The notes under the pieces were generated by a model. It made no database searches. It had not been told where the DNA came from and saw only the letters and a list, made by a program, of their open reading frames with translations. Below, piece by piece: positions 1 through 64,000 of a stretch of 64,000 nucleotides of DNA. The position numbers and the translations under genes are program-made. The stretch spans positions 124,001 to 188,000 of the forward strand of contig JAJHQZ010000001.1 in the NCBI GenBank assembly GCA_020833055.1, read 5' to 3'. Within the stretch, counting starts at the first letter, position 1, and each line of letters opens with the position of its first letter. Source of the stretch: Candidatus Korarchaeum sp. GTDB taxonomy: Archaea; Korarchaeota; Korarchaeia; Korarchaeales; Korarchaeaceae.

Positions 1-879
1 AGGCGAATCGATAGCGAGTTGTAAAGTGAAGTTCGAGTCAAAGTAAAATTTATTTCCATTAAATTCACAAATATTACAATGTTTTGGATCTATTATCGTG
101 AAATTTACCGGACCTGAACATTCAACTTCGACTAAGGACGTGTTATCGCGTCCATACGCGAAGAGACCTTCCTCCAGCCCAATAGCATCGACCTTCCTCA
201 GTCTGATGGGAAGACTAAAAGCTCTGAGTAAAATGAAATCATTTGAGAGAGATAACTCGACTCTTGAATACTTAGTACTGATGTTCTCTAAGACAACAAA
301 ATTCGTATGGAGTTTAGCCATCCCTCCGAAAGCGATATAAGTCCCGTTGTTGAAGAGGATTAAGTAGGATGGCTCCATATAAGCGCTCCACTCTCTGTGA
401 AATAACCACCCCTCAAACTCCGGAATCCATGATCCCTCTATTATCTCATTATTTATGGATATTCTCGCGTCCCTTCCTTTCTTCGCCTCAATTAATTCGA
501 ATTTCCCGAAGCTAGTCTTATCGCTCAGGTAATTGACCTCGACTATCTCCCCACTCTCGACTCTTATTAAGAACGGGGGGAGGAGGGATACCCCGTAGTC
601 CTTGACTCTAATGACTGTGGAGTTCTCCTCTAAAACGAAACTCAAGTGAGTTCCATTGTATGTTACTCCATTGAAACTACTATTTCGAACGAGAAGTTGC
701 GAGGTCCCGTTTGGGCTGATGAAACTCAGGAGCCTCACTGAACAGAGCTTGTTGACCGACTCAGGACCGCTCCCTATAAGGACTACAGCATCTCCCCCGT
801 ACCTCACACCATCGGCTGAGATCGGGAGTTGGCTACATAGCAGCAAGATCAATAGTGCGGGCAACAGTCTCCTCATCAT
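1..879 (-). CDS. exported protein of unknown function (3' end outside window)
   Basis: The frame stays open for 293 codons from an ATG at 879 to the window edge, so the C-terminus is missing. The N-terminus (MMRRLLPALLILLLCSQ) is a clear Sec-type signal peptide of about 20 residues, followed by a polar, beta-rich sequence with many N-x-S/T sequons, as expected of an archaeal cell-surface glycoprotein. I recognise no domain. A second ATG directly follows the first. It is separated by 64 bp from the end of aspS on the same strand and may have its own promoter (an AT-rich stretch near 895-905). Short plus-strand frames in the region are shadows. The coding call is firm; the function is unknown. 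Confidence 0.75.
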   Translation of the reverse strand, partial: MMRRLLPALLILLLCSQLPISADGVRYGGDAVVLIGSGPESVNKLCSVRLLSFISPNGTSQLLVRNSSFNGVTYNGTHLSFVLEENSTVIRVKDYGVSLLPPFLIRVESGEIVEVNYLSDKTSFGKFELIEAKKGRDARISINNEIIEGSWIPEFEGWLFHREWSAYMEPSYLILFNNGTYIAFGGMAKLHTNFVVLENISTKYSRVELSLSNDFILLRAFSLPIRLRKVDAIGLEEGLFAYGRDNTSLVEVECSGPVNFTIIDPKHCNICEFNGNKFYFDSNFTLQLAIDSP

Positions 880-943
880 GCTACTCGCATCCCAACTTTA
901 TCAATACCATTCTACGATGATTGTCGTTATTAGAGTCCTCATA

Positions 944-2221
944 TTAAGGCAGAATCCTATCGGGATCCCTTGGAAATAGCGAGGCCTCCTTGACGCTGTT
1001 TAACTCTAACATCTTCATTAGGAGCCTCTCTATACCTATCGCAAATCCTCCGTGAGGAGGAGCCCCGTAAGCGAAGAACTTCGTGAACCACTCAAGGCTT
1101 TTTGGATCCAGACCTTTCTCCCTTATCTGAGATATTAAGACATCATATCTATGCTCTCTTTGGCCCCCAGAACTCAACTCTAGTCCTTTATAGAGGAGAT
1201 CCACACTCCTAGCCCAAGTATCGTCCTCCTTCATCACGTAGAACGGCTTCGCCTTGAAGGGGAAGCGGTTGACGAAGAAGAAGTCAGAATTGTAGTTTTC
1301 TTTCACATATTGCCAGAGAATTCTTTCACTTTCAGTATCATAATCCTCTCCATATTCAATTATTTTTCCATATTCTTCGAGGATATCATAAATCTTCGGG
1401 AACCTCAGTTCGGGAAACGGTACCTTAGGGACATCGAGATTCACATTGAGGAGCTCTAATTCCTTAGATCTCTCCTCAATAACTCTCTTAATTCCCTCCC
1501 TTATGAGCTGCTCCTCTACCCTCATAGTATCCTGCTCATTCTCTATGAAGGCCAATTCTACAGCTAAAGATCTGAACTCACTTAAATGCCTCGGGGTTCT
1601 GCTTAATTCAGCTCTCCAGTTTGTTCCAAGGTCATAAATCCTCTCAAAACCTCCCAAGATCGTTAATTGCCTGTGAAGCTGGGGGTCCTGTCTTAGATAA
1701 GCCTCCTTATCGAAGTAGAGGACCTTAAATACCTCAGCTCCGCTCTCACTAGCCGCCCCTATGAGCGCTGGAGTGAAGACCCTTATGAAACCATTCCTTC
1801 TTAGCCAGTCCTCCATACCATCGAGCAAAGAAGACTCTATCTTGAATATCGCCTGAATTTCAGGTCTCCTCAAGTCCAATGGCCTATTATCAAATCTAGT
1901 TGGGACTTGAGCCGGTACTTTCCAGTTAGGATCCAGCGGTAGCTGGGGATTAGCTATCGAATGCACGATTATCCTCTCCGGTATTACCTCCCTATCCGCC
2001 CCAACAGCTATTTTCTCCTTCACCTCCCTCCCTAAGACCTCTATCACGGACTCCTGAGTCAGATTCTCGGTGAGATCGAAGAGTTTATCCTCAACTACAC
2101 CTTTCTTCAGTGTTATCTGAACTTTCTCATTCCAATTCCTTATAACTATGAATCTCACTTTCCCAAGATTCCTGATCTCGCTTACCCATCCATGAACCCT
2201 CACTAGATCCTCCTCACCCAT
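944..2221 (-). CDS. aspS: aspartyl-tRNA synthetase, archaeal type
   Basis: Class II synthetase that charges tRNA with aspartate in the cytoplasm. An N-terminal OB-fold anticodon-binding domain (VRVHGWVSEIRNLGKVRF) leads into the catalytic core with motif 2 (NWRAE...RHLSEF) and motif 3 (GGFAIGIERLLMKML) near the C-terminus. About 425 residues is the normal archaeal length. I chose the ATG at 2221 because a strong Shine-Dalgarno (GAGGAAGGTG) lies just upstream; an in-frame ATG at 2251 would add ten residues of low homology. The start lies inside the end of ileS (19-nt overlap), so the two synthetases are probably co-transcribed. Whether it is discriminating or also makes Asp-tRNA(Asn) cannot be decided here. 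Confidence 0.95.
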   Translation of the reverse strand: MGEEDLVRVHGWVSEIRNLGKVRFIVIRNWNEKVQITLKKGVVEDKLFDLTENLTQESVIEVLGREVKEKIAVGADREVIPERIIVHSIANPQLPLDPNWKVPAQVPTRFDNRPLDLRRPEIQAIFKIESSLLDGMEDWLRRNGFIRVFTPALIGAASESGAEVFKVLYFDKEAYLRQDPQLHRQLTILGGFERIYDLGTNWRAELSRTPRHLSEFRSLAVELAFIENEQDTMRVEEQLIREGIKRVIEERSKELELLNVNLDVPKVPFPELRFPKIYDILEEYGKIIEYGEDYDTESERILWQYVKENYNSDFFFVNRFPFKAKPFYVMKEDDTWARSVDLLYKGLELSSGGQREHRYDVLISQIREKGLDPKSLEWFTKFFAYGAPPHGGFAIGIERLLMKMLELNSVKEASLFPRDPDRILP

Positions 2222-5151
2222 ATCATCACCTTCCTCCCATCTATCTCCCACTCCTTGCCCAGAGAGAACTCTGAAACCTCCTCAGGACCATTCACTACCT
2301 TTATGAGATCTGCATCAGAGTTCCAAGCTATATCATCGTAGAAGCTATCGACAGCTTTTCTTACATCATCATCCCCTTGTACATACACCTCTATCCTCTC
2401 AACACCTAGAGTGAGCCCTAATTCCTTCCTCATGAGCTGTATCCTCCTGATGAGTTCCCTAGAAAGGCCTTCTAAGAGTTCCTCCTCTCCTATCTCTAAG
2501 GAGAGGTATATCTTCCCACCATTGAAACTCCCCTCTACCCATTTTCCATCTTTTGGTGGGTCTCCAAGCTCTACTTCCCTTAAATTAGCTTCCATCAATA
2601 TGACCTCAGAGAAATTATCTACAGCTTTCTTTACATCAGGGTTCTCCGAGTATATTATCATCCGCTTGAGCGGTTGCCTCCTCTTAAGCCCAGCACTCGA
2701 TCTAGCTTGTCCTGATGAACTTATTATCCCTTTAACGATATCCATAAGGGATTCGAGTCCCTTATCTATCATACGGAGATCCGGTTCCGGTAAGGTCAGG
2801 AAGTTCACACTCTCAGGGTCACCGTCCATCATGAAAGCATCTAGGTATATCTTCTCAGCTAGGAAGGGAGTTATTATAGAGAGGTAGGGGATCGCATTTC
2901 TCAACACATAGTAAAGGACGCTCATCCATTCTGAAGAAGTAGCTTCATCCTTAGATCTTATCTTCCTCCTGGAGACCCTGAGATATAGGTGACTCACATC
3001 CTCCACTAAGAAGTTTATGATCTCATTGCTCGCGACATGAAGATTATATTCCTCCATAGCCTCTCTGAAGTTTTTCATCATAGTATTGAGCCTTGAAATG
3101 AGCCATCTATTTATAGGATCCCTTACTACCCCTGGATCTAGGTCTCTGATCTCTTTATCCCCTATATACGTCGTGGCGAAAACGTAAACATTCCATATTA
3201 TGTTCAACTTCCTCCAGATCTCTTCCATCCCTCTCCAAGAAAACCTGAGATCCTGCCATGGAACTTTCGTCAATACAAAGGCCCTAAAGCAATCCCTTCC
3301 GAATCTCTTAACTATCTCTTGAGGTGGGACGTAGTTCCCAAGCCTCTTGTGCATCTCCCTCCCTTTCTCATCGAGCATGAAACCGTGCATGAGGACAGAT
3401 CTGTAAGGAGCCCTCCCGAAGAGGAGGACACCCATCCTGAGGAGTGAGAAGAACCATCCCCTCACTTGATCGTGCCCCTCTGTTATGAAGTCCACTGGGA
3501 ATACATCGCTCAGCGAATCGGTCTTGTAAGGGTATCCTAAGCTTGCGAAGAAGGATATCCCTGAGTCGTACCATACGTCCATTATATCAGGGATCCTCCT
3601 CATAGTACCTCCGCAGGACTCACATTTGATTGAGACTTCATCGACCCAAGGCCTATGTAAATCATTTAATTTGATACCTGACCTAGCTTCTAACTCCATA
3701 GAGGACCCTATTACTTCTATCTTACCGCAATCCTCACAAATCCATATGGGTAGAGGTATCCCCCAGTATCTCTGCCTAGATATTATCCAATCCTCGACGC
3801 CAAGTAGCCAATCCCTGAACCTCCTCTCCCCTCCCCATTTGGGAACCCATTTAACTTTATCGCTCTCACTGAGAAGTTTTTCCCTTATATCGGATATCCT
3901 TATGAACCATTGTCTCGTCGCCCTTATTATTAGGGGGGTGTCGCACCTCCAACACACGGGGTACTTATGCACTACAGTACCCTTAGCTACTAAAGCGCCC
4001 CTCTCCTCCAGATCTCTTATTATCAAACTATTAGCTTCCCTAACATTCAAACCAGCATATTTCCCGGCTTCAGCAGTGAATAATCCTCTCTCATCCACCG
4101 GACTCTTAACTGGGAGCCCGTACCTAGAGCAAACTTCGAAGTCCTCCTTCCCATGTCCAGGGGCTGAGTGAACGCAGCCGCTCCCCTCCTCCATCGTCAC
4201 ATATTCGGAGCTCAGGATTATCATATGATGATCCCTCAACTCCCTCTGAAGATCTACGACATCCTCGAGAGGATGCTCATACTTCAGACCCTCTAGAGAC
4301 CTTCCCTGAAATTCCTCTATAATCTCGTAGTTCTTAATACCAGCTTCCTTCATAACGTGCTCCAGTCTCTTCTCGGCCAGTATTAGGACTCCTAAATCCG
4401 TCCTAACCTTCACATATTTCTCATCTGGATGCACCATCACTGCTACATTTCCGGGAAGTGTCCAAGGCGTAGTAGTCCAAATTAGAATATATTCAGGCTT
4501 ATTAACAAGCTTAAATTTTACATATATAGATGGATCTATCAATTCTTTGTAGCTTTCACTGACTTCATAATCGGAGAGGACTGTCTCGCATCTGGGGCAC
4601 CAATGGACAGGCCTCTCCCCTTGGTAGAGCAGCCCATTCTCCCATATCTTCTTTATCCCCCACCATGCGCTCTCAATATACTCTCTCTCGTACGTGATAT
4701 AGGGGGAGCCCCAGTCCAATGATACTCCGAATTCCTTGAAGTGCCGCGTCATGGAGTCTATGTTCCTCGCTGCCAGCTCCCTGCACCTCTCCACGAACTT
4801 TGCTATTCCGAATGCTTCTATGTCTTTCTTCGATGAGAAGCCGAGGGCTTTCTCTGTCATGACTTCTATCGGTAACCCATGAGTATCCCAGCCGGGCTTG
4901 TCGAGGACGAAGTAGCCTTCCCCTCTCTTGAACCTCACTACGGCATCCTTCACTATCTTATTCCAGACGGTACCAGGGTGGGGGGTATCCGATGATGGAT
5001 AGGGCGGCCCATCTAGAAAGTGGAACTTCTTTGCACCAATTCTAGATTCTCTTAGCTTTTCATAAATCTTTTTCTCATCCCAGTATCTCAAAATTTCCTG
5101 CTCGTAGCTTTTGGGATCGAAGTTCCTTCCCAGTCTTCTGAGCTTGGGCAT
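2203..5151 (-). CDS. ileS: isoleucyl-tRNA synthetase
   Basis: Class I synthetase, 982 residues, the usual length of the archaeal/eukaryal-like form. The HIGH-equivalent is HPGT at residues 58-61, after the DGPPYPSS segment. The editing (CP1) domain follows with TTTPWTLPGN, and Cys-rich zinc sites appear at CPRCE and later at CEDC/CESC. The KMSKS-equivalent loop near residue 600 reads EMHKRLGN, keeping the central lysine but differing at the first and last positions. The ATG at 5151 has GAGAGGTG upstream. A TATA-like element at about 5196-5206, shared with the divergent 5S rRNA gene, would start the transcript about 24 nt before the ATG. aspS follows with an overlap. Confidence 0.96.
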   Translation of the reverse strand: MPKLRRLGRNFDPKSYEQEILRYWDEKKIYEKLRESRIGAKKFHFLDGPPYPSSDTPHPGTVWNKIVKDAVVRFKRGEGYFVLDKPGWDTHGLPIEVMTEKALGFSSKKDIEAFGIAKFVERCRELAARNIDSMTRHFKEFGVSLDWGSPYITYEREYIESAWWGIKKIWENGLLYQGERPVHWCPRCETVLSDYEVSESYKELIDPSIYVKFKLVNKPEYILIWTTTPWTLPGNVAVMVHPDEKYVKVRTDLGVLILAEKRLEHVMKEAGIKNYEIIEEFQGRSLEGLKYEHPLEDVVDLQRELRDHHMIILSSEYVTMEEGSGCVHSAPGHGKEDFEVCSRYGLPVKSPVDERGLFTAEAGKYAGLNVREANSLIIRDLEERGALVAKGTVVHKYPVCWRCDTPLIIRATRQWFIRISDIREKLLSESDKVKWVPKWGGERRFRDWLLGVEDWIISRQRYWGIPLPIWICEDCGKIEVIGSSMELEARSGIKLNDLHRPWVDEVSIKCESCGGTMRRIPDIMDVWYDSGISFFASLGYPYKTDSLSDVFPVDFITEGHDQVRGWFFSLLRMGVLLFGRAPYRSVLMHGFMLDEKGREMHKRLGNYVPPQEIVKRFGRDCFRAFVLTKVPWQDLRFSWRGMEEIWRKLNIIWNVYVFATTYIGDKEIRDLDPGVVRDPINRWLISRLNTMMKNFREAMEEYNLHVASNEIINFLVEDVSHLYLRVSRRKIRSKDEATSSEWMSVLYYVLRNAIPYLSIITPFLAEKIYLDAFMMDGDPESVNFLTLPEPDLRMIDKGLESLMDIVKGIISSSGQARSSAGLKRRQPLKRMIIYSENPDVKKAVDNFSEVILMEANLREVELGDPPKDGKWVEGSFNGGKIYLSLEIGEEELLEGLSRELIRRIQLMRKELGLTLGVERIEVYVQGDDDVRKAVDSFYDDIAWNSDADLIKVVNGPEEVSEFSLGKEWEIDGRKVMIWVRRI

Positions 5152-5194
5152 CCCCTTGCACCTCTCCCCTTCATCCCCCGAACATAGAGACCTA

Positions 5195-5207
5195 AGTTTT
5201 TAAATAG
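5195..5207. promoter_or_regulatory. shared TATA element between ileS and 5S rRNA
   Basis: The near-palindromic stretch GTTTTTAAATAG reads as a TATA box on both strands. Measured from its centre (about 5201), the usual 26 bp to the start site reaches 5225-5227 on the plus strand, the first base of the 5S stem, and about 5175 on the minus strand, 24 nt before the ileS ATG. Confidence 0.6.
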
Positions 5208-5223
5208 AGCTCTAGCTACATAG

Positions 5224-5355
5224 ATGGGGCGAGCGGCCATAGCGGCCAGGGACACACCCGGACCCATTCCGAACCCGGAAGTTAAGCCTGGCCGCGTTCC
5301 GTGGAGTACTGAGCTCCTCAAGGGCTCGGGAAACACGGAAGCTGCTAAGCCCCAC
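5224..5355 (+). rRNA. rrf: 5S ribosomal RNA
   Basis: The conserved 5S core CCGAAC-CGGAAGTTAAGC is present in plus-strand sense, preceded by GCGGCCATAGCGGC and followed by loop E/helix IV sequence. The ends pair as helix I: TGGGGC at 5225-5230 with GCCCCA at 5349-5354. Length is about 131 nt, a little long for archaeal 5S. The gene is not next to any 16S or 23S gene in the window, as is common in TACK archaea. A TATA box sits 26 bp upstream. The 3' end overlaps the last codons of thiI on the opposite strand by about ten bases. A minus-strand frame spanning the gene (5088-5336) is spurious. Confidence 0.95.
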
Positions 5356-6466
5356 TACACCCACTTATAATTTCCTCTTGACCGAGTTTCTCAGCTATCT
5401 TAATGAAGTTCCTCCAATTAGCTAGTGTCTTCGGCTTCTTGGGTACGAAGGGGCAGCTCTCTTTGTAACTTATCGATATATCATAAGTCCCGATCTCCTT
5501 AGCTATCTTAACGATATCTTCTTTATCCATTCCTATCAGGGGTCTGAAGACGGGTTTCTCAAGGCACCTGCTCTCTACTTCGAGGTTCGCTAGAGTCTGC
5601 GATGCGACTTGCCCGAGAGAATCCCCAGTCACGATCCCGTGGGCCCCGATCTCCTTAGCTATTTTATCAGCTGTCACTAACATCCTCCTCTTGCATAAGA
5701 GGCAAGTCCACTCCCTCGCCCTCCCCGATATCTCAGAGAGGAAATCCCCATGTTCCAGGATTATGGGCTCCATCTTCACCCCGTGAGAATACCTTCTCAG
5801 GACATCGACTATCTTCATGAAAGTCTCCTCCTCGGCGGGGCTCTTCCTGAAGTGTAAGGGGATTATCTGAGCGCCTCTCCTCATGAGGAGCCAAGCGGCG
5901 ACTGGACTATCGATACCCCCCGATATGAGCGCTAAGACCTTACCCTGAGTACCGACGGGCAGTCCTCCATATCCCCTGATCTTCTCATCGGAGACGTAAG
6001 CATAGCCTCCGATCAACTCTACATATATCTCTTGATCCGGGTTCTCCAAATCCACATTTCTACCTGTGCTCTCCTTCACTCTAGCTCCTATCTCCCTAGC
6101 TAACTCCAGGGAAGTCATAGGAAATTCCTTCGTCACCCTCTGGACCCTTATTGCGAAGCTCCCCTCTCCCCACTCAGCTACTAACTTAGCAGTGTTTACA
6201 ATGGAATCTAGGTCCGCATCTATCTCGAGGGAGGGGCTGTAAGAGCTAACACCAAGGACTAGTTTTGTGACCTCCCTGACCTTAGGATCCTTAGTGTAAA
6301 CTATCAATCTAGCAGCCCTCTTGATTACCTTCACGAAGCTGACACCCTCATTCCTATATGCTTCCTCTAAGTTACGCTGGAGAGCTCTCTCCATGTCCGA
6401 TCTGACCCTTGGACTCTTAAGACCTATCTCTGAGTACCTGATTATTAGTGCGTTGAACTCCCTCAT
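5345..6466 (-). CDS. thiI: tRNA 4-thiouridine synthase ThiI
   Basis: Makes s4U in tRNA and may supply sulfur for thiazole. An N-terminal ferredoxin-like/THUMP region (residues about 1-160) precedes the PP-loop ATPase with SGGIDSPVAAW. A CxxC pair (TCLLC) lies in the catalytic domain. The C-terminal rhodanese domain of the E. coli enzyme is absent, as in most archaea. The ATG at 6466 begins MREFNALIIRYSEIGLKS, matching the family N-terminus; a TATA box centred at 6492 is exactly 26 bp upstream, implying a leaderless mRNA. A longer frame to 6550 would run through that promoter and is rejected. The stop lies inside the 3' end of the convergent 5S gene. Confidence 0.95.
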   Translation of the reverse strand: MREFNALIIRYSEIGLKSPRVRSDMERALQRNLEEAYRNEGVSFVKVIKRAARLIVYTKDPKVREVTKLVLGVSSYSPSLEIDADLDSIVNTAKLVAEWGEGSFAIRVQRVTKEFPMTSLELAREIGARVKESTGRNVDLENPDQEIYVELIGGYAYVSDEKIRGYGGLPVGTQGKVLALISGGIDSPVAAWLLMRRGAQIIPLHFRKSPAEEETFMKIVDVLRRYSHGVKMEPIILEHGDFLSEISGRAREWTCLLCKRRMLVTADKIAKEIGAHGIVTGDSLGQVASQTLANLEVESRCLEKPVFRPLIGMDKEDIVKIAKEIGTYDISISYKESCPFVPKKPKTLANWRNFIKIAEKLGQEEIISGCSGA

Positions 6467-6497
6467 ATTATTATAAGGGGACCTCCGTTTTATAAGG
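6466..6497. promoter_or_regulatory. interleaved divergent promoters of thiI and polB
   Basis: Two TATA boxes lie within 32 bp. TATTATTATAAG centred near 6472 points right and predicts a start at about 6498, 11 nt before the polB ATG with GGAGG in the leader. CTTATAAAAC (minus sense, centred 6492) predicts a start at 6466, the first base of thiI. The two core promoters overlap, so they could exclude each other. Confidence 0.55.
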
Positions 6498-6508
6498 GAG
6501 GAGGGAGC

Positions 6509-8695
6509 ATGCATAAAATCTACTTTCACATAGAGGATATGGAAGATCAATTGGAGCTTTGGTTCTCGGGTGGAGCGAGTGAGAGGATCAGATACAAGCC
6601 TTACTTATATATCCTACCTGAAGATGAGGTAAATCTGAGCGGTTTCTTGGAGAAGGAAAGAGTGAGGAAGAAAGTGATGGGGGTAGAGAGGGATCTAGTG
6701 AAGGTCTATTTCAAGGACGAGAGATCGATGAAAAAGGCGATGAAGGGATTGAAAAATCCGATGGAGACGGGAATACCATCTTGGTTTAAGTTCATTTTAG
6801 ATAAAGAGTTGATCCCATTCAGCAATTTAGACAATCCGAGCGAGAGTTATGGTATTGAGGATCTGAAGAAGCTCTTCTTCTCCGGGATGATATACAGTGA
6901 GCATGGGTTTCCTATTGAGGGGAAAAGTCCGGTAGTCGCTATTTCTTATTCAATAGATGACGGTCCAATCGAACTGATATCCGCGAGCGATCTTGACGAT
7001 TCTCCTGTGATAAGGGAGTTCGCTTCAGTGATAAATAAGGAGGACCCGGATGTAATAGTAGGTTACGGCCAAGATGCCGATGAATTCAAACATATAATGG
7101 CTCGTTCTAAGTACTTTGGGCTCAGGTTCTCGATCGGGAGGGATGGATCCGAGCCTGTGGAGACTGGTAAGTTCTTCAGAGGGACCATAATAGTGGAGAA
7201 CAGGATCAGGGGGAGGGCCAATCTCGATCTCTTCTCAGTAGCTTGGAGAGATTTCCCCCAACTCCCCGAGAGGACATGGTACGAACTAGCTGATGAGCTC
7301 GGGGTTGACAGACCCGAAGTCATGATGAAGTTCAGAGTGGCTGAAGCTTGGAAGAGGGATAGAGATAATGCTTTAGATTATATGAGGAAGAAATTGAGGA
7401 CAATAATCGGTATATACTCTAAGATAATCGATAATCAGGTCGCTCTATCTAAGATGTCGCTGATCCCAATACACAAGCTGCTTAGGAGCTCTGTTGGGGA
7501 GATAGTAGAGGCAATACTCCTCAGGGAATCGAGAGCAAGGGATTGGATCGCTTTTTCATCGCCTCAGAGACTTGAGGAGAGTTATGAGGGAGGGTTCGTT
7601 TGGATAAAATCTCCAGGGGTTTATGAGGATATTTGCTACTTAGATTTCGCTAGTATGTACCCATCTATAATGGCTCTACACAATTTGAGCTTCGAGACTG
7701 TCAACCCTGAGGAGGGCTTTTGTGAGCGAGTAGAGGAAGTGAACGTGGAGGGAGTGAGAGCTAAGGTATGCAGGGATAGGGAGGGTCTCGTCCCGCAATT
7801 AGTAAGGAAATTGATAGAGGAGAGGTCGAAGATTAGGGAAAGTCTCAGGAATTTGAGACCTGATGATCCTGAATATAAAAGATTAGATGCAACTCAGAGG
7901 GCGATAAAGGTAGTTACTAATGCTATCTATGGATATATGGGTTGGGAGAGTGCTATATTCATGAACTTATCTGCGGCTAGGCTAACATCAGCATATGGAA
8001 GGCTCTACATAAAGAAGGTCAGGGAGATATTGGAATCTAAGGGACTGGATGTGATCTATATAGATACCGATGGTATTCAATTCATAGGGAAAAAGGATTG
8101 CGAGAGCGTGTTAGATGATATAAATTCAGAGGTCCCCCTCAGGTTAGATCTACGTTATAGAGCATTGAGAGGGATTTACTTAGCGAAGAAAAAATATGCC
8201 CATCTACTAGAGGATGGGAGGATAGTCGCTAAGGGATTGGAGTTCATAAGGAGGGACTACCCTAAGATAATCAAGGATGCCCAGAGAGAGATCATCGAGG
8301 CCATTCTCAGAGGGAGGGAGGATAATACTGAAAAAATAGTCAGTAAATTCAGAGATAAAATAATAAAAGGAGATGTTAAGAGGGAAGATCTAATAATATT
8401 TGAGACAATTGGGAAGGAGGAGGAGAGGTTTGAGAGGATGACGAAGGGCCTTAGGGTCTCGACATGGTTGAAAGCGGAGAAAGGGATAGAGGTACATAGA
8501 GGCCAGGTCCTCAGAATAATAATAGTTAAAGGACCTGGAAGCGTGACAGAAAGAGCTAGACCCGCAGAATTCTTTGATGTTAATGACGCGGATCTAGATT
8601 ATTACTTGAACTTGTTCGATCAAGTTATTGAGAGGACACTCTCCCCCTTGAGGGTCCGGGAAGTTAAGAAGAGTGGATTAGAGGAATGGTTCTGA
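6509..8695 (+). CDS. polB: family-B DNA polymerase with degenerate exonuclease
   Basis: DNA polymerase, 728 residues. The polymerase core is intact: motif A DFASMYPSI (near residue 378), motif B KVVTNAIYGYMGW (about 466) and motif C YIDTDG (about 516), keeping both catalytic aspartates. The 3'-5' exonuclease motifs are not: Exo I (FDIE in relatives) reads FFSGMIY before SPVVAISYS; Exo II reads GYGQDADEF; Exo III, normally YxxxD, reads YMRKK. It ends in GLEEWF, a PCNA-interacting-peptide-like tail. This suggests a non-proofreading polymerase, perhaps for translesion synthesis or repair, distinct from the second PolB at 23015-25501. The ATG at 6509 has GGGAGGAGGG just upstream. Confidence 0.93.
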   Translation: MHKIYFHIEDMEDQLELWFSGGASERIRYKPYLYILPEDEVNLSGFLEKERVRKKVMGVERDLVKVYFKDERSMKKAMKGLKNPMETGIPSWFKFILDKELIPFSNLDNPSESYGIEDLKKLFFSGMIYSEHGFPIEGKSPVVAISYSIDDGPIELISASDLDDSPVIREFASVINKEDPDVIVGYGQDADEFKHIMARSKYFGLRFSIGRDGSEPVETGKFFRGTIIVENRIRGRANLDLFSVAWRDFPQLPERTWYELADELGVDRPEVMMKFRVAEAWKRDRDNALDYMRKKLRTIIGIYSKIIDNQVALSKMSLIPIHKLLRSSVGEIVEAILLRESRARDWIAFSSPQRLEESYEGGFVWIKSPGVYEDICYLDFASMYPSIMALHNLSFETVNPEEGFCERVEEVNVEGVRAKVCRDREGLVPQLVRKLIEERSKIRESLRNLRPDDPEYKRLDATQRAIKVVTNAIYGYMGWESAIFMNLSAARLTSAYGRLYIKKVREILESKGLDVIYIDTDGIQFIGKKDCESVLDDINSEVPLRLDLRYRALRGIYLAKKKYAHLLEDGRIVAKGLEFIRRDYPKIIKDAQREIIEAILRGREDNTEKIVSKFRDKIIKGDVKREDLIIFETIGKEEERFERMTKGLRVSTWLKAEKGIEVHRGQVLRIIIVKGPGSVTERARPAEFFDVNDADLDYYLNLFDQVIERTLSPLRVREVKKSGLEEWF

Positions 8696-9037
8696 TCAGA
8701 CCTTGAGGAACTTGAGCGGTAGATTGGATACTTGTTTCTTCGTATACGGTCTATTTATTGGTAAGACCTCTTTCCTCTCCTCCTCAGCTCTCGGCCTGAC
8801 TATACCCAAGTAGACGGCGCAACTCACACAGTAGTACCTAGTCTCAAGTCTCTTGGAGATATAAGCCCCTTGCCTCTCTAGATCCTTCCCCAAGCTCCCG
8901 CCTACCGGGGATGTCCATCTAGTCACCTTGATCGCTTTATCAGCAGGTATAACCCTCCCGCATTGTGTACATTGAACGGTCCTCTCGTGACCAGAGCCTC
9001 CTAACTTCCTACCCCTGTTCTTTCTCTTTTTCGGCAT
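8696..9037 (-). CDS. rps26e: ribosomal protein S26e
   Basis: Small-subunit protein found in eukaryotes and TACK-type archaea but generally not in Euryarchaeota, so it is a lineage marker. MPKKRKNRGRKLGG at the N-terminus and the zinc site CTQCG...CVSC match the family; length 113 residues is typical. The ATG at 9037 starts the family N-terminus; an in-frame GTG at 9049 adds four residues and lies about 24 bp from a TATA-like CTTTTATTC, so a leaderless GTG start is possible. The stop codon abuts the polB stop (8693-8695) with no spacer. Confidence 0.95.
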   Translation of the reverse strand: MPKKRKNRGRKLGGSGHERTVQCTQCGRVIPADKAIKVTRWTSPVGGSLGKDLERQGAYISKRLETRYYCVSCAVYLGIVRPRAEEERKEVLPINRPYTKKQVSNLPLKFLKV

Positions 9038-9158
9038 ACCATCACCCACGGTAGTACATCACCTCCAGAATAAAAGGTTTCCTCAAGGAAGGTGTGATCA
9101 CTACAGGAGCGGTGAGGAGAACTAATATAAATATGGGAGAATTTTTATTTAAGAGAGC

Positions 9159-10598
9159 TCAGTAAGATCTTCCTATCCAACACCTATGTCTAGCCTCATC
9201 GCCACAAACAATACACTTCTCCCCTCTGCCCTTCAGAGCATCCTCCTCATACCCTAGGAGACCGTAGCCACCCTTCTCCTCGACTTCATGAGCACACTCC
9301 TCTTTACCACACCATGCAAAAGACACTACCTTAGTTTTGACGTTCTCTACGAGCTCCTCCATACTCCTAGCATAGAATATCCTCTCCTTAAAGTAACTCC
9401 ATGCCTGCTCTGAGAGAACTCTCTCAATATCCCTCAAGATCTCAGGGATCCTCTCATTTAATTCATCGAAGGGTACCGTCTCCCTCTCCATCTTATCTCT
9501 CCTGAATATTGTGACTTCTCTCCTCTCTAATTCATTCCTCCCGATCTCTATCCTAATGGGGACGCCTTTCATCTCCCACTTATAGAACTTATAGCCCGGT
9601 CTCTCCTCGCCATCATCCAGATGGACCCTGAAGTTCCTCTCTAGTGCGGACTTCACTTCCCTCGAGTACTCCAGTATCCTCTCCTCATAGTCTCTCGTTG
9701 GGATGGGCACTATGACTATCTGTATAGGTGCTATCTTCGGAGGGAGCCTCAAGCCCCTATTATCCCCGTGTATTGCTATAACGGCAGCGAGCGACCTCTC
9801 CGATATCCCGAAGGATGTAGTATTGACGTTCTTCCTCTTCCCATCCTCATCCATGTAAGTTAGATCGTAAGTCCTTGCGAATAGATCACCGAAGTTTATC
9901 GCACTCCCTAGCTCCAAAGCCTTACCATCAGGCATTATCGTGACTATATCGTAGTTGTAAAGAGCCCCGGGGAAGGTGTCCCATGGTAACGTCTTGACTA
10001 CTATGTAGGGGATGAGGAGCTCATCGTAGAAACTCTTGTATATCCAGACCTCCAAATTAACTTGTTCAACAGCTTCTTCATATGTCGCATGGAATGTATG
10101 ACCCTCCTTGAAGAACGCAACTTCCCTAACTCTCAACATAGGTCTCGTGGCCTTAGTCTCGTACCTGTAGATAGGGACTATTTGATAGATCCTTATTGGG
10201 AGGTCCCTGTAGCTACTTATCCATTTAGAGAGGACCTCATACATTATAGCCTCACTAGTGGGTCTGAGAGCGAGCTTCTCAGGGGCATCCTGTCTTCCGA
10301 GTTTAGTTATCCAGAACACGGAATCCTGAAAACCTTTTATAAACCTAAACTCCCTACTGAGGACGCTTTCAGGGATTATCGAAGGGAAATATACTCTCTT
10401 ATGTCCAGTTTGTCTTAGGAGCCTCTCCATTATATTCATTATATTTTCCATGATCTCGTATCCATAGGGGAGCCAGACATAAACCCCCTTCACGGGGTAC
10501 CTCTCATCTAATATCTCTGACTTGAAGATCACTTCATCGAACCATCTAGAGAAGTCCTCCTCCTTAGGTACGACTTCATATGCCTCTCTCTCCGACAT
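9159..10598 (-). CDS. proS: prolyl-tRNA synthetase, archaeal/eukaryal type
   Basis: Class II synthetase, 479 residues, lacking the bacterial editing insertion. Seen are RPTSEAIMYEVLSKW, the motif 2 region ATRPMLRVREVAFFKEGHT, and the C-terminal zinc-binding domain with CAHEVEEKGGYG...CIVCG ending in a conserved tyrosine (IGRSY), all features of the archaeal/eukaryal ProRS. It lies 12 bp downstream of the TtuA-like gene on the same strand and may be co-transcribed with it. Confidence 0.96.
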   Translation of the reverse strand: MSEREAYEVVPKEEDFSRWFDEVIFKSEILDERYPVKGVYVWLPYGYEIMENIMNIMERLLRQTGHKRVYFPSIIPESVLSREFRFIKGFQDSVFWITKLGRQDAPEKLALRPTSEAIMYEVLSKWISSYRDLPIRIYQIVPIYRYETKATRPMLRVREVAFFKEGHTFHATYEEAVEQVNLEVWIYKSFYDELLIPYIVVKTLPWDTFPGALYNYDIVTIMPDGKALELGSAINFGDLFARTYDLTYMDEDGKRKNVNTTSFGISERSLAAVIAIHGDNRGLRLPPKIAPIQIVIVPIPTRDYEERILEYSREVKSALERNFRVHLDDGEERPGYKFYKWEMKGVPIRIEIGRNELERREVTIFRRDKMERETVPFDELNERIPEILRDIERVLSEQAWSYFKERIFYARSMEELVENVKTKVVSFAWCGKEECAHEVEEKGGYGLLGYEEDALKGRGEKCIVCGDEARHRCWIGRSY

Positions 10599-10610
10599 AG
10601 TACCACCTTA

Positions 10611-11279
10611 TCACTTTCGATTACTGAGCCCCATTGCTCTTAAAAAATCTGATCTCTCCATGAACCTTAAGATATTGAACCTGATTCCCGGGCTCTCCTC
10701 CTCGAGCTCCTCCACCATCCTCATATAGGGATCTCGGACCTCATGCCTAGAGCCTCCACAGAGGGCTGATAATTCTTCAACCGGTATCTCGATGAAAGGA
10801 GCGATAAAATTGCTTAACTCATCCAGGAGAAGGTAAAGCCTACCGGAGATTATTAGGAAATCTGGGGAGCCAGTGAATATCGACCTCAGGAGTAGAGAGA
10901 CAGCATCATCAAGGATCAAGGGGAGAACTACCTTTTCCCTCGAGAACATGAGCTTCCTCGATGCTTCTCGGAGTAAGTCAACTATTTCATCCCTAGATTT
11001 GAAATCTAGATACATCGAACTTACTTTGACTGGAAATTTAGACTCCATCTCCATGAAGAGATCGAAGAGAGTCTCCGCATAAGGCAGTCTTGTCCTCAAG
11101 AATAATATGTTATCTTCTCTCGATAATAAGTTATACTTACTGACAGCACGCCTCATGCGGCTCAATAAGGAATCCCTCAGACAGCTCTTACACAGACTCC
11201 CCCCTGAGTACTTCCTGATCAATACTACATCAGGGGATCCGCACCTCGAGCATACCATGTTTTTAGGGGAATCCACCAT
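10611..11279 (-). CDS. TtuA/Ncs6-like protein lacking the PP-loop
   Basis: The N-terminus carries the paired CxxC zinc finger of the TtuA/Ncs6 tRNA-thiolation family (CSRCG at residues 10-14, CKSC about 20 residues later), then RRAVSKYNLLSREDNILF where the family has its first strand. The ATP-binding SGGKDS is replaced by RTRLPYAE. The C-terminus (ELEEESPGIRFNILRFMER) again resembles the family's PG-x-[KR]-F-x-I segment. At 222 residues it is about 80-100 shorter than TtuA. I infer a degenerate paralogue, perhaps a tRNA- or partner-binding protein, not a sulfurtransferase. The ATG at 11279 is 26 bp from a minus-strand TATA (CTTTATATT), indicating a leaderless mRNA. Confidence 0.75.
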   Translation of the reverse strand: MVDSPKNMVCSRCGSPDVVLIRKYSGGSLCKSCLRDSLLSRMRRAVSKYNLLSREDNILFLRTRLPYAETLFDLFMEMESKFPVKVSSMYLDFKSRDEIVDLLREASRKLMFSREKVVLPLILDDAVSLLLRSIFTGSPDFLIISGRLYLLLDELSNFIAPFIEIPVEELSALCGGSRHEVRDPYMRMVEELEEESPGIRFNILRFMERSDFLRAMGLSNRK

Positions 11280-11311
11280 CTACATCGAGTGTACGAATCA
11301 TTCAATATAAA
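11256..11311. promoter_or_regulatory. overlapping divergent leaderless promoters
   Basis: A minus-strand TATA (CTTTATATT, about 11302-11310) is 26 bp from the ATG at 11279. A weaker plus-strand TATA-like CATGTTTTTAG (about 11256-11266) is about 26 bp from the GTG at 11289. Each TATA lies inside or beside the opposite gene's first codons. Confidence 0.4.
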
Positions 11312-11999
11312 GCCTGAGGGAGAGGAGGTCTACGATGAGGAGAGATGGGAGTTGCTGAGGAGGAAGAGGGATAGAGGAGCTCATGTCCTGAGGGTCCTGA
11401 GGAAAATCGGTATCGTTGGATTCGTTTACGGGAGTGTCGCGAGGGGTGATGTGAGGAAGGAGAGTGATATCGATGTAATAATATTAGATTATTCCCTCCC
11501 CCTGTCCTTCATAGAGGATGTACTCTCTAGTGAGTTGGGCAACCCCTATTACAGGGAGATAGTTCAAGCATCGCCTAAGAGCGTACCAAAGTACCATATA
11601 CACTTCGATGAGGAACTCGTCGTCTCCATCCCTCTGAGCTTCTTGAGGAGAAGTGAGAGGGAGTTCTATGATTTCGGCGGTAAAGTAAGTTTGGAGGAAA
11701 TAGAGGGAGATATCAGGAAGCCCGGAGTGAATAAAGAGCTGAAACTCATTTTTCCAGTGGAAACCGGTCACTTAGTACTCCCTGTCATTGGTTATGAGAG
11801 CATCGCAGCGAGGATACTGGGTGTCGATGAGGGGATCGTTAAGGAAAGAATAACTATCTTGACTAAAAGGAGAGCCGTTGGAAAGACTGGTTTGTACGCA
11901 TGCTATAGGCTCTTACCCACTGAAACAGTGGAAGAGGCTCTCCTCAAGCTGAAGGGCGTCAAGAGATGGTTGGATGAGAGATTGAGTAGAGAACTCTGA
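11289..11999 (+). CDS. nucleotidyltransferase-fold protein
   Basis: 236 residues. The N-terminal half holds the polymerase-beta-type signature GSVARGDVRKESDIDVIIL (residues about 47-66; GSxxxG...SDxDV) with the metal-binding aspartates intact. The rest has no catalytic motif I recognise; it may be a substrate-binding helical region. Archaeal proteins of this kind are annotated only as predicted nucleotidyltransferases (COG1708-like). The start is GTG at 11289, chosen because of the TATA-like sequence 26 bp upstream; a TTG at codon 22 is an alternative. Divergent from the TtuA-like gene with a 9-bp gap. Confidence 0.8.
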   Translation: MYESFNIKPEGEEVYDEERWELLRRKRDRGAHVLRVLRKIGIVGFVYGSVARGDVRKESDIDVIILDYSLPLSFIEDVLSSELGNPYYREIVQASPKSVPKYHIHFDEELVVSIPLSFLRRSEREFYDFGGKVSLEEIEGDIRKPGVNKELKLIFPVETGHLVLPVIGYESIAARILGVDEGIVKERITILTKRRAVGKTGLYACYRLLPTETVEEALLKLKGVKRWLDERLSREL

Positions 12000-12130
12000 T
12001 ATCCAAAATTCCTCACAGATAGTGTCAGAGAGTCCTCGGTTTATTAGGTCCCTCTCTATTGAGTTATGTACCGAATGGAGTATACCTGATAATCTCTGAG
12101 AATATTAATAAGTGGAAAATTTACACGATT

Positions 12131-13207
12131 TCAAATCCGGTACCTGAGTTTAGCTGCTATTCCGCCTATAGCATCTAGCTTCTCCCCCGGTTCACTCATC
12201 GAGTTTATTATCCTGAATTCAGCTCTCGTCCTCTCACACCCCTCGATGAGTGAGAATACCCTCTCCCTCATATCGGGATCGAAGAATATCGAGGCTGAGA
12301 TGAGGACAATCTCAGCAGCACCTCTATTCACTGCTTCAAGTACTTCTTCAACTCCATAAGTTACCAAATCAGAATTCTTCGATAGTAGTTCAAATATCTC
12401 CTCAACAGCAGCCATATCTCTGTAAAGATCGAGTTCCCTCAGCACTTTATCTGCTTCCCCTCTCCTTATCATTTCCAGCACCCCTGAGAATGTGGCATTA
12501 CTCGCATCCCCTTCCCTCATCTTCTCCCCCATCTCCGGGTCCTTCGCTCTCGCGTAGGAAAGGAACCTCTCTTTGAAGAAACCGGGTCCTCCTATCACTA
12601 TCGCTTTAGGTTTGATCTTAGAGTAAAGCTCCCTCAAAGTATCTAAAACTTCCGAGAAGTACCTCCTCTCCTCCCCCTCCCTTCCCTTAGCATCGATCTT
12701 AGATGGTAATCTCGACCTTATGTAAGTGATTTCTTCGACCCTCATAGAGTCTGCTCTCGCTATAGTAGCCCCTTCATCATCCATAGCTACTAGGAGAATC
12801 TCTCCCCTCTCCGACATACTCTCAGCTCTCTTCAGTATCTCTAAGTGAGTTTTCTTCCATTCTTTCTTTACTATCGTTAAAGAAGATCCTTCATCAACAG
12901 AGAAAGTATGATGTTGTCCCTGAATTCCGAACTTATCAGGACCAACTCTCACGACCCCGGATATCCTCAGCCTCAGTGAATATGGATCCAGCTTCACTTT
13001 ATCGACCTCTATAGTCAGTATCATAGGGATTCTCTCACCGCTATCAGCTCTTATTCCCTCTTGCTTCACTCTTCTAGATGTTTTCATAGTAATGAGATCT
13101 CCTCTCTCGATTATAGAGGCTAGCCAATAGATGTCATTTAAGTTATCTACTCTAAGCTTAATCAAGCCCTTCTTGAGGTCCTCCTCTAATATCCTCACTT
13201 CATTCAC
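12131..13207 (-). CDS. pelA: Pelota (Dom34) mRNA surveillance protein
   Basis: Works with aEF1A in archaea to rescue stalled ribosomes. 358 residues, full length, with the three eRF1-like domains: an Sm-like N-terminal domain (residues 1-130), a central domain ([13 protein letters not shown], about 140-260, lacking the GGQ of eRF1) and a C-terminal domain. It follows dnaG with a 3-bp gap on the same strand, so the two form an operon; both lie downstream of the structured RNA at 14441-14527. Confidence 0.95.
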
Positions 13208-13210
13208 CTA

Positions 13211-14413
13211 TCACTGGATCGTGTATATCGCGAGACCCGCGCCCTTCCTCACGATATCCTTAGCGACATTCCCGACTATCGCCTTAACACCGATCTCATA
13301 AGCCTTATCGACTATCCTCTGAGTGACTACCCTATCATATACTATGTACCTCACGCCCTTAGATTCATTCAGTTCATTCAGGAGTTCTGCGACTGAAGTC
13401 TCCTTGAGGACCCTTAGATTCTCATCCAAGAGGAGGACTTTATCTGTATTCATGACTCTCTCATAGAATCCCCTGAACATCTCTGGTATCCTGATCATCC
13501 TCCCATTTATCTCCTTTGGTCTCATTTCATACACCTCATGTTGGATACTGAGTCTAGCTCTAGGTGGGGATATCCCGAGCTCTCTTCTCACTTCATCTGC
13601 TGGGACAGCTGATGAGAGAGCTTTCCTTATCTCCTTAGCAGTCAGTTCCTCTACTACTTTCCCCTCAGGTGCTCTAGCTACATAATCTATATCTGTTTGC
13701 TCTAAAAGAGTCCTTAGGACCATTTCGCCACCTCTATCTCCATCCACGAAAGCTATAGCCTCCTTCTCTTCTATCAATTTCTCTAGAGATTTAGGAACTC
13801 TTTCCAAAGCCCCTCCCATAGCTATCACATTATCGAAACCGTACTTAAGTAAGTTCATGACATCAGCCCTTCCCTCCACTACTATTATCTCAGATGCTTC
13901 CTCTATCCCTCTGCCAGCCGGTAATTGCTCTTCCCCATAGAGTATGAAGTTGGACTTAGCGCTCTCCCTCTCTACGAATTCTATTAATCTCCTGAGACTA
14001 TCCTCTTTCTCTATTGACCAACTCTTTAATATTTCAGCAGCCCTTCTCGCTATATCATTCCTCTTCTCTTCTCTCTCATCCACTATCTTTATGAGCTTGA
14101 AACTTGCTTGATATGGACCCACTTTGTCGATCGTTTCCATAGCTGCAACTAGGAGGGCCGTTCTCACCTTATCTAGCCCTGAATATAGTTCAACTATACC
14201 TTTTGAGCCTTCGCCCTCTCTTCTCAGCCTTATATTTATCCTCCCAATTTTTCCAGTCCTTTGAAGGTCTTTAAGCTCTAATTCAGGACCTAGAAGACCC
14301 TCTAGCTGCCCGAATATTGCTCCTATGACATCACTAGTCTCTACAACACCATTTACCGATACTTCAAGCTTAGCAATATATTTGGGATGCGTAGCCTCCT
14401 TCTTACTCTCCAT
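13211..14413 (-). CDS. dnaG: archaeal DnaG-type Toprim protein
   Basis: Archaeal DnaG: a bacterial-primase-like Toprim protein found with the exosome, with primase activity reported in some species. 400 residues. An N-terminal region with EVSVNGVVETSDVIGAIFG precedes the Toprim domain (IIVVEGRADVMNLLKYG, then AFVDGDRGGE), with the catalytic Glu and the DxD metal site present. No zinc-binding domain is present, as in other archaeal forms. The ATG at 14413 has GGGGGAGG eight bases upstream; a longer frame to 14440 is not needed. The distance from the likely start site (about 14527) leaves a 110-nt structured leader or a separate RNA. Confidence 0.93.
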   Translation of the reverse strand: MESKKEATHPKYIAKLEVSVNGVVETSDVIGAIFGQLEGLLGPELELKDLQRTGKIGRINIRLRREGEGSKGIVELYSGLDKVRTALLVAAMETIDKVGPYQASFKLIKIVDEREEKRNDIARRAAEILKSWSIEKEDSLRRLIEFVERESAKSNFILYGEEQLPAGRGIEEASEIIVVEGRADVMNLLKYGFDNVIAMGGALERVPKSLEKLIEEKEAIAFVDGDRGGEMVLRTLLEQTDIDYVARAPEGKVVEELTAKEIRKALSSAVPADEVRRELGISPPRARLSIQHEVYEMRPKEINGRMIRIPEMFRGFYERVMNTDKVLLLDENLRVLKETSVAELLNELNESKGVRYIVYDRVVTQRIVDKAYEIGVKAIVGNVAKDIVRKGAGLAIYTIQ

Positions 14414-14440
14414 AAAGCTAATCCTCCCCCTTAAACACAA

Positions 14441-14527
14441 TGTCCGCCCGCCAACTAGTCCCCAGAGGTCACCGATCAGCCCACGCTTTCCTCTCTACCT
14501 CCGGGGTCATCTGGTGGCGGGCGGTAT
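14441..14527 (-). ncRNA. structured RNA, H/ACA-like, upstream of dnaG
   Basis: Minus-strand transcript predicted from a 26-bp TATA spacing to start at about 14527. It folds as a lower stem of 10 perfect pairs (CCGCCCGCCA, 14524-14515, with TGGCGGGCGG, 14453-14444), an asymmetric internal loop (CCAGATGA opposite ACTAGT), an upper stem of 10 pairs including one G-U (CCCCGGAGGT, 14506-14497, with ACCTCTGGGG, 14469-14460) and a 27-nt apical region with two UGA elements that could form a kink-turn. The stem is followed at once by ACA, 16 nt from the upper stem, the geometry of an H/ACA pseudouridylation guide. I could not identify a target. It could instead be a leader element of the dnaG-pelA mRNA. 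Confidence 0.55.
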
Positions 14528-14547
14528 TAATACGTCACTTGTCGCTA

Positions 14548-14558
14548 AATATAATCTC
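14548..14558 (-). promoter_or_regulatory. TATA box for the structured RNA/dnaG transcript
   Basis: Minus-strand GATTATATTTA centred near 14553 lies 26 bp from 14527, one to three bases before the first base of the long stem. The same AT-rich stretch could also serve rps17e on the plus strand. Confidence 0.5.
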
Positions 14559-14616
14559 TTCGCTCCCCCATATGGTAACGCTTAATAATGATCAATACCC
14601 CAATTTGAGGATCTGT

Positions 14617-14820
14617 ATGGGGACAGTGAGGGAGAGAGCTATAAAGAGAGTGGCATACAAGCTCGTTAAACAGTACCCCGATTTATGGACCGAGGACTTC
14701 GAGCATAATAAGAGGGTCCTATCTCAGATAGCCGAGATAAAATCTAAAGTGTACAGGAATAGAATAGCTGGTTATATAACGAGATTGAAGGTCAGAGAGA
14801 GGCAGGGGACTCTCGTATGA
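14617..14820 (+). CDS. rps17e: ribosomal protein S17e
   Basis: 67 residues, normal for archaeal S17e. MGTVRERAIKRVAYKLVKQYPD, the F-x-x-NK core and the IAGYITRL segment match the family. The ATG at 14617 is preceded by GAGG with a 6-nt spacer. The open frame extends upstream to 14440, but that part crosses the structured RNA and has no homology. An AT-rich CTTAATAAT near 14581-14589 is a suitable TATA about 30 bp upstream of the ATG. Confidence 0.93.
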   Translation: MGTVRERAIKRVAYKLVKQYPDLWTEDFEHNKRVLSQIAEIKSKVYRNRIAGYITRLKVRERQGTLV

Positions 14821-14904
14821 TTCGATAATACTTCCTAAGATACTCATTTTCATCGATTTCATCTGTTTCAATAGTACTGTTTTTGAGGGATTGGACATCA
14901 GTAT

Positions 14905-16305
14905 ATGAGACCTAGAATGGATCCATCTGAACTTAAGGAGAAGATACTGAGTAGGAGCGCTAAAATATCTGTGATAGGTCAGGGGTACATAGGCCTTCCC
15001 CTAGCTCTACTATTAGCGGATTCAGGGTTCAGTGTGATAGGTTATGACGTTGACTCTAAGCTCATTGAGGAGTTATCTATCGGGATCACCAGGTTGAGAA
15101 ATGAGAAAGGCGTTAGTGATCTTTTACTGAAGCACTTAGGATCTAGATACTTCCCATCGAGTGATCGGGGGAGATTGAAAGGATCCGACGTGATCATAGT
15201 AGCTGTCCCTACTCCGAGAGTCAATGGAAGTGCAGATCTCGGGATGCTGATGGATGCTATCGAGCTCGCATCTTCAACTATAAATAGAGGAGGCCTCATA
15301 GTAGTTGAGAGCACACTCCCTCCTAAGACTTTCGATATGCTGCTTGATGAGATAAGTAAAGCGGGCCTCAAGCCCGGGGAGGATGTATTCGTATCCTATT
15401 GCCCTGAGAGAGCGATGCCCGGGAAATTGATAGAAGAACTGATATCAAATTATAGGATAATTGGTGTAAAAGATCCCATATCTGCGGAATTATCAAAAAT
15501 ATTATATAGATGTTTCGTTAAGGGAGAGATAGAAGTAACAGATCCTCTCACCGCGGAGATAACTAAGCTCGTCGAGAACGCTTACAGGGATGTGAACATA
15601 GCTTTCGCTAATGAAGTAGCGAGGATATGTGAGGCCCTAGGCAGTGATGTAAGGAAGGTCAGGGAACTAGTCAACAAGCATCCTAGAGTGAATATGCTCT
15701 TACCTGGTATTGGAGTCGGTGGAAGTTGCCTCACAAAAGATCCTCTATTCCTATCATGGGTCTCAAGTGAGAATGGATATTCACCTGAGTTAATAAAGCT
15801 AGCTAGAGAGCTAAATGAATCTATGCCAGCTCACTACGCTATTCTAATAGATGACTTCATCAAATGGAAGAATTCTGGGAGCGGAACTATATGCGTCCTC
15901 GGCGTGACTTACAAAGGAGATGTTGCTGATACTAGGGAGTCCCCCGCTAAATACCTAATAAGCGAGCTGATGAAGATGGGTCACAGAGTGAGAGTCTATG
16001 ACCCTCTCGTGAGGGAATCTTTCGGGGCGAAATATTACGATAGGTTAGAAGAGGCCGTGAAGGATGTTGATGTGATAGTGATAGTGAGTGATCATAGCGA
16101 GTTCAAGGATATGGATCTCCTTAAAATAAGAGGATTGGCTGGTAGAGGTCCCGTATTACTCCTGGATGGAAGACTAATAATAGATAAGGAGAAGGCGGAA
16201 GCCTCAGGTTTCATCTACGCTTCTGTTGGTAATATATCATCCTTGAAGTTTACTAGGGGCGAGGCGATCGCCTTCAGAGAGGTTATTTCAAAAATTCCAT
16301 TATAA
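14905..16305 (+). CDS. wecC: nucleotide-sugar dehydrogenase (UDP-ManNAc dehydrogenase family)
   Basis: NAD-dependent four-electron oxidation of a UDP-sugar to a uronic acid, for surface glycans or N-glycosylation. An N-terminal Rossmann fold (VIGQGYIGLPLALLLADSG, residues about 23-41), the dimer helix (AEITKLVENAYRDVNIAFANE) and the catalytic cysteine in GVGGSCLTKDP (about residue 275) are all present, with the C-terminal UDP-binding Rossmann domain (VLGVTYKGDVADTRESPA). 466 residues is typical. It resembles WecC more than UDP-glucose dehydrogenase, but the substrate is not certain. ATG codons at 14905 and 14917 are both possible starts. The 3' end overlaps the convergent glcF by 23 bp. Confidence 0.9.
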   Translation: MRPRMDPSELKEKILSRSAKISVIGQGYIGLPLALLLADSGFSVIGYDVDSKLIEELSIGITRLRNEKGVSDLLLKHLGSRYFPSSDRGRLKGSDVIIVAVPTPRVNGSADLGMLMDAIELASSTINRGGLIVVESTLPPKTFDMLLDEISKAGLKPGEDVFVSYCPERAMPGKLIEELISNYRIIGVKDPISAELSKILYRCFVKGEIEVTDPLTAEITKLVENAYRDVNIAFANEVARICEALGSDVRKVRELVNKHPRVNMLLPGIGVGGSCLTKDPLFLSWVSSENGYSPELIKLARELNESMPAHYAILIDDFIKWKNSGSGTICVLGVTYKGDVADTRESPAKYLISELMKMGHRVRVYDPLVRESFGAKYYDRLEEAVKDVDVIVIVSDHSEFKDMDLLKIRGLAGRGPVLLLDGRLIIDKEKAEASGFIYASVGNISSLKFTRGEAIAFREVISKIPL

Positions 16306-17362
16306 ATCCAGACATATGTGAAATTTTTATACCTTTGAGCCTTCCTCTTGTCTGCATGACTTCCATTATCATAGCATAGCATCCAACATCTTCTATTACT
16401 ATATGGTTCGCCCCAAGCTCCTCAGCTAGAGATAGCACTCTCTGAACCCACTTGGAGAAAAGACCCCTATCGGTCCTGTAGATCAGTGTGAAACCACAAT
16501 CGCAACAGAGCCATTCTGGAGTTTCAAGGATCTTCAAGTTATTGAAACTTCTTAGTACCTCTAGGAATGAACTATCGCTCCCGCACGATGGTATCGGCAA
16601 TATAGTATCCTTCCCTCTCACTTTACCGATCCTCATCTTCTCAGATCGTATAGCGTCCAATACGTACGAGGATATTTTCATGAGACCGAGATCCGGGTAG
16701 ACCCTCACTGTAAGCGGACATCCTGAGACAACACGCTTAGGACTGAGTTCCGAGATCACGCTCTCTAAATTCCTCTTCGCGTCATTAGCTAAGTCCTTCT
16801 CCCCTAGTATGTATAAGAGAGCGCCTGAGCAAGGCTCACCCGGTCCTATAGTCGTGATACTCCCGGAAATTCTCCCGAGGATCTTCATAGTATTCAAGGC
16901 AACTTCTATGGCCTTATGCATCCAACATCCAGCGAAGAACAGAATCTCAGAGTTCCTCGTCGGCTGGAAGTCTGGTGGTAACCAGCTACCCTTGATGAGC
17001 TCATCAGCGATAGGAGTGCCCACTTTCCTGAAGGAGTCCCTTATATCTACAGTGACCAAGGGGACGTATCCCATATCTATGAGAGAGTCCCTGGCCTTAA
17101 CGAGGAGATCGAAGGGACGTAAGCCCACTGGACAATAATTGTTACAAATTCCACAGTTAGCACAAGCAAATATATGCCTAAGGATTCCTTCTGTTAGTTC
17201 TATTTTCCCCTTAGAGAGCATTGATAGAATTTTGATTCTCGATCTCATACCGGAGCTCTCTATCCGATCCAAGTTGAAGAGCGGGCAGGGTATATTGCAC
17301 CCACCACAACTTATACATCTCGCGAAATCTGAAGAAAGACTTTCCTCAAATTCAACTTCCAA
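16283..17362 (-). CDS. glcF: Fe-S oxidoreductase subunit (GlcF/HdrD-like)
   Basis: 359 residues. Two N-terminal 4Fe-4S motifs (CISCGGCNIPCP and CANCGICNNYCP) precede two cysteine-rich CCG-type regions (FAGCWMH...SGCPL and PSCGS...CCDCGF). This is the electron-transfer partner of FAD-linked 2-hydroxyacid oxidases (GlcF) and resembles HdrD. It starts 9 bp after glcD on the same strand, so the pair likely oxidises glycolate, D-lactate or a related hydroxyacid and passes electrons to the membrane or another carrier. The substrate cannot be read from the sequence. Confidence 0.87.
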   Translation of the reverse strand: MEVEFEESLSSDFARCISCGGCNIPCPLFNLDRIESSGMRSRIKILSMLSKGKIELTEGILRHIFACANCGICNNYCPVGLRPFDLLVKARDSLIDMGYVPLVTVDIRDSFRKVGTPIADELIKGSWLPPDFQPTRNSEILFFAGCWMHKAIEVALNTMKILGRISGSITTIGPGEPCSGALLYILGEKDLANDAKRNLESVISELSPKRVVSGCPLTVRVYPDLGLMKISSYVLDAIRSEKMRIGKVRGKDTILPIPSCGSDSSFLEVLRSFNNLKILETPEWLCCDCGFTLIYRTDRGLFSKWVQRVLSLAEELGANHIVIEDVGCYAMIMEVMQTRGRLKGIKISHMSGFIMEFLK

Positions 17363-17371
17363 GAGATCACC

Positions 17372-18712
17372 TCATATCAGCTTCTCAGGGTTCATTATCC
17401 CATGAGGGTCTAGGACTCCCTTTACGGCCTTCATAATGCTTAAGTAACCCTCATCATAGTTCTCATCTAACTTGTAGATACCTACTCCTGTTCCGAACCC
17501 CAGGGATGCACCTAGAGAAGTGGCATTCTCTATCAGAGTGGATGTAGCTCTCTCAGTCCTCTCAACTTCCTTAGGATCCCTTGAGTTATAGAGGAATATC
17601 GCGATCACCCACCCCAAGGGAGGGTCTATCACTGTTATAGATGGTATCTTCATCCTGGAGCTCATTCTATCTATCTCTTGGACGAGATCCCTCACTGAAT
17701 GTTGATATGATAACATACTAACTACTCGCACAGAGACTTTTTTCCTCTTACAGAGCTCATAGATCTTCTCCCTCCTCATCCAGATGCCCTCAACTTCCTT
17801 AGCTTCAACTTCACTGTACTCCAAAGCTGTCTCAGCGAGTACGCTCTCAACTCTCCCTTTCCACTTCTCAACACACTCACTAGTTCCAGCTATCTCTAAG
17901 AAGCCTATGGCCTCAACCCCGATGAACTCCCGTTCTTCTATCAACTCCTTGTAGTTATGGTAGACTTCGAACCCGTAGATATCGATACCCGCCTTCCTAA
18001 TGGCGTCATATATTACTAGAGAATCCGAGACGTCATTCAGTTCCATGGAATACGAGATGCTAGACTCGGGTCTGTAACTGAGTCCTATTAGAGCTGAAGT
18101 TATGACTCCCAGAGTCCCCTCGGATCCTATTATCAAATCCATCACATTTCTCCTGCTCGGGGGACCAGGTTGCTCCAAAGATATTATTTGTCCTCCGGGT
18201 ATGACGATCTCCAATCCCCTGACGTGATCCCTCATAGTCCCGTACCTCACTGAGAGAGGGGATGCGGCATCCTCAGCTATCATACCACCTATCGTTGAGA
18301 ACCCAATACCATCCGGATTTATCGGCAAAAACATCCCATCTATCAATCTATTGACATCCCTTAACTTAACGCCCGCTTCCACTCTGATGAGGCCTCTGCT
18401 ATCGTCCTTCTCGATTACTCTATTCATCCCCTGCATATCTAAGATGAACCCCCCTCTCACTGCGAGAGGTCCCCCTACGAGAGAGGTGCCGGACCCCCTA
18501 GGAGTCACGGGCACACCGTATTTGTCAGCTATCTCTAGCACTATGGAGACCTCCTCAACTTTCCTAGGCCTTATAATAGCATCTGGGATGTACTCAACTC
18601 CAGAGGAGTCATAAGAGTAAGCATACCTATCGACTTCTTCCCTGAGTATCTGATCTCCACCCAACTGAGAGGATAACTCTTCTAACGCCTTTTCGATATT
18701 ATCCCCACTCAT
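17372..18712 (-). CDS. glcD: FAD-linked oxidase (GlcD/D-lactate dehydrogenase family)
   Basis: 446 residues. The PCMH-type FAD-binding domain shows PVTPRGSGTSLVGGPLAV (residues about 74-91) and TIGGMIAEDAA; the C-terminal cap domain ends with GVLDPHGIMNPEKL, the diagnostic tail of the family. A cytoplasmic flavoprotein that oxidises 2-hydroxyacids such as glycolate or D-lactate. It is first in an operon with glcF. The ATG at 18712 is divergent from gcvT, with a 70-bp promoter region between them. Confidence 0.9.
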   Translation of the reverse strand: MSGDNIEKALEELSSQLGGDQILREEVDRYAYSYDSSGVEYIPDAIIRPRKVEEVSIVLEIADKYGVPVTPRGSGTSLVGGPLAVRGGFILDMQGMNRVIEKDDSRGLIRVEAGVKLRDVNRLIDGMFLPINPDGIGFSTIGGMIAEDAASPLSVRYGTMRDHVRGLEIVIPGGQIISLEQPGPPSRRNVMDLIIGSEGTLGVITSALIGLSYRPESSISYSMELNDVSDSLVIYDAIRKAGIDIYGFEVYHNYKELIEEREFIGVEAIGFLEIAGTSECVEKWKGRVESVLAETALEYSEVEAKEVEGIWMRREKIYELCKRKKVSVRVVSMLSYQHSVRDLVQEIDRMSSRMKIPSITVIDPPLGWVIAIFLYNSRDPKEVERTERATSTLIENATSLGASLGFGTGVGIYKLDENYDEGYLSIMKAVKGVLDPHGIMNPEKLI

Positions 18713-18782
18713 AACGTCTCAAGGACCCTCCAGTATGGAAATAGTAATAATCTTAATCCACGTAGGATCGAGAGGGATGTAG

Positions 18783-19901
18783 GTGCTCAAGTTGTGTCTG
18801 GCGGATCTTCATAGGGAGTTGAATGCGAAGTTTTTCGAATTCGCCGGATGGGAAATGCCAATGAGGTATACGAATTCATTAGAAGAAGCGATGTCCGTGA
18901 GAGAGAATTGTGGGATATTCGATGTCTCCCATATGGGTAGATTGATTATCGAGGGAGTTGATGCGCCCAAATTCCTTCAGAAGGCGACATCAAATAACGT
19001 TGATATCGAAATCGGCAGGAGCAGGTATACGCTCACTCTCAATGAGAGAGGCGGCATAAAGGACGATAACGTGACCTTTAGGTTATCAGACAATAAATAT
19101 ATTTTTGTAACAAATGCAGCAAATAGAATAAAAATATTAAACTGGTTTGATGAATTGTTAAAGAAATGGGATATGAGTGTCCAAGTCTATGATGCGACAC
19201 TCGAGACTTTCATGTTCGCTATTCAGGGACCTAGAGCGAGAGAAGTTTTCCATAATGTCATCGGGACTTCATTAAAAATAAAAAAATTCAATCTAACTAC
19301 TATGAGATGGAAGGGAAGCGAACTCGTTATTAGCAGGACTGGATACACCGGGGAGGACGGTTATGAGGTAATAATAGGTGATAGAGACCTAGCCTCAGAG
19401 TTATTCAAGTCCTTAGTAGAAGCAGGAGCTAAGCCATGTGGATTAGTCGCCAGAGATATTCTCAGGCTCGAAGCGGGACTTGTCCTCTATGGCAACGATA
19501 TAGATGAGGATATTAATCCCATAGAGGCTAGGCTCGAGTTCGCTGTCGATCTCGGGAAGGACTTCGTGGGTAAAGGGGCGGTAATTGATGCGATCAATAA
19601 GGGTATTGAGAGAGTCAGAGTAGGTATAGTGAGCCACAGCAGGAGCGCCCCAAGGAGGGGTGAAGGTGTGTATGCGGGTGAGGAGAGGGTGGGGATCGTG
19701 ACGAGTGGAACTTTCAGCCCGACTATAGAGAGGGGCGTAGGGATGGCATACATTAAGAAGGAGTACGCAGAGGTCGGTAGGGAACTCAGCGTGGGGGAGG
19801 AGAGGAAGCTGAAAGTGAGTGTTGAGAAGATGCCCTTCTATGATGAAAAGGTCTACGGTTGGAGGAGGCTCACTTCAGCTTCCCAAGAACAACGTGACTG
19901 A
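18783..19901 (+). CDS. gcvT: aminomethyltransferase (glycine cleavage T protein)
   Basis: T protein of the glycine cleavage system, transferring the methylene group from the H-protein-bound intermediate to tetrahydrofolate or tetrahydromethanopterin. 372 residues, full length. Seen are FFEFAGWEMPMRY, the GIFDVSHMGR signature, RTGYTGEDGYEV and the DxNPIEARLEFAVD region. No P, H or L protein gene is nearby. The start is GTG at 18783. The 3' end runs 32 bp into the convergent rps17 gene. Confidence 0.93.
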   Translation: MLKLCLADLHRELNAKFFEFAGWEMPMRYTNSLEEAMSVRENCGIFDVSHMGRLIIEGVDAPKFLQKATSNNVDIEIGRSRYTLTLNERGGIKDDNVTFRLSDNKYIFVTNAANRIKILNWFDELLKKWDMSVQVYDATLETFMFAIQGPRAREVFHNVIGTSLKIKKFNLTTMRWKGSELVISRTGYTGEDGYEVIIGDRDLASELFKSLVEAGAKPCGLVARDILRLEAGLVLYGNDIDEDINPIEARLEFAVDLGKDFVGKGAVIDAINKGIERVRVGIVSHSRSAPRRGEGVYAGEERVGIVTSGTFSPTIERGVGMAYIKKEYAEVGRELSVGEERKLKVSVEKMPFYDEKVYGWRRLTSASQEQRD

Positions 19902-20202
19902 CTGTCTTCGCCAATCTACGAGTCTCGACTATCCTAACGAAATCCCCCTCCTTAACTTCGATACACGGAGGTAAATGCGCATGTATCTTACTTCTCCTCC
20001 TCTCATACCTCTTATACTTCTTGTCGTAGTGCAAATATTCAATTAACACTGTGACAGCCCTAGTCATCTTAGTGCTTATGACTCTACCCTCGAGAGAGCT
20101 CCTCCTTAAGGATATGTTTCCGTGCCACGGGCACTTATCATCGTCGCAACTCCTCTCGGGTGGGATTATACCCTCTATAAGATCTTCTGAGATCTCCCTC
20201 AT
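19870..20202 (-). CDS. rps17: ribosomal protein S17 (uS17)
   Basis: 110 residues, archaeal form with an N-terminal extension (CDDDKCPWHGNISLRR) before the OB fold (GRVISTKMTRAVTVLIEYLHYDKKY and HLPPCIEVKEGDFVRI). Last gene of the rpl22-rps3-rpl29-rnp1-rps17 cluster: its ATG overlaps the rnp1 stop as ATGA. In most archaea rpl14 follows; here the cluster stops and the convergent gcvT overlaps the end by 32 bp. Confidence 0.95.
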   Translation of the reverse strand: MREISEDLIEGIIPPERSCDDDKCPWHGNISLRRSSLEGRVISTKMTRAVTVLIEYLHYDKKYKRYERRRSKIHAHLPPCIEVKEGDFVRIVETRRLAKTVSHVVLGKLK

Positions 20203-20471
20203 GCCTTCTTCACCCTCTCCTCAGGCCTACCTATTAGCCTATCACCCAACACTAACACAGAGCTACCATCATCGACCTTAAATAAAAATAATCTCCCACT
20301 CTTAGCGATAGTAGATCTCCTATTCCCTCCCTCGATTATTAAACAGTTCCTCGTCTCATATACTACTTTTCCCCTAATCCCCACTTCAGATAAATTTGGA
20401 GAACTAAAAACACGTACCTCTAAGCCTATGAGCTCATGATATAGTATATTACTTGCTCTGATCGGGCCTAT
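20199..20471 (-). CDS. rnp1: RNase P protein component 1 (Rpp29/Pop4), probable ATA start
   Basis: Protein subunit of archaeal RNase P, which matures tRNA 5' ends; member of the usual ribosomal operon. The only canonical start in the frame is the GTG at 20384, giving 61 residues (GIRGKVVYETRN...). Upstream in frame, however, NILYHELIGLEVRV and SSPNLSEVG continue the conserved N-terminal strands of the family. No ATG, GTG or TTG exists between the preceding in-frame stop and 20384. An ATA at 20469-20471 overlaps the rpl29 stop as ATAG, with AGGGG eight bases upstream, and gives a normal 90-residue protein. Four-base or longer overlaps occur at every other junction of this operon. A sequencing error (ATA for ATG) is the alternative. 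Confidence 0.8.
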   Translation of the reverse strand: MGPIRASNILYHELIGLEVRVFSSPNLSEVGIRGKVVYETRNCLIIEGGNRRSTIAKSGRLFLFKVDDGSSVLVLGDRLIGRPEERVKKA

Positions 20472-20671
20472 AACTTTATACCCCTTTCCCTCAATATCGT
20501 CAGGATCCTCGCCCTTTCCTTCCTCAAAGCCTTCCTTAGATGAGTTTTCTCAGTTGCTCCGAGCAGCCTCTTAGCTTCATTAATGAAGAGATCCCTCTCC
20601 ACTTCCTTAAGCCTTTCCAAAAGTTCCTCGGAATCCAATCCCCTCAACTCATCGAGTTTACTTGGACTCAT
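20468..20671 (-). CDS. rpl29: ribosomal protein L29 (uL29)
   Basis: 67 residues, two long helices typical of L29: LRGLDSEELLERLKEVERDLF then KTHLRKALRKERARILTILRER. Its start overlaps the rps3 end by 14 bp and its stop overlaps the inferred ATA start of rnp1. Confidence 0.93.
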   Translation of the reverse strand: MSPSKLDELRGLDSEELLERLKEVERDLFINEAKRLLGATEKTHLRKALRKERARILTILRERGIKL

Positions 20672-21404
20672 CTTCCTTCACCTCACTAGTAACTTCTAGC
20701 TCTCCTTTTAACTCTTCAGGTATCTCTACAGCCTCCGATTCTGACAACGATTCTATTTCAGATCTTATTTTCTCCCTGATCTTCTCTATCTCATCTTCCT
20801 TTATCACAACGGTATCGGGCCCCCTCACACCCGGCTTGACAATCCTAACTCTCACTCCTATCATGCCTTGCGGCATTAAAACGTGCTTCACCGCATATTC
20901 AACGTTCTCAATGTAGTCCTGACCACACCTATATATAACTCCTTCCCTGAATCTCTCCTCCCTAGCTCTCTGACTTCCAAATTTTCCAGAGAGCCTTATC
21001 TCAACTCCCTTAGCTCCCTCAGCCATCACTCTACTGAGCGCTGAGTAAGCTACCTTCTTGTACCTCTCCCCCTTAGCGATCCTCCTAGCTATGTAACTCG
21101 CGACTATCCTAGAGCTTAGGAATGGTTTGTCAACTTTCTTAGCTTGTATATATGGGTTTTGTATTCCTAGTTCCTCTTTCAAGATATCGCTTATCCTCTT
21201 AGATGTCCTGCCGCCCCTACCGATCATAACCCCGGGACTCTCGACGTAAACAGTTATTATATCTCTTATAGGTGTGGATGAAATTTCTACTCCATGGAAG
21301 CCGGCCTTATCGGCTATCTTTTCCATGAACTCGTGAAGCTTATATTTAATAATACCCTCTTGAACGAACTTCTTATATATAGGCATGGACTTCGCGGAGC
21401 TCAT
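20658..21404 (-). CDS. rps3: ribosomal protein S3 (uS3)
   Basis: 248 residues. The N-terminal KH domain has VESPGVMIGRGGRTSKRI (residues about 54-71); the C-terminal domain has SGKFGSQRAREERFREG and a conserved GMIGVRVRIVKPG. The tail is rich in Glu and Ser (about the last 40 residues), as in other archaeal S3. The ATG overlaps the rpl22 stop (ATGA at 21401-21404). Confidence 0.95.
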   Translation of the reverse strand: MSSAKSMPIYKKFVQEGIIKYKLHEFMEKIADKAGFHGVEISSTPIRDIITVYVESPGVMIGRGGRTSKRISDILKEELGIQNPYIQAKKVDKPFLSSRIVASYIARRIAKGERYKKVAYSALSRVMAEGAKGVEIRLSGKFGSQRAREERFREGVIYRCGQDYIENVEYAVKHVLMPQGMIGVRVRIVKPGVRGPDTVVIKEDEIEKIREKIRSEIESLSESEAVEIPEELKGELEVTSEVKEDESK

Positions 21405-21868
21405 CCCTCACCCTCCTCCCTCTCCTCTAGCACTATCTCCACGTGGACCAATTGTTCGATCTTAGGAGTGGCCCTCCCATATGCTCTCGGGAAAAAGCGC
21501 CTCAGCTTCATCCCCTTCTGAGCTGCTGCATGCTTCACGTATAAGTTATCGGGGTCTAAATCTTTGTTCATCGCATTATGTTCCGCACTCTTCAGGATCT
21601 TCTTCAAGAGTTTAGCTGCCTTAACAGGATACCTCCCTGCACCAGAGATGCCCCTCCTATGGGGTACGCCCCCGTTGTACCGCCTGAAGGGTATCGCTCT
21701 CCTCAGAGCGATTACTTCATCTAGTATATTATAAGCTTCTGATAGCTTCTTTCCCCTTATCTCCCTCAGTAACTCTACCATCTCCTTGAAGGATACTCTC
21801 AAGTCCCTTCCAGAGGCCATCGCTTCCTTCTCGCCTTGAGCCGCGTACGAGTACCCCCACGTAGGCAA
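21401..21868 (-). CDS. rpl22: ribosomal protein L22 (uL22)
   Basis: 155 residues from a TTG at 21868. This start gives MPTWGYSYAAQ, matching the family N-terminus (usually MPRWGYS-like), has AGGGTG seven bases upstream, and fits a start site predicted about 14 nt upstream from the TATA at 21901-21914. An ATG at 21892 would add eight residues and lies only 16 bp from that TATA. Core motifs: GRDLRVSFKEMVELLREIRGKK, PFRRYNGGVPHRRG and the C-terminal ATPKIEQLVHVEIVLEE. First gene of the cluster; rps19, its normal upstream neighbour, is absent. Confidence 0.92.
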   Translation of the reverse strand: MPTWGYSYAAQGEKEAMASGRDLRVSFKEMVELLREIRGKKLSEAYNILDEVIALRRAIPFRRYNGGVPHRRGISGAGRYPVKAAKLLKKILKSAEHNAMNKDLDPDNLYVKHAAAQKGMKLRRFFPRAYGRATPKIEQLVHVEIVLEEREEGEG

Positions 21869-21900
21869 TACTTTACACCCTACATGAGGCATTGATGTTC

Positions 21901-21914
21901 AGCCTTTATAAAAA
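21901..21914 (-). promoter_or_regulatory. promoter of the rpl22 cluster
   Basis: Minus-strand ATTTTTATAAAG centred near 21908 places the start site near 21882, leaving a 14-nt leader that contains the AGGGTG ribosome-binding site used by the TTG start of rpl22. Confidence 0.55.
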
Positions 21915-21964
21915 TTTCACTTCACTCTTGTAGAGCGAACAAAATGATATATGCAGGATAGGCC

Positions 21965-22945
21965 CTACGAAACTCCTCTCTTTTCCTTGGACCCCCGTCT
22001 AGTTCTCGAGGATTCTCCCCTTATCCTCCAGAAGATGTATGCCCCTACTACAACCGGGGGTAATGAAGCTAGGAGGACCAGCTGAGGTGTCACGTAGATC
22101 TCAGAGCGTTTCACTATTATTGTGAGGGACTTTCCATCCTTTTGAAGCTGTGGGACGAACTCCCAGAGTGCATTATTCCAAACGATCACTTTAGGTGCCA
22201 AATTACCCCCCATTATCTGTATAGATGGGTTCGTGAAGTTGACCCATAGGTTGCAAGCTATGTCGTCAGGTAGCAGATAAGTGAGGGGGCTCAGATCCAT
22301 CACATAATAATCGCCGCTAGCACTCTTCTTGAGTGATAGGGGCTTAGTCTCAGCGTATACCTCATAACTTACGACTACTGTCTGAGTTTCAAGGGTCTCG
22401 CTCTTATATGAAACCCGCAAGCTCTTTATCACGCTCGAGTTCGAGGAAGCTGATGATATCGCAGCTATACCAGTGTAGTTAACGTTAGGAACTCCTCTAT
22501 AGGTCACATTGAAGAAACTCCATCTAAGTCCGTATAAAATTAACAAGTTTCTTCCATAAAAGAAGCTCATCATGCTCAATATCGTCGAGTTCGAGAGATA
22601 GCCTCTAGCAGCGGCTTTCTTAAGGAAGTCCGCTCTATTCGTTGGATCCCCGACTTGAGGATAAAGTAAGAATCTGTAATCTCCTCTAAGCCCGACAGGT
22701 GTTTGATTCATCGTAACATTCCCTCTGAAGTTCATCCAATACAGGATAGGCGCCTTCAAGGTATTCGTGAAGAAGTAAGTTTCATCGCCACTTAACGTCC
22801 TATATACGCTCGCCTTCATCGTAGCTGAAAAATCCTCCCTTATCTGAATGGTCGCTACTGGCATCGGATATGCTGAATTGATTATCCTCATCTGGCTAAC
22901 TAGCATAAGAGCGAGTATAGCTACAGCGAATAGCTCATACCTCAT
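21965..22945 (-). CDS. exported protein with C-terminal membrane anchor
   Basis: 326 residues, no recognised domain. A signal peptide (MRYELFAVAILALMLVSQ) is followed by a beta-rich extracellular region with about nine N-x-S/T sequons (N-glycosylation likely), then a transmembrane helix (LVLLASLPPVVVGAYIFW, about residues 289-306) and a short Arg/Lys-rich cytoplasmic tail. The same layout recurs in the exported proteins at 51871-53085 and 60020-62524, without obvious sequence similarity. I chose the ATG at 22945 because GAGGTG precedes it; a TTG at 22966 is possible. Divergent from polB at 23015. Confidence 0.8.
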   Translation of the reverse strand: MRYELFAVAILALMLVSQMRIINSAYPMPVATIQIREDFSATMKASVYRTLSGDETYFFTNTLKAPILYWMNFRGNVTMNQTPVGLRGDYRFLLYPQVGDPTNRADFLKKAAARGYLSNSTILSMMSFFYGRNLLILYGLRWSFFNVTYRGVPNVNYTGIAAISSASSNSSVIKSLRVSYKSETLETQTVVVSYEVYAETKPLSLKKSASGDYYVMDLSPLTYLLPDDIACNLWVNFTNPSIQIMGGNLAPKVIVWNNALWEFVPQLQKDGKSLTIIVKRSEIYVTPQLVLLASLPPVVVGAYIFWRIRGESSRTRRGSKEKRGVS

Positions 22946-22979
22946 TAATGAACACCTCTTTCGCAACCCCTAGTAGCAC

Positions 22980-22991
22980 CTTATTTAAATT
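22980..22991 (+). promoter_or_regulatory. promoter of the second polB
   Basis: CTTATTTAAATT centred near 22986 predicts transcription from about 23012, leaving three bases or fewer before the ATG at 23015, so the mRNA is nearly leaderless. Confidence 0.5.
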
Positions 22992-23014
22992 CTCCTTCTT
23001 GCAATAGATTATGA

Positions 23015-25501
23015 ATGCCCCCGAGGAGAGGAGTCCTGCTCTCAGTATTCTACTCAGGAGATGATAGAGCTGCTGTGATGAAGTTCTATGATGTGGATAG
23101 TGGAGAGGTATTTCTGGTCAAGGATCAGACGGACCATAAGCCATATCTCCTCACAAATGCCCCTGAGGAGAAGATACCTGAAGCCCTCTCAGAGTTCGCA
23201 TCTAGGATTCACTCTATATCGAGGGTCAGGAAATATGATGTCCTAAGGGATAGGGAGGTGGAGTTAACTAAAGTCGAAGCTAAGGATCCGCTCGCGATAG
23301 GGGGATCTCCTAAAAACATGAGGGATGTATTAGCTAAGCTCGGGTATGATGTGTGGGAAGCGAGAATAAAATATTACGATTGTTTCGTCTTTGATAGAAA
23401 TCTAATACCGGGATGCCTCTATGAGATAGATGATTCTGGGGACTTGAGGAGGATCAGCGTAGAAGCTGAACTGGAAGGGGAGTTGCTCAACTCCGATAGC
23501 GAGGTCAGGGAAGTATTGCTCTCTATGATCCCGCTCTTCGATGAGCCCTCCCCGAGCATGCCGAATGCCGCACTCGATATAGAGGTCTTATCCCCGTTAG
23601 ATAAGATACCCGATCCGAGGGAACCGGACAAGCCGATCGCAGCTGCTGCGATAGTAGATAGCTCAGGGAGGAAGGAGGTTCATGTACTTCACAGAGGAGG
23701 GAGTATTCCTAACGAATTACCAAATGGTGCTAAACTGATAAGCTATGAGAGTGAGGGAAGGCTTATAAGGAGTGTATTGGATAGGATAAGTGAGTACCCT
23801 CTCTTATTCACTTATAACGGAGATAACTTCGACTTACCGTATCTAGCTAGAAGGGCTAAGGAACTGGGAGTGAGCGATAGGCCTGTGAGACTCGAGAAGG
23901 ACAGGGCTATATTAGACACAGGTACCCACATAGATCTCTATAAGCTATTCAGCAATAGATCAATACAAGTTTATGTCTTTGATAATAAGTATGCAGGATA
24001 TACATTAGATGAAGTAGCTGAAGCTATATTGGGCGAGAAGAAGATGGAACTGGAAGCTAGAGATTTCTACTCAATCGAGACCAGGACTTTAGCTGAATAC
24101 TGCCTCAGAGATGCTGAGCTCACATTCAAGCTCGGAAATATAGGTTCTGGTGAGATAATCAGGCTCCTCTTCCTATTCTCTAGGATAAGCAAGATGTCTC
24201 TCGAGGAAGTTTCTAGGCAGGGGGTATCATCGTGGATAAGGAACATGATATTCTTCGAATATAGGAGGAGAGGCTGGCTTATCCCTGAAAGAGAGGAGAT
24301 AATGAGAGTGAGAGGAGAGAGGACATACTCTCAAGCGATAATAAAGGGGAAGAAGTACATGGGAGCTATAGTTTTAGAGCCCGTCCCCGGCATACACTTC
24401 GATGTAGCTGTGATGGACTTCGCCAGCTTATACCCATCAATAATAGGTCGTTGGAAAGTAAGTTTTGAGACAATAAACTGCCCCCATGAAGATTGCAGGG
24501 AAAACAGACCAGTTAATGAACTCCCCCATTGGATATGCAAGAAGGAGAGGGGGATAGTCCCATACTTGATTCAAGCTTTAAGGGACCTAAGGGTCAAGAG
24601 GTATAAGAAGAGAGCAAAGGAGGAGAAGGATGAGAATATGAGGGAGTGGTTCGATACCGTCCAAAGGAGCCTCAAAGTTTTCCTAAATGCTTCATATGGC
24701 GTATTTGGATATGAGAACTTCCCCCTCTACTCACCTCCTGCAGCGGAGATGATCACGGCTCTCGCTAGGAAGGCAATGCTTCTCTCGATAGATGAGGCAC
24801 GTAAGATGAATCTGATTGTCATTTACGGGGATACTGATAGCCTATTCATCAGGGGGGCGACGCAGGAACAGATAGAGGAGTTCGAGAGGAGGGTCGAGGA
24901 GAAACTGGGGATAGATCTCGAGCTCGATAAGTGGTATAGGTACGTGGTTTTCTCGAGGTTGAAGAAGAATTACTTAGGAGTGACTAGAGACGGATCCGTC
25001 GTAATCAAGGGATTGTTAGGTAAGAAGAGGAACATACCCATTTTCGTTAAGGAAGCGTTCGACGAAGTCATAAAAACGTTATCAGAGGTCAAGAGCCCAG
25101 AAGATTTCTCAAATGCGAAGATAAAGATAGAGGAGATCATAAGAAGTTACGTTAAGATGCTAGAGTCCGGTGATTATGATTTAGAGAAGCTCGCTTTTAG
25201 ATGCATGTTGGGTAAGAGTCCCGATGATTATACTAAGACCACGCCCCAGCACGTCAAGGTCGCTAGGATACTGGAGAGCATGGGTAAGCGTGTTGAGGCG
25301 GGGCAAGTGATTAGATACGTGAAAGTCGTTGGGAGAGAGGGAGTAATGCCTGTGGAACTAGCTAGCAAGTCCCAGATAGATAAGGAGAAGTATTTAGAGA
25401 TAATGAGATCCACATTCGAGCAAATACTGGAGGCTCTCGATATGAATTTCGATGAGATCATAAAGGATAGAAAGGAGTCAAGCCTTGAGGAATTCTTTTA
25501 A
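23015..25501 (+). CDS. polB: family-B DNA polymerase, proofreading type
   Basis: 828 residues, a likely replicative or repair polymerase. All exonuclease motifs are intact: Exo I ALDIEVL (near residue 184), Exo II YNGDNFDLPY, Exo III YCLRDAEL. Polymerase motifs: A DFASLYPSI (about 467), B NASYGVFGYE, C YGDTDSLF (about 603). It ends in SLEEFF, a PCNA-binding-type tail. This contrasts with the exonuclease-degenerate PolB at 6509-8695, so the genome pairs a proofreading and a non-proofreading family-B enzyme within 15 kb. The last 24 bp overlap the end of convergent gatE. Confidence 0.95.
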   Translation: MPPRRGVLLSVFYSGDDRAAVMKFYDVDSGEVFLVKDQTDHKPYLLTNAPEEKIPEALSEFASRIHSISRVRKYDVLRDREVELTKVEAKDPLAIGGSPKNMRDVLAKLGYDVWEARIKYYDCFVFDRNLIPGCLYEIDDSGDLRRISVEAELEGELLNSDSEVREVLLSMIPLFDEPSPSMPNAALDIEVLSPLDKIPDPREPDKPIAAAAIVDSSGRKEVHVLHRGGSIPNELPNGAKLISYESEGRLIRSVLDRISEYPLLFTYNGDNFDLPYLARRAKELGVSDRPVRLEKDRAILDTGTHIDLYKLFSNRSIQVYVFDNKYAGYTLDEVAEAILGEKKMELEARDFYSIETRTLAEYCLRDAELTFKLGNIGSGEIIRLLFLFSRISKMSLEEVSRQGVSSWIRNMIFFEYRRRGWLIPEREEIMRVRGERTYSQAIIKGKKYMGAIVLEPVPGIHFDVAVMDFASLYPSIIGRWKVSFETINCPHEDCRENRPVNELPHWICKKERGIVPYLIQALRDLRVKRYKKRAKEEKDENMREWFDTVQRSLKVFLNASYGVFGYENFPLYSPPAAEMITALARKAMLLSIDEARKMNLIVIYGDTDSLFIRGATQEQIEEFERRVEEKLGIDLELDKWYRYVVFSRLKKNYLGVTRDGSVVIKGLLGKKRNIPIFVKEAFDEVIKTLSEVKSPEDFSNAKIKIEEIIRSYVKMLESGDYDLEKLAFRCMLGKSPDDYTKTTPQHVKVARILESMGKRVEAGQVIRYVKVVGREGVMPVELASKSQIDKEKYLEIMRSTFEQILEALDMNFDEIIKDRKESSLEEFF

Positions 25502-27373
25502 CTTCTCCTTCAACCTCTCACTCACGATAGAACCATCTATCCTCCCTCTCGCGACCTTCATGACTTCCCCCATGAGCATCCCGAAAGCTCTATCACCCTT
25601 CTCCAGCACTCTATCCCTGAACCTCTCCAGTATCGAATCTATTAAGGAATCCAATTCATCTAAATTCATTGAGTACGCTCTCATGTAATCATGAACGCTC
25701 GAGTAATTGCCTCTCGCAATCCCCCTCAGGATCTCAGGGACTGCTTCCTTCGCTAACTTCCCTTCACCTAGAAGTTTGAATAACTCAACTAAATGACCCT
25801 CAGTGATCCTCTCGATATCCTCCCCCTCCCTTCTGAGCATCCTCATAGTCGATGTCAGTGTAGCCGCTGTGAAGCTCGCTGGAGCCCCGTAACTCACGAG
25901 CTTTTTGAAGAGAGATACCTTACCCTCATCATATAAATCCCAAGCGAGCTCATTATTAATCCCGTATTCCTTAATTAGTTCGTTTACAGTCTCCTCAGGC
26001 ATTTTTGGGAGTTCTCCTATCTTACTGATCATCGGAGCTGTCTTAACTGGGAGTATGTCTGTCTCAGGATACATCCTAGCTGCTCCGGGCATTGGTCTCA
26101 TGAATGAAGTGTTTCCATCCGGTAAAGCTTTCCTAGTCTCGCTGGGTATTCCCTTAATGGAGAACTTGATCCTAGATCTTACGGACTCTAAAGCTAACGC
26201 AGAGGAGGACTTCTCCCCTATAACTAATATGAATGAGTCATCATCACCGCATGAGAGTACGTCTTCGATCCTCCTCACCTCTTCATCCCCTATACCGTAA
26301 CCCGGTAATTCATCCCCATGCAGTATCCCTTTGACGCCACCGAATACTCTAGCGTAATCAGCTAACTCAGTCCCAAAGCGTCTCCCTGGTTGTATCTCTC
26401 TACCAATCAATCCCCTGAAGCCTTTAACTCTCATCCCAAAGACCCTCTCTCCTCTAGAGAGAGATCTCTTGATTAACTGTGATCCTGTCCGAGAGAGGGC
26501 ATCCGTTATATCGTATATCGGGTCATCTATATCTTTCTCATCTATCCCGCGTTTTCTCAACTCCTCCTGGATCTTCAAGAGATTCTGCTGCCTCATGATC
26601 TCTCTTCTGATCACCTCAGGTATTAGCTCGAGCTCCTGTATCCCCTTTATCTCTTGTCTAGCTCCTCCCTCTATAGAGACGTTTATATCCTGTCTAATCG
26701 TCCCAATGCCCCTCTGAACTCTCCCAGTTGCTCTGAGGATCCTCCCTATTTTCAGAGCAGTCTCCATCGCTTGCTCTGGATGCCATATATCTGGAGCTGT
26801 GGAGATCTCAATTAGGGGTATTCCTAGCCTATCTAACCTGTACTTAGCGAATTCTGGAGTACTCTCAATGATATAAGCGGATTCTTCCTCAAGACAGAGT
26901 GTTTCCAATTTTACTTTTCCCCTAGAGGTCTCTATATAGCTTTCCTCATTCCCTAAAGCGACTAAAGCAGTCCTCTGAAATCCAGTAGTATTGCTACCAT
27001 CGACTACTATCTTCCTCATCACATGTATCTCATCGATGGGCTCCATCCTCAACATTAGGGCCACTTGAATTGATATCTCGAGAGCCTCTTCATTCAAGGG
27101 ATAGGGTGGTGCCTCATCTATCTCCACTTCGCATGTAGTATCGAAGTATATTCCATAGAGGAAATCCCTCTTCCTCAAGGATTCGAATCTAGCCGCCGGA
27201 TCTATCATACCGAGTTCACTATAAGAGACGCTAAGTCTCCTACTTATCCAAGAATGCGGTTCTTCCTCTCTGAGGATTGAAGGACATTTACAGAATAGCT
27301 TGTGTGTATCTAGTCTCTGATGTATCTCGAGCCCTACCTTCAACCCGATGTCCCTATAGAAATTGTCCTCCAA
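25478..27373 (-). CDS. gatE: glutamyl-tRNA(Gln) amidotransferase subunit E
   Basis: 631 residues. GatE binds misacylated Glu-tRNA(Gln), activates the glutamate and receives ammonia from GatD; the GatDE enzyme is archaea-specific and implies that Gln-tRNA is made indirectly. Seen are VGLEIHQRLDT, SYSELGMIDPAA, DGSNTTGFQRTAL and PLIEISTAPDI of the GatB/E cradle domain, an AspRS-like insert after residue 300, and the C-terminal helical/tail region. It follows gatD by 4 bp on the same strand. The 3' end overlaps the convergent polB by 24 bp. Confidence 0.96.
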   Translation of the reverse strand: MEDNFYRDIGLKVGLEIHQRLDTHKLFCKCPSILREEEPHSWISRRLSVSYSELGMIDPAARFESLRKRDFLYGIYFDTTCEVEIDEAPPYPLNEEALEISIQVALMLRMEPIDEIHVMRKIVVDGSNTTGFQRTALVALGNEESYIETSRGKVKLETLCLEEESAYIIESTPEFAKYRLDRLGIPLIEISTAPDIWHPEQAMETALKIGRILRATGRVQRGIGTIRQDINVSIEGGARQEIKGIQELELIPEVIRREIMRQQNLLKIQEELRKRGIDEKDIDDPIYDITDALSRTGSQLIKRSLSRGERVFGMRVKGFRGLIGREIQPGRRFGTELADYARVFGGVKGILHGDELPGYGIGDEEVRRIEDVLSCGDDDSFILVIGEKSSSALALESVRSRIKFSIKGIPSETRKALPDGNTSFMRPMPGAARMYPETDILPVKTAPMISKIGELPKMPEETVNELIKEYGINNELAWDLYDEGKVSLFKKLVSYGAPASFTAATLTSTMRMLRREGEDIERITEGHLVELFKLLGEGKLAKEAVPEILRGIARGNYSSVHDYMRAYSMNLDELDSLIDSILERFRDRVLEKGDRAFGMLMGEVMKVARGRIDGSIVSERLKEKLKEFLKA

Positions 27374-27377
27374 CGGA

Positions 27378-28703
27378 TCACCCCCAGCAGGGAGGGAACG
27401 TATTGAGCCCTAAATGAGCCCCCAATTCTCCAGCGAGATTCGTTAACATGAGAGTTCTCACCTCATCTAGATCATCTGTGTGTCCTAGGACGAACATAAG
27501 CTTCACTAATGCTACTTCTGGCAACATATCCATCGCAGGTATGACGCCTACCTCAAGAAGCCTTCTCCCAGTTTCATAAACCTTCAAATCTACTCTTCCA
27601 TATAGGCATTGAGAGGAGATTACGACAGGTACCCCTTTCCTGATGAGGTCCCTGATCTCAGGTATTATGTACTTAGGGACGTGACCGAGCCCAGTCCCAG
27701 CTATCACTATACCCCTGAAGATCCCTTCTAGGGAGCTCAGAAAACCCTGTGGAATTCCGGGCCATACTTGAATCAAAGCAACCCTCTCATCAATTCTATC
27801 ATCGAGATGCACCTTACTCACTCCTTCCTCCCTTCTCCTGAAGTTCTTTGAGATCAACTCAATACCCTCCCTACTTATCCTAGCTAATGGAAGATCGTTA
27901 ACTGGGAGGAAAGCATCCCTCCTCGATGTATGCATCTTCCTAGCTCTCACTCCCCTTAAAGCATAAGCGTGATCATCTGAGGGACTGGAATGCATCACTA
28001 TGACGGACTCAGCTATGGGTCCTTGAGCAGCCAATCTCGTGGCTGCTATCATATTGAGCACGGCATCTGTCGATGGCCTATCCACGGACCTCTGCGATCC
28101 CACGAAGACCACGGGTTTATCTAGATCCCTCAGCATGAATGCTAAAGCTGATGCAGTGAAGTGCATCGTATCCGTGCCATGGGCTACGATCACTCCCTCA
28201 GCTCCCCCCTTCAGCTCAGATTCCACGGCTTTAGCTATCTCCTTCCAATGCCTAGGGGTTAAGTTCTCACTGAACTCGGCGAATAATTGAACGTAACTCA
28301 AATTAGCTATATCAGCGAGCTCCGGAATTAGATCTAGGAGTTCCTCAGGCTTCTCGTGAGCTATAACACCTCCCGTCGAGTAATCAACTCTCGAAGTTAT
28401 AGTTCCTCCTGTAACTACCACTGAAACACGGGGAAGATCTTCTCTGTAACTCAACTCCGGGAGTTTTCTCTCTTTCCTCCTAAATCCCTTAGAAATTAGT
28501 TCTATCTCAGCCCCTTCCAAATTGATGCCTATATTGTATCCATTATCTAACTTGATAATTACATGTTCATCATCTAGTATCTCGGGCCTCGGGATGAGTA
28601 CTCCCTCGTAAACACGATTCCCCCTCTTAACTCTGATCCTATCGAAGTCCTCAAGCCCGAGCTTCGAGAGGATCTCCCTAGCTTTACCCCTATAATGGAG
28701 CAT
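27378..28703 (-). CDS. gatD: glutamyl-tRNA(Gln) amidotransferase subunit D
   Basis: Type-I-asparaginase-like subunit that releases ammonia from glutamine or asparagine for GatE. A small N-terminal domain of about 90 residues precedes the asparaginase core with VVVTGGTITSRVDYSTGG (catalytic Thr), AHGTDTMHFTA (Thr-Asp pair) and VGSQRSVDRPSTDA. 441 residues is normal. The ATG at 28703 is 26 bp from a TATA-like CGTTTTTAACT (minus strand, about 28728), so the mRNA is probably leaderless; a TTG at 28718 upstream would fall before the likely start site. Confidence 0.95.
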   Translation of the reverse strand: MLHYRGKAREILSKLGLEDFDRIRVKRGNRVYEGVLIPRPEILDDEHVIIKLDNGYNIGINLEGAEIELISKGFRRKERKLPELSYREDLPRVSVVVTGGTITSRVDYSTGGVIAHEKPEELLDLIPELADIANLSYVQLFAEFSENLTPRHWKEIAKAVESELKGGAEGVIVAHGTDTMHFTASALAFMLRDLDKPVVFVGSQRSVDRPSTDAVLNMIAATRLAAQGPIAESVIVMHSSPSDDHAYALRGVRARKMHTSRRDAFLPVNDLPLARISREGIELISKNFRRREEGVSKVHLDDRIDERVALIQVWPGIPQGFLSSLEGIFRGIVIAGTGLGHVPKYIIPEIRDLIRKGVPVVISSQCLYGRVDLKVYETGRRLLEVGVIPAMDMLPEVALVKLMFVLGHTDDLDEVRTLMLTNLAGELGAHLGLNTFPPCWG

Positions 28704-28718
28704 CCCGATGTGATACAA

Positions 28719-28910
28719 TAAGAGTTAAAAACGATGATGCCTGAGTACAGCTTCCATCTAGCATGTATTTCGGTCCCGATAGCTTGAGATAGGAGCTTAC
28801 GCTCAGATATACGTGGTAAAAATGAAATGATTGCATAATACATTAAAAAGTTGGTTTAAGGAGCTATAATTAGAAAAGGAGTGAATAAAAAATCAAGGCG
28901 AGATTTGTGT
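28719..28910. other. intergenic stretch between the gatD promoter and the DUF35 gene
   Basis: About 190 bp holding the gatD TATA (near 28728) and an A/T-rich tract without a convincing gene. A minus-strand frame of 89 codons crosses the gatD promoter and start and looks like chance. GATGATG followed at once by CCTGAG near 28731 recalls box C and D sequences but leaves no room for a guide. Confidence 0.5.
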
Positions 28911-29324
28911 TTATCTCTTGAGTAAGGGCCTGAACTTATATGCGTATGCAATTATCCCAGACTCACCACTCACTCTCACCTTTCTTAGTACCATCTCAAC
29001 GTCCATGCCCTCGGTCACTTGAGAGGGTTCGATGTCCGTCAACTGGCTCATTAACCTAGTCCCATCCTCTAGCTCAATTAAAGCCACTACATAAGGTGTA
29101 TAATACTCAAATCCCCTGGGGGCATTCCATATAATGGAATAATTGATAACTTTTCCTCTCCTTGGGAGTTGTTTAGTAACTATATCCTTAGATCCACAGA
29201 CAGGACATATCTCTCCTTTAGGGAGCATCGTGTGACCGCAGCTCCTACATAGACCCCCTTCTAATCTATACCTAGCTGGGAATTCCCTCCAATGAGCGGG
29301 GACACTCAGCCAGTAGGCCCACAT
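28911..29324 (-). CDS. DUF35 zinc-ribbon/OB-fold protein of the HMG-CoA synthase complex
   Basis: 137 residues from ATG 29324. A rubredoxin-like zinc ribbon (CRSCGHTMLPKGEICPVCG) precedes an OB fold (VINYSIIWNAPRGFEYYTPYVVALIELEDG). In archaea such DUF35 proteins bridge acetoacetyl-CoA thiolase and HMG-CoA synthase and share one CoA site, as established for the methanogen complex. Its place as third gene after HMG-CoA synthase and thiolase, with only 2 bp from the thiolase stop, supports the same role. Confidence 0.9.
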   Translation of the reverse strand: MWAYWLSVPAHWREFPARYRLEGGLCRSCGHTMLPKGEICPVCGSKDIVTKQLPRRGKVINYSIIWNAPRGFEYYTPYVVALIELEDGTRLMSQLTDIEPSQVTEGMDVEMVLRKVRVSGESGIIAYAYKFRPLLKR

Positions 29325-29326
29325 AC

Positions 29327-30463
29327 TCACACCCCCTCGATTAAGTGTACTACAGAATTGCATCCGAGCCCGCCTATGCTTAGGACTAGGGCCCTCCTAG
29401 CTCCATTGACCTGCCAACCTTGGGCCCTCCCTGTGAGCTGAAGATAAGCTTCAGCCAACTGATAGACTCCAGTTGCCCCTATAGGGTCTCCTCTTGCCTT
29501 AGATCCTCCCTCTGGATTTATGGGGATAGGCCCATTCCTCTTAGCTTCTCCATCCATGAAGAGTTTGTAAGCCTTGCCGCTCTCAGCGAGACCCAACTCC
29601 TCCGTAGCTATGTAGCCCATCACACTCGAATACTCCCCTATAATATAGAGATCAGGCTTGAAGTTATTCAGCTTTGAAACAGCTCTATTGAATGCCATTC
29701 TGATAGATGGCATCTCTAAGATATATTTCCTATTGTATAACGATATTCTATCGGTAGCCTGCCCGAATGAAGATATTCTAGCGCTCCCATTTGGACCCTC
29801 ACTCTTCTCTGAAAGTACGATCGCAGCAGCACCGTCTGAGGGACTGGGGACATCCATCATGCTTATCGGCTCAGCTAGTAGAGGTGAGGATAAATAAGCG
29901 TCGAGATCTATCTTGAATCTATACTGAGCATGGGGAGTGTCTACAGCATTTTCATGCATTAGGATCGGAAAGTAGGAAAAATCTTCCCTATTTATGCGAT
30001 ATTTCTTCAAATATTCTCTCATAAGTAGAGCATGCAGGGAGTCGAGAGTAGCCCCGTGAAATGCCTCATACTCAGAGTCTATGAGCGTTGATAGAGCTGT
30101 ATTAGAGTCCTCTAAGGAAGTATAGTCCGTCATCTTCTCAACTCCAACTACTAGAACTCTCTGAGCCTCCCCACTCTTTATCAAAGAATTCGCTATAATG
30201 GCTGCGGCAGCTCCAGAAGCATTAGCAGCTTCAACTTTCAATGCGGGCACGCCCTTAAGGTTCAATCTCGATACAACATAGGACCCGAGGTTCTCCTGGC
30301 CATTCACAACTCCTGAGAGGGAATTAGCTACCACGACGTAATCTACTGAAACTCCTCCTGCGTCTTCTATAGCCAATATTGATGCTTCAGCTGCTAGATT
30401 CCTCAATGATTTGTCCCAATGATCCCCGACCTTCAGAACACCCGCGCCTATTATATACGTCAT
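29327..30463 (-). CDS. thiolase-family protein lacking catalytic residues
   Basis: 378 residues with the full thiolase fold and the archaeal acetyl-CoA acetyltransferase layout. However, the nucleophile region, VEAACASG in active archaeal thiolases, reads VEAANASG (Asn at residue 81, codon AAT at 30221-30223). The H-D-A/C-F region reads GEYSS, and the final GHPIGATG reads GDPIGATG (Asp 326, codon GAC at 29486-29488). The Cys nucleophile and both His are therefore missing while the reading frame is intact. It lies between HMG-CoA synthase and the DUF35 scaffold, so I infer a structural or altered-function subunit of that complex; a separate active thiolase would be needed for acetoacetyl-CoA. 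Confidence 0.9.
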   Translation of the reverse strand: MTYIIGAGVLKVGDHWDKSLRNLAAEASILAIEDAGGVSVDYVVVANSLSGVVNGQENLGSYVVSRLNLKGVPALKVEAANASGAAAAIIANSLIKSGEAQRVLVVGVEKMTDYTSLEDSNTALSTLIDSEYEAFHGATLDSLHALLMREYLKKYRINREDFSYFPILMHENAVDTPHAQYRFKIDLDAYLSSPLLAEPISMMDVPSPSDGAAAIVLSEKSEGPNGSARISSFGQATDRISLYNRKYILEMPSIRMAFNRAVSKLNNFKPDLYIIGEYSSVMGYIATEELGLAESGKAYKLFMDGEAKRNGPIPINPEGGSKARGDPIGATGVYQLAEAYLQLTGRAQGWQVNGARRALVLSIGGLGCNSVVHLIEGV

Positions 30464-30473
30464 GATCCTCACC

Positions 30474-31559
30474 TCAGTAGCCGCTGAAATCGTGCAACAT
30501 CTTTATCATCCTCCTGAATCTAGCGTAAATAGCATAATCTATGTACTCCTTTCTCGAGACGTAGTCCATAGTCTTAGGTGCGAGATCTTGGACAGCCTCA
30601 ATCCCCTCTCGGACCTCTATGTGGAAAGCATCGCTACCAGCACCGGATCCGAAGGAGACCAATAATATCTTCTGTCCGGGCTTCGCCTGATCCAGAACTG
30701 CTGCTAGGCCAACTAGAGCTGATCCGGAGTAAGTATTGCCTATATAGGGGGTTATGAGCCCGGGTTTTATCTTATCGGGTGTGAAACCCAATCTAGCCCC
30801 TACTCTCAGTGGGAACTTGCCATTGGGCTGGTGGAATATAGCGTAATCATAATCGTTTGGTCCGGTCCCCATTAAGCTCATCAACTCTCTCGCAGCTGAT
30901 ATTATGTGCTTGAAGTAAGCCGGCTCCCCTGTGAAAGCTCTCGTGTGAGCTGGATAATGTTCATGCTGCCTCCTCCAGAAATCTGGGGTATCAGTCACAT
31001 AAGACAGGGATGCTTCTATAACAGCTATGGAATCCTCAGCGGGCCCCAAAATGTAAGCTGCGCCTCCAGCAGATGCTGTATATTCTAAAGCATCTCCAGG
31101 AGCTCCTTGTGCAGTATCAGCCCCTACTGCTAGCCCGTAATCTATCATCCCGGATCCTACTAATCCTATCACTGATTGAATAGCTTCAGTTCCTGCCTTG
31201 CATGCGAACTCATAATCAGCACCTGTAGTGAGTCTTTTCGGCCCTCCAGCACCTAGGGCCTCTGCGAGTATCGTCGCTGTAGTTTTGACAGCGTAAGGCT
31301 TCGATTCTGTACCGACATATACAGCCCTGAGCTCAGAAGGATCTATCTTAGCTCTCCTCAGGGCATTCAAGGATGCCTCATATGCTATAGTGAGAGTATC
31401 CTCATCCAATCCGGGCACGCTCTTCTCCTCAACCATTATACCTGCTGCGTACCGCTTCCACTCCCTCCCCCATCCTCTAGCGAGCTCTTCCGACCTTATC
31501 CTCCACTTCGGTATGTAAACACCCCATCCAATGATCCCAACCTTCCTATTAGGCTTCAT
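30474..31559 (-). CDS. hmgB: hydroxymethylglutaryl-CoA synthase
   Basis: Second step of the mevalonate pathway to archaeal lipids: acetoacetyl-CoA plus acetyl-CoA to HMG-CoA. 361 residues, archaeal type. Active-site residues are in place: Cys 120 in [10 protein letters not shown], the histidine in FHQPNGKF and [12 protein letters not shown] near the C-terminus. GGGGAGGTG lies directly upstream of the ATG at 31559. First gene of the operon with the thiolase-family and DUF35 genes (10- and 2-bp gaps). About 190 bp of A/T-rich DNA separate it from queT. Confidence 0.95.
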
Positions 31560-31752
31560 AACACCTCCCCTTTATATTTTGAGACCGGAGCTATAGCGGG
31601 AATCGTTGAAGATCGAATGACCGGGAGGGTGTTACATAAAAATCTTTGTTATATAAATGTAAAACTAAAAAAATTATTCGGAAGCCGATTATGAAGTATA
31701 ATGAAAAATAGATTAAGTTAGTGAATAATTTTATTTATATTCAAATAAGTGT
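31560..31752. other. A/T-rich promoter region of the HMG-CoA synthase operon
   Basis: 193 bp, strongly A/T-rich from 31640 to 31750, between the queT stop and HMG-CoA synthase start, both minus strand. Several TATA-like stretches (for example near 31573 and 31650) could drive the operon. I see no open frame or guide-RNA boxes here. Confidence 0.5.
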
Positions 31753-32244
31753 TTATTGTTTAAAATCATGCTTATGATCACCATAACGAGCCTCGATTAC
31801 CCTGAGGAGGAGCAGGCCCATGATATCTATCGATATGACGGATCCTGCAAGCAGATAGAGGAAGACTATTATCAGGGGGAGGTTCAACAGCGCATGTAAG
31901 TAAGTAGATACTATTAAAGAGACTGTGATCGGCATCTGGATGAGTGCGAATGCCCTTCTCCTCCTCAACTTCCACCCGATATATGTCGCGACTAAATTCG
32001 CAACAGATCCTCCCAAAGCATCGATTATACCAAATGGACCAATGAGATTCGCAATAAAGCATCCTAGGGATGTGCCTATTATGACAGGTGGACCGAAAAG
32101 TATTGAGAGAGCTAATAGAGAATCTGAAACTCTCACTTGTACCTCATAAAATGAGAGAGGAGCTAAAGCGATCGTTAAGGAAGCATATAGAGCTGCGAAT
32201 ATCGAAGTAAACGCTACTCTTATCGCTACCCCCTTTCCCTTCAT
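31753..32244 (-). CDS. queT: QueT-family membrane transporter
   Basis: 163 residues with about five transmembrane helices, including AFTSIFAALYASLTIALAPLSF with the VQVRVSDSLLAL segment and GPFGIIDALGGSVANLVATYIGW, all characteristic of the QueT (DUF988) family proposed to import 7-deazaguanine precursors such as preQ0/preQ1. In archaea the purpose would be archaeosine in tRNA. It follows the ogg gene by 18 bp, so the two and the SOR-like gene may share a transcript. The substrate is inferred from the family only. Confidence 0.8.
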   Translation of the reverse strand: MKGKGVAIRVAFTSIFAALYASLTIALAPLSFYEVQVRVSDSLLALSILFGPPVIIGTSLGCFIANLIGPFGIIDALGGSVANLVATYIGWKLRRRRAFALIQMPITVSLIVSTYLHALLNLPLIIVFLYLLAGSVISIDIMGLLLLRVIEARYGDHKHDFKQ

Positions 32245-32262
32245 ATCGGCTATTCCTCGCTT

Positions 32263-32892
32263 CTACTTAAGAACTTTTCCCGTCTCAATATACCATAGAT
32301 AGAGGTCGAGTTCTCCCAGAGCCATACCTGTCCTCCTAGAGATCTCCTCTAGGATAGATTCTATCATCAGATATTTAGCTCTGTTCAAGTTTCTGGGCTT
32401 CCCCTCGAGTATACCGTACCTTACCAGCAAATCGAGGATATGAAAATCTATTATCGAGACGTTCTTAAATCCAATGTTCCTAAGGAAATGACTAGCTTCC
32501 TTATAGCCCAACCCCTTAACATTCTTCACTAACCATTCTCTCAATAGCCTCTCATCTCTGAAACTGGATATTATATCCTTCAGAATCGGGATGAGCTTCC
32601 TAGCCTCGACGATGAATTCAGCTCTCTTCCTAGGGTATCTATGACCTAGCTTAGCTAACTTATCAGCCAGTTCTTCCTTAGTTAATGTGAAGATATCATC
32701 GCCTAAGGATTCCAAGATCCTCAGACCGCCCTCCGCGCTGAAATTGGCTGTCAATATGCAGAATACTAACTCCTTAAAGAGCTCTTCATTGTCCTTTTCA
32801 CACTCAAATTCCCTCATTCTTCTCTCTATGATCCCCCTCACCTCACTACCCCTCAATCTTAGCACATCATTCACTAAGTCGTCCACTCCCAT
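32263..32892 (-). CDS. ogg: N-glycosylase/DNA lyase (archaeal Ogg2 type)
   Basis: Removes 8-oxoguanine and cleaves the abasic site. 209 residues, compact archaeal Ogg2 size. The helix-hairpin-helix (VKGLGYKEASHFLRNIG, catalytic Lys in the GLGYKEASH turn) is followed by the conserved catalytic Asp in IIDFHILDLL. The start overlaps the SOR-like gene by 26 bp. Its place next to an oxygen-defence protein fits repair of oxidative DNA damage. Confidence 0.93.
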   Translation of the reverse strand: MGVDDLVNDVLRLRGSEVRGIIERRMREFECEKDNEELFKELVFCILTANFSAEGGLRILESLGDDIFTLTKEELADKLAKLGHRYPRKRAEFIVEARKLIPILKDIISSFRDERLLREWLVKNVKGLGYKEASHFLRNIGFKNVSIIDFHILDLLVRYGILEGKPRNLNRAKYLMIESILEEISRRTGMALGELDLYLWYIETGKVLK

Positions 32893-33535
32893 CCCTATCC
32901 CTCTCTATCGAATAAGTGACTATTGAACCATCCTCAAATTCCTCAATGACTTTTATCGAAGCCCTCACATTATAATCCTCCATAAGGAGCCTGAGATCCT
33001 CGAAATAGTCGTAAAATCCGCAAGTCCTGCAGAAATTACCTGTAAATTCCACAACAATAGACTCGCCTGATATTTCCAGTATTCTAGCTGAGGACTCCCT
33101 CCCCCTCAGCTCATTGAATCTCTCAACGGCTTTCCTGACCGCTCCAACTAAATCCAGCTTCGCTGTCTTATGCTCGAAGATCCAGAGGCCATGTCTACTG
33201 CAGAGGATCCTAACTTCAATATTCCCATCTATCCTCCCGAAGGAGGCTTCGGGCCTCTTCTCTCCCTCTAGATATCTCCTGATCCTGGTACCGTCCTCCC
33301 TCACGATTTCGACCCATATTATCCTATTCGACTCATCCATTTCATGGGGTATAGCTCCCACTTCTACTAGGATCCCACCGTCATGATAGATCCTAGGCCT
33401 ATGTTCCTCAAGTAGCTCGGGGAATTCATTAGGGGATAGAACTCTCATCTCCTCTCCACAACATATGATAGGACCTCTACCTTCTACCTGCTCTTCGACG
33501 ATCCTCCCGCATCTCTCACATCTGAATATCTGCAT
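32867..33535 (-). CDS. superoxide-reductase-like protein with extra C-terminal domain
   Basis: 222 residues in three parts. Residues 1-35: desulforedoxin-type Fe site (FRCERCG, then CC about 16 residues later). Residues 40-130: superoxide reductase centre with EEHRP, GAIPHEM and CSRHGLW. Relative to desulfoferrodoxin the second histidine of PHPM-x3-H is Asn (PHEMDESNRI), so one of the four Fe-ligating His seems lost. Residues 130-222: a further domain with FTGNFCRTCGFYDYFEDL, seen by me only as a conserved archaeal cysteine motif, function unknown. The ATG is 26 bp from a TATA (leaderless). Co-transcribed with ogg. Confidence 0.8.
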   Translation of the reverse strand: MQIFRCERCGRIVEEQVEGRGPIICCGEEMRVLSPNEFPELLEEHRPRIYHDGGILVEVGAIPHEMDESNRIIWVEIVREDGTRIRRYLEGEKRPEASFGRIDGNIEVRILCSRHGLWIFEHKTAKLDLVGAVRKAVERFNELRGRESSARILEISGESIVVEFTGNFCRTCGFYDYFEDLRLLMEDYNVRASIKVIEEFEDGSIVTYSIERDRDGSGRLSE

Positions 33536-33554
33536 AAGCTCTCCGGAAGTCTGG

Positions 33555-33566
33555 CTTTAAATATGA
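33555..33566 (-). promoter_or_regulatory. promoter of the SOR-like/ogg/queT operon
   Basis: Minus-strand CATATTTAAAG centred at about 33561 lies 26 bp from the first base of the ATG at 33535, predicting a leaderless transcript. Confidence 0.55.
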
Positions 33567-33656
33567 ATCGTAGGCTATGCCTTATACAATCCTCTCGAGG
33601 ATCTCCGAGGGAGTAAATAACCAAGAACCTCGAACTATATTCAAAGAGGTGAGGAA

Positions 33657-33722
33657 GGGGGTCAGGACTCGGCAAATACTTCATCGCTGGAGCTCAGGCG
33701 GTTGATCCTCCCTCATTCCCCC
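33657..33722 (-). ncRNA. box C/D sRNA with two rRNA guides
   Basis: Minus strand, about 66 nt. Terminal stem GGGGG (33722-33718) with CCCCC (33661-33657). Boxes in order: C ATGAGGG (33716-33710), D' CTGA (33697-33694), C' GCGATGA (one mismatch, about 33687-33681), D CTGA (33665-33662). The D' guide, AGGATCAACCG, pairs with CGGTTGATCCT of the archaeal 16S 5' end and predicts 2'-O-methylation of the first U of GGUUGAUCC. The D guide, ATTTGCCGAGTC, pairs with GACUCGGCAAAU of 23S rRNA and predicts methylation of the last C of GACUC. Spacing D'-C' is 6 nt. A TATA-like ATTTTTTAG near 33745 is about 26 bp upstream. Confidence 0.88.
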
Positions 33723-33758
33723 AATTAACTTCCCAATACTAAAAAATAAAGGTTAGGC

Positions 33759-34571
33759 TTACCTCCTCTTGACCTCACCTATCTTCGAAGACAATACTTC
33801 AGCTGGTTTATGGGGCTTGAAGCCCAATTTACTTCTCATGATGAGTTTCTTGAGGAGTTGTATCCCTTGAGCCGGATCGACGTACTTAGGACAGACATCG
33901 GAGCAAGAGGTGGCAAAGTGACAACGCCAGCATCCGTGATCACTATCTACTACAGCTATCCTCTCCTCTAAACCGTCATCCCTAGTGTCGATGATGTACC
34001 TATATGCTTGCGCTAGAGCGTGGGGGCCCAAGTACTCATGGTCAGTCGAGACAGTTGGACAAGCGGAATAACAAGCTCCGCATAACAGACAGTCAGTGAA
34101 CTGGTAATACCTCGCGTATTCTTCTATCGTCTGCTTATAGTCTCCAGTTGGATTCTCTAATTCTTCTGCATCCTTCCTTATTATCCAAGGCTTGACCGCC
34201 CTATGCTTATCGAAGAAGGATTTGAAATCGCAAGCCAGGTCCCTGATTATCGGGAAGTTATCGAGAGGTCTCAGCTCAATCTTACCATCCTTCGCTACTT
34301 CCAAGACCCTAGTCCTGCAGATGAGCATCTGCCTCCCATTAACCATCATAGCGCATGAACCACATAAAGCCTGCCCACAGGAATATCTGAACGCTAGAGA
34401 GGGATCTATCTCCTCCTTGATCCTCAGGAGCGCATCAAGTATCGTAGTTCCTCTGCTCACCTCAATCTCATATTCCTTCCATCCTGGCGCGAAGTCTCTC
34501 CTCGGATTATACTTGTAAACCCTAATCTTAACAGTCCCAACGGGTTTCCAGAGGTCCATGGACGACTCCAT
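33759..34571 (-). CDS. sdhB: succinate dehydrogenase/fumarate reductase iron-sulfur subunit
   Basis: About 270 residues. An N-terminal 2Fe-2S ferredoxin domain (FRYSCGQALCGSCAMMVNG with a later Cys in LICRTRV) precedes the C-terminal domain with CLLCGACYSACP and CWRCHFATSCSDVCP for the 4Fe-4S and 3Fe-4S clusters. It transfers electrons between the SdhA flavin and membrane quinone. The ATG at 34571 has GAGGGG eight bases upstream; an in-frame GTG at 34580 is possible. Last gene of the sdhACDB operon; the C/D sRNA lies 37 bp downstream. Confidence 0.95.
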   Translation of the reverse strand: MESSMDLWKPVGTVKIRVYKYNPRRDFAPGWKEYEIEVSRGTTILDALLRIKEEIDPSLAFRYSCGQALCGSCAMMVNGRQMLICRTRVLEVAKDGKIELRPLDNFPIIRDLACDFKSFFDKHRAVKPWIIRKDAEELENPTGDYKQTIEEYARYYQFTDCLLCGACYSACPTVSTDHEYLGPHALAQAYRYIIDTRDDGLEERIAVVDSDHGCWRCHFATSCSDVCPKYVDPAQGIQLLKKLIMRSKLGFKPHKPAEVLSSKIGEVKRR

Positions 34572-34583
34572 CACACTCACCCC

Positions 34584-34904
34584 TCATATTAGTCCTAAAG
34601 CCATCAGAAGCACCTGAAAGCCCACAATATATGTGACAATTCCTATAAGAAAGATAGCCCATCCTATGAGTTTCGTCCAGCATTTATCTGGTACTAATTC
34701 AATGAGTATAACTCTAATACCGTTGAATGCATGATAGAGTAGTGCAGCGAGGAAGATAGCCATATTGCTCAGGTAGAGGTACGTATTGCCCGTGATCAGC
34801 TTCCCCACGTTGGGTTCGTTGTTCGCGAGTAAGTGTATTAGCCCGGTCACTATTATTAGCAGGCCGGTGACATAATGGAGGAGCATCTTCGTGGATTCCC
34901 TCAT
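34584..34904 (-). CDS. sdhD: succinate dehydrogenase membrane anchor subunit D
   Basis: 106 residues with three transmembrane helices (roughly 10-28, 44-63, 80-104). The first two helices contain GLIHLLA and YHAFNGIRVILIEL, the latter with the His and Arg typical of SdhC/D haem/quinone anchors. Lies between sdhC and sdhB with gaps of 4 bp or fewer. Confidence 0.85.
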   Translation of the reverse strand: MRESTKMLLHYVTGLLIIVTGLIHLLANNEPNVGKLITGNTYLYLSNMAIFLAALLYHAFNGIRVILIELVPDKCWTKLIGWAIFLIGIVTYIVGFQVLLMALGLI

Positions 34905-34908
34905 TGAA

Positions 34909-35331
34909 TCAACCTCCCATCAGAGGCTTCACGAGAATCGCATAATATGACCAGATGAGGGCTAAAATTATGAATAATATAATCGAAATAGCTAAAAGAT
35001 ATCTCTGTTTACCCTCTATGGAGACGGGTCTCTGGAAGGGCTTCTTCACGAGCAACGGTTTCCCTAAGCCGATCCCGAAGAGCTCAAGTAACGTGAGTCT
35101 GATACCATTCGCGACATGGAAGGTCACTATAATGCCTAATAGGGCATCCCACCAGAGACCCGGATGCCATCCTGTACTGTAGAAGTGAGGTAAGATGAAG
35201 AGAATTATTAAGATTCCCGTTATCCTGTGCAATGTGTAGAGCTTCCTCTCGATAACGTAGCCCCTAACCTTGAACCAGCCGGATACACCCCTCCTATTCT
35301 GAGCATAATACTCCAGCTCTCCCTCACTCAT
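34909..35331 (-). CDS. sdhC: succinate dehydrogenase cytochrome b556-like subunit C
   Basis: 140 residues, three transmembrane helices. The helix-1 motif LHRITGILIILF and histidine in LPHFYSTGWH, then FHVANGIRLTLLELFG, match the SdhC family signature (HR-x-S/T-G and H-x-x-x-G-x-R). It anchors SdhAB and probably binds haem b and quinone. Twelve bp after sdhA. Confidence 0.87.
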   Translation of the reverse strand: MSEGELEYYAQNRRGVSGWFKVRGYVIERKLYTLHRITGILIILFILPHFYSTGWHPGLWWDALLGIIVTFHVANGIRLTLLELFGIGLGKPLLVKKPFQRPVSIEGKQRYLLAISIILFIILALIWSYYAILVKPLMGG

Positions 35332-35342
35332 ATAGACTCACC

Positions 35343-37061
35343 TCAATACTTCCTCTCGGCCAGGGGCCACTTCGTTATTCTAACCGGTAGATATGTGAAG
35401 ATGGGCTCGCCATCAGCACCTCTACTCACTAAAGTATGCTTGAGCCAATTCTCATTATCTGTCTTCGGGTAATCCAACCTAGTATGCGCACCCCTCGTCT
35501 CCGTCCTGTTGAGGGCTGAGAGAGCAACTACATAAGCTATCTCGAGCATAGCATCTAATTCAAGGACATGAATGAGGTTCGTATTGTATTCCGCATCTCT
35601 ATCGGCGACGTGTCCGCTTCCAAATCTCTCTCTCAATTCTTTAAGCTTCCTTATAGCTTCCTTAAGCCCATTCTCTTCTCTGAAGACGTAAACATAGTCG
35701 CTCATCGTCTTCTGCATCTCCCTCCTTATTAAGTAGGGGTTCTCCCCTGTCGACCCCTTGAGAATACCATCGAATATTCTCTTCTCCTCAGCTTCTACTT
35801 TCTTAGAGGGTATCTCACCTCTGCTCTTGCTCATCGCATAATCAGCAGCCGCTCTACCAGTTAGCATACCATAAACTAAGCAATCCGTTGAAGAATTCGT
35901 CCCTAACCTATTCGCGCCATGCAAACTGACACAAGCCACTTCCCCGGCTGCCCAGAGACCCCTCACCGGGGTAGCACCGTAGGTATCAGTATGAACGCCT
36001 CCCATCGTGTAATGAGCTACTGGCCTGACTGGTATCGGTTCCTCAACTGGATCGACACCAGCGAACTCTATAGCTATCTCTCTCACATCAGGTAACCTTT
36101 CATTTATCTTATCCTCTCCTAAATGTCTCAAATCTAGCAGAACATAATCTAGCCCTCCTGGACCCTTGAAACCCCTCCCTTCCGATATCTCAGTCATCTC
36201 GGCCTTCGAAACAACATCTCTAGGTGCTAACTCCATCTTTTCTGGTGCATATCTGCTCATGAACCTCTCTCCTTTATTGTTTATGAGATAACCACCTTCC
36301 CCTCTCGCTGCTTCTGTTATGAGTATACCTGAGGGCACTAGACCAGTTGGGTGGAACTGGAAGAACTCCATGTCCTTCAGCGGAAGCCCTGCCCTGTAAG
36401 CCATGCTCATCCCATCGGCTGTCGAGGAGTGTGAGTACGTTGTGAATGAGAATAATCTTCCCGCACCTCCTGTGGCTAAGATCCCTGATTTCGCATTAAA
36501 TACATAGAAGTCCCCGCTTTTTAATTCAATTGCGGTCACTCCTCTGAACTCATTGTCCTCTATGAGTAAGGAAGTTACGAAGAATTCATGGTAAAATTTT
36601 ATACCATCATATTTGAGCGCCGTATCGTAGAGCGTGTGCATAGCATATAGCCCCGTTTTATCTGCTGCGAAGCATGCCCTCGGGAAACTGTGCCCACCGA
36701 AGGGCCTCTGAGCGATCCTCCCATCACTCCTTCTAGCCCAAGGCATCCCCCAATGCTCTAATTGATAGATCTCCTGAGGCGCGAGTCTCACGAACAGCTC
36801 CACTGCATCCTGATCCGCGAGCCATGCCGCACCCTTAATCGTATCGTAAGCGTGAAGATCGAAGCTGTCCCCTTCATCTGGATATAGAACAGCCCCTGTG
36901 CCGCCTGCATAAGCTACAGAATGAGATCTCATCGCATGAACCTTCGTCAAGACGCTCACATTCAGTTTATCATTACTCCTCCTCGCGGCTTCTATAGCTG
37001 CTCTCAAACCAGCTAATCCTGATCCTATGATAACGACATCGCTCTCTATTACCTCCGCCAA
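35343..37061 (-). CDS. sdhA: succinate dehydrogenase/fumarate reductase flavoprotein subunit
   Basis: About 572 residues. N-terminal FAD-binding GxGxxG (IIGSGLAGLRAAIEAA), the covalent-FAD histidine segment RSHSVAYAGG, the catalytic region EAARGEGGYLINNKGERFM and HYTMGGVHTD near residue 350. First gene of the sdhACDB operon; direction of the reaction (succinate oxidation or fumarate reduction) cannot be told. I prefer the TTG at 37061 (MAEVIESDVVIIG), which has GGAGGG upstream and fits a start site about 26 bp from the TATA-like GATAAATG; an ATG at 37076 gives five more residues. Confidence 0.95.
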   Translation of the reverse strand: MAEVIESDVVIIGSGLAGLRAAIEAARRSNDKLNVSVLTKVHAMRSHSVAYAGGTGAVLYPDEGDSFDLHAYDTIKGAAWLADQDAVELFVRLAPQEIYQLEHWGMPWARRSDGRIAQRPFGGHSFPRACFAADKTGLYAMHTLYDTALKYDGIKFYHEFFVTSLLIEDNEFRGVTAIELKSGDFYVFNAKSGILATGGAGRLFSFTTYSHSSTADGMSMAYRAGLPLKDMEFFQFHPTGLVPSGILITEAARGEGGYLINNKGERFMSRYAPEKMELAPRDVVSKAEMTEISEGRGFKGPGGLDYVLLDLRHLGEDKINERLPDVREIAIEFAGVDPVEEPIPVRPVAHYTMGGVHTDTYGATPVRGLWAAGEVACVSLHGANRLGTNSSTDCLVYGMLTGRAAADYAMSKSRGEIPSKKVEAEEKRIFDGILKGSTGENPYLIRREMQKTMSDYVYVFREENGLKEAIRKLKELRERFGSGHVADRDAEYNTNLIHVLELDAMLEIAYVVALSALNRTETRGAHTRLDYPKTDNENWLKHTLVSRGADGEPIFTYLPVRITKWPLAERKY

Positions 37062-37076
37062 GGCATACCCTCCCAT

Positions 37077-37274
37077 CTACGGGTAATTCATTTATCAATT
37101 TTCAGGTCAGTCAATAAGATAAATGTTTCGTCCACTACTCTTATAAATTTATTTTAGTTAGGCATTTTATTTAATAAAATTTTTATTTATGATGCACATT
37201 ATATATGATATTTCATTAAAATCGAGAAGTAATTTTAATATTTTTAGTTAAGCAGCTCCTCAGGGGGGATAGGA
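37077..37274. other. A/T-rich divergent regulatory region between sdhA and the Rieske operon
   Basis: About 200 bp with very high A/T content (37085-37250), containing several TATA-like stretches on both strands, such as TTATAAATTTATTTT and TTTATTTAATAAAATTTTTATTT. It must carry the promoters of the sdh operon leftward and the Rieske/cytochrome b operon rightward, so these respiratory units share a control region. No gene or guide RNA is visible. Confidence 0.6.
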
Positions 37275-37433
37275 GTGAGTATACATCATCTCTACTCCGT
37301 AATGAATACGCTCCAAGCGAGGATAGGGACTGTTGAACAACTTTGGATATGTGTTGGTTTATTTGCACTATTCATCATAGGATTAGTGATATATTACTGT
37401 TACTCGAAGAGCCTAGGATTCCCTGAAGGGTGA
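37275..37433 (+). CDS. small single-span membrane protein before the Rieske gene
   Basis: 52 codons from a GTG at 37275 with GGGGGGATAGGA just upstream. The product starts MSIHHLYSVMNTLQARIGTV, then a single transmembrane helix (WICVGLFALFIIGLVIYYC, about 24-42) and a short basic tail. Its TGA (37431-37433) overlaps the start region of the Rieske gene, implying translational coupling. I do not recognise the family; size and position recall the single-helix small subunits of cytochrome bc1/b6f complexes. Confidence 0.65.
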   Translation: MSIHHLYSVMNTLQARIGTVEQLWICVGLFALFIIGLVIYYCYSKSLGFPEG

Positions 37434-37438
37434 TGCGA

Positions 37439-37942
37439 ATGGTGGAGATGACTAGGAGGGATTTCATAAAGGCGAGTGTCGTGACTTCAGTAGCTTTAGC
37501 TGCTGCATCCCTCGGAATTCCCCTGATCCAATATATTTCCTCTGAACGCGTGATCACTGGGAAGATAGGGGCTGGATCGAGCTCCCTACCGCTCAAGATA
37601 GCTAACATAAATAATCTCGAGCCAGACTCTCAAATACAATTCACGATGCCCCTCAATCCGGATGGTAGTAGAGGTCAACATCCAGCTATCTTAATAAGGC
37701 TCAGACCCGAGTTAGCTCAGAGAGCTGGAACTGAGTTGAAGGCCTTCAGTGCTGTTTGCACTCACTTAGGATGCATAGTCCACTTGGAAAAGAAAGATGA
37801 CATATACTGCCCCTGTCACGCGGGCTACTTCGATCCCGTTACTGGGGGAGTGCTTGCGGGTCCTCCTAAGAAGCCCCTCCCAGAAGTTGAAATAAGGATA
37901 GATGAGAACGGAGATATCTACGCTGAGGGGTGGAAGAAATGA
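37439..37942 (+). CDS. Rieske iron-sulfur protein
   Basis: About 167 residues. The N-terminus MVEMTRRDFIKASVV carries a twin-arginine signal and a hydrophobic helix that would anchor it, with the Rieske fold outside the membrane. The 2Fe-2S ligands are in CTHLGC and CPCHAG, with FDPVTGGVLAGPPKKPLPEVE following, all typical. Starts at 37430 (GTG), 37433 and 37439 (ATG) are close together; the last has GAAGGG about eight bases upstream. The stop overlaps the cytochrome b start (ATGA at 37939-37942). Confidence 0.92.
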   Translation: MVEMTRRDFIKASVVTSVALAAASLGIPLIQYISSERVITGKIGAGSSSLPLKIANINNLEPDSQIQFTMPLNPDGSRGQHPAILIRLRPELAQRAGTELKAFSAVCTHLGCIVHLEKKDDIYCPCHAGYFDPVTGGVLAGPPKKPLPEVEIRIDENGDIYAEGWKK

Positions 37943-39348
37943 GTTGCGAGGAGAGAAGCTGCATATCTAGGTTCGTTGATTGGTTCATCGATAGATTAGG
38001 TATGAAGAGCCTCAAGGAGCTCAAGGTCTATAGGCACACATTGCACCCCCTTTACAGCCTCGGGGGACTGACCACTCTGATGTTAGTGATCCTAGGGATC
38101 ACCGGGATACTACTACTGATGTTCTACGTCCCAGTCTTCGGGGAGAGTAATCTGGCCTACGATAGTATAGTCAGGATAATGGATAAGGTAGCTTACGGGT
38201 CCGTAATAAGGAGTCTTCACAACTACGCGGCTAACCTCATGATACTACTCTCGATGATACACTTCCTCAGAGTCTACTTCATGGGAGCTTATAAGAAGCC
38301 ACACGAACTGACTTATGTGATCGGGATATTAACAGGACTCCTCGCGATATTGTGCGGTGTGACGGGTTACTCTCTCAGGATGGATCATATAGCTGCTGAA
38401 GCTATAAGGATAGGGAATACTCTCGTATCCAACATGCCTGGAGGAAAGTGGATAGCCCCCCTCATATACGGGATAGGCACTTTCGATGAGATAATAGGTA
38501 GGTACTTCGCGTACCACATACTTTTAGCAGGACTCATAGCCTTACTAGCGTTAATACATTTCCTGATGGTTCACATGCATCACGCTTCCCCACCTTATGA
38601 TGGTTCTGATCCCGAGCCAGCAGTCCCGTTCTTCCCCAACCACCTATTGACTGAGATATCAGCGATCTCCGTAGTTATAGGAGCCCTCATAATACTATCG
38701 GCAGCCTTCCCAGCGGAACTCGGTCAGAAGTTCCTACCAACAGAAATCCTACCAGTCGGCCAGCCTGAGTGGTATCTGATGGCGATTTATGCTGGGATAA
38801 AGACAGGAGTAGATCCATTCCTAGCTTTCGCAGTCGTCCCAGGCATACTATTATTAGTGCTCGTCCTCATGCCATGGATAGATCCAGCATATAGCAGGCA
38901 CCCTAGGAACAGGAGGATAGCGACCTTATACGGCTCAATACTCTTGGGAGAATTTATAGTATTCACGATATACGGGATCCTAACACCGGGTCAGGAGATC
39001 CCGCTCATTTACGCTATAGCAATTGGTTTGGCTACTGCTATAGCGATAGGGCTACCAGTGGCGAAGTGCACTTCGAAGCCAGTCCCCCCTAAGAAGGCAC
39101 CTAGAGTGAGGAGGGTGAGGCACAGGCCCCAGATACTGAGTCAAGCTAAGTATATCCTACTACTGATCTTGATAGTGCAAGTAGCCTCTCTCGCTCTAGG
39201 GGTCAACTCCCACATCCAAGAGCTCTACTCACTCGCCGCTATATACTTCGGGATCTCTATAATGGCATTTGGATGGATAATATTTATAGCTAAAGTTATT
39301 ACACTAGATATTCCTTATATAACAAGACAAGCAGAGGTAAAAGTATGA
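37939..39348 (+). CDS. cytochrome b of a Rieske/cytochrome b complex
   Basis: 469 residues with the b-type four-helix haem core (histidines in RSLHNYAANLM...IHFLRVYFMG and YFAYHILLAG...IHFLMVHMHH) followed by the Qo-site QPEWYLM (PEWY) and further helices, so b6 and subunit-IV-like halves are fused as in cytochrome b. It would oxidise quinol and pass electrons to the Rieske protein. No cytochrome c or f gene follows. The ATG at 37939 overlaps the Rieske stop; a GTG at 37930 is also in frame. Confidence 0.93.
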   Translation: MSCEERSCISRFVDWFIDRLGMKSLKELKVYRHTLHPLYSLGGLTTLMLVILGITGILLLMFYVPVFGESNLAYDSIVRIMDKVAYGSVIRSLHNYAANLMILLSMIHFLRVYFMGAYKKPHELTYVIGILTGLLAILCGVTGYSLRMDHIAAEAIRIGNTLVSNMPGGKWIAPLIYGIGTFDEIIGRYFAYHILLAGLIALLALIHFLMVHMHHASPPYDGSDPEPAVPFFPNHLLTEISAISVVIGALIILSAAFPAELGQKFLPTEILPVGQPEWYLMAIYAGIKTGVDPFLAFAVVPGILLLVLVLMPWIDPAYSRHPRNRRIATLYGSILLGEFIVFTIYGILTPGQEIPLIYAIAIGLATAIAIGLPVAKCTSKPVPPKKAPRVRRVRHRPQILSQAKYILLLILIVQVASLALGVNSHIQELYSLAAIYFGISIMAFGWIIFIAKVITLDIPYITRQAEVKV

Positions 39349-39420
39349 AGATGAATCATTATATCATTTATTCGTCAATCAACTGAGATCTTTTTTATCT
39401 TGTGCTAGAGGCGATCTTCG

Positions 39421-40134
39421 ATGGATCGCGATACTCTACTCCTAATGGGGGTCATAGTAATCGTCTTGATCGTGCTGGGATCTACGTATACAGTTATGTA
39501 CAGAGGCGTGGCCCCATCCCTCTTAGGAACGTATACTGAAACTCGGCAACAATCTAAAACTCAAGTAACGCAAACTCAAGCAGCACCCTTCCCCTTCGGA
39601 GACAGATTCCTATCGATTAAGGAATTCTCAGTGAACTACGATCTAAAGGTTAATGAGAGTAAGATAGGGGAGCTCTCTGCTTATCTTAAGGGGGATAAGT
39701 ATAGGTTAGATCTATCGATGGAAAGCATCCAGTATGCAATTATAAGATCCGGGAATTCCAGTGTAGTATGCTCAAAAGCTGCTGGAGAGAATTGGTCGTG
39801 CTTACAGAGTGGGTCGATTGAAGAAGCGATTCAATCAACTGGGGAGGAAAACTTGAGGGATCCGGTAGGTGAAGGGAGTAAGCTCCGCTCTCCATCATAC
39901 AACGGATCTAGGAATTACGCTGGTCAGAAGAGCTACTGTTACTACGCGAGGGAGACTTCGGGTGAGCTAGAAGTCCTGAGGGAGATATGTATAACGGACA
40001 AGGGGGTCCCCCTATACTACCTCTACATAGAGAAGACTAATAATATCGTTATTAAGAGGATCGAAGCAATAGCTAAGACGATCTCCCCCTCCGTTCAGGA
40101 TAATGTGTTCAATCCGCCGGCGGCCCCGTCTTAA
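39421..40134 (+). CDS. membrane-anchored exported protein, unknown
   Basis: 237 residues: an N-terminal transmembrane helix (LLLMGVIVIVLIVLGSTYTVMY), a Thr/Gln-rich linker (ETRQQSKTQVTQTQ), then an extracellular region of about 180 residues with sequons and four cysteines that could form two disulfides. I see no known domain. It lies 72 bp after cytochrome b. A TATA-like CTTTTTTATC near 39390 suggests its own promoter and a near-leaderless start at 39421. Confidence 0.75.
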   Translation: MDRDTLLLMGVIVIVLIVLGSTYTVMYRGVAPSLLGTYTETRQQSKTQVTQTQAAPFPFGDRFLSIKEFSVNYDLKVNESKIGELSAYLKGDKYRLDLSMESIQYAIIRSGNSSVVCSKAAGENWSCLQSGSIEEAIQSTGEENLRDPVGEGSKLRSPSYNGSRNYAGQKSYCYYARETSGELEVLREICITDKGVPLYYLYIEKTNNIVIKRIEAIAKTISPSVQDNVFNPPAAPS

Positions 40135-40238
40135 GTATATTATTTAAATTTTTAACATAATTTTCCGGAGATCGTATTAATAGAACCCATTGAACGAAAT
40201 GTTTTTTAATCTATTCATTCGCGAATCCTCAGGTAACC

Positions 40239-40508
40239 ATGCCGGATTACCCGAGCTTCGAGCATGTGTATAATGCTATAATGTCCGAGCTCAGGGGCTT
40301 CGTTCAAGGTTCGGAGTGTAACATGAATCTTATAAAGGATCTGATATCGAAACTACCACCTGAAGCGCTCGATCAACTCATCGCTCAACTCAACGAGGAC
40401 CTGAGATCTTGGTTCGGGATGGGTCTTATCTCAGAGGATAGATTGAGGAGGGGGCTCTCTAAGTTGGAGGAGATAAGGAAGCTATATCCTGCTTCAATTC
40501 AAAAATAA
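40239..40508 (+). CDS. small hypothetical protein
   Basis: 89 residues, predicted all-helical and acidic, with LISKLPPEALDQLIAQLNEDL as its longest helix. No recognised family. Coding support: normal codon usage for this window, and a TATA-like GTTTTTTAATC near 40206 that places the start site about 7 nt before the ATG. Free-standing between the exported protein and pyrG. Confidence 0.6.
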   Translation: MPDYPSFEHVYNAIMSELRGFVQGSECNMNLIKDLISKLPPEALDQLIAQLNEDLRSWFGMGLISEDRLRRGLSKLEEIRKLYPASIQK

Positions 40509-40603
40509 TTCAAAAAGATCCGAAATTCTATGAAAGGATATCCACTATGGAGAGGCCTCCACCCTCATCACTTATTTATCTCTAACGCTCTATGAAATGC
40601 TCC

Positions 40604-42229
40604 GTGGACTTCAAGCTCATACTAGTAACTGGTGGTGTGATAAGCGGGCTCGGTAAAGGCGTAGTAGCTGCATCAATAGGGAAGATAGTCCAATCTAGGG
40701 GCTTATCTGTCTCAATGATAAAGATAGATCCCTACCTGAACCCGGATCCTGGGACATTGAATCCTGTAGAACATGGAGAGGTATTCATAACTGAGGATGT
40801 ATGGAAATTCTGTGCAGGAGAAGTAGAGTTCAAAATAGCCGAGATAGATGAAGATTTTGGTCATTATGAGAGGTTTCTCGATATAAATATGCACCCATCT
40901 AATAACATAACGAGCGGCCAAGTGATGCTGAGCGTGATACTGGGGGAGAGGAGGGGGCACTACCTCGGACAGACGATAAGATTGATCCCCCACGTCACTA
41001 ACGAGATCAAGAGGAGGATATATAGTGTGGCTGAGAGGGAGAGACCCGATGTACTAATCGTAGAACTCGGTGGGACCGTAGGGGATTATGAGGCCATGGC
41101 TTTCGTTGAAGCCCTTAGACAACTCAGATTAGAGCTGGGTAGTGGGAATTCTCTACATGTTCACGTCACATATGTTCCTTTCGTTGAGACAATAGGAGAA
41201 TTTAAGACGAAGCCAGCCCAACTGTTCTTCAGGGAGATCCTAGCTGCAGGTCTGCCGCCGGATATAGTCATCGCTAGGACCTCATCGCCTCTACCGGAAA
41301 ACGTGAAGAAGAAGCTGGCTCTCTATGCTAGCGTTCCCCTTAATGCAGTTTTTGACGATCCGAACTTAAGCGTTACTTATGAGTTACCTATATATCTGGA
41401 GAATCAAGGATTTGGTAAGATACTCTCTGAGAAGCTCCATATAAATGGCAACTCCGATCTGAGTGAGTGGGAGGAGATAGTGAGGAAATTCAAGGTGGGT
41501 ATCAGGAAGAGGGTAGCGATGGTCGGGAAATACTGGAGGATGGCGGATGTCTATATCTCTATATTAGAAGCAGTTAAGCATGCCGGAGCTTCTCTGGGAG
41601 TCCTTCCGGAGATAATCCCCGTGGATTCTGAGGGTATAGAGAGGGGAAATGAACTGGAGAAAATTGAGGATGCTGACGGGATAATCTTAACACCGGGTTT
41701 CGGATCTAGGGGGACTGAGGGGATGATATACGCTGCTTCTTGGGCACTCAAAAACGAGAAGCCCTTCTTGGGCATATGCTTCGGTGCCCAACTAGCGACA
41801 GTAGCTTTCGCTAGGGAGGTGATGGGTTGGGAGGGCGCTAACTCCACTGAGATAGATGCGAACACTCCGTGGCCAGTAGTCGATCTCCTCCCGGAGCAGA
41901 AGGCAATAAGAGATGTGGGAGGGACGATGAGGCTCGGAGGACATGAAGTCATATTGTTAGGAGGGAAGCTGAGGGCTGCTTACGGGAGAGATAGGATAGT
42001 AGAGAGGTTCAGGCATAGATACCACATAATAAAGGAGTACGCTGAGAGGATGGAAGGAGCGGGCTATAGAGTGACTGCAGTAGATCCCTCCGGTGAGATA
42101 ATAAATGCCTTCGAAGTCGAAGGACACCCATATTTCGTCGGAGTTCAGTTCCATCCGGAGTTCAAATCTAGACCAGGGAGACCTAGTCCGACATATGTCT
42201 CCTTCATGGAAGTCGTTAAAGGGATCTGA
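40604..42229 (+). CDS. pyrG: CTP synthase
   Basis: Amidates UTP to CTP using glutamine. 541 residues. The amidoligase domain begins LILVTGGVISGLGKGVVAASI with DPYLNPDPGTLNPVEHGEVF; the class-I glutamine amidotransferase domain has GICFGAQLA (catalytic Cys) and a C-terminal HPEFKS. I favour the GTG at 40604, about 28 bp from the TATA-like CTTATTTATC at 40571-40580 and giving the family's short N-terminus; an in-frame ATG at 40592 adds four residues. The end overlaps convergent degT by 14 bp. Confidence 0.95.
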   Translation: MDFKLILVTGGVISGLGKGVVAASIGKIVQSRGLSVSMIKIDPYLNPDPGTLNPVEHGEVFITEDVWKFCAGEVEFKIAEIDEDFGHYERFLDINMHPSNNITSGQVMLSVILGERRGHYLGQTIRLIPHVTNEIKRRIYSVAERERPDVLIVELGGTVGDYEAMAFVEALRQLRLELGSGNSLHVHVTYVPFVETIGEFKTKPAQLFFREILAAGLPPDIVIARTSSPLPENVKKKLALYASVPLNAVFDDPNLSVTYELPIYLENQGFGKILSEKLHINGNSDLSEWEEIVRKFKVGIRKRVAMVGKYWRMADVYISILEAVKHAGASLGVLPEIIPVDSEGIERGNELEKIEDADGIILTPGFGSRGTEGMIYAASWALKNEKPFLGICFGAQLATVAFAREVMGWEGANSTEIDANTPWPVVDLLPEQKAIRDVGGTMRLGGHEVILLGGKLRAAYGRDRIVERFRHRYHIIKEYAERMEGAGYRVTAVDPSGEIINAFEVEGHPYFVGVQFHPEFKSRPGRPSPTYVSFMEVVKGI

Positions 42230-43343
42230 AGACAGACTTAGCTACACTGATAACTTTCTCTACTTCTTCTTCCGTCATACAATGGTAGAGAGGTAGGTAA
42301 AGTATCTCCTCGCAGAGGGCTCTCGCATTCGGAGTATCTCCTGAGATCTCGAAATCCTCAAATAATATGCTGAGGAAATTGTAATATCTATCCTTTAATT
42401 TTGAGATAGCTGGTTGTTCCTGCAGAGGCATCGGATAGGCTGCTCTGGCCATAACACCTCTCTCAGCTAAGAGCTTCAATGCTCTATCCCTCTTCCCCCT
42501 CACCCTCACTGGGTAGAGGTGCCAGACGGGATCGGCCCATTCAGCGACATACGGTGTTTCGACTAGATCCGATAATTCCTCTGTGTAAATAGATGCTATC
42601 TCCTTCCTCCTTCTGTTGAATTCATCTAATCTTTCGAGTTGAACCAATCCTATTGCGGCATTTATCTCCGTCATCCTGTAATTGAATCCTATGAAGTGAT
42701 GCTCATACTTTGAGACCTGTCCCTGATCCCTTATAGCTTTCGCCCTTAAGTATATTTCCTCATCATCCGTCGTTATCATACCTCCCTCTCCTGTCGTCAT
42801 GTTCTTAGTTGGATAGAAGCTGAAGGCCCCTACCTCACCTATAGCGCCTACTTTCCGGCCCTTATAGAGGGCTCCATGCGCTTGAGCGCAATCCTCAAGA
42901 ATTAAGATATCCCTTTCCCCTAGAGCTTCCCTTATAGCATCTAGATCAGCGGGATGCCCATGTATATGGACGGGTACTACTGCCTTAGTCTTCTCAGAGA
43001 CCTTCCTCTTGACATCATTTGGATCCATCGTACCTGTCTTTGGATCTACATCTACGAAGACAGGCTTAGCTCCCGAGAGTATGACAGTAGATGCCGTCGC
43101 GAAAAACGTATAACTTGGAACTATGACTTCATCCCCGGGTCCGATGCCCATCGCGATGAGTGCTACATGTAATGCGGCTGTACCATTAGAAACAGCGACA
43201 GCATACTTACTCCCCACATAGGAAGAGAAGGACCTCTCGAATCTCTCAACAAGCTCCCCTTGAGCTAATTTTCCGGATCTTAGGACCTCAGATACACTTA
43301 AGATCTCTCTCTCACTTATGCATGGTTTAGATATCGGTATCAA
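42216..43343 (-). CDS. DegT/DnrJ/EryC1/StrS aminotransferase
   Basis: PLP-dependent sugar aminotransferase, 375 residues. Seen are the NGTAALHVAL phosphate-binding turn, ILEDCAQAHGA with the PLP aspartate, and the lysine in SFYPTKNMTTGEGG (about residue 183). Such enzymes make amino sugars for glycans or S-layer N-glycosylation; the nucleotide-sugar dehydrogenase at 14905 could act in a related pathway, but no glycan cluster is nearby. The start is TTG at 43343, about 11 nt after the predicted start site. The promoter carries a repeated motif (next entry). Confidence 0.9.
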   Translation of the reverse strand: MIPISKPCISEREILSVSEVLRSGKLAQGELVERFERSFSSYVGSKYAVAVSNGTAALHVALIAMGIGPGDEVIVPSYTFFATASTVILSGAKPVFVDVDPKTGTMDPNDVKRKVSEKTKAVVPVHIHGHPADLDAIREALGERDILILEDCAQAHGALYKGRKVGAIGEVGAFSFYPTKNMTTGEGGMITTDDEEIYLRAKAIRDQGQVSKYEHHFIGFNYRMTEINAAIGLVQLERLDEFNRRRKEIASIYTEELSDLVETPYVAEWADPVWHLYPVRVRGKRDRALKLLAERGVMARAAYPMPLQEQPAISKLKDRYYNFLSILFEDFEISGDTPNARALCEEILYLPLYHCMTEEEVEKVISVAKSVFRSL

Positions 43344-43356
43344 TGCGTATCCCCTG

Positions 43357-43396
43357 GAGCCGCTCCCCCAACTTAATAAAAACCGAGCCGCTCCCC
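43357..43396 (-). promoter_or_regulatory. degT promoter flanked by a repeated dyad motif
   Basis: The 12-bp sequence GAGCCGCTCCCC occurs twice in direct orientation (43357-43368 and 43385-43396), 28 bp apart, on either side of the minus-strand TATA GTTTTTATTAAG (43371-43383). Its core GAGC-C-GCTC is a near-perfect dyad. The arrangement looks like a regulator operator bracketing the core promoter, with the start site about 43354. Confidence 0.5.
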
Positions 43397-43522
43397 TCTG
43401 TCCCCGAGTTCACTGTCCTACCGAGAATTGTTATGATATCGATGCCTCGTAGTGTGGGTAAAATTTATTACACTTGAAGGCTTTATAAAGTTTTGATAAT
43501 ATACTGTATATCCCCAAGAAGG

Positions 43523-44149
43523 TTATCCTGGAATCGGTAAGCTCAAGAAGTAAGATGTCGCTGAAGCGACGATGGGCGCTGCTATGTTATCCTCAATCCC
43601 ATAGAGCTCTGCTACTGATGAGAGGGCAGCTAAGATCAATGATTCAAGCAGCCTCCCAGTTATAAGTATTGAGATTATATAGAAAGATAAGAATCCAGAG
43701 AGAGTCCCTTCGATTGTTTTATTGCTGAACGGGATAACTCTCCTTCCAAAATTCATCCCGAAAATCGCGGAAATTCCATCAACAAATACTAAAGCTAAGA
43801 CACCGTAGATCATAGAGGGCCCGAATATGAAGTATGAGGATGCCCCTCCGACGAGTCCTGACATCATACCTAACCATCCGCTTCTCCTCTCATAATCCCT
43901 CTCAACCATCCTTATCAATTTCTCAAAAGACTCTATCACGACTTCTAAATGTCTGACTTGGGGGATTTGCATACTTGCTTTGAGCCATTCTGGGAGACCC
44001 TTGACTTGAGTTGAATATATTATCCCTCCTATAGCTAGAGCCGCTCCATAGACAGCTCCAGGTTCTATGTAATCCTTCAAGAGCAAAGGGATAGCTAGGA
44101 GAAGTGAGAAGACCACATGAATAAGCTTCCTTATAGTCTCCCCGATCAT
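43523..44149 (-). CDS. dolichol/phytol kinase-like membrane protein
   Basis: 208 residues, about five transmembrane segments. The family signature is present: RKLIHV near the N-terminus, FVDGISAIFGMNFGRR followed by NKTIEGTLSGFL, and ELYGIEDNIAAP, as in the CTP-dependent polyprenol kinase superfamily (Sec59/VTE5). A role in phosphorylating dolichol or geranylgeraniol for lipid or glycan carriers is likely but the substrate is unproven. It has a probable TATA near 44208 and a 33-nt leader. Confidence 0.8.
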   Translation of the reverse strand: MIGETIRKLIHVVFSLLLAIPLLLKDYIEPGAVYGAALAIGGIIYSTQVKGLPEWLKASMQIPQVRHLEVVIESFEKLIRMVERDYERRSGWLGMMSGLVGGASSYFIFGPSMIYGVLALVFVDGISAIFGMNFGRRVIPFSNKTIEGTLSGFLSFYIISILITGRLLESLILAALSSVAELYGIEDNIAAPIVASATSYFLSLPIPG

Positions 44150-44410
44150 ATGATCCCCTGAGAGAGTGAGAGCTCTACTAAAGCTAGTATACGAGGTACC
44201 ATTATATTTTATCGTTTCTCCCCTCTCTCAATCGTTTAGGATGCGTTTACCCGGGTCCTCGTAATACCGTCTTAAGGAAAAGGACTAAGGATTACCGCCA
44301 AACTTCCGGCGAAATTTTCACTTCACTCTCTATACTTCATTCCCCGCTGCACCAGCGACTTCATCATGCGGTGCGGTAAACTTATAGAACATGAGGTACT
44401 TGGTATTTAG
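44150..44410. other. 261-bp gap without a gene
   Basis: Contains the TATA-like ATTATATTTTAT (44201-44214) usable by the dolichol-kinase-like gene leftward, and GTAAACTTATAG (centre about 44385) that is 26 bp from the ATG at 44411. Between them lie imperfect inverted repeats (for example GCACC/GGTGC around 44350-44375) but no convincing RNA gene. Confidence 0.5.
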
Positions 44411-44761
44411 ATGAGTGACCTATTGAACTTACTGAGTGAGATGAGGAGGGGAAAGGAGCCTGACGATAGGGAAGTTATGGGAGCCTTGAAACAACTCCGT
44501 GAGAGATTCCCTGAGATATCTCATATAGTACTCTCGGAGGAGAACAGGATACTTCTGAGGAAGATTATAACCAAGGGGATTCTCATCGTGGATGAGGACC
44601 TCTTCCTAGCGTGCGAGGAGCATGATTCTTTGAGGAGAGAGGCTTATCAAGCCGTCAGATCTATGAGTATTGAGGAGCTTGAAAGGGCATCCGTGGAGAT
44701 AATAGCTAAGAACTTAGAGAGAACACTACTAGGCGGCTTCATAATGAAGAGAATAAGTTAG
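44411..44761 (+). CDS. hypothetical protein, 116 residues
   Basis: All-helical, charged protein without a family I recognise; segments LLNLLSEMRRGKEPDDREVM and VDEDLFLACEEHDSLRREAY suggest a small soluble regulator or nucleic-acid-associated protein, though that is only an impression. The ATG at 44411 is 26 bp from the TATA-like sequence at about 44385, implying a leaderless mRNA. The stop is one base before the 3' end of tRNA-Tyr on the other strand. Confidence 0.65.
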   Translation: MSDLLNLLSEMRRGKEPDDREVMGALKQLRERFPEISHIVLSEENRILLRKIITKGILIVDEDLFLACEEHDSLRREAYQAVRSMSIEELERASVEIIAKNLERTLLGGFIMKRIS

Positions 44762-44762
44762 A

Positions 44763-44878
44763 TCGGGGCGGGGGGACTCGAACCCCCGGCCTGCCGGTTT
44801 CTGTGGGAGCTGCCGCTGACGGGGCGTCAACAGACGCCCACTACAGCCGGCCGCTCTACCAGGCTGAGCTACGCCCCG
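44763..44878 (-). tRNA. tRNA-Tyr (GTA) with 42-nt intron
   Basis: Acceptor CGGGGCG pairs with CGCCCCG; first base C opposite G72 is the archaeal/eukaryal tRNA-Tyr identity pair. D arm GCTC/GAGC, anticodon stem GCCGG/CCGGC, loop CTGTAG^A (anticodon GTA), T arm GGGGG-TTCGAGT-CCCCC, discriminator A; CCA is not encoded. Exon 1 is 44878-44841, the intron 44840-44799, exon 2 44798-44763. The splice sites sit in a canonical bulge-helix-bulge: central helix CTGT/ACAG, bulges AG^T and AA^A, at position 37/38. Mature length 74 nt. Confidence 0.96.
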
Positions 44879-44899
44879 TCACACATAATGCTAGCCCAA

Positions 44900-44911
44900 G
44901 TAATATATTAA
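44900..44911 (-). promoter_or_regulatory. promoter of tRNA-Tyr
   Basis: TTAATATATTA centred at about 44905 is 26 bp from the first base of the tRNA (44878-44879), the standard archaeal TATA distance, so the transcript would start at or next to the mature 5' end. Confidence 0.65.
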
Positions 44912-44934
44912 CGTTACTGCCTCCTATTGCGGAT

Positions 44935-45453
44935 TCACACCCCTCTAACTTCGAAGGGTACTCCCATATATTCGGAAACTCTTTTAAATATCTCGAAGTC
45001 CTGCTTATTCCTAGTTACCAAGAGGACCTCCTCTATAGAGGATTCCTTTATCTCCTCTAGTATTATCCTAATGGATACTTCCACTGGAACTCCTCCGACC
45101 CCAGCTCCCATCGCTGGAAACGCTATACTCCTAACCCCCAGCTCCTCCCCTTTCTTCAGAGCCGCTCTGACAGCTGCTCTTATGTACTCAGGGCTGCTGG
45201 AACCTCCCGGGCTCTCTACAGTAGGCGCATGGATCACATACCTCGCTTTTAGCTTCCCAGCGGAGGTCTCTATAGCTTCACCTATTCTTAAGGGAGCCTT
45301 CCTCATGGCCTCCCTCTCTATTTCCTCCCCTCCCTTCCTCTTTATAGCTCCAGCAACACCTCCTCCCATCACTAAGAATACATTGGCTGGGTTGACTATA
45401 GCGTCCGACTCCACTTCCGTTATATCTCCTAGCACGAGGATCAGCCTCGGCAT
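44935..45453 (-). CDS. macrodomain protein
   Basis: 172 residues, a stand-alone macro domain: DITEVESDAIVNPAN near the N-terminus, GGGVAGAIKRKGG, and the loop FPAMGAGVGGVP. Stand-alone archaeal macrodomains bind or hydrolyse ADP-ribose derivatives (for example O-acetyl-ADP-ribose deacetylation). ATG 45453 gives the family start MPRLILVLGDIT; an upstream in-frame ATG at 45471 lies next to the Trm112-like stop. It follows that gene on the same strand and may be co-transcribed. Confidence 0.9.
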   Translation of the reverse strand: MPRLILVLGDITEVESDAIVNPANVFLVMGGGVAGAIKRKGGEEIEREAMRKAPLRIGEAIETSAGKLKARYVIHAPTVESPGGSSSPEYIRAAVRAALKKGEELGVRSIAFPAMGAGVGGVPVEVSIRIILEEIKESSIEEVLLVTRNKQDFEIFKRVSEYMGVPFEVRGV

Positions 45454-45482
45454 GATATCCCTCCGCCCCACGAGATGAGATT

Positions 45483-45776
45483 TTATAATCTTGTCTCATC
45501 GGGCCTGAGCATCCTCGGCACACCCTCCTCTATCTTATACTCAGCCCCGCAGTTCTTACAAGAGAGTTTTCCGCTTATTACTTCAAGCTCCATACATTTA
45601 ACACAATTACTTGGGTCCTCGGGTCGGGAGCCGGTGAAAGCGCACCATATCTCGCACAGAGGTCTCTCGGGTATCGTAGAGAGTCCATTCTCTTTTCTCT
45701 CGTTCTCTACTATTAGTTCAAGGGGGAAGCTCAAACATGAGGGACATGCGAGTAGATCTAAGAGCCTCCTCTTCAA
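45483..45776 (-). CDS. trm112: Trm112-like zinc-binding protein
   Basis: 97 residues. MKRRLLDLLACPSCLSFPLEL at the N-terminus and the C-terminal GKLSCKNCGAEYKIEEGVPRML reproduce the Trm112 fold signature (CPxC...CxxC...GIPxML). A longer central insert contains two extra cysteine pairs (CEIWC and CVKC), not standard. Trm112 activates methyltransferases acting on tRNA, rRNA and release factor. The start is TTG at 45776 with AGGTGAT upstream. A tail-adjacent macrodomain gene follows. Confidence 0.82.
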   Translation of the reverse strand: MKRRLLDLLACPSCLSFPLELIVENERKENGLSTIPERPLCEIWCAFTGSRPEDPSNCVKCMELEVISGKLSCKNCGAEYKIEEGVPRMLRPDETRL

Positions 45777-46051
45777 GCGATCACCTGAATCTTATATCCT
45801 CGATCCATACTTAAGAAGAACTGTCCCTTTCAAGAAGGAATCGCCGAGTTCTCGAGTCTCCGTTCTAATGCTGAAGGAACACTAATAGATAGAGGGGCCA
45901 CTATGAGTGACTGGAAATTATTTTATCTATCTTCAAAGAGAGATCTAGCTTGGAAGATATGCGGGAGGTCTCTTACTGGATCTAGATAGATCTCCTCTCA
46001 GCTGCAAGAAAACCCTAAATATTTTTCAATTCACATTGGGTGAGGAGCGTC
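45777..46051. other. 275-bp gap without a supported gene
   Basis: Divergent promoter region of the Trm112-like gene (leftward) and the gene at 46052 (rightward; CTAAATATTTTTC centred near 46019 is a suitable TATA). An inverted repeat GAGATCTA/TAGATCTC lies between 45938 and 45996. A 28-codon frame at 45903-45989 has a GAGGGG before its ATG but no other support. Confidence 0.5.
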
Positions 46052-46312
46052 ATGAGCGGGGACCATAAATTCGAGATACAGATAGTCAAGCAGGATAGGG
46101 CTTTGAGAGTCGAAAGAGAGTATAAAGAAAGAATGAAAGAGCTCTATGGAGATAAAATAATTTCCAAATTCTCTAGAGATGTTGTTGAATGTCCCATTCT
46201 TGGGAAGACTGTGAGCTTCCTGATATGTATGGGATGCCCCAATTATGTCAGGAGATTCAAAGGTGTGGTCCACTGCAAAGGCGAGCCAATAGCTCCTTCT
46301 GGGAGATCATAA
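46052..46312 (+). CDS. small cysteine-containing hypothetical protein
   Basis: 86 residues. A basic, helical N-terminal half is followed by CPILGKTVSFLICMGCPNY and a final VHCKG, four cysteines that could bind a metal. I do not recognise the family. The ATG at 46052 has GTGAGGAG upstream and lies about 7 nt after the predicted start site; a GTG at 46040 is in frame. Its 3' end overlaps the convergent winged-helix gene by six bases. Confidence 0.65.
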   Translation: MSGDHKFEIQIVKQDRALRVEREYKERMKELYGDKIISKFSRDVVECPILGKTVSFLICMGCPNYVRRFKGVVHCKGEPIAPSGRS

Positions 46313-46963
46313 TTCAGATTTCTCGTATTTTCTCGACTTCCTAGAGATCATGAATGATGTTACCACAGCAGATACTATCGATGCTGATATTCCGAGGATG
46401 ATGAATATTAGGGCCGATCGATCCTCATACCTACTGACTTCAGCAATAGATTCGTTCGGATATCTCAGTCCCTTGATTAGAGGTCCTGTAGCGTTCTGAG
46501 TTGAATAACTCGGGGAGAGTTCAGGGATTTGCTCAGAGTATGTGTTCATGGTGAATAGATACCATGGGAATAGCATGAGAACGCCTATCAAGAGGCCGAT
46601 TAATGCGCCCTTTACTAATATCTCCTTAGGCGCTGCTGTAACCATCCTGAGGGCCTCGTATATCCTATCCCTCTCCTCACTGGAGGTCATGATGATGAAT
46701 GCTGAGGAAGCGAGTGTATAGAGGGTTTTCTGCCCCCTCTTACCAGATATTCTCGCTACAGGCCTTATTAGGCCTGCGTTCTGAAGCTTCTCTATGTGGA
46801 ATATTACTGTAGTTATCGGAAGACCTAGTTCTTTAGCCAGATCGTTGGGGCTCATCAATCTCTCCTTCAAAAGGGCCAAGATCCTCCTACCTATATCGCT
46901 AGATATCTCTTGACCCAAGATTTTAAGTCTCTCATCCTCTAATGTGAAGACTTCCCACTCCAT
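46307..46963 (-). CDS. membrane-tethered winged-helix (ArsR-like) regulator
   Basis: 218 residues. Residues 20-95 form an ArsR-type winged helix: DIGRRILALLKERLMSPNDL, then the recognition helix LPITTVIFHIEKLQNAGLI and the wing (GKRGQKTLYTLA). Two transmembrane helices follow (ILVKGALIGLLIGVLMLFPWYLF and LIFIILGISASIVSAVVTSFM) around an outside loop of about 50 residues with a Ser/Asn-rich sequence. This fits a one-component sensor that holds its DNA-binding domain at the membrane. No target is known. TATA near 46996, short leader. Confidence 0.8.
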   Translation of the reverse strand: MEWEVFTLEDERLKILGQEISSDIGRRILALLKERLMSPNDLAKELGLPITTVIFHIEKLQNAGLIRPVARISGKRGQKTLYTLASSAFIIMTSSEERDRIYEALRMVTAAPKEILVKGALIGLLIGVLMLFPWYLFTMNTYSEQIPELSPSYSTQNATGPLIKGLRYPNESIAEVSRYEDRSALIFIILGISASIVSAVVTSFMISRKSRKYEKSEL

Positions 46964-47017
46964 TTTCCCTCAGGACTTATGGAAGTTCAGGATTTAAATC
47001 ATTCTAATAACTTCGAA

Positions 47018-47665
47018 TTACTTCGCACCTTTCGACCACCTTACTATGAGCTCCGATGCCTCGAGCAAATCATGGACTACGTAGTCTGAGAGCCTCACTA
47101 TCCTCTCAGATTTGGGCCTGAATGCTATCTTCAGGCCTAGATCCATCTCGAATATGGAGAGATCACTATCCCCGTCACCCACGAAAGCCACTCTAGCGAG
47201 AGGTATACCATAACCCCTAGCGACTTCCTCTAGGACAACTCCCTTCTCATCAGGCGGAAGATCCTCGATCAATCCTACTACCTCATTTCCCTCTAGAAGG
47301 AGCCTGGCGCTCCTGCAGAAGTCCATCCCAAGTCTCTCGCAGACTCTATCCGCGATTACATTCAGACCAGAGCTTATGACTCCGACAATGAAACCAAAAC
47401 CCTTGAGTATCTTTATAGACTTCTCAGAGTTCTCCACTAATTTTATGGAGTCCACCCTCCTCAGGACTTCCGAGAAATCCTTCTTCCTCCAAGAAGATAC
47501 GTCTAGCTCTGCCCATCTCCTGTAATCTATCTCCCCCCTCTCATACATCTGCCTATAGATGTAGGCCTCCCTCTCAGTCCCTAAGACCTCATGAACGAAC
47601 TCCCAAGAGCTTTTTATCTCGATGAGAGTCCCATCCATATCGAAGCAAACCATGTACTTCATCAT
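47018..47665 (-). CDS. HAD-family phosphatase, phosphoserine phosphatase-like
   Basis: 215 residues. HAD motif I FDMDGTL, motif II ISSG (VISSGLNVIADRV), motif III lysine in PPDEKGVVLEE and motif IV GDGDSDLSIFEM, with an all-helical C1 cap (residues 20-80) as in SerB. It may dephosphorylate phosphoserine or another small phosphate ester; the substrate is uncertain. Three ATGs in the first five codons leave the exact start open. Confidence 0.85.
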   Translation of the reverse strand: MMKYMVCFDMDGTLIEIKSSWEFVHEVLGTEREAYIYRQMYERGEIDYRRWAELDVSSWRKKDFSEVLRRVDSIKLVENSEKSIKILKGFGFIVGVISSGLNVIADRVCERLGMDFCRSARLLLEGNEVVGLIEDLPPDEKGVVLEEVARGYGIPLARVAFVGDGDSDLSIFEMDLGLKIAFRPKSERIVRLSDYVVHDLLEASELIVRWSKGAK

Positions 47666-47788
47666 AGGCTTCTACCCGTCTCGTTATTTAATTAAGATTG
47701 CACTCCGATAATATTCCAATATATAGAATACGAGCCCGGGTCAATTTATTTAAAACGCTACTGTGTCGCTGAGTGAGGAGGGTATAAG

Positions 47789-48925
47789 GTGTATAGCAAT
47801 CCGAATGATGTGAAATTCATGCAAGTCGGTCAGAGTGATTGGCTCTCTTGGATATTCTTCATAATATTCATTATGATAATGCAGTTTTACGCAAACAGGC
47901 TGCAGGCTCAGATATGGATAAGTGAGATAAGCAGAGCTTTATCTAAACTAGAGGAGTATAGCAACGATTCTGCTAGGAAATTCATAGAAGAAGCATCTAA
48001 GTATGGGAGATCTCAAGAGGAGGTAAAATCTATTTACAACAAGGTGAAGGGATTCTTCTTAATAGAGCCAGTCACTCTCGACCCATACGGAGCCATAAGG
48101 AGGCTTGAGCACCTCTTAAATACTATGAGAGATCACTTGAATGCATTGATGAGGGATATAGCCCCTAATGCAGATAATTGGAAGAGATCTAACTTGAGGG
48201 ATCAGATGGCTAGCGCACTAACGCTGGACATGATATATAGGATCATAAGGCATTACTTCATCCTCGGGAGGAAGACACAAAACTTGATATACATAGCCCA
48301 GATACAGATGCTCCTCCCCGAGATCATGAGGATAGCTAAAGCTTATTGGAAGGCATGCGATGCTTTCAGACTCGGGGTACCGATAGGCGATGGGATAGGT
48401 CCCCTAATCGCTTTGAAATTGATGAATGGTGTCGAACCTACAGAGATCGCTGAAAACATAGTGGGGGCTGAAGTAGATATCGAGGGGAGGAGAGTGATGG
48501 TGATAAAAGCGAAGGGACCAGGTTCTGAAGTTGGAAGGCCAGGTTTGGCTATAGAGAGGATTGTGGAGAGTAGAGAGGGTAAAGTCTCCCTCATAATAAC
48601 GATAGATGCCGCTTCTAAGCTAGAGGGAGAGCCCACTGCAGAGATAGCCGAGGGCATAGGAGCAGCTATAGGCGATCCTGGACCTGAGAAGTATAAGATA
48701 GAGGAAGTAGCTACGAAATATGCTATACCCTTACACGCGATCGCGATAAAAGAGGATCAGCTCGATGCTATAACTAGCATGAGCGAGGAGATAGCGAGAT
48801 CCGCTGATGAGGTCATAGGGAGAGTGAGGGCGGCGATAATATCGAAGACACTGCCTGGAGATTATGTGATAGTTGCCGGTATAGGGAACACGATGGGCAT
48901 AGGGAATAAGATAGGAGGTGCATAA
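47789..48925 (+). CDS. DUF1512 family membrane protein
   Basis: 378 residues, a conserved archaeal protein of unknown function. An N-terminal transmembrane helix (LSWIFFIIFIMIMQFYANR, residues 19-37), a long helical middle section, then a globular C-terminal half with PIGDGIGPLIALKLM and glycine-rich turns (GPGSEVGRPG, AEGIGAAIGDPGPEKY, VAGIGNTMGIGN). The glycine-rich repeats suggest a nucleotide- or phosphate-binding fold, which I infer only from pattern. GTG start at 47789 with GAGGAGGG upstream. Forms an operon with the next gene (3-bp gap). Confidence 0.82.
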   Translation: MYSNPNDVKFMQVGQSDWLSWIFFIIFIMIMQFYANRLQAQIWISEISRALSKLEEYSNDSARKFIEEASKYGRSQEEVKSIYNKVKGFFLIEPVTLDPYGAIRRLEHLLNTMRDHLNALMRDIAPNADNWKRSNLRDQMASALTLDMIYRIIRHYFILGRKTQNLIYIAQIQMLLPEIMRIAKAYWKACDAFRLGVPIGDGIGPLIALKLMNGVEPTEIAENIVGAEVDIEGRRVMVIKAKGPGSEVGRPGLAIERIVESREGKVSLIITIDAASKLEGEPTAEIAEGIGAAIGDPGPEKYKIEEVATKYAIPLHAIAIKEDQLDAITSMSEEIARSADEVIGRVRAAIISKTLPGDYVIVAGIGNTMGIGNKIGGA

Positions 48926-48928
48926 ACT

Positions 48929-49345
48929 ATGCCCGAGGAGGAGAAGAAAAAGATACCAATCGGATTTTACCTACTCTGGATAGCTTCACTAACTGGGATA
49001 TTGATAATATCCTTGGTCTTCCTCTACTTAGGGTTCACAAGCCTCAGCGGAGGTAACATGGGGGAGTCCTTCCTCAATATAGTCATGGGGATCGCAGGTC
49101 TCGGGATAGCTGCTAAAGTCGGATACGATATGTTGAGGACGAGGATGTCATTCAAGGAGGAGATATTCGAAGTCCTGAGTGAGTTGATGTGCGAGAGTTG
49201 CGGGGAAAAGCTTATAAGAGATTTCAAGGAGGGGGATTACGTTGGCGCGGTTTCAGAAGGGGATAAATGCCCCAAATGCCAGCGACCAGCGTTGATAGTG
49301 AGTATATACTCTAGGACACCGAAAGGGAAGGAGAAGAAATATTGA
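48929..49345 (+). CDS. membrane protein with C-terminal zinc ribbon
   Basis: 138 residues. Two transmembrane helices (FYLLWIASLTGILIISLVFLY and FLNIVMGIAGLGIAAKVGY) precede a soluble domain with CESCG and CPKC about 30 residues apart, a zinc ribbon. Unknown function. Three bp after the DUF1512 gene, so the two products probably act together at the membrane. Followed at 16 bp by the Nudix gene. Confidence 0.75.
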   Translation: MPEEEKKKIPIGFYLLWIASLTGILIISLVFLYLGFTSLSGGNMGESFLNIVMGIAGLGIAAKVGYDMLRTRMSFKEEIFEVLSELMCESCGEKLIRDFKEGDYVGAVSEGDKCPKCQRPALIVSIYSRTPKGKEKKY

Positions 49346-49360
49346 ATTCGGTGAAGTTAG

Positions 49361-49858
49361 TTGAGGGGAACGAAGATACACGTCGTCCCATGCGTAGTTG
49401 TATTCAATAGAGAGGGGAAAGTCCTCCTATTGAAGAGAGCTAAGAGCAAGAGGAACGGGGGGAAGTGGGAGATACCCGGGGGCAGTCTGAAGTACGGCGA
49501 ATCCCCTAGGAAAGGAGCTATAAGAGAGCTCATGGAGGAAACTGGGGTGAGGTTGGATCCTCTATCCATAATTCCAGTGGACACATTCGGATTCCTCTAC
49601 CCAGAGATGGGAGTTGAGTTCATAATACCCCTATATTCTGTTAGAGTCGGGGAGTTCGAGCCGAGGATAAGGAGAGAGGAGCACGATGGATGGGGTTGGT
49701 TCACGATAGACGAAGTTAAGGAAATGGAGTTGAGGGATGAGAGCATGAAGGGGGCTTATATGATGGTCTTAGCAGCTAAGAGGATTATGGATAAAATGGA
49801 AGGAGCTGAGAGATCACCCAAATATGACGGACTCCCTTCCGAAGAGCTTAGCGCTTAA
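49361..49858 (+). CDS. Nudix hydrolase
   Basis: 165 residues. The Nudix box is complete: GGSLKYGESPRKGAIRELMEETGV (GX5EX7REUXEEXGU) spanning roughly residues 41-64. VPCVVVFNREGKVLLLKRAKS upstream resembles the ADP-ribose/NADH-type family, but the substrate is open. The start is TTG at 49361. The 3' end overlaps the convergent ABC permease by 45 bp, and the last 20 residues (ERSPKYDGLPSEELSA) lie in that overlap. Confidence 0.88.
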   Translation: MRGTKIHVVPCVVVFNREGKVLLLKRAKSKRNGGKWEIPGGSLKYGESPRKGAIRELMEETGVRLDPLSIIPVDTFGFLYPEMGVEFIIPLYSVRVGEFEPRIRREEHDGWGWFTIDEVKEMELRDESMKGAYMMVLAAKRIMDKMEGAERSPKYDGLPSEELSA

Positions 49859-51109
49859 TATGAGGAAGATTATCAGATAAATGAGTGAGGAGAATAAAGA
49901 CGTAGAGATAGCTAATAGATCGCTCATCAAGATAGTATCTCTAGCGAACATCGCGAGGCTTGTAATGGGGAGAAGTCTGAGAAGGGGATGCAGAGAGGTT
50001 GGTGCGTAAGGTACGATCATCATAGGTAGCATTAAAACGAAGAAGAGAGCTCCAACATATTGTTCAGCCTCCTTAAATGTCTTAGCGAATGAAGATGCAG
50101 CGACTAACACAGCATTTCCGGTGAGCCCTCCTAATACCACTGTCAGGAGTATGCCGAGTATCGCGTAGACCGGATTGGGAAGCCCCATCTTCATTGCTTG
50201 ATTAGATACCAATCCCGGTAGGGAGAGCTCTAGGGACAGGGTTATCCCTAATAAAGTTGAGAGAAGGGTTGATAAACCGCTTATAATCGATAGAACTATT
50301 AGAGAAGAGAACTTACCGAGGAGGATCTCCATCTTACTGACTGGGTTTGTGAGCAAGGCCTCTATCGTCCTCCTCTCCCTCTCACCCGCTACCATATCTA
50401 TCGCGAACGTCCCCGCTCCAGTTATCGCTATTACCCCTACCATCATAGGCAGGATCATCGCAGTTATCATCTCACCAGTCCCGACCTCCCCGCCCGATCT
50501 GGTCACCTGCTTAGCTACAGCGACCACTGGATTAACATAATCGATAGATAAATTGACCTCTTTCAGCCTATCTAGCAGTACTTTCCTAGAATATGAGGAT
50601 ATAGGTTCCTGCACTACTCCGATTGCTGAAGAGGATTTTGTACTGAGAGGATCATAGTAATAGAATACTTGAGAGCTTCTCCCTCTGCTCAAATTTTCCG
50701 AGAACCCCGGAGGTACCTCAACTACTAAATCGATATTCCCATTCAATATCATCTCAGTATAATTCCCTTTACAATCAAATTTGATAGATAAATCGGCTTC
50801 TTTTGATATAGAATTGAAGTAATTGACGAGATCTGTGGCATTCTTATCGCATACAACGACCATCACTTTAGGGGGGAGCGTCCTCGGGCTTATCATGACT
50901 ATAGGGAGGGCTATTATGAGCGGCATCAGTATCAGGGGCAGTATTATGACATTTAATATCGTTCTCCTATCCCTAATGGCCTCTAAAAACTCCTTCCAAG
51001 CTACGACAATCCAGCCTCTCTTAGGTAGGCCGTAGCCCACCTGACCCAAGCCCCTGGTAAACTTAACTATTCCCGAAGATCCCTTAAACAACCTTCTCAA
51101 TGACCTCAC
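49814..51109 (-). CDS. ABC-2 type transporter permease (NatB-like)
   Basis: 431 residues. One N-terminal transmembrane helix (ILNVIILPLILMPLIIALPIV) is followed by a large extracytoplasmic domain of about 180 residues and then five to six helices, including the ABC-2 signature region around VAGERERRTIEALLTNPVSKMEILLGK. This is the NatB/YhaP layout, for export or for Na+ efflux in the original family. The gene start overlaps the ATPase gene by 26 bp, so the two form one exporter. Confidence 0.87.
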   Translation of the reverse strand: MRSLRRLFKGSSGIVKFTRGLGQVGYGLPKRGWIVVAWKEFLEAIRDRRTILNVIILPLILMPLIIALPIVMISPRTLPPKVMVVVCDKNATDLVNYFNSISKEADLSIKFDCKGNYTEMILNGNIDLVVEVPPGFSENLSRGRSSQVFYYYDPLSTKSSSAIGVVQEPISSYSRKVLLDRLKEVNLSIDYVNPVVAVAKQVTRSGGEVGTGEMITAMILPMMVGVIAITGAGTFAIDMVAGERERRTIEALLTNPVSKMEILLGKFSSLIVLSIISGLSTLLSTLLGITLSLELSLPGLVSNQAMKMGLPNPVYAILGILLTVVLGGLTGNAVLVAASSFAKTFKEAEQYVGALFFVLMLPMMIVPYAPTSLHPLLRLLPITSLAMFARDTILMSDLLAISTSLFSSLIYLIIFLILSAKLFGRESVIFG

Positions 51110-51827
51110 CCCTGACCATCCTCAGGAAGATCTCTTCAAACTCCTTCTCCTCATATAGCTTCTCTAGATCCTCTCTCTTACCGACATACCTCATTTTACC
51201 TTCACTTATGATGCCCACGTGAGTGCAGAGCCTCTCGGCCTCCCACATGTTATGAGTTGATAGTATGACGGTCCTCCCGGCTCTCGCGTAGTCCACTATC
51301 ATATTCCTTATCTCCCTCGCGCTCATAACATCCACGCCTAAAGTGGGCTCATCGAGTATGAGGATAGGAGGCTCATCCAGTATCGCCCTAGCGAAAGCGA
51401 CCTTCTGCCTTTGACCCTTCGAGAGTTTATCTGCTATCGTGAATCTCTTCTCCTCAAGCCCCAAGATCTTCAATAGTTCGCTTACCCTCCTCCTGAGCTT
51501 GTGCTCATCCATCCCCCTCATCTTACCGAAGTATATCAAGTTCTCCTCGGCAGTCAACCTAGGGTAGATCCCAGTATCCTCCGGCATGACTCCCATTAAG
51601 CTCTTCGCTCTTCTAGGCTCCTCCCAGACATCGACCCCGAGCACTCTCACAGATCCGCTATCTGGCCTCAAGACACCGTAGATCATCCTGAGTGTCGTAG
51701 TCTTACCAGCTCCATTCGGTCCCAGTAGACCGAAGATAGATCCTTCCTCAACATCGAACGAAATATTATTAACGGCTTTGACCTCCCCGAAGGATTTCGA
51801 GAGATTCTTTACTTCTACAGCGGACAT
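51084..51827 (-). CDS. ABC transporter ATP-binding protein (NatA-like)
   Basis: 247 residues, full ATPase. Walker A GPNGAGKTT, Q-loop GVMPEDTG, ABC signature LSKGQRQKVAFARAI, Walker B ILILDEPT, switch histidine in LSTHNM. Partner of the ABC-2 permease that follows with an overlap. Divergent from the exported protein at 51871, 43 bp away. Confidence 0.93.
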   Translation of the reverse strand: MSAVEVKNLSKSFGEVKAVNNISFDVEEGSIFGLLGPNGAGKTTTLRMIYGVLRPDSGSVRVLGVDVWEEPRRAKSLMGVMPEDTGIYPRLTAEENLIYFGKMRGMDEHKLRRRVSELLKILGLEEKRFTIADKLSKGQRQKVAFARAILDEPPILILDEPTLGVDVMSAREIRNMIVDYARAGRTVILSTHNMWEAERLCTHVGIISEGKMRYVGKREDLEKLYEEKEFEEIFLRMVRGEVIEKVV

Positions 51828-51839
51828 GAATGACCCTCA

Positions 51840-51850
51840 CTATTATATAC
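51840..51850 (+). promoter_or_regulatory. promoter of the exported-protein gene at 51871
   Basis: TATTATATACT centred near 51845 is 26 bp from the ATG at 51871, predicting a leaderless transcript. The reverse strand reads GTATATAATA, but the minus-strand ABC ATPase start is only 18 bp away. Confidence 0.55.
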
Positions 51851-51870
51851 TCCATCCTCGGGAATCTGAG

Positions 51871-53085
51871 ATGAGGTTATTTAAGCTTTCACTGTCGATA
51901 GTATCTTTAACAATCGTATTACTGCTGATCAATACCGCTAGTGGCCAAACAGCCCTACTCGGAGTCTCGAGAACTGAGGTTATAGCCGGTGATATATTCT
52001 ACGCTTTCTATAACATCACCACAACGAAAGATAAGCCCATTATCGGGTTCGAGCTCACAGTGATAGCTCCCAAAGGCTGGAAGGTCGAACGCTATAAGGC
52101 CAGCGGGATAACGATTGATGGAAAGGATATCAAGATAGAATGGAACGGATCCAAGGCATTTTACCGAGGAGAAGACGCGTCCCTAGCTCAGGTCTCCTTC
52201 TTAGTCTGGGTCCCCCCCTACGAGAGCGGTCCGAGGACTCTGGAAGCCAGTGGATATATACTCGTGAGAGAAGGGGGGAATGTGAGGAGATACGATGTGT
52301 TCGGATCGAAGCGAGTCAATGTACACCCTTGGGAGCCCATGGTATTCCTAAATCTTAGTAAGACGAATATCACACCTCCGGGAATCCTAAAGGCTTCCGT
52401 GAGGATATTGACAGCCCCTCCCCTCTACCCCGCGGACATGAGGAACGTATTCGTAAAAGTTGAGGATTCAATTAAGGGAATTGTGTATCAGGAGACTAGG
52501 GAATACTGGCCATTTGGTACGGTGATGGAAGCTCAATTTCCAATAGAGATCCCTCAGGATGCTCCTGGGGGGAAACAGATCGTTAGAGTAACTGTCGAAT
52601 ATGAGGTCTTCGGGAGTAAGCTATCGACGCGTGTAGATTATCCATATGAAGTGATAAAGCCCTCCAAGGTCATCATAGAGAGGGTAGATGTCCCGAAGGA
52701 GATATACCTCGACGAGCCTCTGAGCTTGAGAGTAGTTGTGGTGAACCCATCCTCCTTCGACGCTTTGGATGTCGAAGTACACGCTAAACTAGGGGAGGAT
52801 CATCAATCGATCAAGGTGGGGAAATTGGCCCCGGGTGATTATGCGATAGAGAATCTGACACTCAAGCCCACTAATGTGGGAGAGGCTAATCTGAGCGTGT
52901 GGGTCGTCTGGACTCAGGAATATCCTAGGAGCACTTTGATGAGCGAGAAGAAATCGTTAAACGTGACAGTGAAGGAGAGAGGGAGCTATCTCACCATATT
53001 CGCTGGATTAATCGTACTGGTGATCTTAGTTGCGGCAGTTAAGTACGTTCTTAAGAAGAGAGGAACTAGAGAGCCTAAGGAGTAG
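51871..53085 (+). CDS. exported, membrane-anchored beta-rich protein
   Basis: 404 residues from ATG 51871 (the longer frame to 51778 would run through the promoter). A signal peptide (LFKLSLSIVSLTIVLLL) leads into an all-beta ectodomain. The part at about residues 250-355 (VIIERVDVPKEIYLDEPLSL...) resembles CARDB/NPCBM-associated Ig-like modules. A C-terminal helix (YLTIFAGLIVLVILVAAVKY) and basic tail complete it. It is divergent from the NatAB-type exporter and may be its surface partner, an inference from position only. Confidence 0.78.
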   Translation: MRLFKLSLSIVSLTIVLLLINTASGQTALLGVSRTEVIAGDIFYAFYNITTTKDKPIIGFELTVIAPKGWKVERYKASGITIDGKDIKIEWNGSKAFYRGEDASLAQVSFLVWVPPYESGPRTLEASGYILVREGGNVRRYDVFGSKRVNVHPWEPMVFLNLSKTNITPPGILKASVRILTAPPLYPADMRNVFVKVEDSIKGIVYQETREYWPFGTVMEAQFPIEIPQDAPGGKQIVRVTVEYEVFGSKLSTRVDYPYEVIKPSKVIIERVDVPKEIYLDEPLSLRVVVVNPSSFDALDVEVHAKLGEDHQSIKVGKLAPGDYAIENLTLKPTNVGEANLSVWVVWTQEYPRSTLMSEKKSLNVTVKERGSYLTIFAGLIVLVILVAAVKYVLKKRGTREPKE

Positions 53086-53725
53086 ATTAGAACTCAAAAT
53101 CCCACCTAAGAGTGAGTGGGAGGAGTTCAGATTCGAGATAGATGGATATTCGGGTATAGTCTATAAGAATGGTAAGGTCGTATATCACGAAGCTCTAGTC
53201 AGTTTAATAGAGAGCACATTGATAGAGGATGAATGCATCGAGATAGGATCCGATGAGGCCGGGAAAGGCGAGAGGGGAGGACCTATAGTAGTGGCAGCTG
53301 TCGCTCTAGATGGTGAGGGGAGGAAGTTCCTCAGAGCCAGGGGCCTCCTCGAATCGAAATCGGTCCCTAAGAAGAGGATAGAGGAGTTAGCGGGATTGAT
53401 AAGAAAGGTATCGATCTCAAGTCATGTAAAGAGGGTAAGCCCCGAGGAGCTTCGGGAATTATGGAATAGAGGGAATCTCAATGATCTGCTCTCGATTTGG
53501 CACTTTGAAGTCGTTAAGGAGGTTTTAAAGGATACGGAGGCCTGTAGGATAATCGTAGATTCCTTCGATAGGAGAAGATTGGAGGAAGTTTTTTCTCAGA
53601 TCAAGGGGATTGAGGTGATAATAGAGAGCGGAGCGGATCTGAAGTACCCTTCCGTGGCTGCGGCTAGCATAATAGCTAAGTTTGAGTACCAGAGAAGCGA
53701 TAAAACTAGGATCAAATGGACTTAA
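53030..53725 (+). CDS. type-2 RNase H (RNase HIII-like), short at the C-terminus
   Basis: 231 residues. GSDEAGKGERGGPIVVAAVAL carries the first catalytic Asp-Glu; DSFD and the second-half GADLKYPSVAAASIIAKFEY supply the other two acids. The preceding 50 residues (FRFEIDGYSGIVYKNGKVVYHEALVSLIES) resemble the TBP-like domain of RNase HIII. After SIIAK the frame ends within 15 residues, whereas the family normally continues about 40-60 more. I see no simple frameshift that restores it. TTG at 53030 is the only start upstream of the TBP-like part (56-bp overlap with the previous gene); a TTG near 53218 would give just the nuclease core. Confidence 0.7.
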   Translation: MRQLSTFLRREELESLRSRLELKIPPKSEWEEFRFEIDGYSGIVYKNGKVVYHEALVSLIESTLIEDECIEIGSDEAGKGERGGPIVVAAVALDGEGRKFLRARGLLESKSVPKKRIEELAGLIRKVSISSHVKRVSPEELRELWNRGNLNDLLSIWHFEVVKEVLKDTEACRIIVDSFDRRRLEEVFSQIKGIEVIIESGADLKYPSVAAASIIAKFEYQRSDKTRIKWT

Positions 53726-53825
53726 CCTCATTTGAACAAGACCCGAGCTCAATGAAACATCAATCCGATAAATTGGAACACTTCTTTAATATTTCAGCCT
53801 TATATGGTAAAAAATTCGAGAACGA

Positions 53826-54326
53826 TCAGTCTGGTATCGGATGCTTATATCCTATCTTCCTCAAGAACTCCATCCTCTCCTTGATCTCCTCTTTACCCTC
53901 TACGCCCAGTGGCTTACCGCCATCTATGACTCCCAATATCCCCCTACCATCACCGAATTCAGCTACTATGACTTTGAGCGGATTAGCTGTTGCCGCATGG
54001 ATAGTTGCTATCTCTGGGAGCTGCTTCAATCTCGGAAGGACGTTCACAGGCCAAGCATCCTTCATTAATATGACTAGGGAGTGGCCCGCCCCTATCTTGA
54101 GCGCCATCTCTACAGCGGCTTCAACGAGCTTCTCATCATTTCCAGCTTTTCTGACCAATCTAGGGCCCGATGATTCACAAAATGCCAATCCAAACTTTAT
54201 ACACGAACATGAATCAGCTAATGCTTCAAATACATCCTCGACAGTCTTTATGAAATGCGAAGTCGCTATTATTATATTACATCCCTCGGGCGGGGTTACA
54301 TCCACTACCTCTAACTTGAGCTCCAT
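53826..54326 (-). CDS. adenosine-specific kinase family protein
   Basis: 166 residues, full-length match to the adenosine-specific kinase family (formerly DUF355) known from archaea and bacteria: HFIKTVEDVFEALA, KFGLAFCESSGPRLVRKAGND, HSLVILMKDAWPVNVLPRLKQ and the C-terminal GILGVIDGG. A small cytoplasmic protein; ATP/AMP binding is reported for relatives but the physiological reaction is unsettled. Free-standing with its own promoter region upstream. Confidence 0.9.
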   Translation of the reverse strand: MELKLEVVDVTPPEGCNIIIATSHFIKTVEDVFEALADSCSCIKFGLAFCESSGPRLVRKAGNDEKLVEAAVEMALKIGAGHSLVILMKDAWPVNVLPRLKQLPEIATIHAATANPLKVIVAEFGDGRGILGVIDGGKPLGVEGKEEIKERMEFLRKIGYKHPIPD

Positions 54327-54573
54327 AGTCTCGCCCCTATTCGCGGAACTCTATCAATAAATTCCTTTCCTCTAAGGAGTGGGGATAACTTATACAGCGA
54401 GCATCCTCAACGGATGTTAGCACGAAAATTCTTAACATAGAGAGAGACAACAATAAATATATTACAGATATCCAGTCAATTTAAATCTAATAAATTCCTT
54501 TTCTTAATATATAAGGAAATCATGTCCTGTGTCTCCCTAAAGAATTTATAATGAGCTTCTAAGATTCGGACTG
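54327..54573. other. 247-bp A/T-rich divergent promoter region
   Basis: Between the kinase-like gene (leftward) and geranylgeranyl reductase (rightward). GAATTTATAATG centred near 54546 is about 28 bp from the ATG at 54574, implying a leaderless mRNA. A small hairpin (CATCC TCAAC GGATG, about 54406-54420) follows a TATA-like ATAACTTATAC near 54390, but I could not make a case for an RNA gene. Confidence 0.45.
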
Positions 54574-55680
54574 ATGTGGGACGCAATAGTCATAGGAGCT
54601 GGGCCTTCCGGTTCTGTCACAGCTTATCTACTAGCTAAAAAGGGATATAAAACACTCATCCTCGATATGAAGGATTTCCCGAGGTACAAACCGTGCGGAG
54701 GCGGGGTGACCTGGAGGGCTTACAACCTCCTGAGGGAATTGGGCATAAAGCTCAGATCCCCAGAGGCTTACCATAAGGAAGTGGTCATCAGAGGATTCGG
54801 GGAGGAGATAAAGGTCAGTTCTGATGAGGAATTCGCTGTCGCTACTTTGGATAGGAGGAAACTGGATAAGGAACTTCTAGATGAAGCGATCGCTCAAGGG
54901 GCTGAGTTCAGGAAGGAAAAAGTGAACGGAGTATCTTTGAAGGAGGATAGGGTGGAAGTTATCAGCTCAGGGTTCGCCGCTCGCTATGTTATAGGAGCCG
55001 ATGGCGCATATTCCATCACAGCGATCTCCTCGGGTATAAGGAACTGCTGGAGGAACGATGATATAATATTCGCGATAGAGGGGAGAGCGCCTCCCCACGA
55101 TGAGCTCACCTTCATAGTAGATGCATCGCCATCCGGCTATGGTTGGATCTTCCCTAGGGGAGAGGATTCGAATGCTGGCGTGGGAGGGATTTCTTCGAGA
55201 TCCAGGGAAGTAATCAAAGCGTTCGAGGAATTCTCTAAGAGGTATAAGGTTGAGAAAATCGGGAGTTGGATCATACCGACTGGTGGACATGGTAAACCGA
55301 TAGCGAAAGGCAGGGTCTTACTCGTAGGGGATGCAGCTGGATTGGCGGATCCTCTGACAGGTGAAGGATTATACTATGCATTTAAGAGCGCCCTAGAGTG
55401 CTCAAAATCCTTGGAATCGGAGGATCCAGCTCTAACTTATAGCGAGAATATGAGCTATGTCATGGAGGAGCTTAAATTGAAACGAAGAGCTAGGAATATA
55501 ATAGTGCCTCGCATGGGCTTCTTCTTCAAGATGTTCGTATCTTATCCAGAGATAGCCAGGAGGTACATGCTCACCTCAATAGGTAGGTTGGATTTCAAGG
55601 AATTCTGGAGATGGGGAGTCCTGAGGATTCCGAAGGCGATGATGAGAAGAGCCTCAAGGGTTCTCAAGGAATCCCTCTAG
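54574..55680 (+). CDS. geranylgeranyl reductase family protein
   Basis: 368 residues. FAD-binding Rossmann start AIVIGAGPSGSVTAYLLAKKGY, the KPCGGGV signature (residues about 41-47), SPSGYGWIFPRG, and the FAD-pyrophosphate motif LLVGDAAGLADPLTGEGLYYA. This is the digeranylgeranylglycerophospholipid reductase group, which saturates isoprenoid chains of archaeal membrane lipids or quinones. The exact substrate is not evident. The 3' end overlaps the Nre gene by 27 bp. Confidence 0.9.
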   Translation: MWDAIVIGAGPSGSVTAYLLAKKGYKTLILDMKDFPRYKPCGGGVTWRAYNLLRELGIKLRSPEAYHKEVVIRGFGEEIKVSSDEEFAVATLDRRKLDKELLDEAIAQGAEFRKEKVNGVSLKEDRVEVISSGFAARYVIGADGAYSITAISSGIRNCWRNDDIIFAIEGRAPPHDELTFIVDASPSGYGWIFPRGEDSNAGVGGISSRSREVIKAFEEFSKRYKVEKIGSWIIPTGGHGKPIAKGRVLLVGDAAGLADPLTGEGLYYAFKSALECSKSLESEDPALTYSENMSYVMEELKLKRRARNIIVPRMGFFFKMFVSYPEIARRYMLTSIGRLDFKEFWRWGVLRIPKAMMRRASRVLKESL

Positions 55681-56874
55681 CGAGATCCAGCCCCTCAGGA
55701 TTTTAGGTACTCTTAGGGATCTAATCAGTAGATTTAAGTCGAATCTTAGCTTCAAGTGTCTCATAGCATCCCCTAGCTCCGGAAACTTTAGGGGCTCAGA
55801 TCTCAAAGCAGCCCTCATTCCCTCTCTTACCTGCCAAACGCCGACAGGTGCATAATATTCAGGTCCGATCTCCCTAATAGCAATGACAGCAGCTTGCCTC
55901 TTCATACTAGCGAGCTTCTCCAGGATAGCGAGTCTCATCGCGTAGTGGCCTCCGTCCATATACTCTAACCCGAGCCTGCCTATCTCCGAGTTCAGCATCA
56001 CTGCGGGTTCATCGCTCCCCCTAGTCCATAACCCTCTCGGCATCCAAGCCTCGACTATCTCCAGCATATAGGGACCAGGAGCGATCAATATGAGATAACG
56101 GTTTCCCTCATAGTTGCTCTGGAAGAGCATGACTTCCCCAGAGTATATGGGTAGGTACTCTATTTCCCTCCTGAGGAAGTCTCCTACGATGGAATCAGTC
56201 GCTGTTATTGCCCATCTAGTTGGTACAAGTTTTCTTCTAGCCCTATTCCCCAAGCCACCGAGCGAAAGGATCTTAGATATCGCATAAACATCGACCCCCC
56301 TATTATAAGTCTCCCAGATGATCTCCGAGGCTTTAACATCGCTATCATAGAATGCCCTCTCCAAGCTCGAAGGTATCTTAGGGTTCTCGGTCAGCTTAAT
56401 TCTCTCAGCAGGTGCTGATGGTCCTATTGGAGCTAGTATACCATCGAAACTCACTCTAGGCTTTGGGACCTTAGCTAATTCTACATTGATACCAACTGGA
56501 GAGTAGCTCATCACAGAGAACCTTAGTTCCTCTAATCTAGGATCATCTACGTTCCTGATATTTGATCTGAAGTTCGCATAGACTTGGGAGGAAAATCTAG
56601 CTATAATATAACTTAAATCCTTTGAGATCCAAAACTTAGGGTTCTCTGGTAGATCGGGCTCTATTTGGGATACTGTAGGCCCTACTAAAACGTGAGGATA
56701 TCCTCTCTCAGTGACTAAGGATGAAGGAGGGGTGAAACCATCTATCAACCTTCTTCCAAAATCCAATCTCGTGCTGAATTTGATCCTCTCAACTATAGGG
56801 CACTTCTTAAGGCCGCAGAGCATCTTACTTCCCTTACATCTAACGCAGAAATCTGCGTTAATCTTCGGGCTCAT
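55654..56874 (-). CDS. nre: Nre-family DNA repair protein
   Basis: 406 residues, an archaeal protein of the NreA/B family (DUF650/DUF651), linked by others to repair of DNA with PCNA and XPF/Hef. An N-terminal zinc finger (CVRCKGSKMLCGLKKCP, residues 10-26) is followed by GRRLIDGFTPPSSLVTERGYP, NARRKLVPTRWAIT-type core residues and EYMDGGHYAMRLAI. The C-terminus ends ISLEGFL, a weak PCNA-tail. Co-oriented with the upstream winged-helix gene (17-bp overlap). Confidence 0.88.
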   Translation of the reverse strand: MSPKINADFCVRCKGSKMLCGLKKCPIVERIKFSTRLDFGRRLIDGFTPPSSLVTERGYPHVLVGPTVSQIEPDLPENPKFWISKDLSYIIARFSSQVYANFRSNIRNVDDPRLEELRFSVMSYSPVGINVELAKVPKPRVSFDGILAPIGPSAPAERIKLTENPKIPSSLERAFYDSDVKASEIIWETYNRGVDVYAISKILSLGGLGNRARRKLVPTRWAITATDSIVGDFLRREIEYLPIYSGEVMLFQSNYEGNRYLILIAPGPYMLEIVEAWMPRGLWTRGSDEPAVMLNSEIGRLGLEYMDGGHYAMRLAILEKLASMKRQAAVIAIREIGPEYYAPVGVWQVREGMRAALRSEPLKFPELGDAMRHLKLRFDLNLLIRSLRVPKILRGWISLEGFLENP

Positions 56875-57292
56875 GGTATCCCTTCAACGCTTCCTCCTCG
56901 AGAAGACCCGGCTTCAATCGATAAACTTTTCCCTTACCGCTCACCCTCTCCAAGATCCCTATATTGCACAGAGCATTCAACCTCTCAGCGACGATCCTCC
57001 TGGAAGATTTTCCCCTCATCCTCTTGACTTCCTCAGTTATCTCAGAGATGTTCCTCGGCTCGCCATCGGATAGCACTCTCACTATAGCTCTATCTATATC
57101 GCTCGAGACAATACGCGCGATCCTCTCTAAGTTCGCTATCTTACCGAGGATCGATGCGTATACGGATAAGAGGGACTTATAGGTCTCTATTAGCTTTTTA
57201 TCCTCCTCAAGGCTCCCTATCCTAGATTCTATCTTATTTAATTTCTCCATCACTTGCGATAATATTTCCTTGATCTCCCTGAGCTCATCCAA
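56858..57292 (-). CDS. coiled-coil winged-helix protein
   Basis: 144 residues. An N-terminal coiled coil (MDELREIKEILSQVMEKL and IESRIGSLEEDKKLI, residues 1-33) precedes a winged helix (DIDRAIVRVLSDGEPRNISEI, SRRIVAERLNALCNIGILERV, KGKVYRL). Probably a dimeric DNA-binding regulator. ATG 57292 has GGGGGTG about 10 bases upstream; a second ATG at 57250 is possible. It overlaps and precedes the Nre gene, so it may control it. A structured RNA-like segment (57303-57383) lies just upstream. Confidence 0.75.
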   Translation of the reverse strand: MDELREIKEILSQVMEKLNKIESRIGSLEEDKKLIETYKSLLSVYASILGKIANLERIARIVSSDIDRAIVRVLSDGEPRNISEITEEVKRMRGKSSRRIVAERLNALCNIGILERVSGKGKVYRLKPGLLEEEALKGYHEPED

Positions 57293-57302
57293 TTGAGCAC
57301 CC

Positions 57303-57383
57303 CCCTGAGCTCAGGAGCTGCGAGCCTCGCGAGTTCACGGGACAGCTTCCCATTCAATCCGCTCTTCCGGAGCTCGCTCAGGG
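57303..57383 (-). ncRNA. candidate structured RNA or leader upstream of the winged-helix gene
   Basis: GC-rich 81-nt stretch bounded by CCCTGAGC (57383-57376) and GCTCAGGG (57310-57303), an 8-bp stem in minus-strand sense. Inside, GCGAGCT can pair with GGCTCGC and GGGA-AGCTG-TCCC forms a hairpin. The TATA-like ATTAAATCTT centred near 57407 places a start site near 57381, at the stem base. No H/ACA or C/D boxes are evident. It may instead be the 5' leader of the downstream mRNA or a chance fold in high-GC DNA. An overlapping 90-codon frame is not well supported. Confidence 0.35.
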
Positions 57384-57512
57384 CTATCCTGAATGATCTG
57401 TAAGATTTAATCTTTATTCTAATGAATAATATAAAAAGTTTAAAGAAGAAGCTTATGAGATATATACTATATCTCATTAATAGGATTAGTGATGTTATTT
57501 TCTTGAGAGATG

Positions 57513-57833
57513 TCAATCGCACTCCTCCTCTTCAAATTCCTCTCTTCCCCTCTCGGAGATAATACTCTTTATCAAACTCATAGGATTCTCGAAGTGCTGC
57601 TTAATCAACTCTACTATGAGCTCATCCGGGAGCCCTTGATCCTTCAGCTCCCTGTAAAAGGATGCTATTGCCTTAGCTCTCTCCCTAACTTTCTCAGGAT
57701 TGTAGAGGATATCCATGAGTTCCTTCAGCGGATCCATGAGGCCCTTAAGTAAATTTGGGACCTCTTTGCCCAGTACGGAAAATATTTCCTTCAGCTCCTC
57801 CACATCGCTTATCTCGGATCCCTCATCTTCCAC
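57513..57833 (-). CDS. small acidic hypothetical protein
   Basis: 106 residues from GTG 57833, helical and very acidic at both ends (EDEGSEISDVEELKE, EERGREEFEEEECD). No recognised family. The frame is open up to 57902, but TATA-like CTTTTATTC (minus, about 57866) predicts a start near 57837, so the GTG at 57833, beginning VEDEGSEISDVEELK, is the likely start. Divergent from the ABC ATPase at 57964. Confidence 0.6.
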   Translation of the reverse strand: MEDEGSEISDVEELKEIFSVLGKEVPNLLKGLMDPLKELMDILYNPEKVRERAKAIASFYRELKDQGLPDELIVELIKQHFENPMSLIKSIISERGREEFEEEECD

Positions 57834-57963
57834 TATCCCACCTTGGAGTATTGATGTTGAATGAATAAAAGGAAGCTGGTCATTCGTGAGCATTGAATGC
57901 ACAATTTTTTTATTTCATAAAATGGAAGATATTGATGAGAAAAGAAAGGGAGGGAGATAGAGT

Positions 57964-58896
57964 TTGGAGGAACCAGAGAAGGGATCAAGACTCGTTATCG
58001 AAGCTGAAAACTTAACGAAGAAATTCGGAGCCTTTACTGCCGTCGATCATATAAACCTGAGGGTGAAGGTGGGGGAGAACTTCGGGTTGCTCGGGCCTAA
58101 CGGTGCAGGGAAGACCACGACCATAAGGATGATAACAGGCGTTATCAAGCCCACAGAGGGATCTGTGAGGGTTTTCGGTATAGATGTCGTGAGGGAGAGG
58201 GATAAGGCGATCAGGAAGATAGGTTATATGCCTCAGAGATTCAGTCTATATGAGGATCTTACAGTAGAGGAGAATCTGATGCTTTACGGTTCCCTCCAGG
58301 GGCTCAGAGATCAGCATCTGAGGGAGAGAGTGAACGAGCTCATGGATAGATTCTACCTCAGAGAGATAAGGGGGAGGCTCGCTGGGAAGTTGAGCGGTGG
58401 TATGAAACAGAGGCTCAGTCTAGCTGTAGCATTAGTTCATGATCCGGATCTACTCATCCTAGATGAGCCGACTGCTGGAGTGGACCCCCCGCTTCGGAGG
58501 AGATTCTGGGAGCACTTCAAGGAGCTAAACAAAGAGGGTAAGACGATCCTAATGACTACGCACTACATGGATGAAGCGGAGAACTGCGATAGGCTAGCTC
58601 TCATGGGGGGCGGTAGGATAATAGCGGAAGGGACCCCCCGGGAGATCAAGAGGAAAGCCGTCGGTGGGGAGCTCGTAGAACTGCGAATAGATGGGGATCT
58701 GGATCTGAAAGGGATCTCTGGTTTGAAAGAAGTATTATTGAAAAATAGTGATGGTAGTTATCTCCTCCTCGTAGAGGATTCGAGCTCCTTCCTCCCTGAA
58801 GTATTGAGGAGAGCTGAATTAGCTGGCGTGAGAGTAAGATCAGCAAGTCCCGTGTTCGTGAGTCTAGAGGAAGCATTCATAAGGTTAATGAGGTGA
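57964..58896 (+). CDS. ABC transporter ATP-binding protein
   Basis: 310 residues. Walker A GPNGAGKTT, Q-loop YMPQRFSLYEDLT, signature LSGGMKQRLSLAVAL, Walker B LLILDEPTAGVDPP, switch His in MTTHYMDEAE; the C-terminal extension of 70 residues (EGTPREIKRKAV...VSLEEAFIRLMR) is typical of the CcmA/drug-ABC group. The start is TTG at 57964. First gene of a three-gene unit with a permease (4-bp gap) and a large exported protein. Confidence 0.92.
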   Translation: MEEPEKGSRLVIEAENLTKKFGAFTAVDHINLRVKVGENFGLLGPNGAGKTTTIRMITGVIKPTEGSVRVFGIDVVRERDKAIRKIGYMPQRFSLYEDLTVEENLMLYGSLQGLRDQHLRERVNELMDRFYLREIRGRLAGKLSGGMKQRLSLAVALVHDPDLLILDEPTAGVDPPLRRRFWEHFKELNKEGKTILMTTHYMDEAENCDRLALMGGGRIIAEGTPREIKRKAVGGELVELRIDGDLDLKGISGLKEVLLKNSDGSYLLLVEDSSSFLPEVLRRAELAGVRVRSASPVFVSLEEAFIRLMR

Positions 58897-58900
58897 AAAA

Positions 58901-60019
58901 ATGATATCGGAAGATGCTTATAGGGTAATTACAATAGTTAAGAAGGAGTTGATTCAGTTAGTGAGGGATCCCAAGACTATAGCTATGGTCCTAATGATGC
59001 CGATTATGGTGACGATACTATTCGGAATCGGATACGGAGGGAAGGGATCTGGGAAGTACCCTATAACGATCGTGGACCTCGATGGGAGGGAGGGGTCGTT
59101 CAAGTTCATTGAGGAGCTCAGGGACTCCAGGTTATTCGAAATAAAAGCCATTTACAAATCGAAGGGACAGGGGTTCTCATCAGTTTACTCAGGTAGTGTT
59201 TATGCATGCCTAATAATCCCTGAAAGCTTCACAGAAGATCTTATGATCGGTAAAGCAACGAGAGTTGAGCTCTATTATGATGCTAGCAATCCTACTGTGG
59301 CTCAAGCTATAATGCAAGCAGTGGGTGTGGTAACTCAGCAATACCAAGAGTGGGCCGCATCCAGATTCGGGACATTCGCGATACAACCGATGTTCTATAC
59401 TGTATATGGGCCGAAGGTCGAGAAGATTGAGAGCTTCATACCCACTCTCATGGCCCTGATACTCCAAATGGTACCCACTAGCCTAATATCAGTGTCCATA
59501 TGCAGGGAGAGGGAGAAGGGCACATTCGAGCAATTCATAATGACACCGATAAGACCCTTCGATGTTATATTCGGAAAATTGGTGGCATACTTCATAGCTA
59601 CAATCTCCGATAGTGTCTTGAGCTTATTAACAGCTATCCTGATCTTCGATGTTAAGCTCAGGGGATCCCTCGTCGATATGACCGTCGTCTCAGTAGTTTT
59701 CCTATTGAGTTCGCTCAGCATGGGCCTCCTGATATCAGTATTCTCGAAGAATCAGCTTCAGGCTTATCAGACTAGCATCTTCACATTCATCCCCAGCATG
59801 CTCTTCAGCGGTATGCTGATACCAGTTGAGATACTCGGCCCCGAGGCCGAGGCGATAGCATCTTTCATCCCAATGTACTACTTCATTAAAGCTTTCAGGA
59901 ACGTCGCCCTGAAGGGATGGAGCTTCCTAATGGTAATGAATGAGCTCATAATAATCCTTGTCTTTTCGGCAGTTTTCCTCTCATTCTCCCTCAAATTCCT
60001 GAAGATGGAGGTGACTTGA
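58901..60019 (+). CDS. ABC-2 type permease
   Basis: 372 residues with the ABC-2 fold: an N-terminal transmembrane helix (IAMVLMMPIMVTILFGIGYG), an extracytoplasmic domain of about 130 residues, then five helices (about 175-365) with the signature segment EREKGTFEQFIMTPIRP. Partner of the preceding ATPase. Stop codon at 60017-60019, directly followed by the GTG of the next gene. Confidence 0.9.
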   Translation: MISEDAYRVITIVKKELIQLVRDPKTIAMVLMMPIMVTILFGIGYGGKGSGKYPITIVDLDGREGSFKFIEELRDSRLFEIKAIYKSKGQGFSSVYSGSVYACLIIPESFTEDLMIGKATRVELYYDASNPTVAQAIMQAVGVVTQQYQEWAASRFGTFAIQPMFYTVYGPKVEKIESFIPTLMALILQMVPTSLISVSICREREKGTFEQFIMTPIRPFDVIFGKLVAYFIATISDSVLSLLTAILIFDVKLRGSLVDMTVVSVVFLLSSLSMGLLISVFSKNQLQAYQTSIFTFIPSMLFSGMLIPVEILGPEAEAIASFIPMYYFIKAFRNVALKGWSFLMVMNELIIILVFSAVFLSFSLKFLKMEVT

Positions 60020-62524
60020 GTGAGGAAAATGCCAATGATCTTACTACTCATTATATCCATCGATACTCTCCCGATATCCGGAGAGAACTATTTCATAATC
60101 AAGGACTCCTATTGGGAGGGCTATTCTTTAGTCCTAGGAGCTAATAATACTTTCGTGGTAGAGGCGAGAAGTTCCTACAGCGGGATCTTAAGCGATATAA
60201 ATGCCACCCTTAAGATATACAATTTCGTCAGCTCAGATTATACTACTTCATTCTCCTATCCCGGATCGCTCTCCAAAGGTCAGTCCCTATACATGAGATT
60301 CACTGTCTCAGTGCCAGCGAATGCGTATGCATCTCACTATAAGGCAGAATTATTCCTGAGATTCAAAGCAGATGGGATGCCCCAGAATCAAGCGATACCC
60401 CTGTTCATCACAATTCAAGGCTCTCCTAGAGTCGTTTGTAGTATATCAGGCAGCTTGAGACCCGGTTGGCCTGCTACTATCTACATAGAGGTCGAAAATA
60501 TAGGGGACGGAGTCGCGAGGAACGTAATGATATCCCTAACCCCTACGAGCCTAGGGGTTCAAGTAGCCTCACCGATAGATTTGGGACTCATGAATCCCGC
60601 TGAGAGTAGGAAGGTTCAGACTGAGGTCTATGTAGCTGATAACGTCGATGAAGCTGTTACCATAACAGCTACGGTGACTTGGGGAGCCCAAGTTGGAACT
60701 GGAGGTCAGTATACTACTACTCAGACTCTTCCAGTCTCTGAAGTCGGCCCGAAGGGGGTCAGTGTCTTCGCGAAGGACATTTACTTGGAGCCGGGGGTGA
60801 ACAATACGGTATCCCTTCTAGTAGAGAATGAGGGGGATGAATGGGCTTATAGAGCGAAGATGACGATACAAACACCACCTGGAGTCTCTGTAATCGGTAG
60901 TAATACGTTCGATTTAGGGGATTTGGGTCCGGGTAAATTAAAGATGATTCCTGTAAGTTTAAGCATCTTACCTCAAGTATCAGGGCCTATTCAGATTTTA
61001 GCATCATTGCGATGGTTAGATGCCGGTGGGGAGGAGAGGACATCCTCCTCCACCTTAGGATTTTACGTGAGGATACCCACTGGCCCATTCCTCACGGCTT
61101 TCTCGGATAAGAGAGTTCTGAAACCAGGGGTCCCAGAATCAGTCGTGATTTACCTGAAGAATGACGGGAATGAGACGGCTAGGAACATAAGGGCGAGCCT
61201 CATAGCCTCTAAAGATCTCGCCGTTCTCTCAGAGACGGGAGTGAGTGTGGGGGACTTAGAGCCGGGGGCCTCGAAGGGGATATCTACGCTACTCTACGCA
61301 CCTAACATGAGTTACGGGAGCCTCATCCTTACGGTCGAGCTTAATTACATGGATGAGCATGATTCCACTAGAACGCAAGCGATCCCAATATCCTTCATCA
61401 CTGAGTCCCCGAAACAGCCTCTCCTCATCCTAATACCGTTGAACAATGAGCTTAAGAACGATGAGACTAACGAGCTTTGCGTTGAGATCAAGAACGAAGG
61501 GGGATTGGCTAAAGACCTTAGGATAGAGCTGGCATTTCCCTCCCCAGAGATAGGATCTATTGTCGGGACTGGGAGAGCCTATATAGAATCATTGGATAGA
61601 GGGGAAAGTGCCCTGAGGAACTTCACAGTATATCTCTCCCCAAATGTCTATGGAGCTGTTCAGATGATCGCGAGGATCAGTTATAGGGATGAATCCGGGA
61701 TAGATCATATGGATGTGACTACATTGGGTGTGAGAGCATCGGGCGAGCCTAGGATAGAGGTAGCTCATGTATCCACAGTCCCGACTCCTATATATCCCGG
61801 GGATTCTAACGTAAAGCTGGTGACTTTGATAACGAACGTAGGGAGTTATGTTGCCAAGGATCTGAGGTTGAACCTCACATCTCTGCCCAGTTACGTTGAA
61901 CCATCCTACTCAGGCTCCGATACGTTCTTAATCCCCGCACTCCCACCGGGCCAGAGCATGGAGGTCAGATTCATTTTGAAAATTAAGGAGAATGCCAGAC
62001 CGGGGAGATATGAGCTGAAGCTCGTCTCCAAGTACGGTGAGGCCAAACTGCCCCTTCAGATAGATGAGAAAGCTTCCTTCGAATTAATTGAGCTCAATGC
62101 ATCTGGAAAACCGAGGCCGGGGGATAGAGGAGTTAAATTGTCACTCATCCTGAGGAACAGGGCTGATGTCACTGCTAATGATGCTGTGATAGAGATAGTA
62201 ACTCCTTACTTGATAGGTACTACTTCCCTAGCGATAGGGGACGTCCCAGCGAGGAGCAATGCTTCTGCGATAATGGAAGTTGACATAGATAAACAAGCCC
62301 CCTTGCAGATCCCTATCGATATAAAGATAACTTGGAAGCAAGATGGGAGGAGTTTATCGCAGACGATAAAAGCCAGCTTGAATTTAGTCAGTGGTGGTGT
62401 AGAGCCTTGGGGGATTTTAATAGTGATCGTATTATCGCTGGTAACATTATTAGCGATCTTCAGAAGGAGAATCAAGTTCTCCGATTTCTTCTCACGAGCC
62501 CGTACTGAACGAGAGTCTTCATAG
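60020..62524 (+). CDS. large exported protein with CARDB-like repeats
   Basis: 834 residues. A signal peptide (MILLLIISIDTLPISG region) is followed by about six repeating beta-modules of roughly 100 residues, each with a consensus like VENxGDxxAxNVxxxLxPxxx, then G-x-L-x-PGxSxxxxV (for example at residues about 150, 260, 370, 480, 580, 680). This is the CARDB/NEW3-like Ig pattern. A C-terminal helix (WGILIVIVLSLVTLLAIF) and basic tail anchor it. It starts on the base after the permease stop, so the exporter and the surface protein are one unit. The end overlaps convergent acdA by 53 bp. Confidence 0.85.
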   Translation: MRKMPMILLLIISIDTLPISGENYFIIKDSYWEGYSLVLGANNTFVVEARSSYSGILSDINATLKIYNFVSSDYTTSFSYPGSLSKGQSLYMRFTVSVPANAYASHYKAELFLRFKADGMPQNQAIPLFITIQGSPRVVCSISGSLRPGWPATIYIEVENIGDGVARNVMISLTPTSLGVQVASPIDLGLMNPAESRKVQTEVYVADNVDEAVTITATVTWGAQVGTGGQYTTTQTLPVSEVGPKGVSVFAKDIYLEPGVNNTVSLLVENEGDEWAYRAKMTIQTPPGVSVIGSNTFDLGDLGPGKLKMIPVSLSILPQVSGPIQILASLRWLDAGGEERTSSSTLGFYVRIPTGPFLTAFSDKRVLKPGVPESVVIYLKNDGNETARNIRASLIASKDLAVLSETGVSVGDLEPGASKGISTLLYAPNMSYGSLILTVELNYMDEHDSTRTQAIPISFITESPKQPLLILIPLNNELKNDETNELCVEIKNEGGLAKDLRIELAFPSPEIGSIVGTGRAYIESLDRGESALRNFTVYLSPNVYGAVQMIARISYRDESGIDHMDVTTLGVRASGEPRIEVAHVSTVPTPIYPGDSNVKLVTLITNVGSYVAKDLRLNLTSLPSYVEPSYSGSDTFLIPALPPGQSMEVRFILKIKENARPGRYELKLVSKYGEAKLPLQIDEKASFELIELNASGKPRPGDRGVKLSLILRNRADVTANDAVIEIVTPYLIGTTSLAIGDVPARSNASAIMEVDIDKQAPLQIPIDIKITWKQDGRSLSQTIKASLNLVSGGVEPWGILIVIVLSLVTLLAIFRRRIKFSDFFSRARTERESS

Positions 62525-63914
62525 CTTTAACAGCTCTCTCGGGCTCCGGATATGCTGGTATCCCCTCTCTCTCAAACATTTTCCTGAATTCCACTGCATA
62601 CTGTGAGCTACCTACATCCATCGCCACCACCGGCTTCTTATAACGCTTAGTTACTTCCGCAAGCTTCTTCGGGAGCTCCCAAGTCACACCCGGGACGTGA
62701 TGTAAGGCCAAGACTACTACACCGTGCACTCCCGGATCCTCCAATATAGTTTCCATAGCCCCCACGAATGAATCATCCGTAGCGCTACCAGTCAGATCTA
62801 TCGGATTTCCAAGAGAAGCTATAGGTGGAATTACATTAGCCCTTTGAAGCTCTCTCAATTTCTCCTTCGTGAAATCGGAGAACTCAGCGAGCTTCAATCC
62901 TACGGCTTCCGCTTCATCAGCTGCCATAACACCGACTCCGCCTCCATCCGTCAGTATAGCTATACTCTCACCCTCAGCCGGGGGTTGCATCGAGAGAGCC
63001 TTAGCGGCATCGAAGAGCTCCTCCATATCCATTACCCTTATCACTCCCGCTTGCTTGAATGCGGCATCATAGATAGAGTCGCTTCCAGCTATCGCAGCAG
63101 TATGAGAACTAGCAGCTCTGGCTCCAGCGCTCGTCCTCCCGGCTTTTAAGATGACTATAGGCTTTTCCCTCGTCACCTCCTTAGCTAGCTCTAGGAACTC
63201 CCTCCCCCTCTCTATAGACTCAGCGTATACTAAGATGACCTTCGTCTCTGGGTCATCCTTTAAGTACCTTATGACATCGACCTCATCTACATCAAGCTTA
63301 TTACCATAGCTCACAAATTTCGATAATCCGATATCCTCACCGTACATGTAATCTAAACAAGCGACCCCGAAGGCCCCGGATTGCGTGATTAAGGCCACGC
63401 TCCCGGGCTTAGGCCTCGGGGAGGAGATGTAGTTATTCCCCTGGATTTCCTTATCGATAGGAAGGAAGAGGGTGTCCACTCCAGTTGAAGGGGATATTAC
63501 ACCAACGCAATTGGGACCAATCACCCTGATCTCATACTTCCTCCTTATTTCATCTAGCATCCTCTGTAGCTTAACCCCCTCCCCGCCGATCTCAGCGAAA
63601 CCTCCACTTATAATCACGGCGCTCTTTATACCTTTCTTCCCGCATTCTTCGAGGGCTTGAGGTGTATTTGGTGCTGGAGTAACTATTATGGCTAACTCTG
63701 GTACCTTAGGAATGTCTAAAACACTCTTGTATGTCGGTACATTGAGTATCATCTCATCAGATCTCGGATTCACTGCGTAAAGCTCTCCCTTGTAAGTCCC
63801 TCTCTCCCTATTCTCGACCATCACTCTCAGGATCTCATAACCTATCTTCCCGGGCGATCTCGATGCGCCGACCACTACTATAGATTCCGGCTCGAAGAAC
63901 CCCCTCAAGCTCAA
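62472..63914 (-). CDS. acdA: acyl-CoA synthetase (ADP-forming), alpha subunit
   Basis: 480 residues. CoA-binding Rossmann domain (SIVVVGASRSPGKIGYEIL, residues 11-30), succinyl-CoA-ligase-like domains and the phosphohistidine loop ASSHTAAIAGSD (about residue 270). In archaea this enzyme converts acetyl-CoA or other acyl-CoAs to the acid with ATP formation, the last energy step of peptide or sugar fermentation. The beta subunit is not in the window. The start is TTG at 63914; a TATA-like ATAAAACTTATT near 63945 lies upstream. Confidence 0.93.
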   Translation of the reverse strand: MSLRGFFEPESIVVVGASRSPGKIGYEILRVMVENRERGTYKGELYAVNPRSDEMILNVPTYKSVLDIPKVPELAIIVTPAPNTPQALEECGKKGIKSAVIISGGFAEIGGEGVKLQRMLDEIRRKYEIRVIGPNCVGVISPSTGVDTLFLPIDKEIQGNNYISSPRPKPGSVALITQSGAFGVACLDYMYGEDIGLSKFVSYGNKLDVDEVDVIRYLKDDPETKVILVYAESIERGREFLELAKEVTREKPIVILKAGRTSAGARAASSHTAAIAGSDSIYDAAFKQAGVIRVMDMEELFDAAKALSMQPPAEGESIAILTDGGGVGVMAADEAEAVGLKLAEFSDFTKEKLRELQRANVIPPIASLGNPIDLTGSATDDSFVGAMETILEDPGVHGVVVLALHHVPGVTWELPKKLAEVTKRYKKPVVAMDVGSSQYAVEFRKMFEREGIPAYPEPERAVKAMKTLVQYGLVRRNRRT

Positions 63915-64000
63915 GTGACCACCCGTATGAAGTAAGGAAAGCTAATAAGTTTTATCCATCTTAACAGCTTTTCCAATAGAAGCTAAATAAATCAGATAGA

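Follow-up and report, generated by a model that had tools for sequence, protein, structure and literature searches.

Organization of the locus

A dual-guide box C/D sRNA gene is predicted on the minus strand of the 64,000-nucleotide stretch of DNA analyzed here (the window), just downstream of sdhB and transcribed in the same direction (Table 1). Read from 33722 to 33657, the RNA would have the order GGGGG A AUGAGGG AGGAUCAACCGC CUGA GCUCCAGCG AUGAAGU AUUUGCCGAGUC CUGA CCCCC, in which boxes C, D', C' and D follow one another and the C/D kink-turn is complete with its bulge, tandem G-A pairs and 4b-4n pair. With four boxes, a five-pair terminal stem and two rRNA guides located, the locus has the architecture that a sequence-only reading of this DNA had assigned to 33657-33722. 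Box C (AUGAGGG) deviates from the consensus RUGAUGA at U5 and A7. The first sequence to catch the eye as a box C', GCGAUGA, was set aside for AUGAAGU, which is favored both by the 12-nt spacing and by the relatives. A covariance model matched the locus at 33655-33724 with an E-value of 1.2e-17, the locus itself being a member of the training set. Folding of the isolated sRNA was no better than that of shuffled sequences (z = -0.32), as is expected for a C/D sRNA.

The same reading had given the gene a TATA element of its own and had placed it in the 3' flank of sdhB, and both assignments were borne out. A TATA-like element (TTTATTTTTTA) precedes the gene, and 17 of 20 relatives have an equivalent element that starts 31 to 35 nt before box C, despite diverged flanks. 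The sdhB gene, whose name comes from the sequence-only reading and from cysteine motifs recognized by eye, adjoins the sRNA in most relatives. The genome also carries genes for the core proteins of such particles: fibrillarin and Nop5 (Nop-domain) genes are adjacent on contig C1, and two genes of the L7Ae family are present.

Table 1. Features at the predicted sRNA locus (window coordinates)
Feature	Position	Strand	Remarks
sdhB (succinate dehydrogenase/fumarate reductase iron-sulphur protein)	33759..34580	-	upstream neighbour, same direction
TATA-like element TTTATTTTTTA	33740..33750	-	~34 nt upstream of box C
Predicted box C/D sRNA gene, ~66 nt	33657..33722	-	limits as set by the sequence-only reading
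Terminal stem, 5' arm GGGGG	33718..33722	-	double changes in 4/5 stem pairs among relatives
Bulge A and box C AUGAGGG (kink-turn)	33710..33717	-	
D' guide AGGAUCAACCGC, 12 nt	33698..33709	-	11 Watson-Crick pairs, own 16S nt 5-15
Box D' CUGA	33694..33697	-	
Box C' AUGAAGU	33678..33684	-	standard 12-nt register
D guide AUUUGCCGAGUC, 12 nt	33666..33677	-	11 Watson-Crick pairs, own 23S
Box D CUGA	33662..33665	-	
Terminal stem, 3' arm CCCCC	33657..33661	-	pairs with GGGGG 33722-33718

Complementarity to the organism's own rRNAs

One contig of the genome (1.39 Mb, 99.5% complete) carries its only 16S gene and its only 23S gene; a 5S rRNA gene lies on the same contig, far from both (window 5229-5350, plus strand). 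When the guides were aligned to these 16S and 23S genes, complementarity was found in both, with 11 pairs each. The D' guide forms 11 Watson-Crick pairs with nucleotides 5 to 15 of the 16S rRNA (CGGUUGAUCCU), exactly the contiguous pairing to the 16S 5' end that had been claimed. The D guide forms 11 Watson-Crick pairs with 23S ACUCGGCAAAU. Here the proposed target does exist in the organism's own 23S rRNA, but the 12 pairs counted in the sequence-only reading are reduced to 11, because the genome has AACUC instead of the assumed GACUC: in the actual target stretch (AACUCGGCAAAU) the first G of that motif is an A, which stands opposite a C, and the twelfth pair is absent.

Both guides measure ∼12 nt between boxes and have a Watson-Crick pair with the organism's own rRNA at position 5. 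By the N+5 rule for the position of box C/D methylation (PMC4644070), the predicted sites are 16S Um8 for the D' guide and 23S Cm1810 for the D guide, in agreement with the 16S U and the 23S C singled out previously. The first corresponds to E. coli U13 (numbered by manual alignment anchored on GAUC) and belongs to the closing U-G pair, the last of helix 1; the second corresponds to E. coli 1672, according to an alignment to E. coli 23S. The sequence-only reading had also linked methylation with pre-16S end formation, a speculative coupling that the present results do not support.

Guide matches and chance expectation

One guide match alone is no better than chance in this genome: in 389 kb, C- and D-like boxes combined with at least nine pairs gave 19 matches to the real rRNA and 28 to reversed rRNA. 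Judged on a single guide, the locus could therefore be a chance resemblance or a non-transcribed relic. However, a four-box element with two 11-pair guides occurs only this once within the same 389 kb, and the chance expectation for two such guides is on the order of 1e-6 to 1e-5 per element. Both guides jointly, together with conservation, exceed chance, and it is the conservation that settles it. Given also the compensatory changes described below and the conserved TATA-like element, we regard chance resemblance or a relic as hardly credible.

Motif scans of contig C1 and of ∼800 kb of the sister genome G010 yielded no further C/D element with two strong rRNA guides, with a scan too weak to separate scarcity from divergence: the expression used recovers 11 of 14 known Thermococcales-like sRNAs, and match numbers were low and mixed. 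A second C/D sRNA family does occur in the genus (L204, about 502-566, corresponding to C5:76901-76965 on the organism's own contig; also L199, L201 and L202), and for its D guide CGAUCUUGAGUN no match longer than 7 pairs was found in the organism's own 16S or 23S rRNA. An Rfam scan of the window at the gathering threshold returned no C/D families; the best local C/D match, to sR19, scored 9 bits, well below the threshold of 45, and the gathering thresholds of sR14 and sR11 were not reached. Rfam did find a tRNA gene that had been missed by ARAGORN (window 44763-44878, minus strand) and that, at a length of 116 nt, probably contains an intron.

Conservation and covariation

A DNA search gave matches in 16 of 61 genomes, the organism's own included, one of the 16 being a weak match outside the phylum. 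With the addition of pattern searches, relatives of the sRNA were found in at least 20 of the 29 genomes of the phylum. The covariance model matched 23 of these 29 genomes at E ≤ 0.001, a count that includes the 20 training-set members and some unverified weak matches and that is based on rough E-values. In the 20-row alignment, both-sided changes were observed in four of the five terminal stem pairs as well as in the 3b-3n pair of the kink-turn. The number of double-change cells in this alignment was 17, compared with a shuffled mean of 4.6 and with none of 500 shuffles reaching as high, although the shuffle test overstates the significance because the alignment rows are related.

The guides could be followed in the same manner. 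The 16S guide was found in 17 genomes, and in 16 of them it is accompanied by the 23S guide. Within the family, the seven genomes in which the 23S site was read share an identical target, GAACUCGGCAAAUU, which is thus uninformative on co-change between guide and target. A co-change could be seen in G025, a genome from another family of the same class, whose own altered 23S sequence (AAATCGGCAAAC) is matched by its D guide (GTTTGCCGATTA); comparing 23S AAAUCGGCAAAC with guide GUUUGCCGAUUA, two changes in the target are met by two changes in the guide, and 11 pairs are kept. Evolutionary support was hence seen for both the structure (stem and 3b-3n pair) and the guide-target pairing.

An unusual kink-turn pair

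The tandem G-A core and the G-C pair at 4b-4n, which are shared with other archaeal box C/D kink-turns along with the L7Ae-type motif, are invariant among the members. The 3b-3n pair is more variable. In this genome, the G at 33712 in box C lies opposite the U of box D, forming a G-U pair where most relatives have G-C or A-U; across the 20 members the pair is G-C in 10, A-U in 5, G-U in 3 (this genome included) and U-U in 2, and it is thus a Watson-Crick pair in 15 of 20. Comparing position 5 of box C with position 2 of box D, A is always found with U, and G mostly with C (Fisher p = 0.0065, uncorrected for shared ancestry). In contrast, archaeal box C/D kink-turns have a strong preference for U-U at 3b-3n (PMC5689011).

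Kink-turns with Watson-Crick or G-U pairs at 3b-3n fold poorly in metal ions alone (McPhee et al., PMC4382518), and we thus predict that assembly of this sRNA should depend on L7Ae. We rejected a Watson-Crick 3b-3n pair as a trait shared by every C/D sRNA of the lineage, since in the one other family that was seen, three members have U-U and the member from this genome has G-U. The combination AUGAGGA/CCGA is present also at Rfam sR45 in Thermococcales-like genomes, so that this kink-turn pairing is uncommon rather than new. The natural series of U-U, G-U, A-U and G-C within one orthologous RNA would allow a test of the rule that a Watson-Crick pair at this position blocks folding by ions, so that assembly requires L7Ae.

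Exchange of guides among relatives

Four relatives (G003, G014, G018 and G022) have kept the 23S guide and have a replaced D' guide, and no convincing rRNA target could be found for the replaced D' guides of these four. The 16S site is therefore not essential throughout the family. The reverse was observed in G017 (L195, near 1500-1564), which has kept the D' guide to the 16S 5' end, followed by an unusual D' box (CGGA), and has a different D guide. Since one guide can be swapped without the other, the two evolve separately, as has been described for archaeal sRNAs generally (PMC7994747, PMC4644070). Both G016 and G020 also contain, ∼1 kb upstream of the intact sRNA, a second, degenerate copy whose boxes are altered (L018 near 480-560 and the corresponding part of L019).

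It could be argued from the four replacements, from the retention of the D guide by a larger number of genomes and from the covariation of the D guide with 23S in G025 that only the 23S guide is functional and that the 16S guide is a passenger of the lineage. We consider this decidedly improbable, because most of the genus, as well as G016, G020 and G019, retains the same D' guide core despite divergence of the loop and flanks, because G017 shows the 16S guide retained while the D guide changed, and because Thermococcales-like genomes direct a guide to this 16S site with an identical offset.

Predicted function

We thus favor, with a probability of roughly 0.88, the reading of the locus as a dual-guide box C/D sRNA predicted to methylate 16S U8 and 23S C1810. 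The sequence itself shows the sRNA anatomy, guides complementary to the organism's own rRNAs, conservation, covariation of stem and kink-turn, one guide-target co-change, a conserved TATA-like element and the presence of genes for L7Ae, Nop5 and fibrillarin; from these we infer transcription of the sRNA, its assembly and methylation of both sites. The sRNA would bind L7Ae at the C/D kink-turn and at C'/D', and then Nop5 and fibrillarin. Each guide would pair with its rRNA target, and fibrillarin would place a 2'-O-methyl group on the nucleotide opposite the fifth guide position counted upstream from box D' (16S U8) or box D (23S C1810).

Observations that count against a methylation guide include the off-consensus box C, the replacement of the 16S guide in four relatives and the situation in Pyrococcus abyssi. 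The cryo-EM model of the P. abyssi 30S subunit (3.2 Å) contains ribose-methylated 16S nucleotides at Am373, Cm1376 and ac4Cm250, with none reported at the 5' end (PMC7005279), even though Thermococcales-like genomes do have a guide for this site. A map at 3.2 Å can miss 2'-O-methyls, and the 5'-end site of P. abyssi 16S may be unmethylated or may be methylated only transiently or partly.

The D' pairing covers nucleotides 5 to 8 of helix 1 and nucleotides 12 to 14 of the organism's own 16S rRNA, the latter of which (E. coli 17-19) we take to be the 5' strand of the central pseudoknot; the partner, GGA, was found in the same 16S rRNA. At 37°C the duplex with the D' guide is calculated at -19.0 kcal/mol, compared with -7.5 kcal/mol for the helix 1 hairpin. 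Because the 5' strands of both helix 1 and the central pseudoknot are covered, the proposed methylation guide could also affect the order of folding, as a secondary effect. An alternative would make folding the primary function: the D' arm, similar to U3 box A, would act as a chaperone that keeps these two strands apart until assembly is ready, with methylation being minor or serving as a release signal. The absence of a reported 2'-O-methyl at this site in P. abyssi would fit such a role, as would the precedent of eukaryotic U3 snoRNA, a box C/D RNA whose box A pairing with small-subunit rRNA and the central pseudoknot, where the korarchaeal D' guide also pairs, are mutually exclusive (PMC4340053). 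Nevertheless, every guide hides the structure with which it pairs, so that overlap with the pseudoknot by itself proves nothing, and the sRNA keeps the N+5 geometry and canonical dimensions, while four relatives have lost the 16S guide. Furthermore, U3 is not known to guide methylation at this place, and it possesses extra 5' elements as well as further contacts that were not seen here. Chaperoning as the primary function therefore appears unlikely. The analogy with U3 can be extended to a methylating counterpart of box A that would gate the 16S central pseudoknot and, via the 23S guide in the same particle, link maturation of the small and large subunits; we view this extension as quite unlikely.

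Comparison with known systems

Returning to the dual methylation guide, RNAs of its kind are already known from other archaea, as are guides to both of its sites. In one other family among the genomes searched, marked as Thermococcales-like by its Rfam matches, sR14 carries the 16S guide, and sR11 carries the 23S guide. sR14 (RF01145) has the same D' guide, GGAUCAACCG, with the same one-nucleotide offset from D', and its predicted 16S target is therefore the same; sR14 differs from the korarchaeal sRNA in its D guide, in having the canonical U-U kink-turn pair in most cases and in its genomic place. Similarly, the 23S site is shared with sR11 (RF01150), whose guide to it, UUUGCCGAGU, occupies the D' position in an sRNA of its own, whereas in the korarchaeal RNA this site is targeted by the D guide, beside the 16S guide. 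Among the genomes searched, only the korarchaeal family appears to combine both guides in one RNA. Korarchaeota, an under-studied phylum, thereby gain a well-supported sRNA family, in which two rRNA sites that are targeted in distant archaea by two RNAs are targeted by one, with clear swapping of guides.
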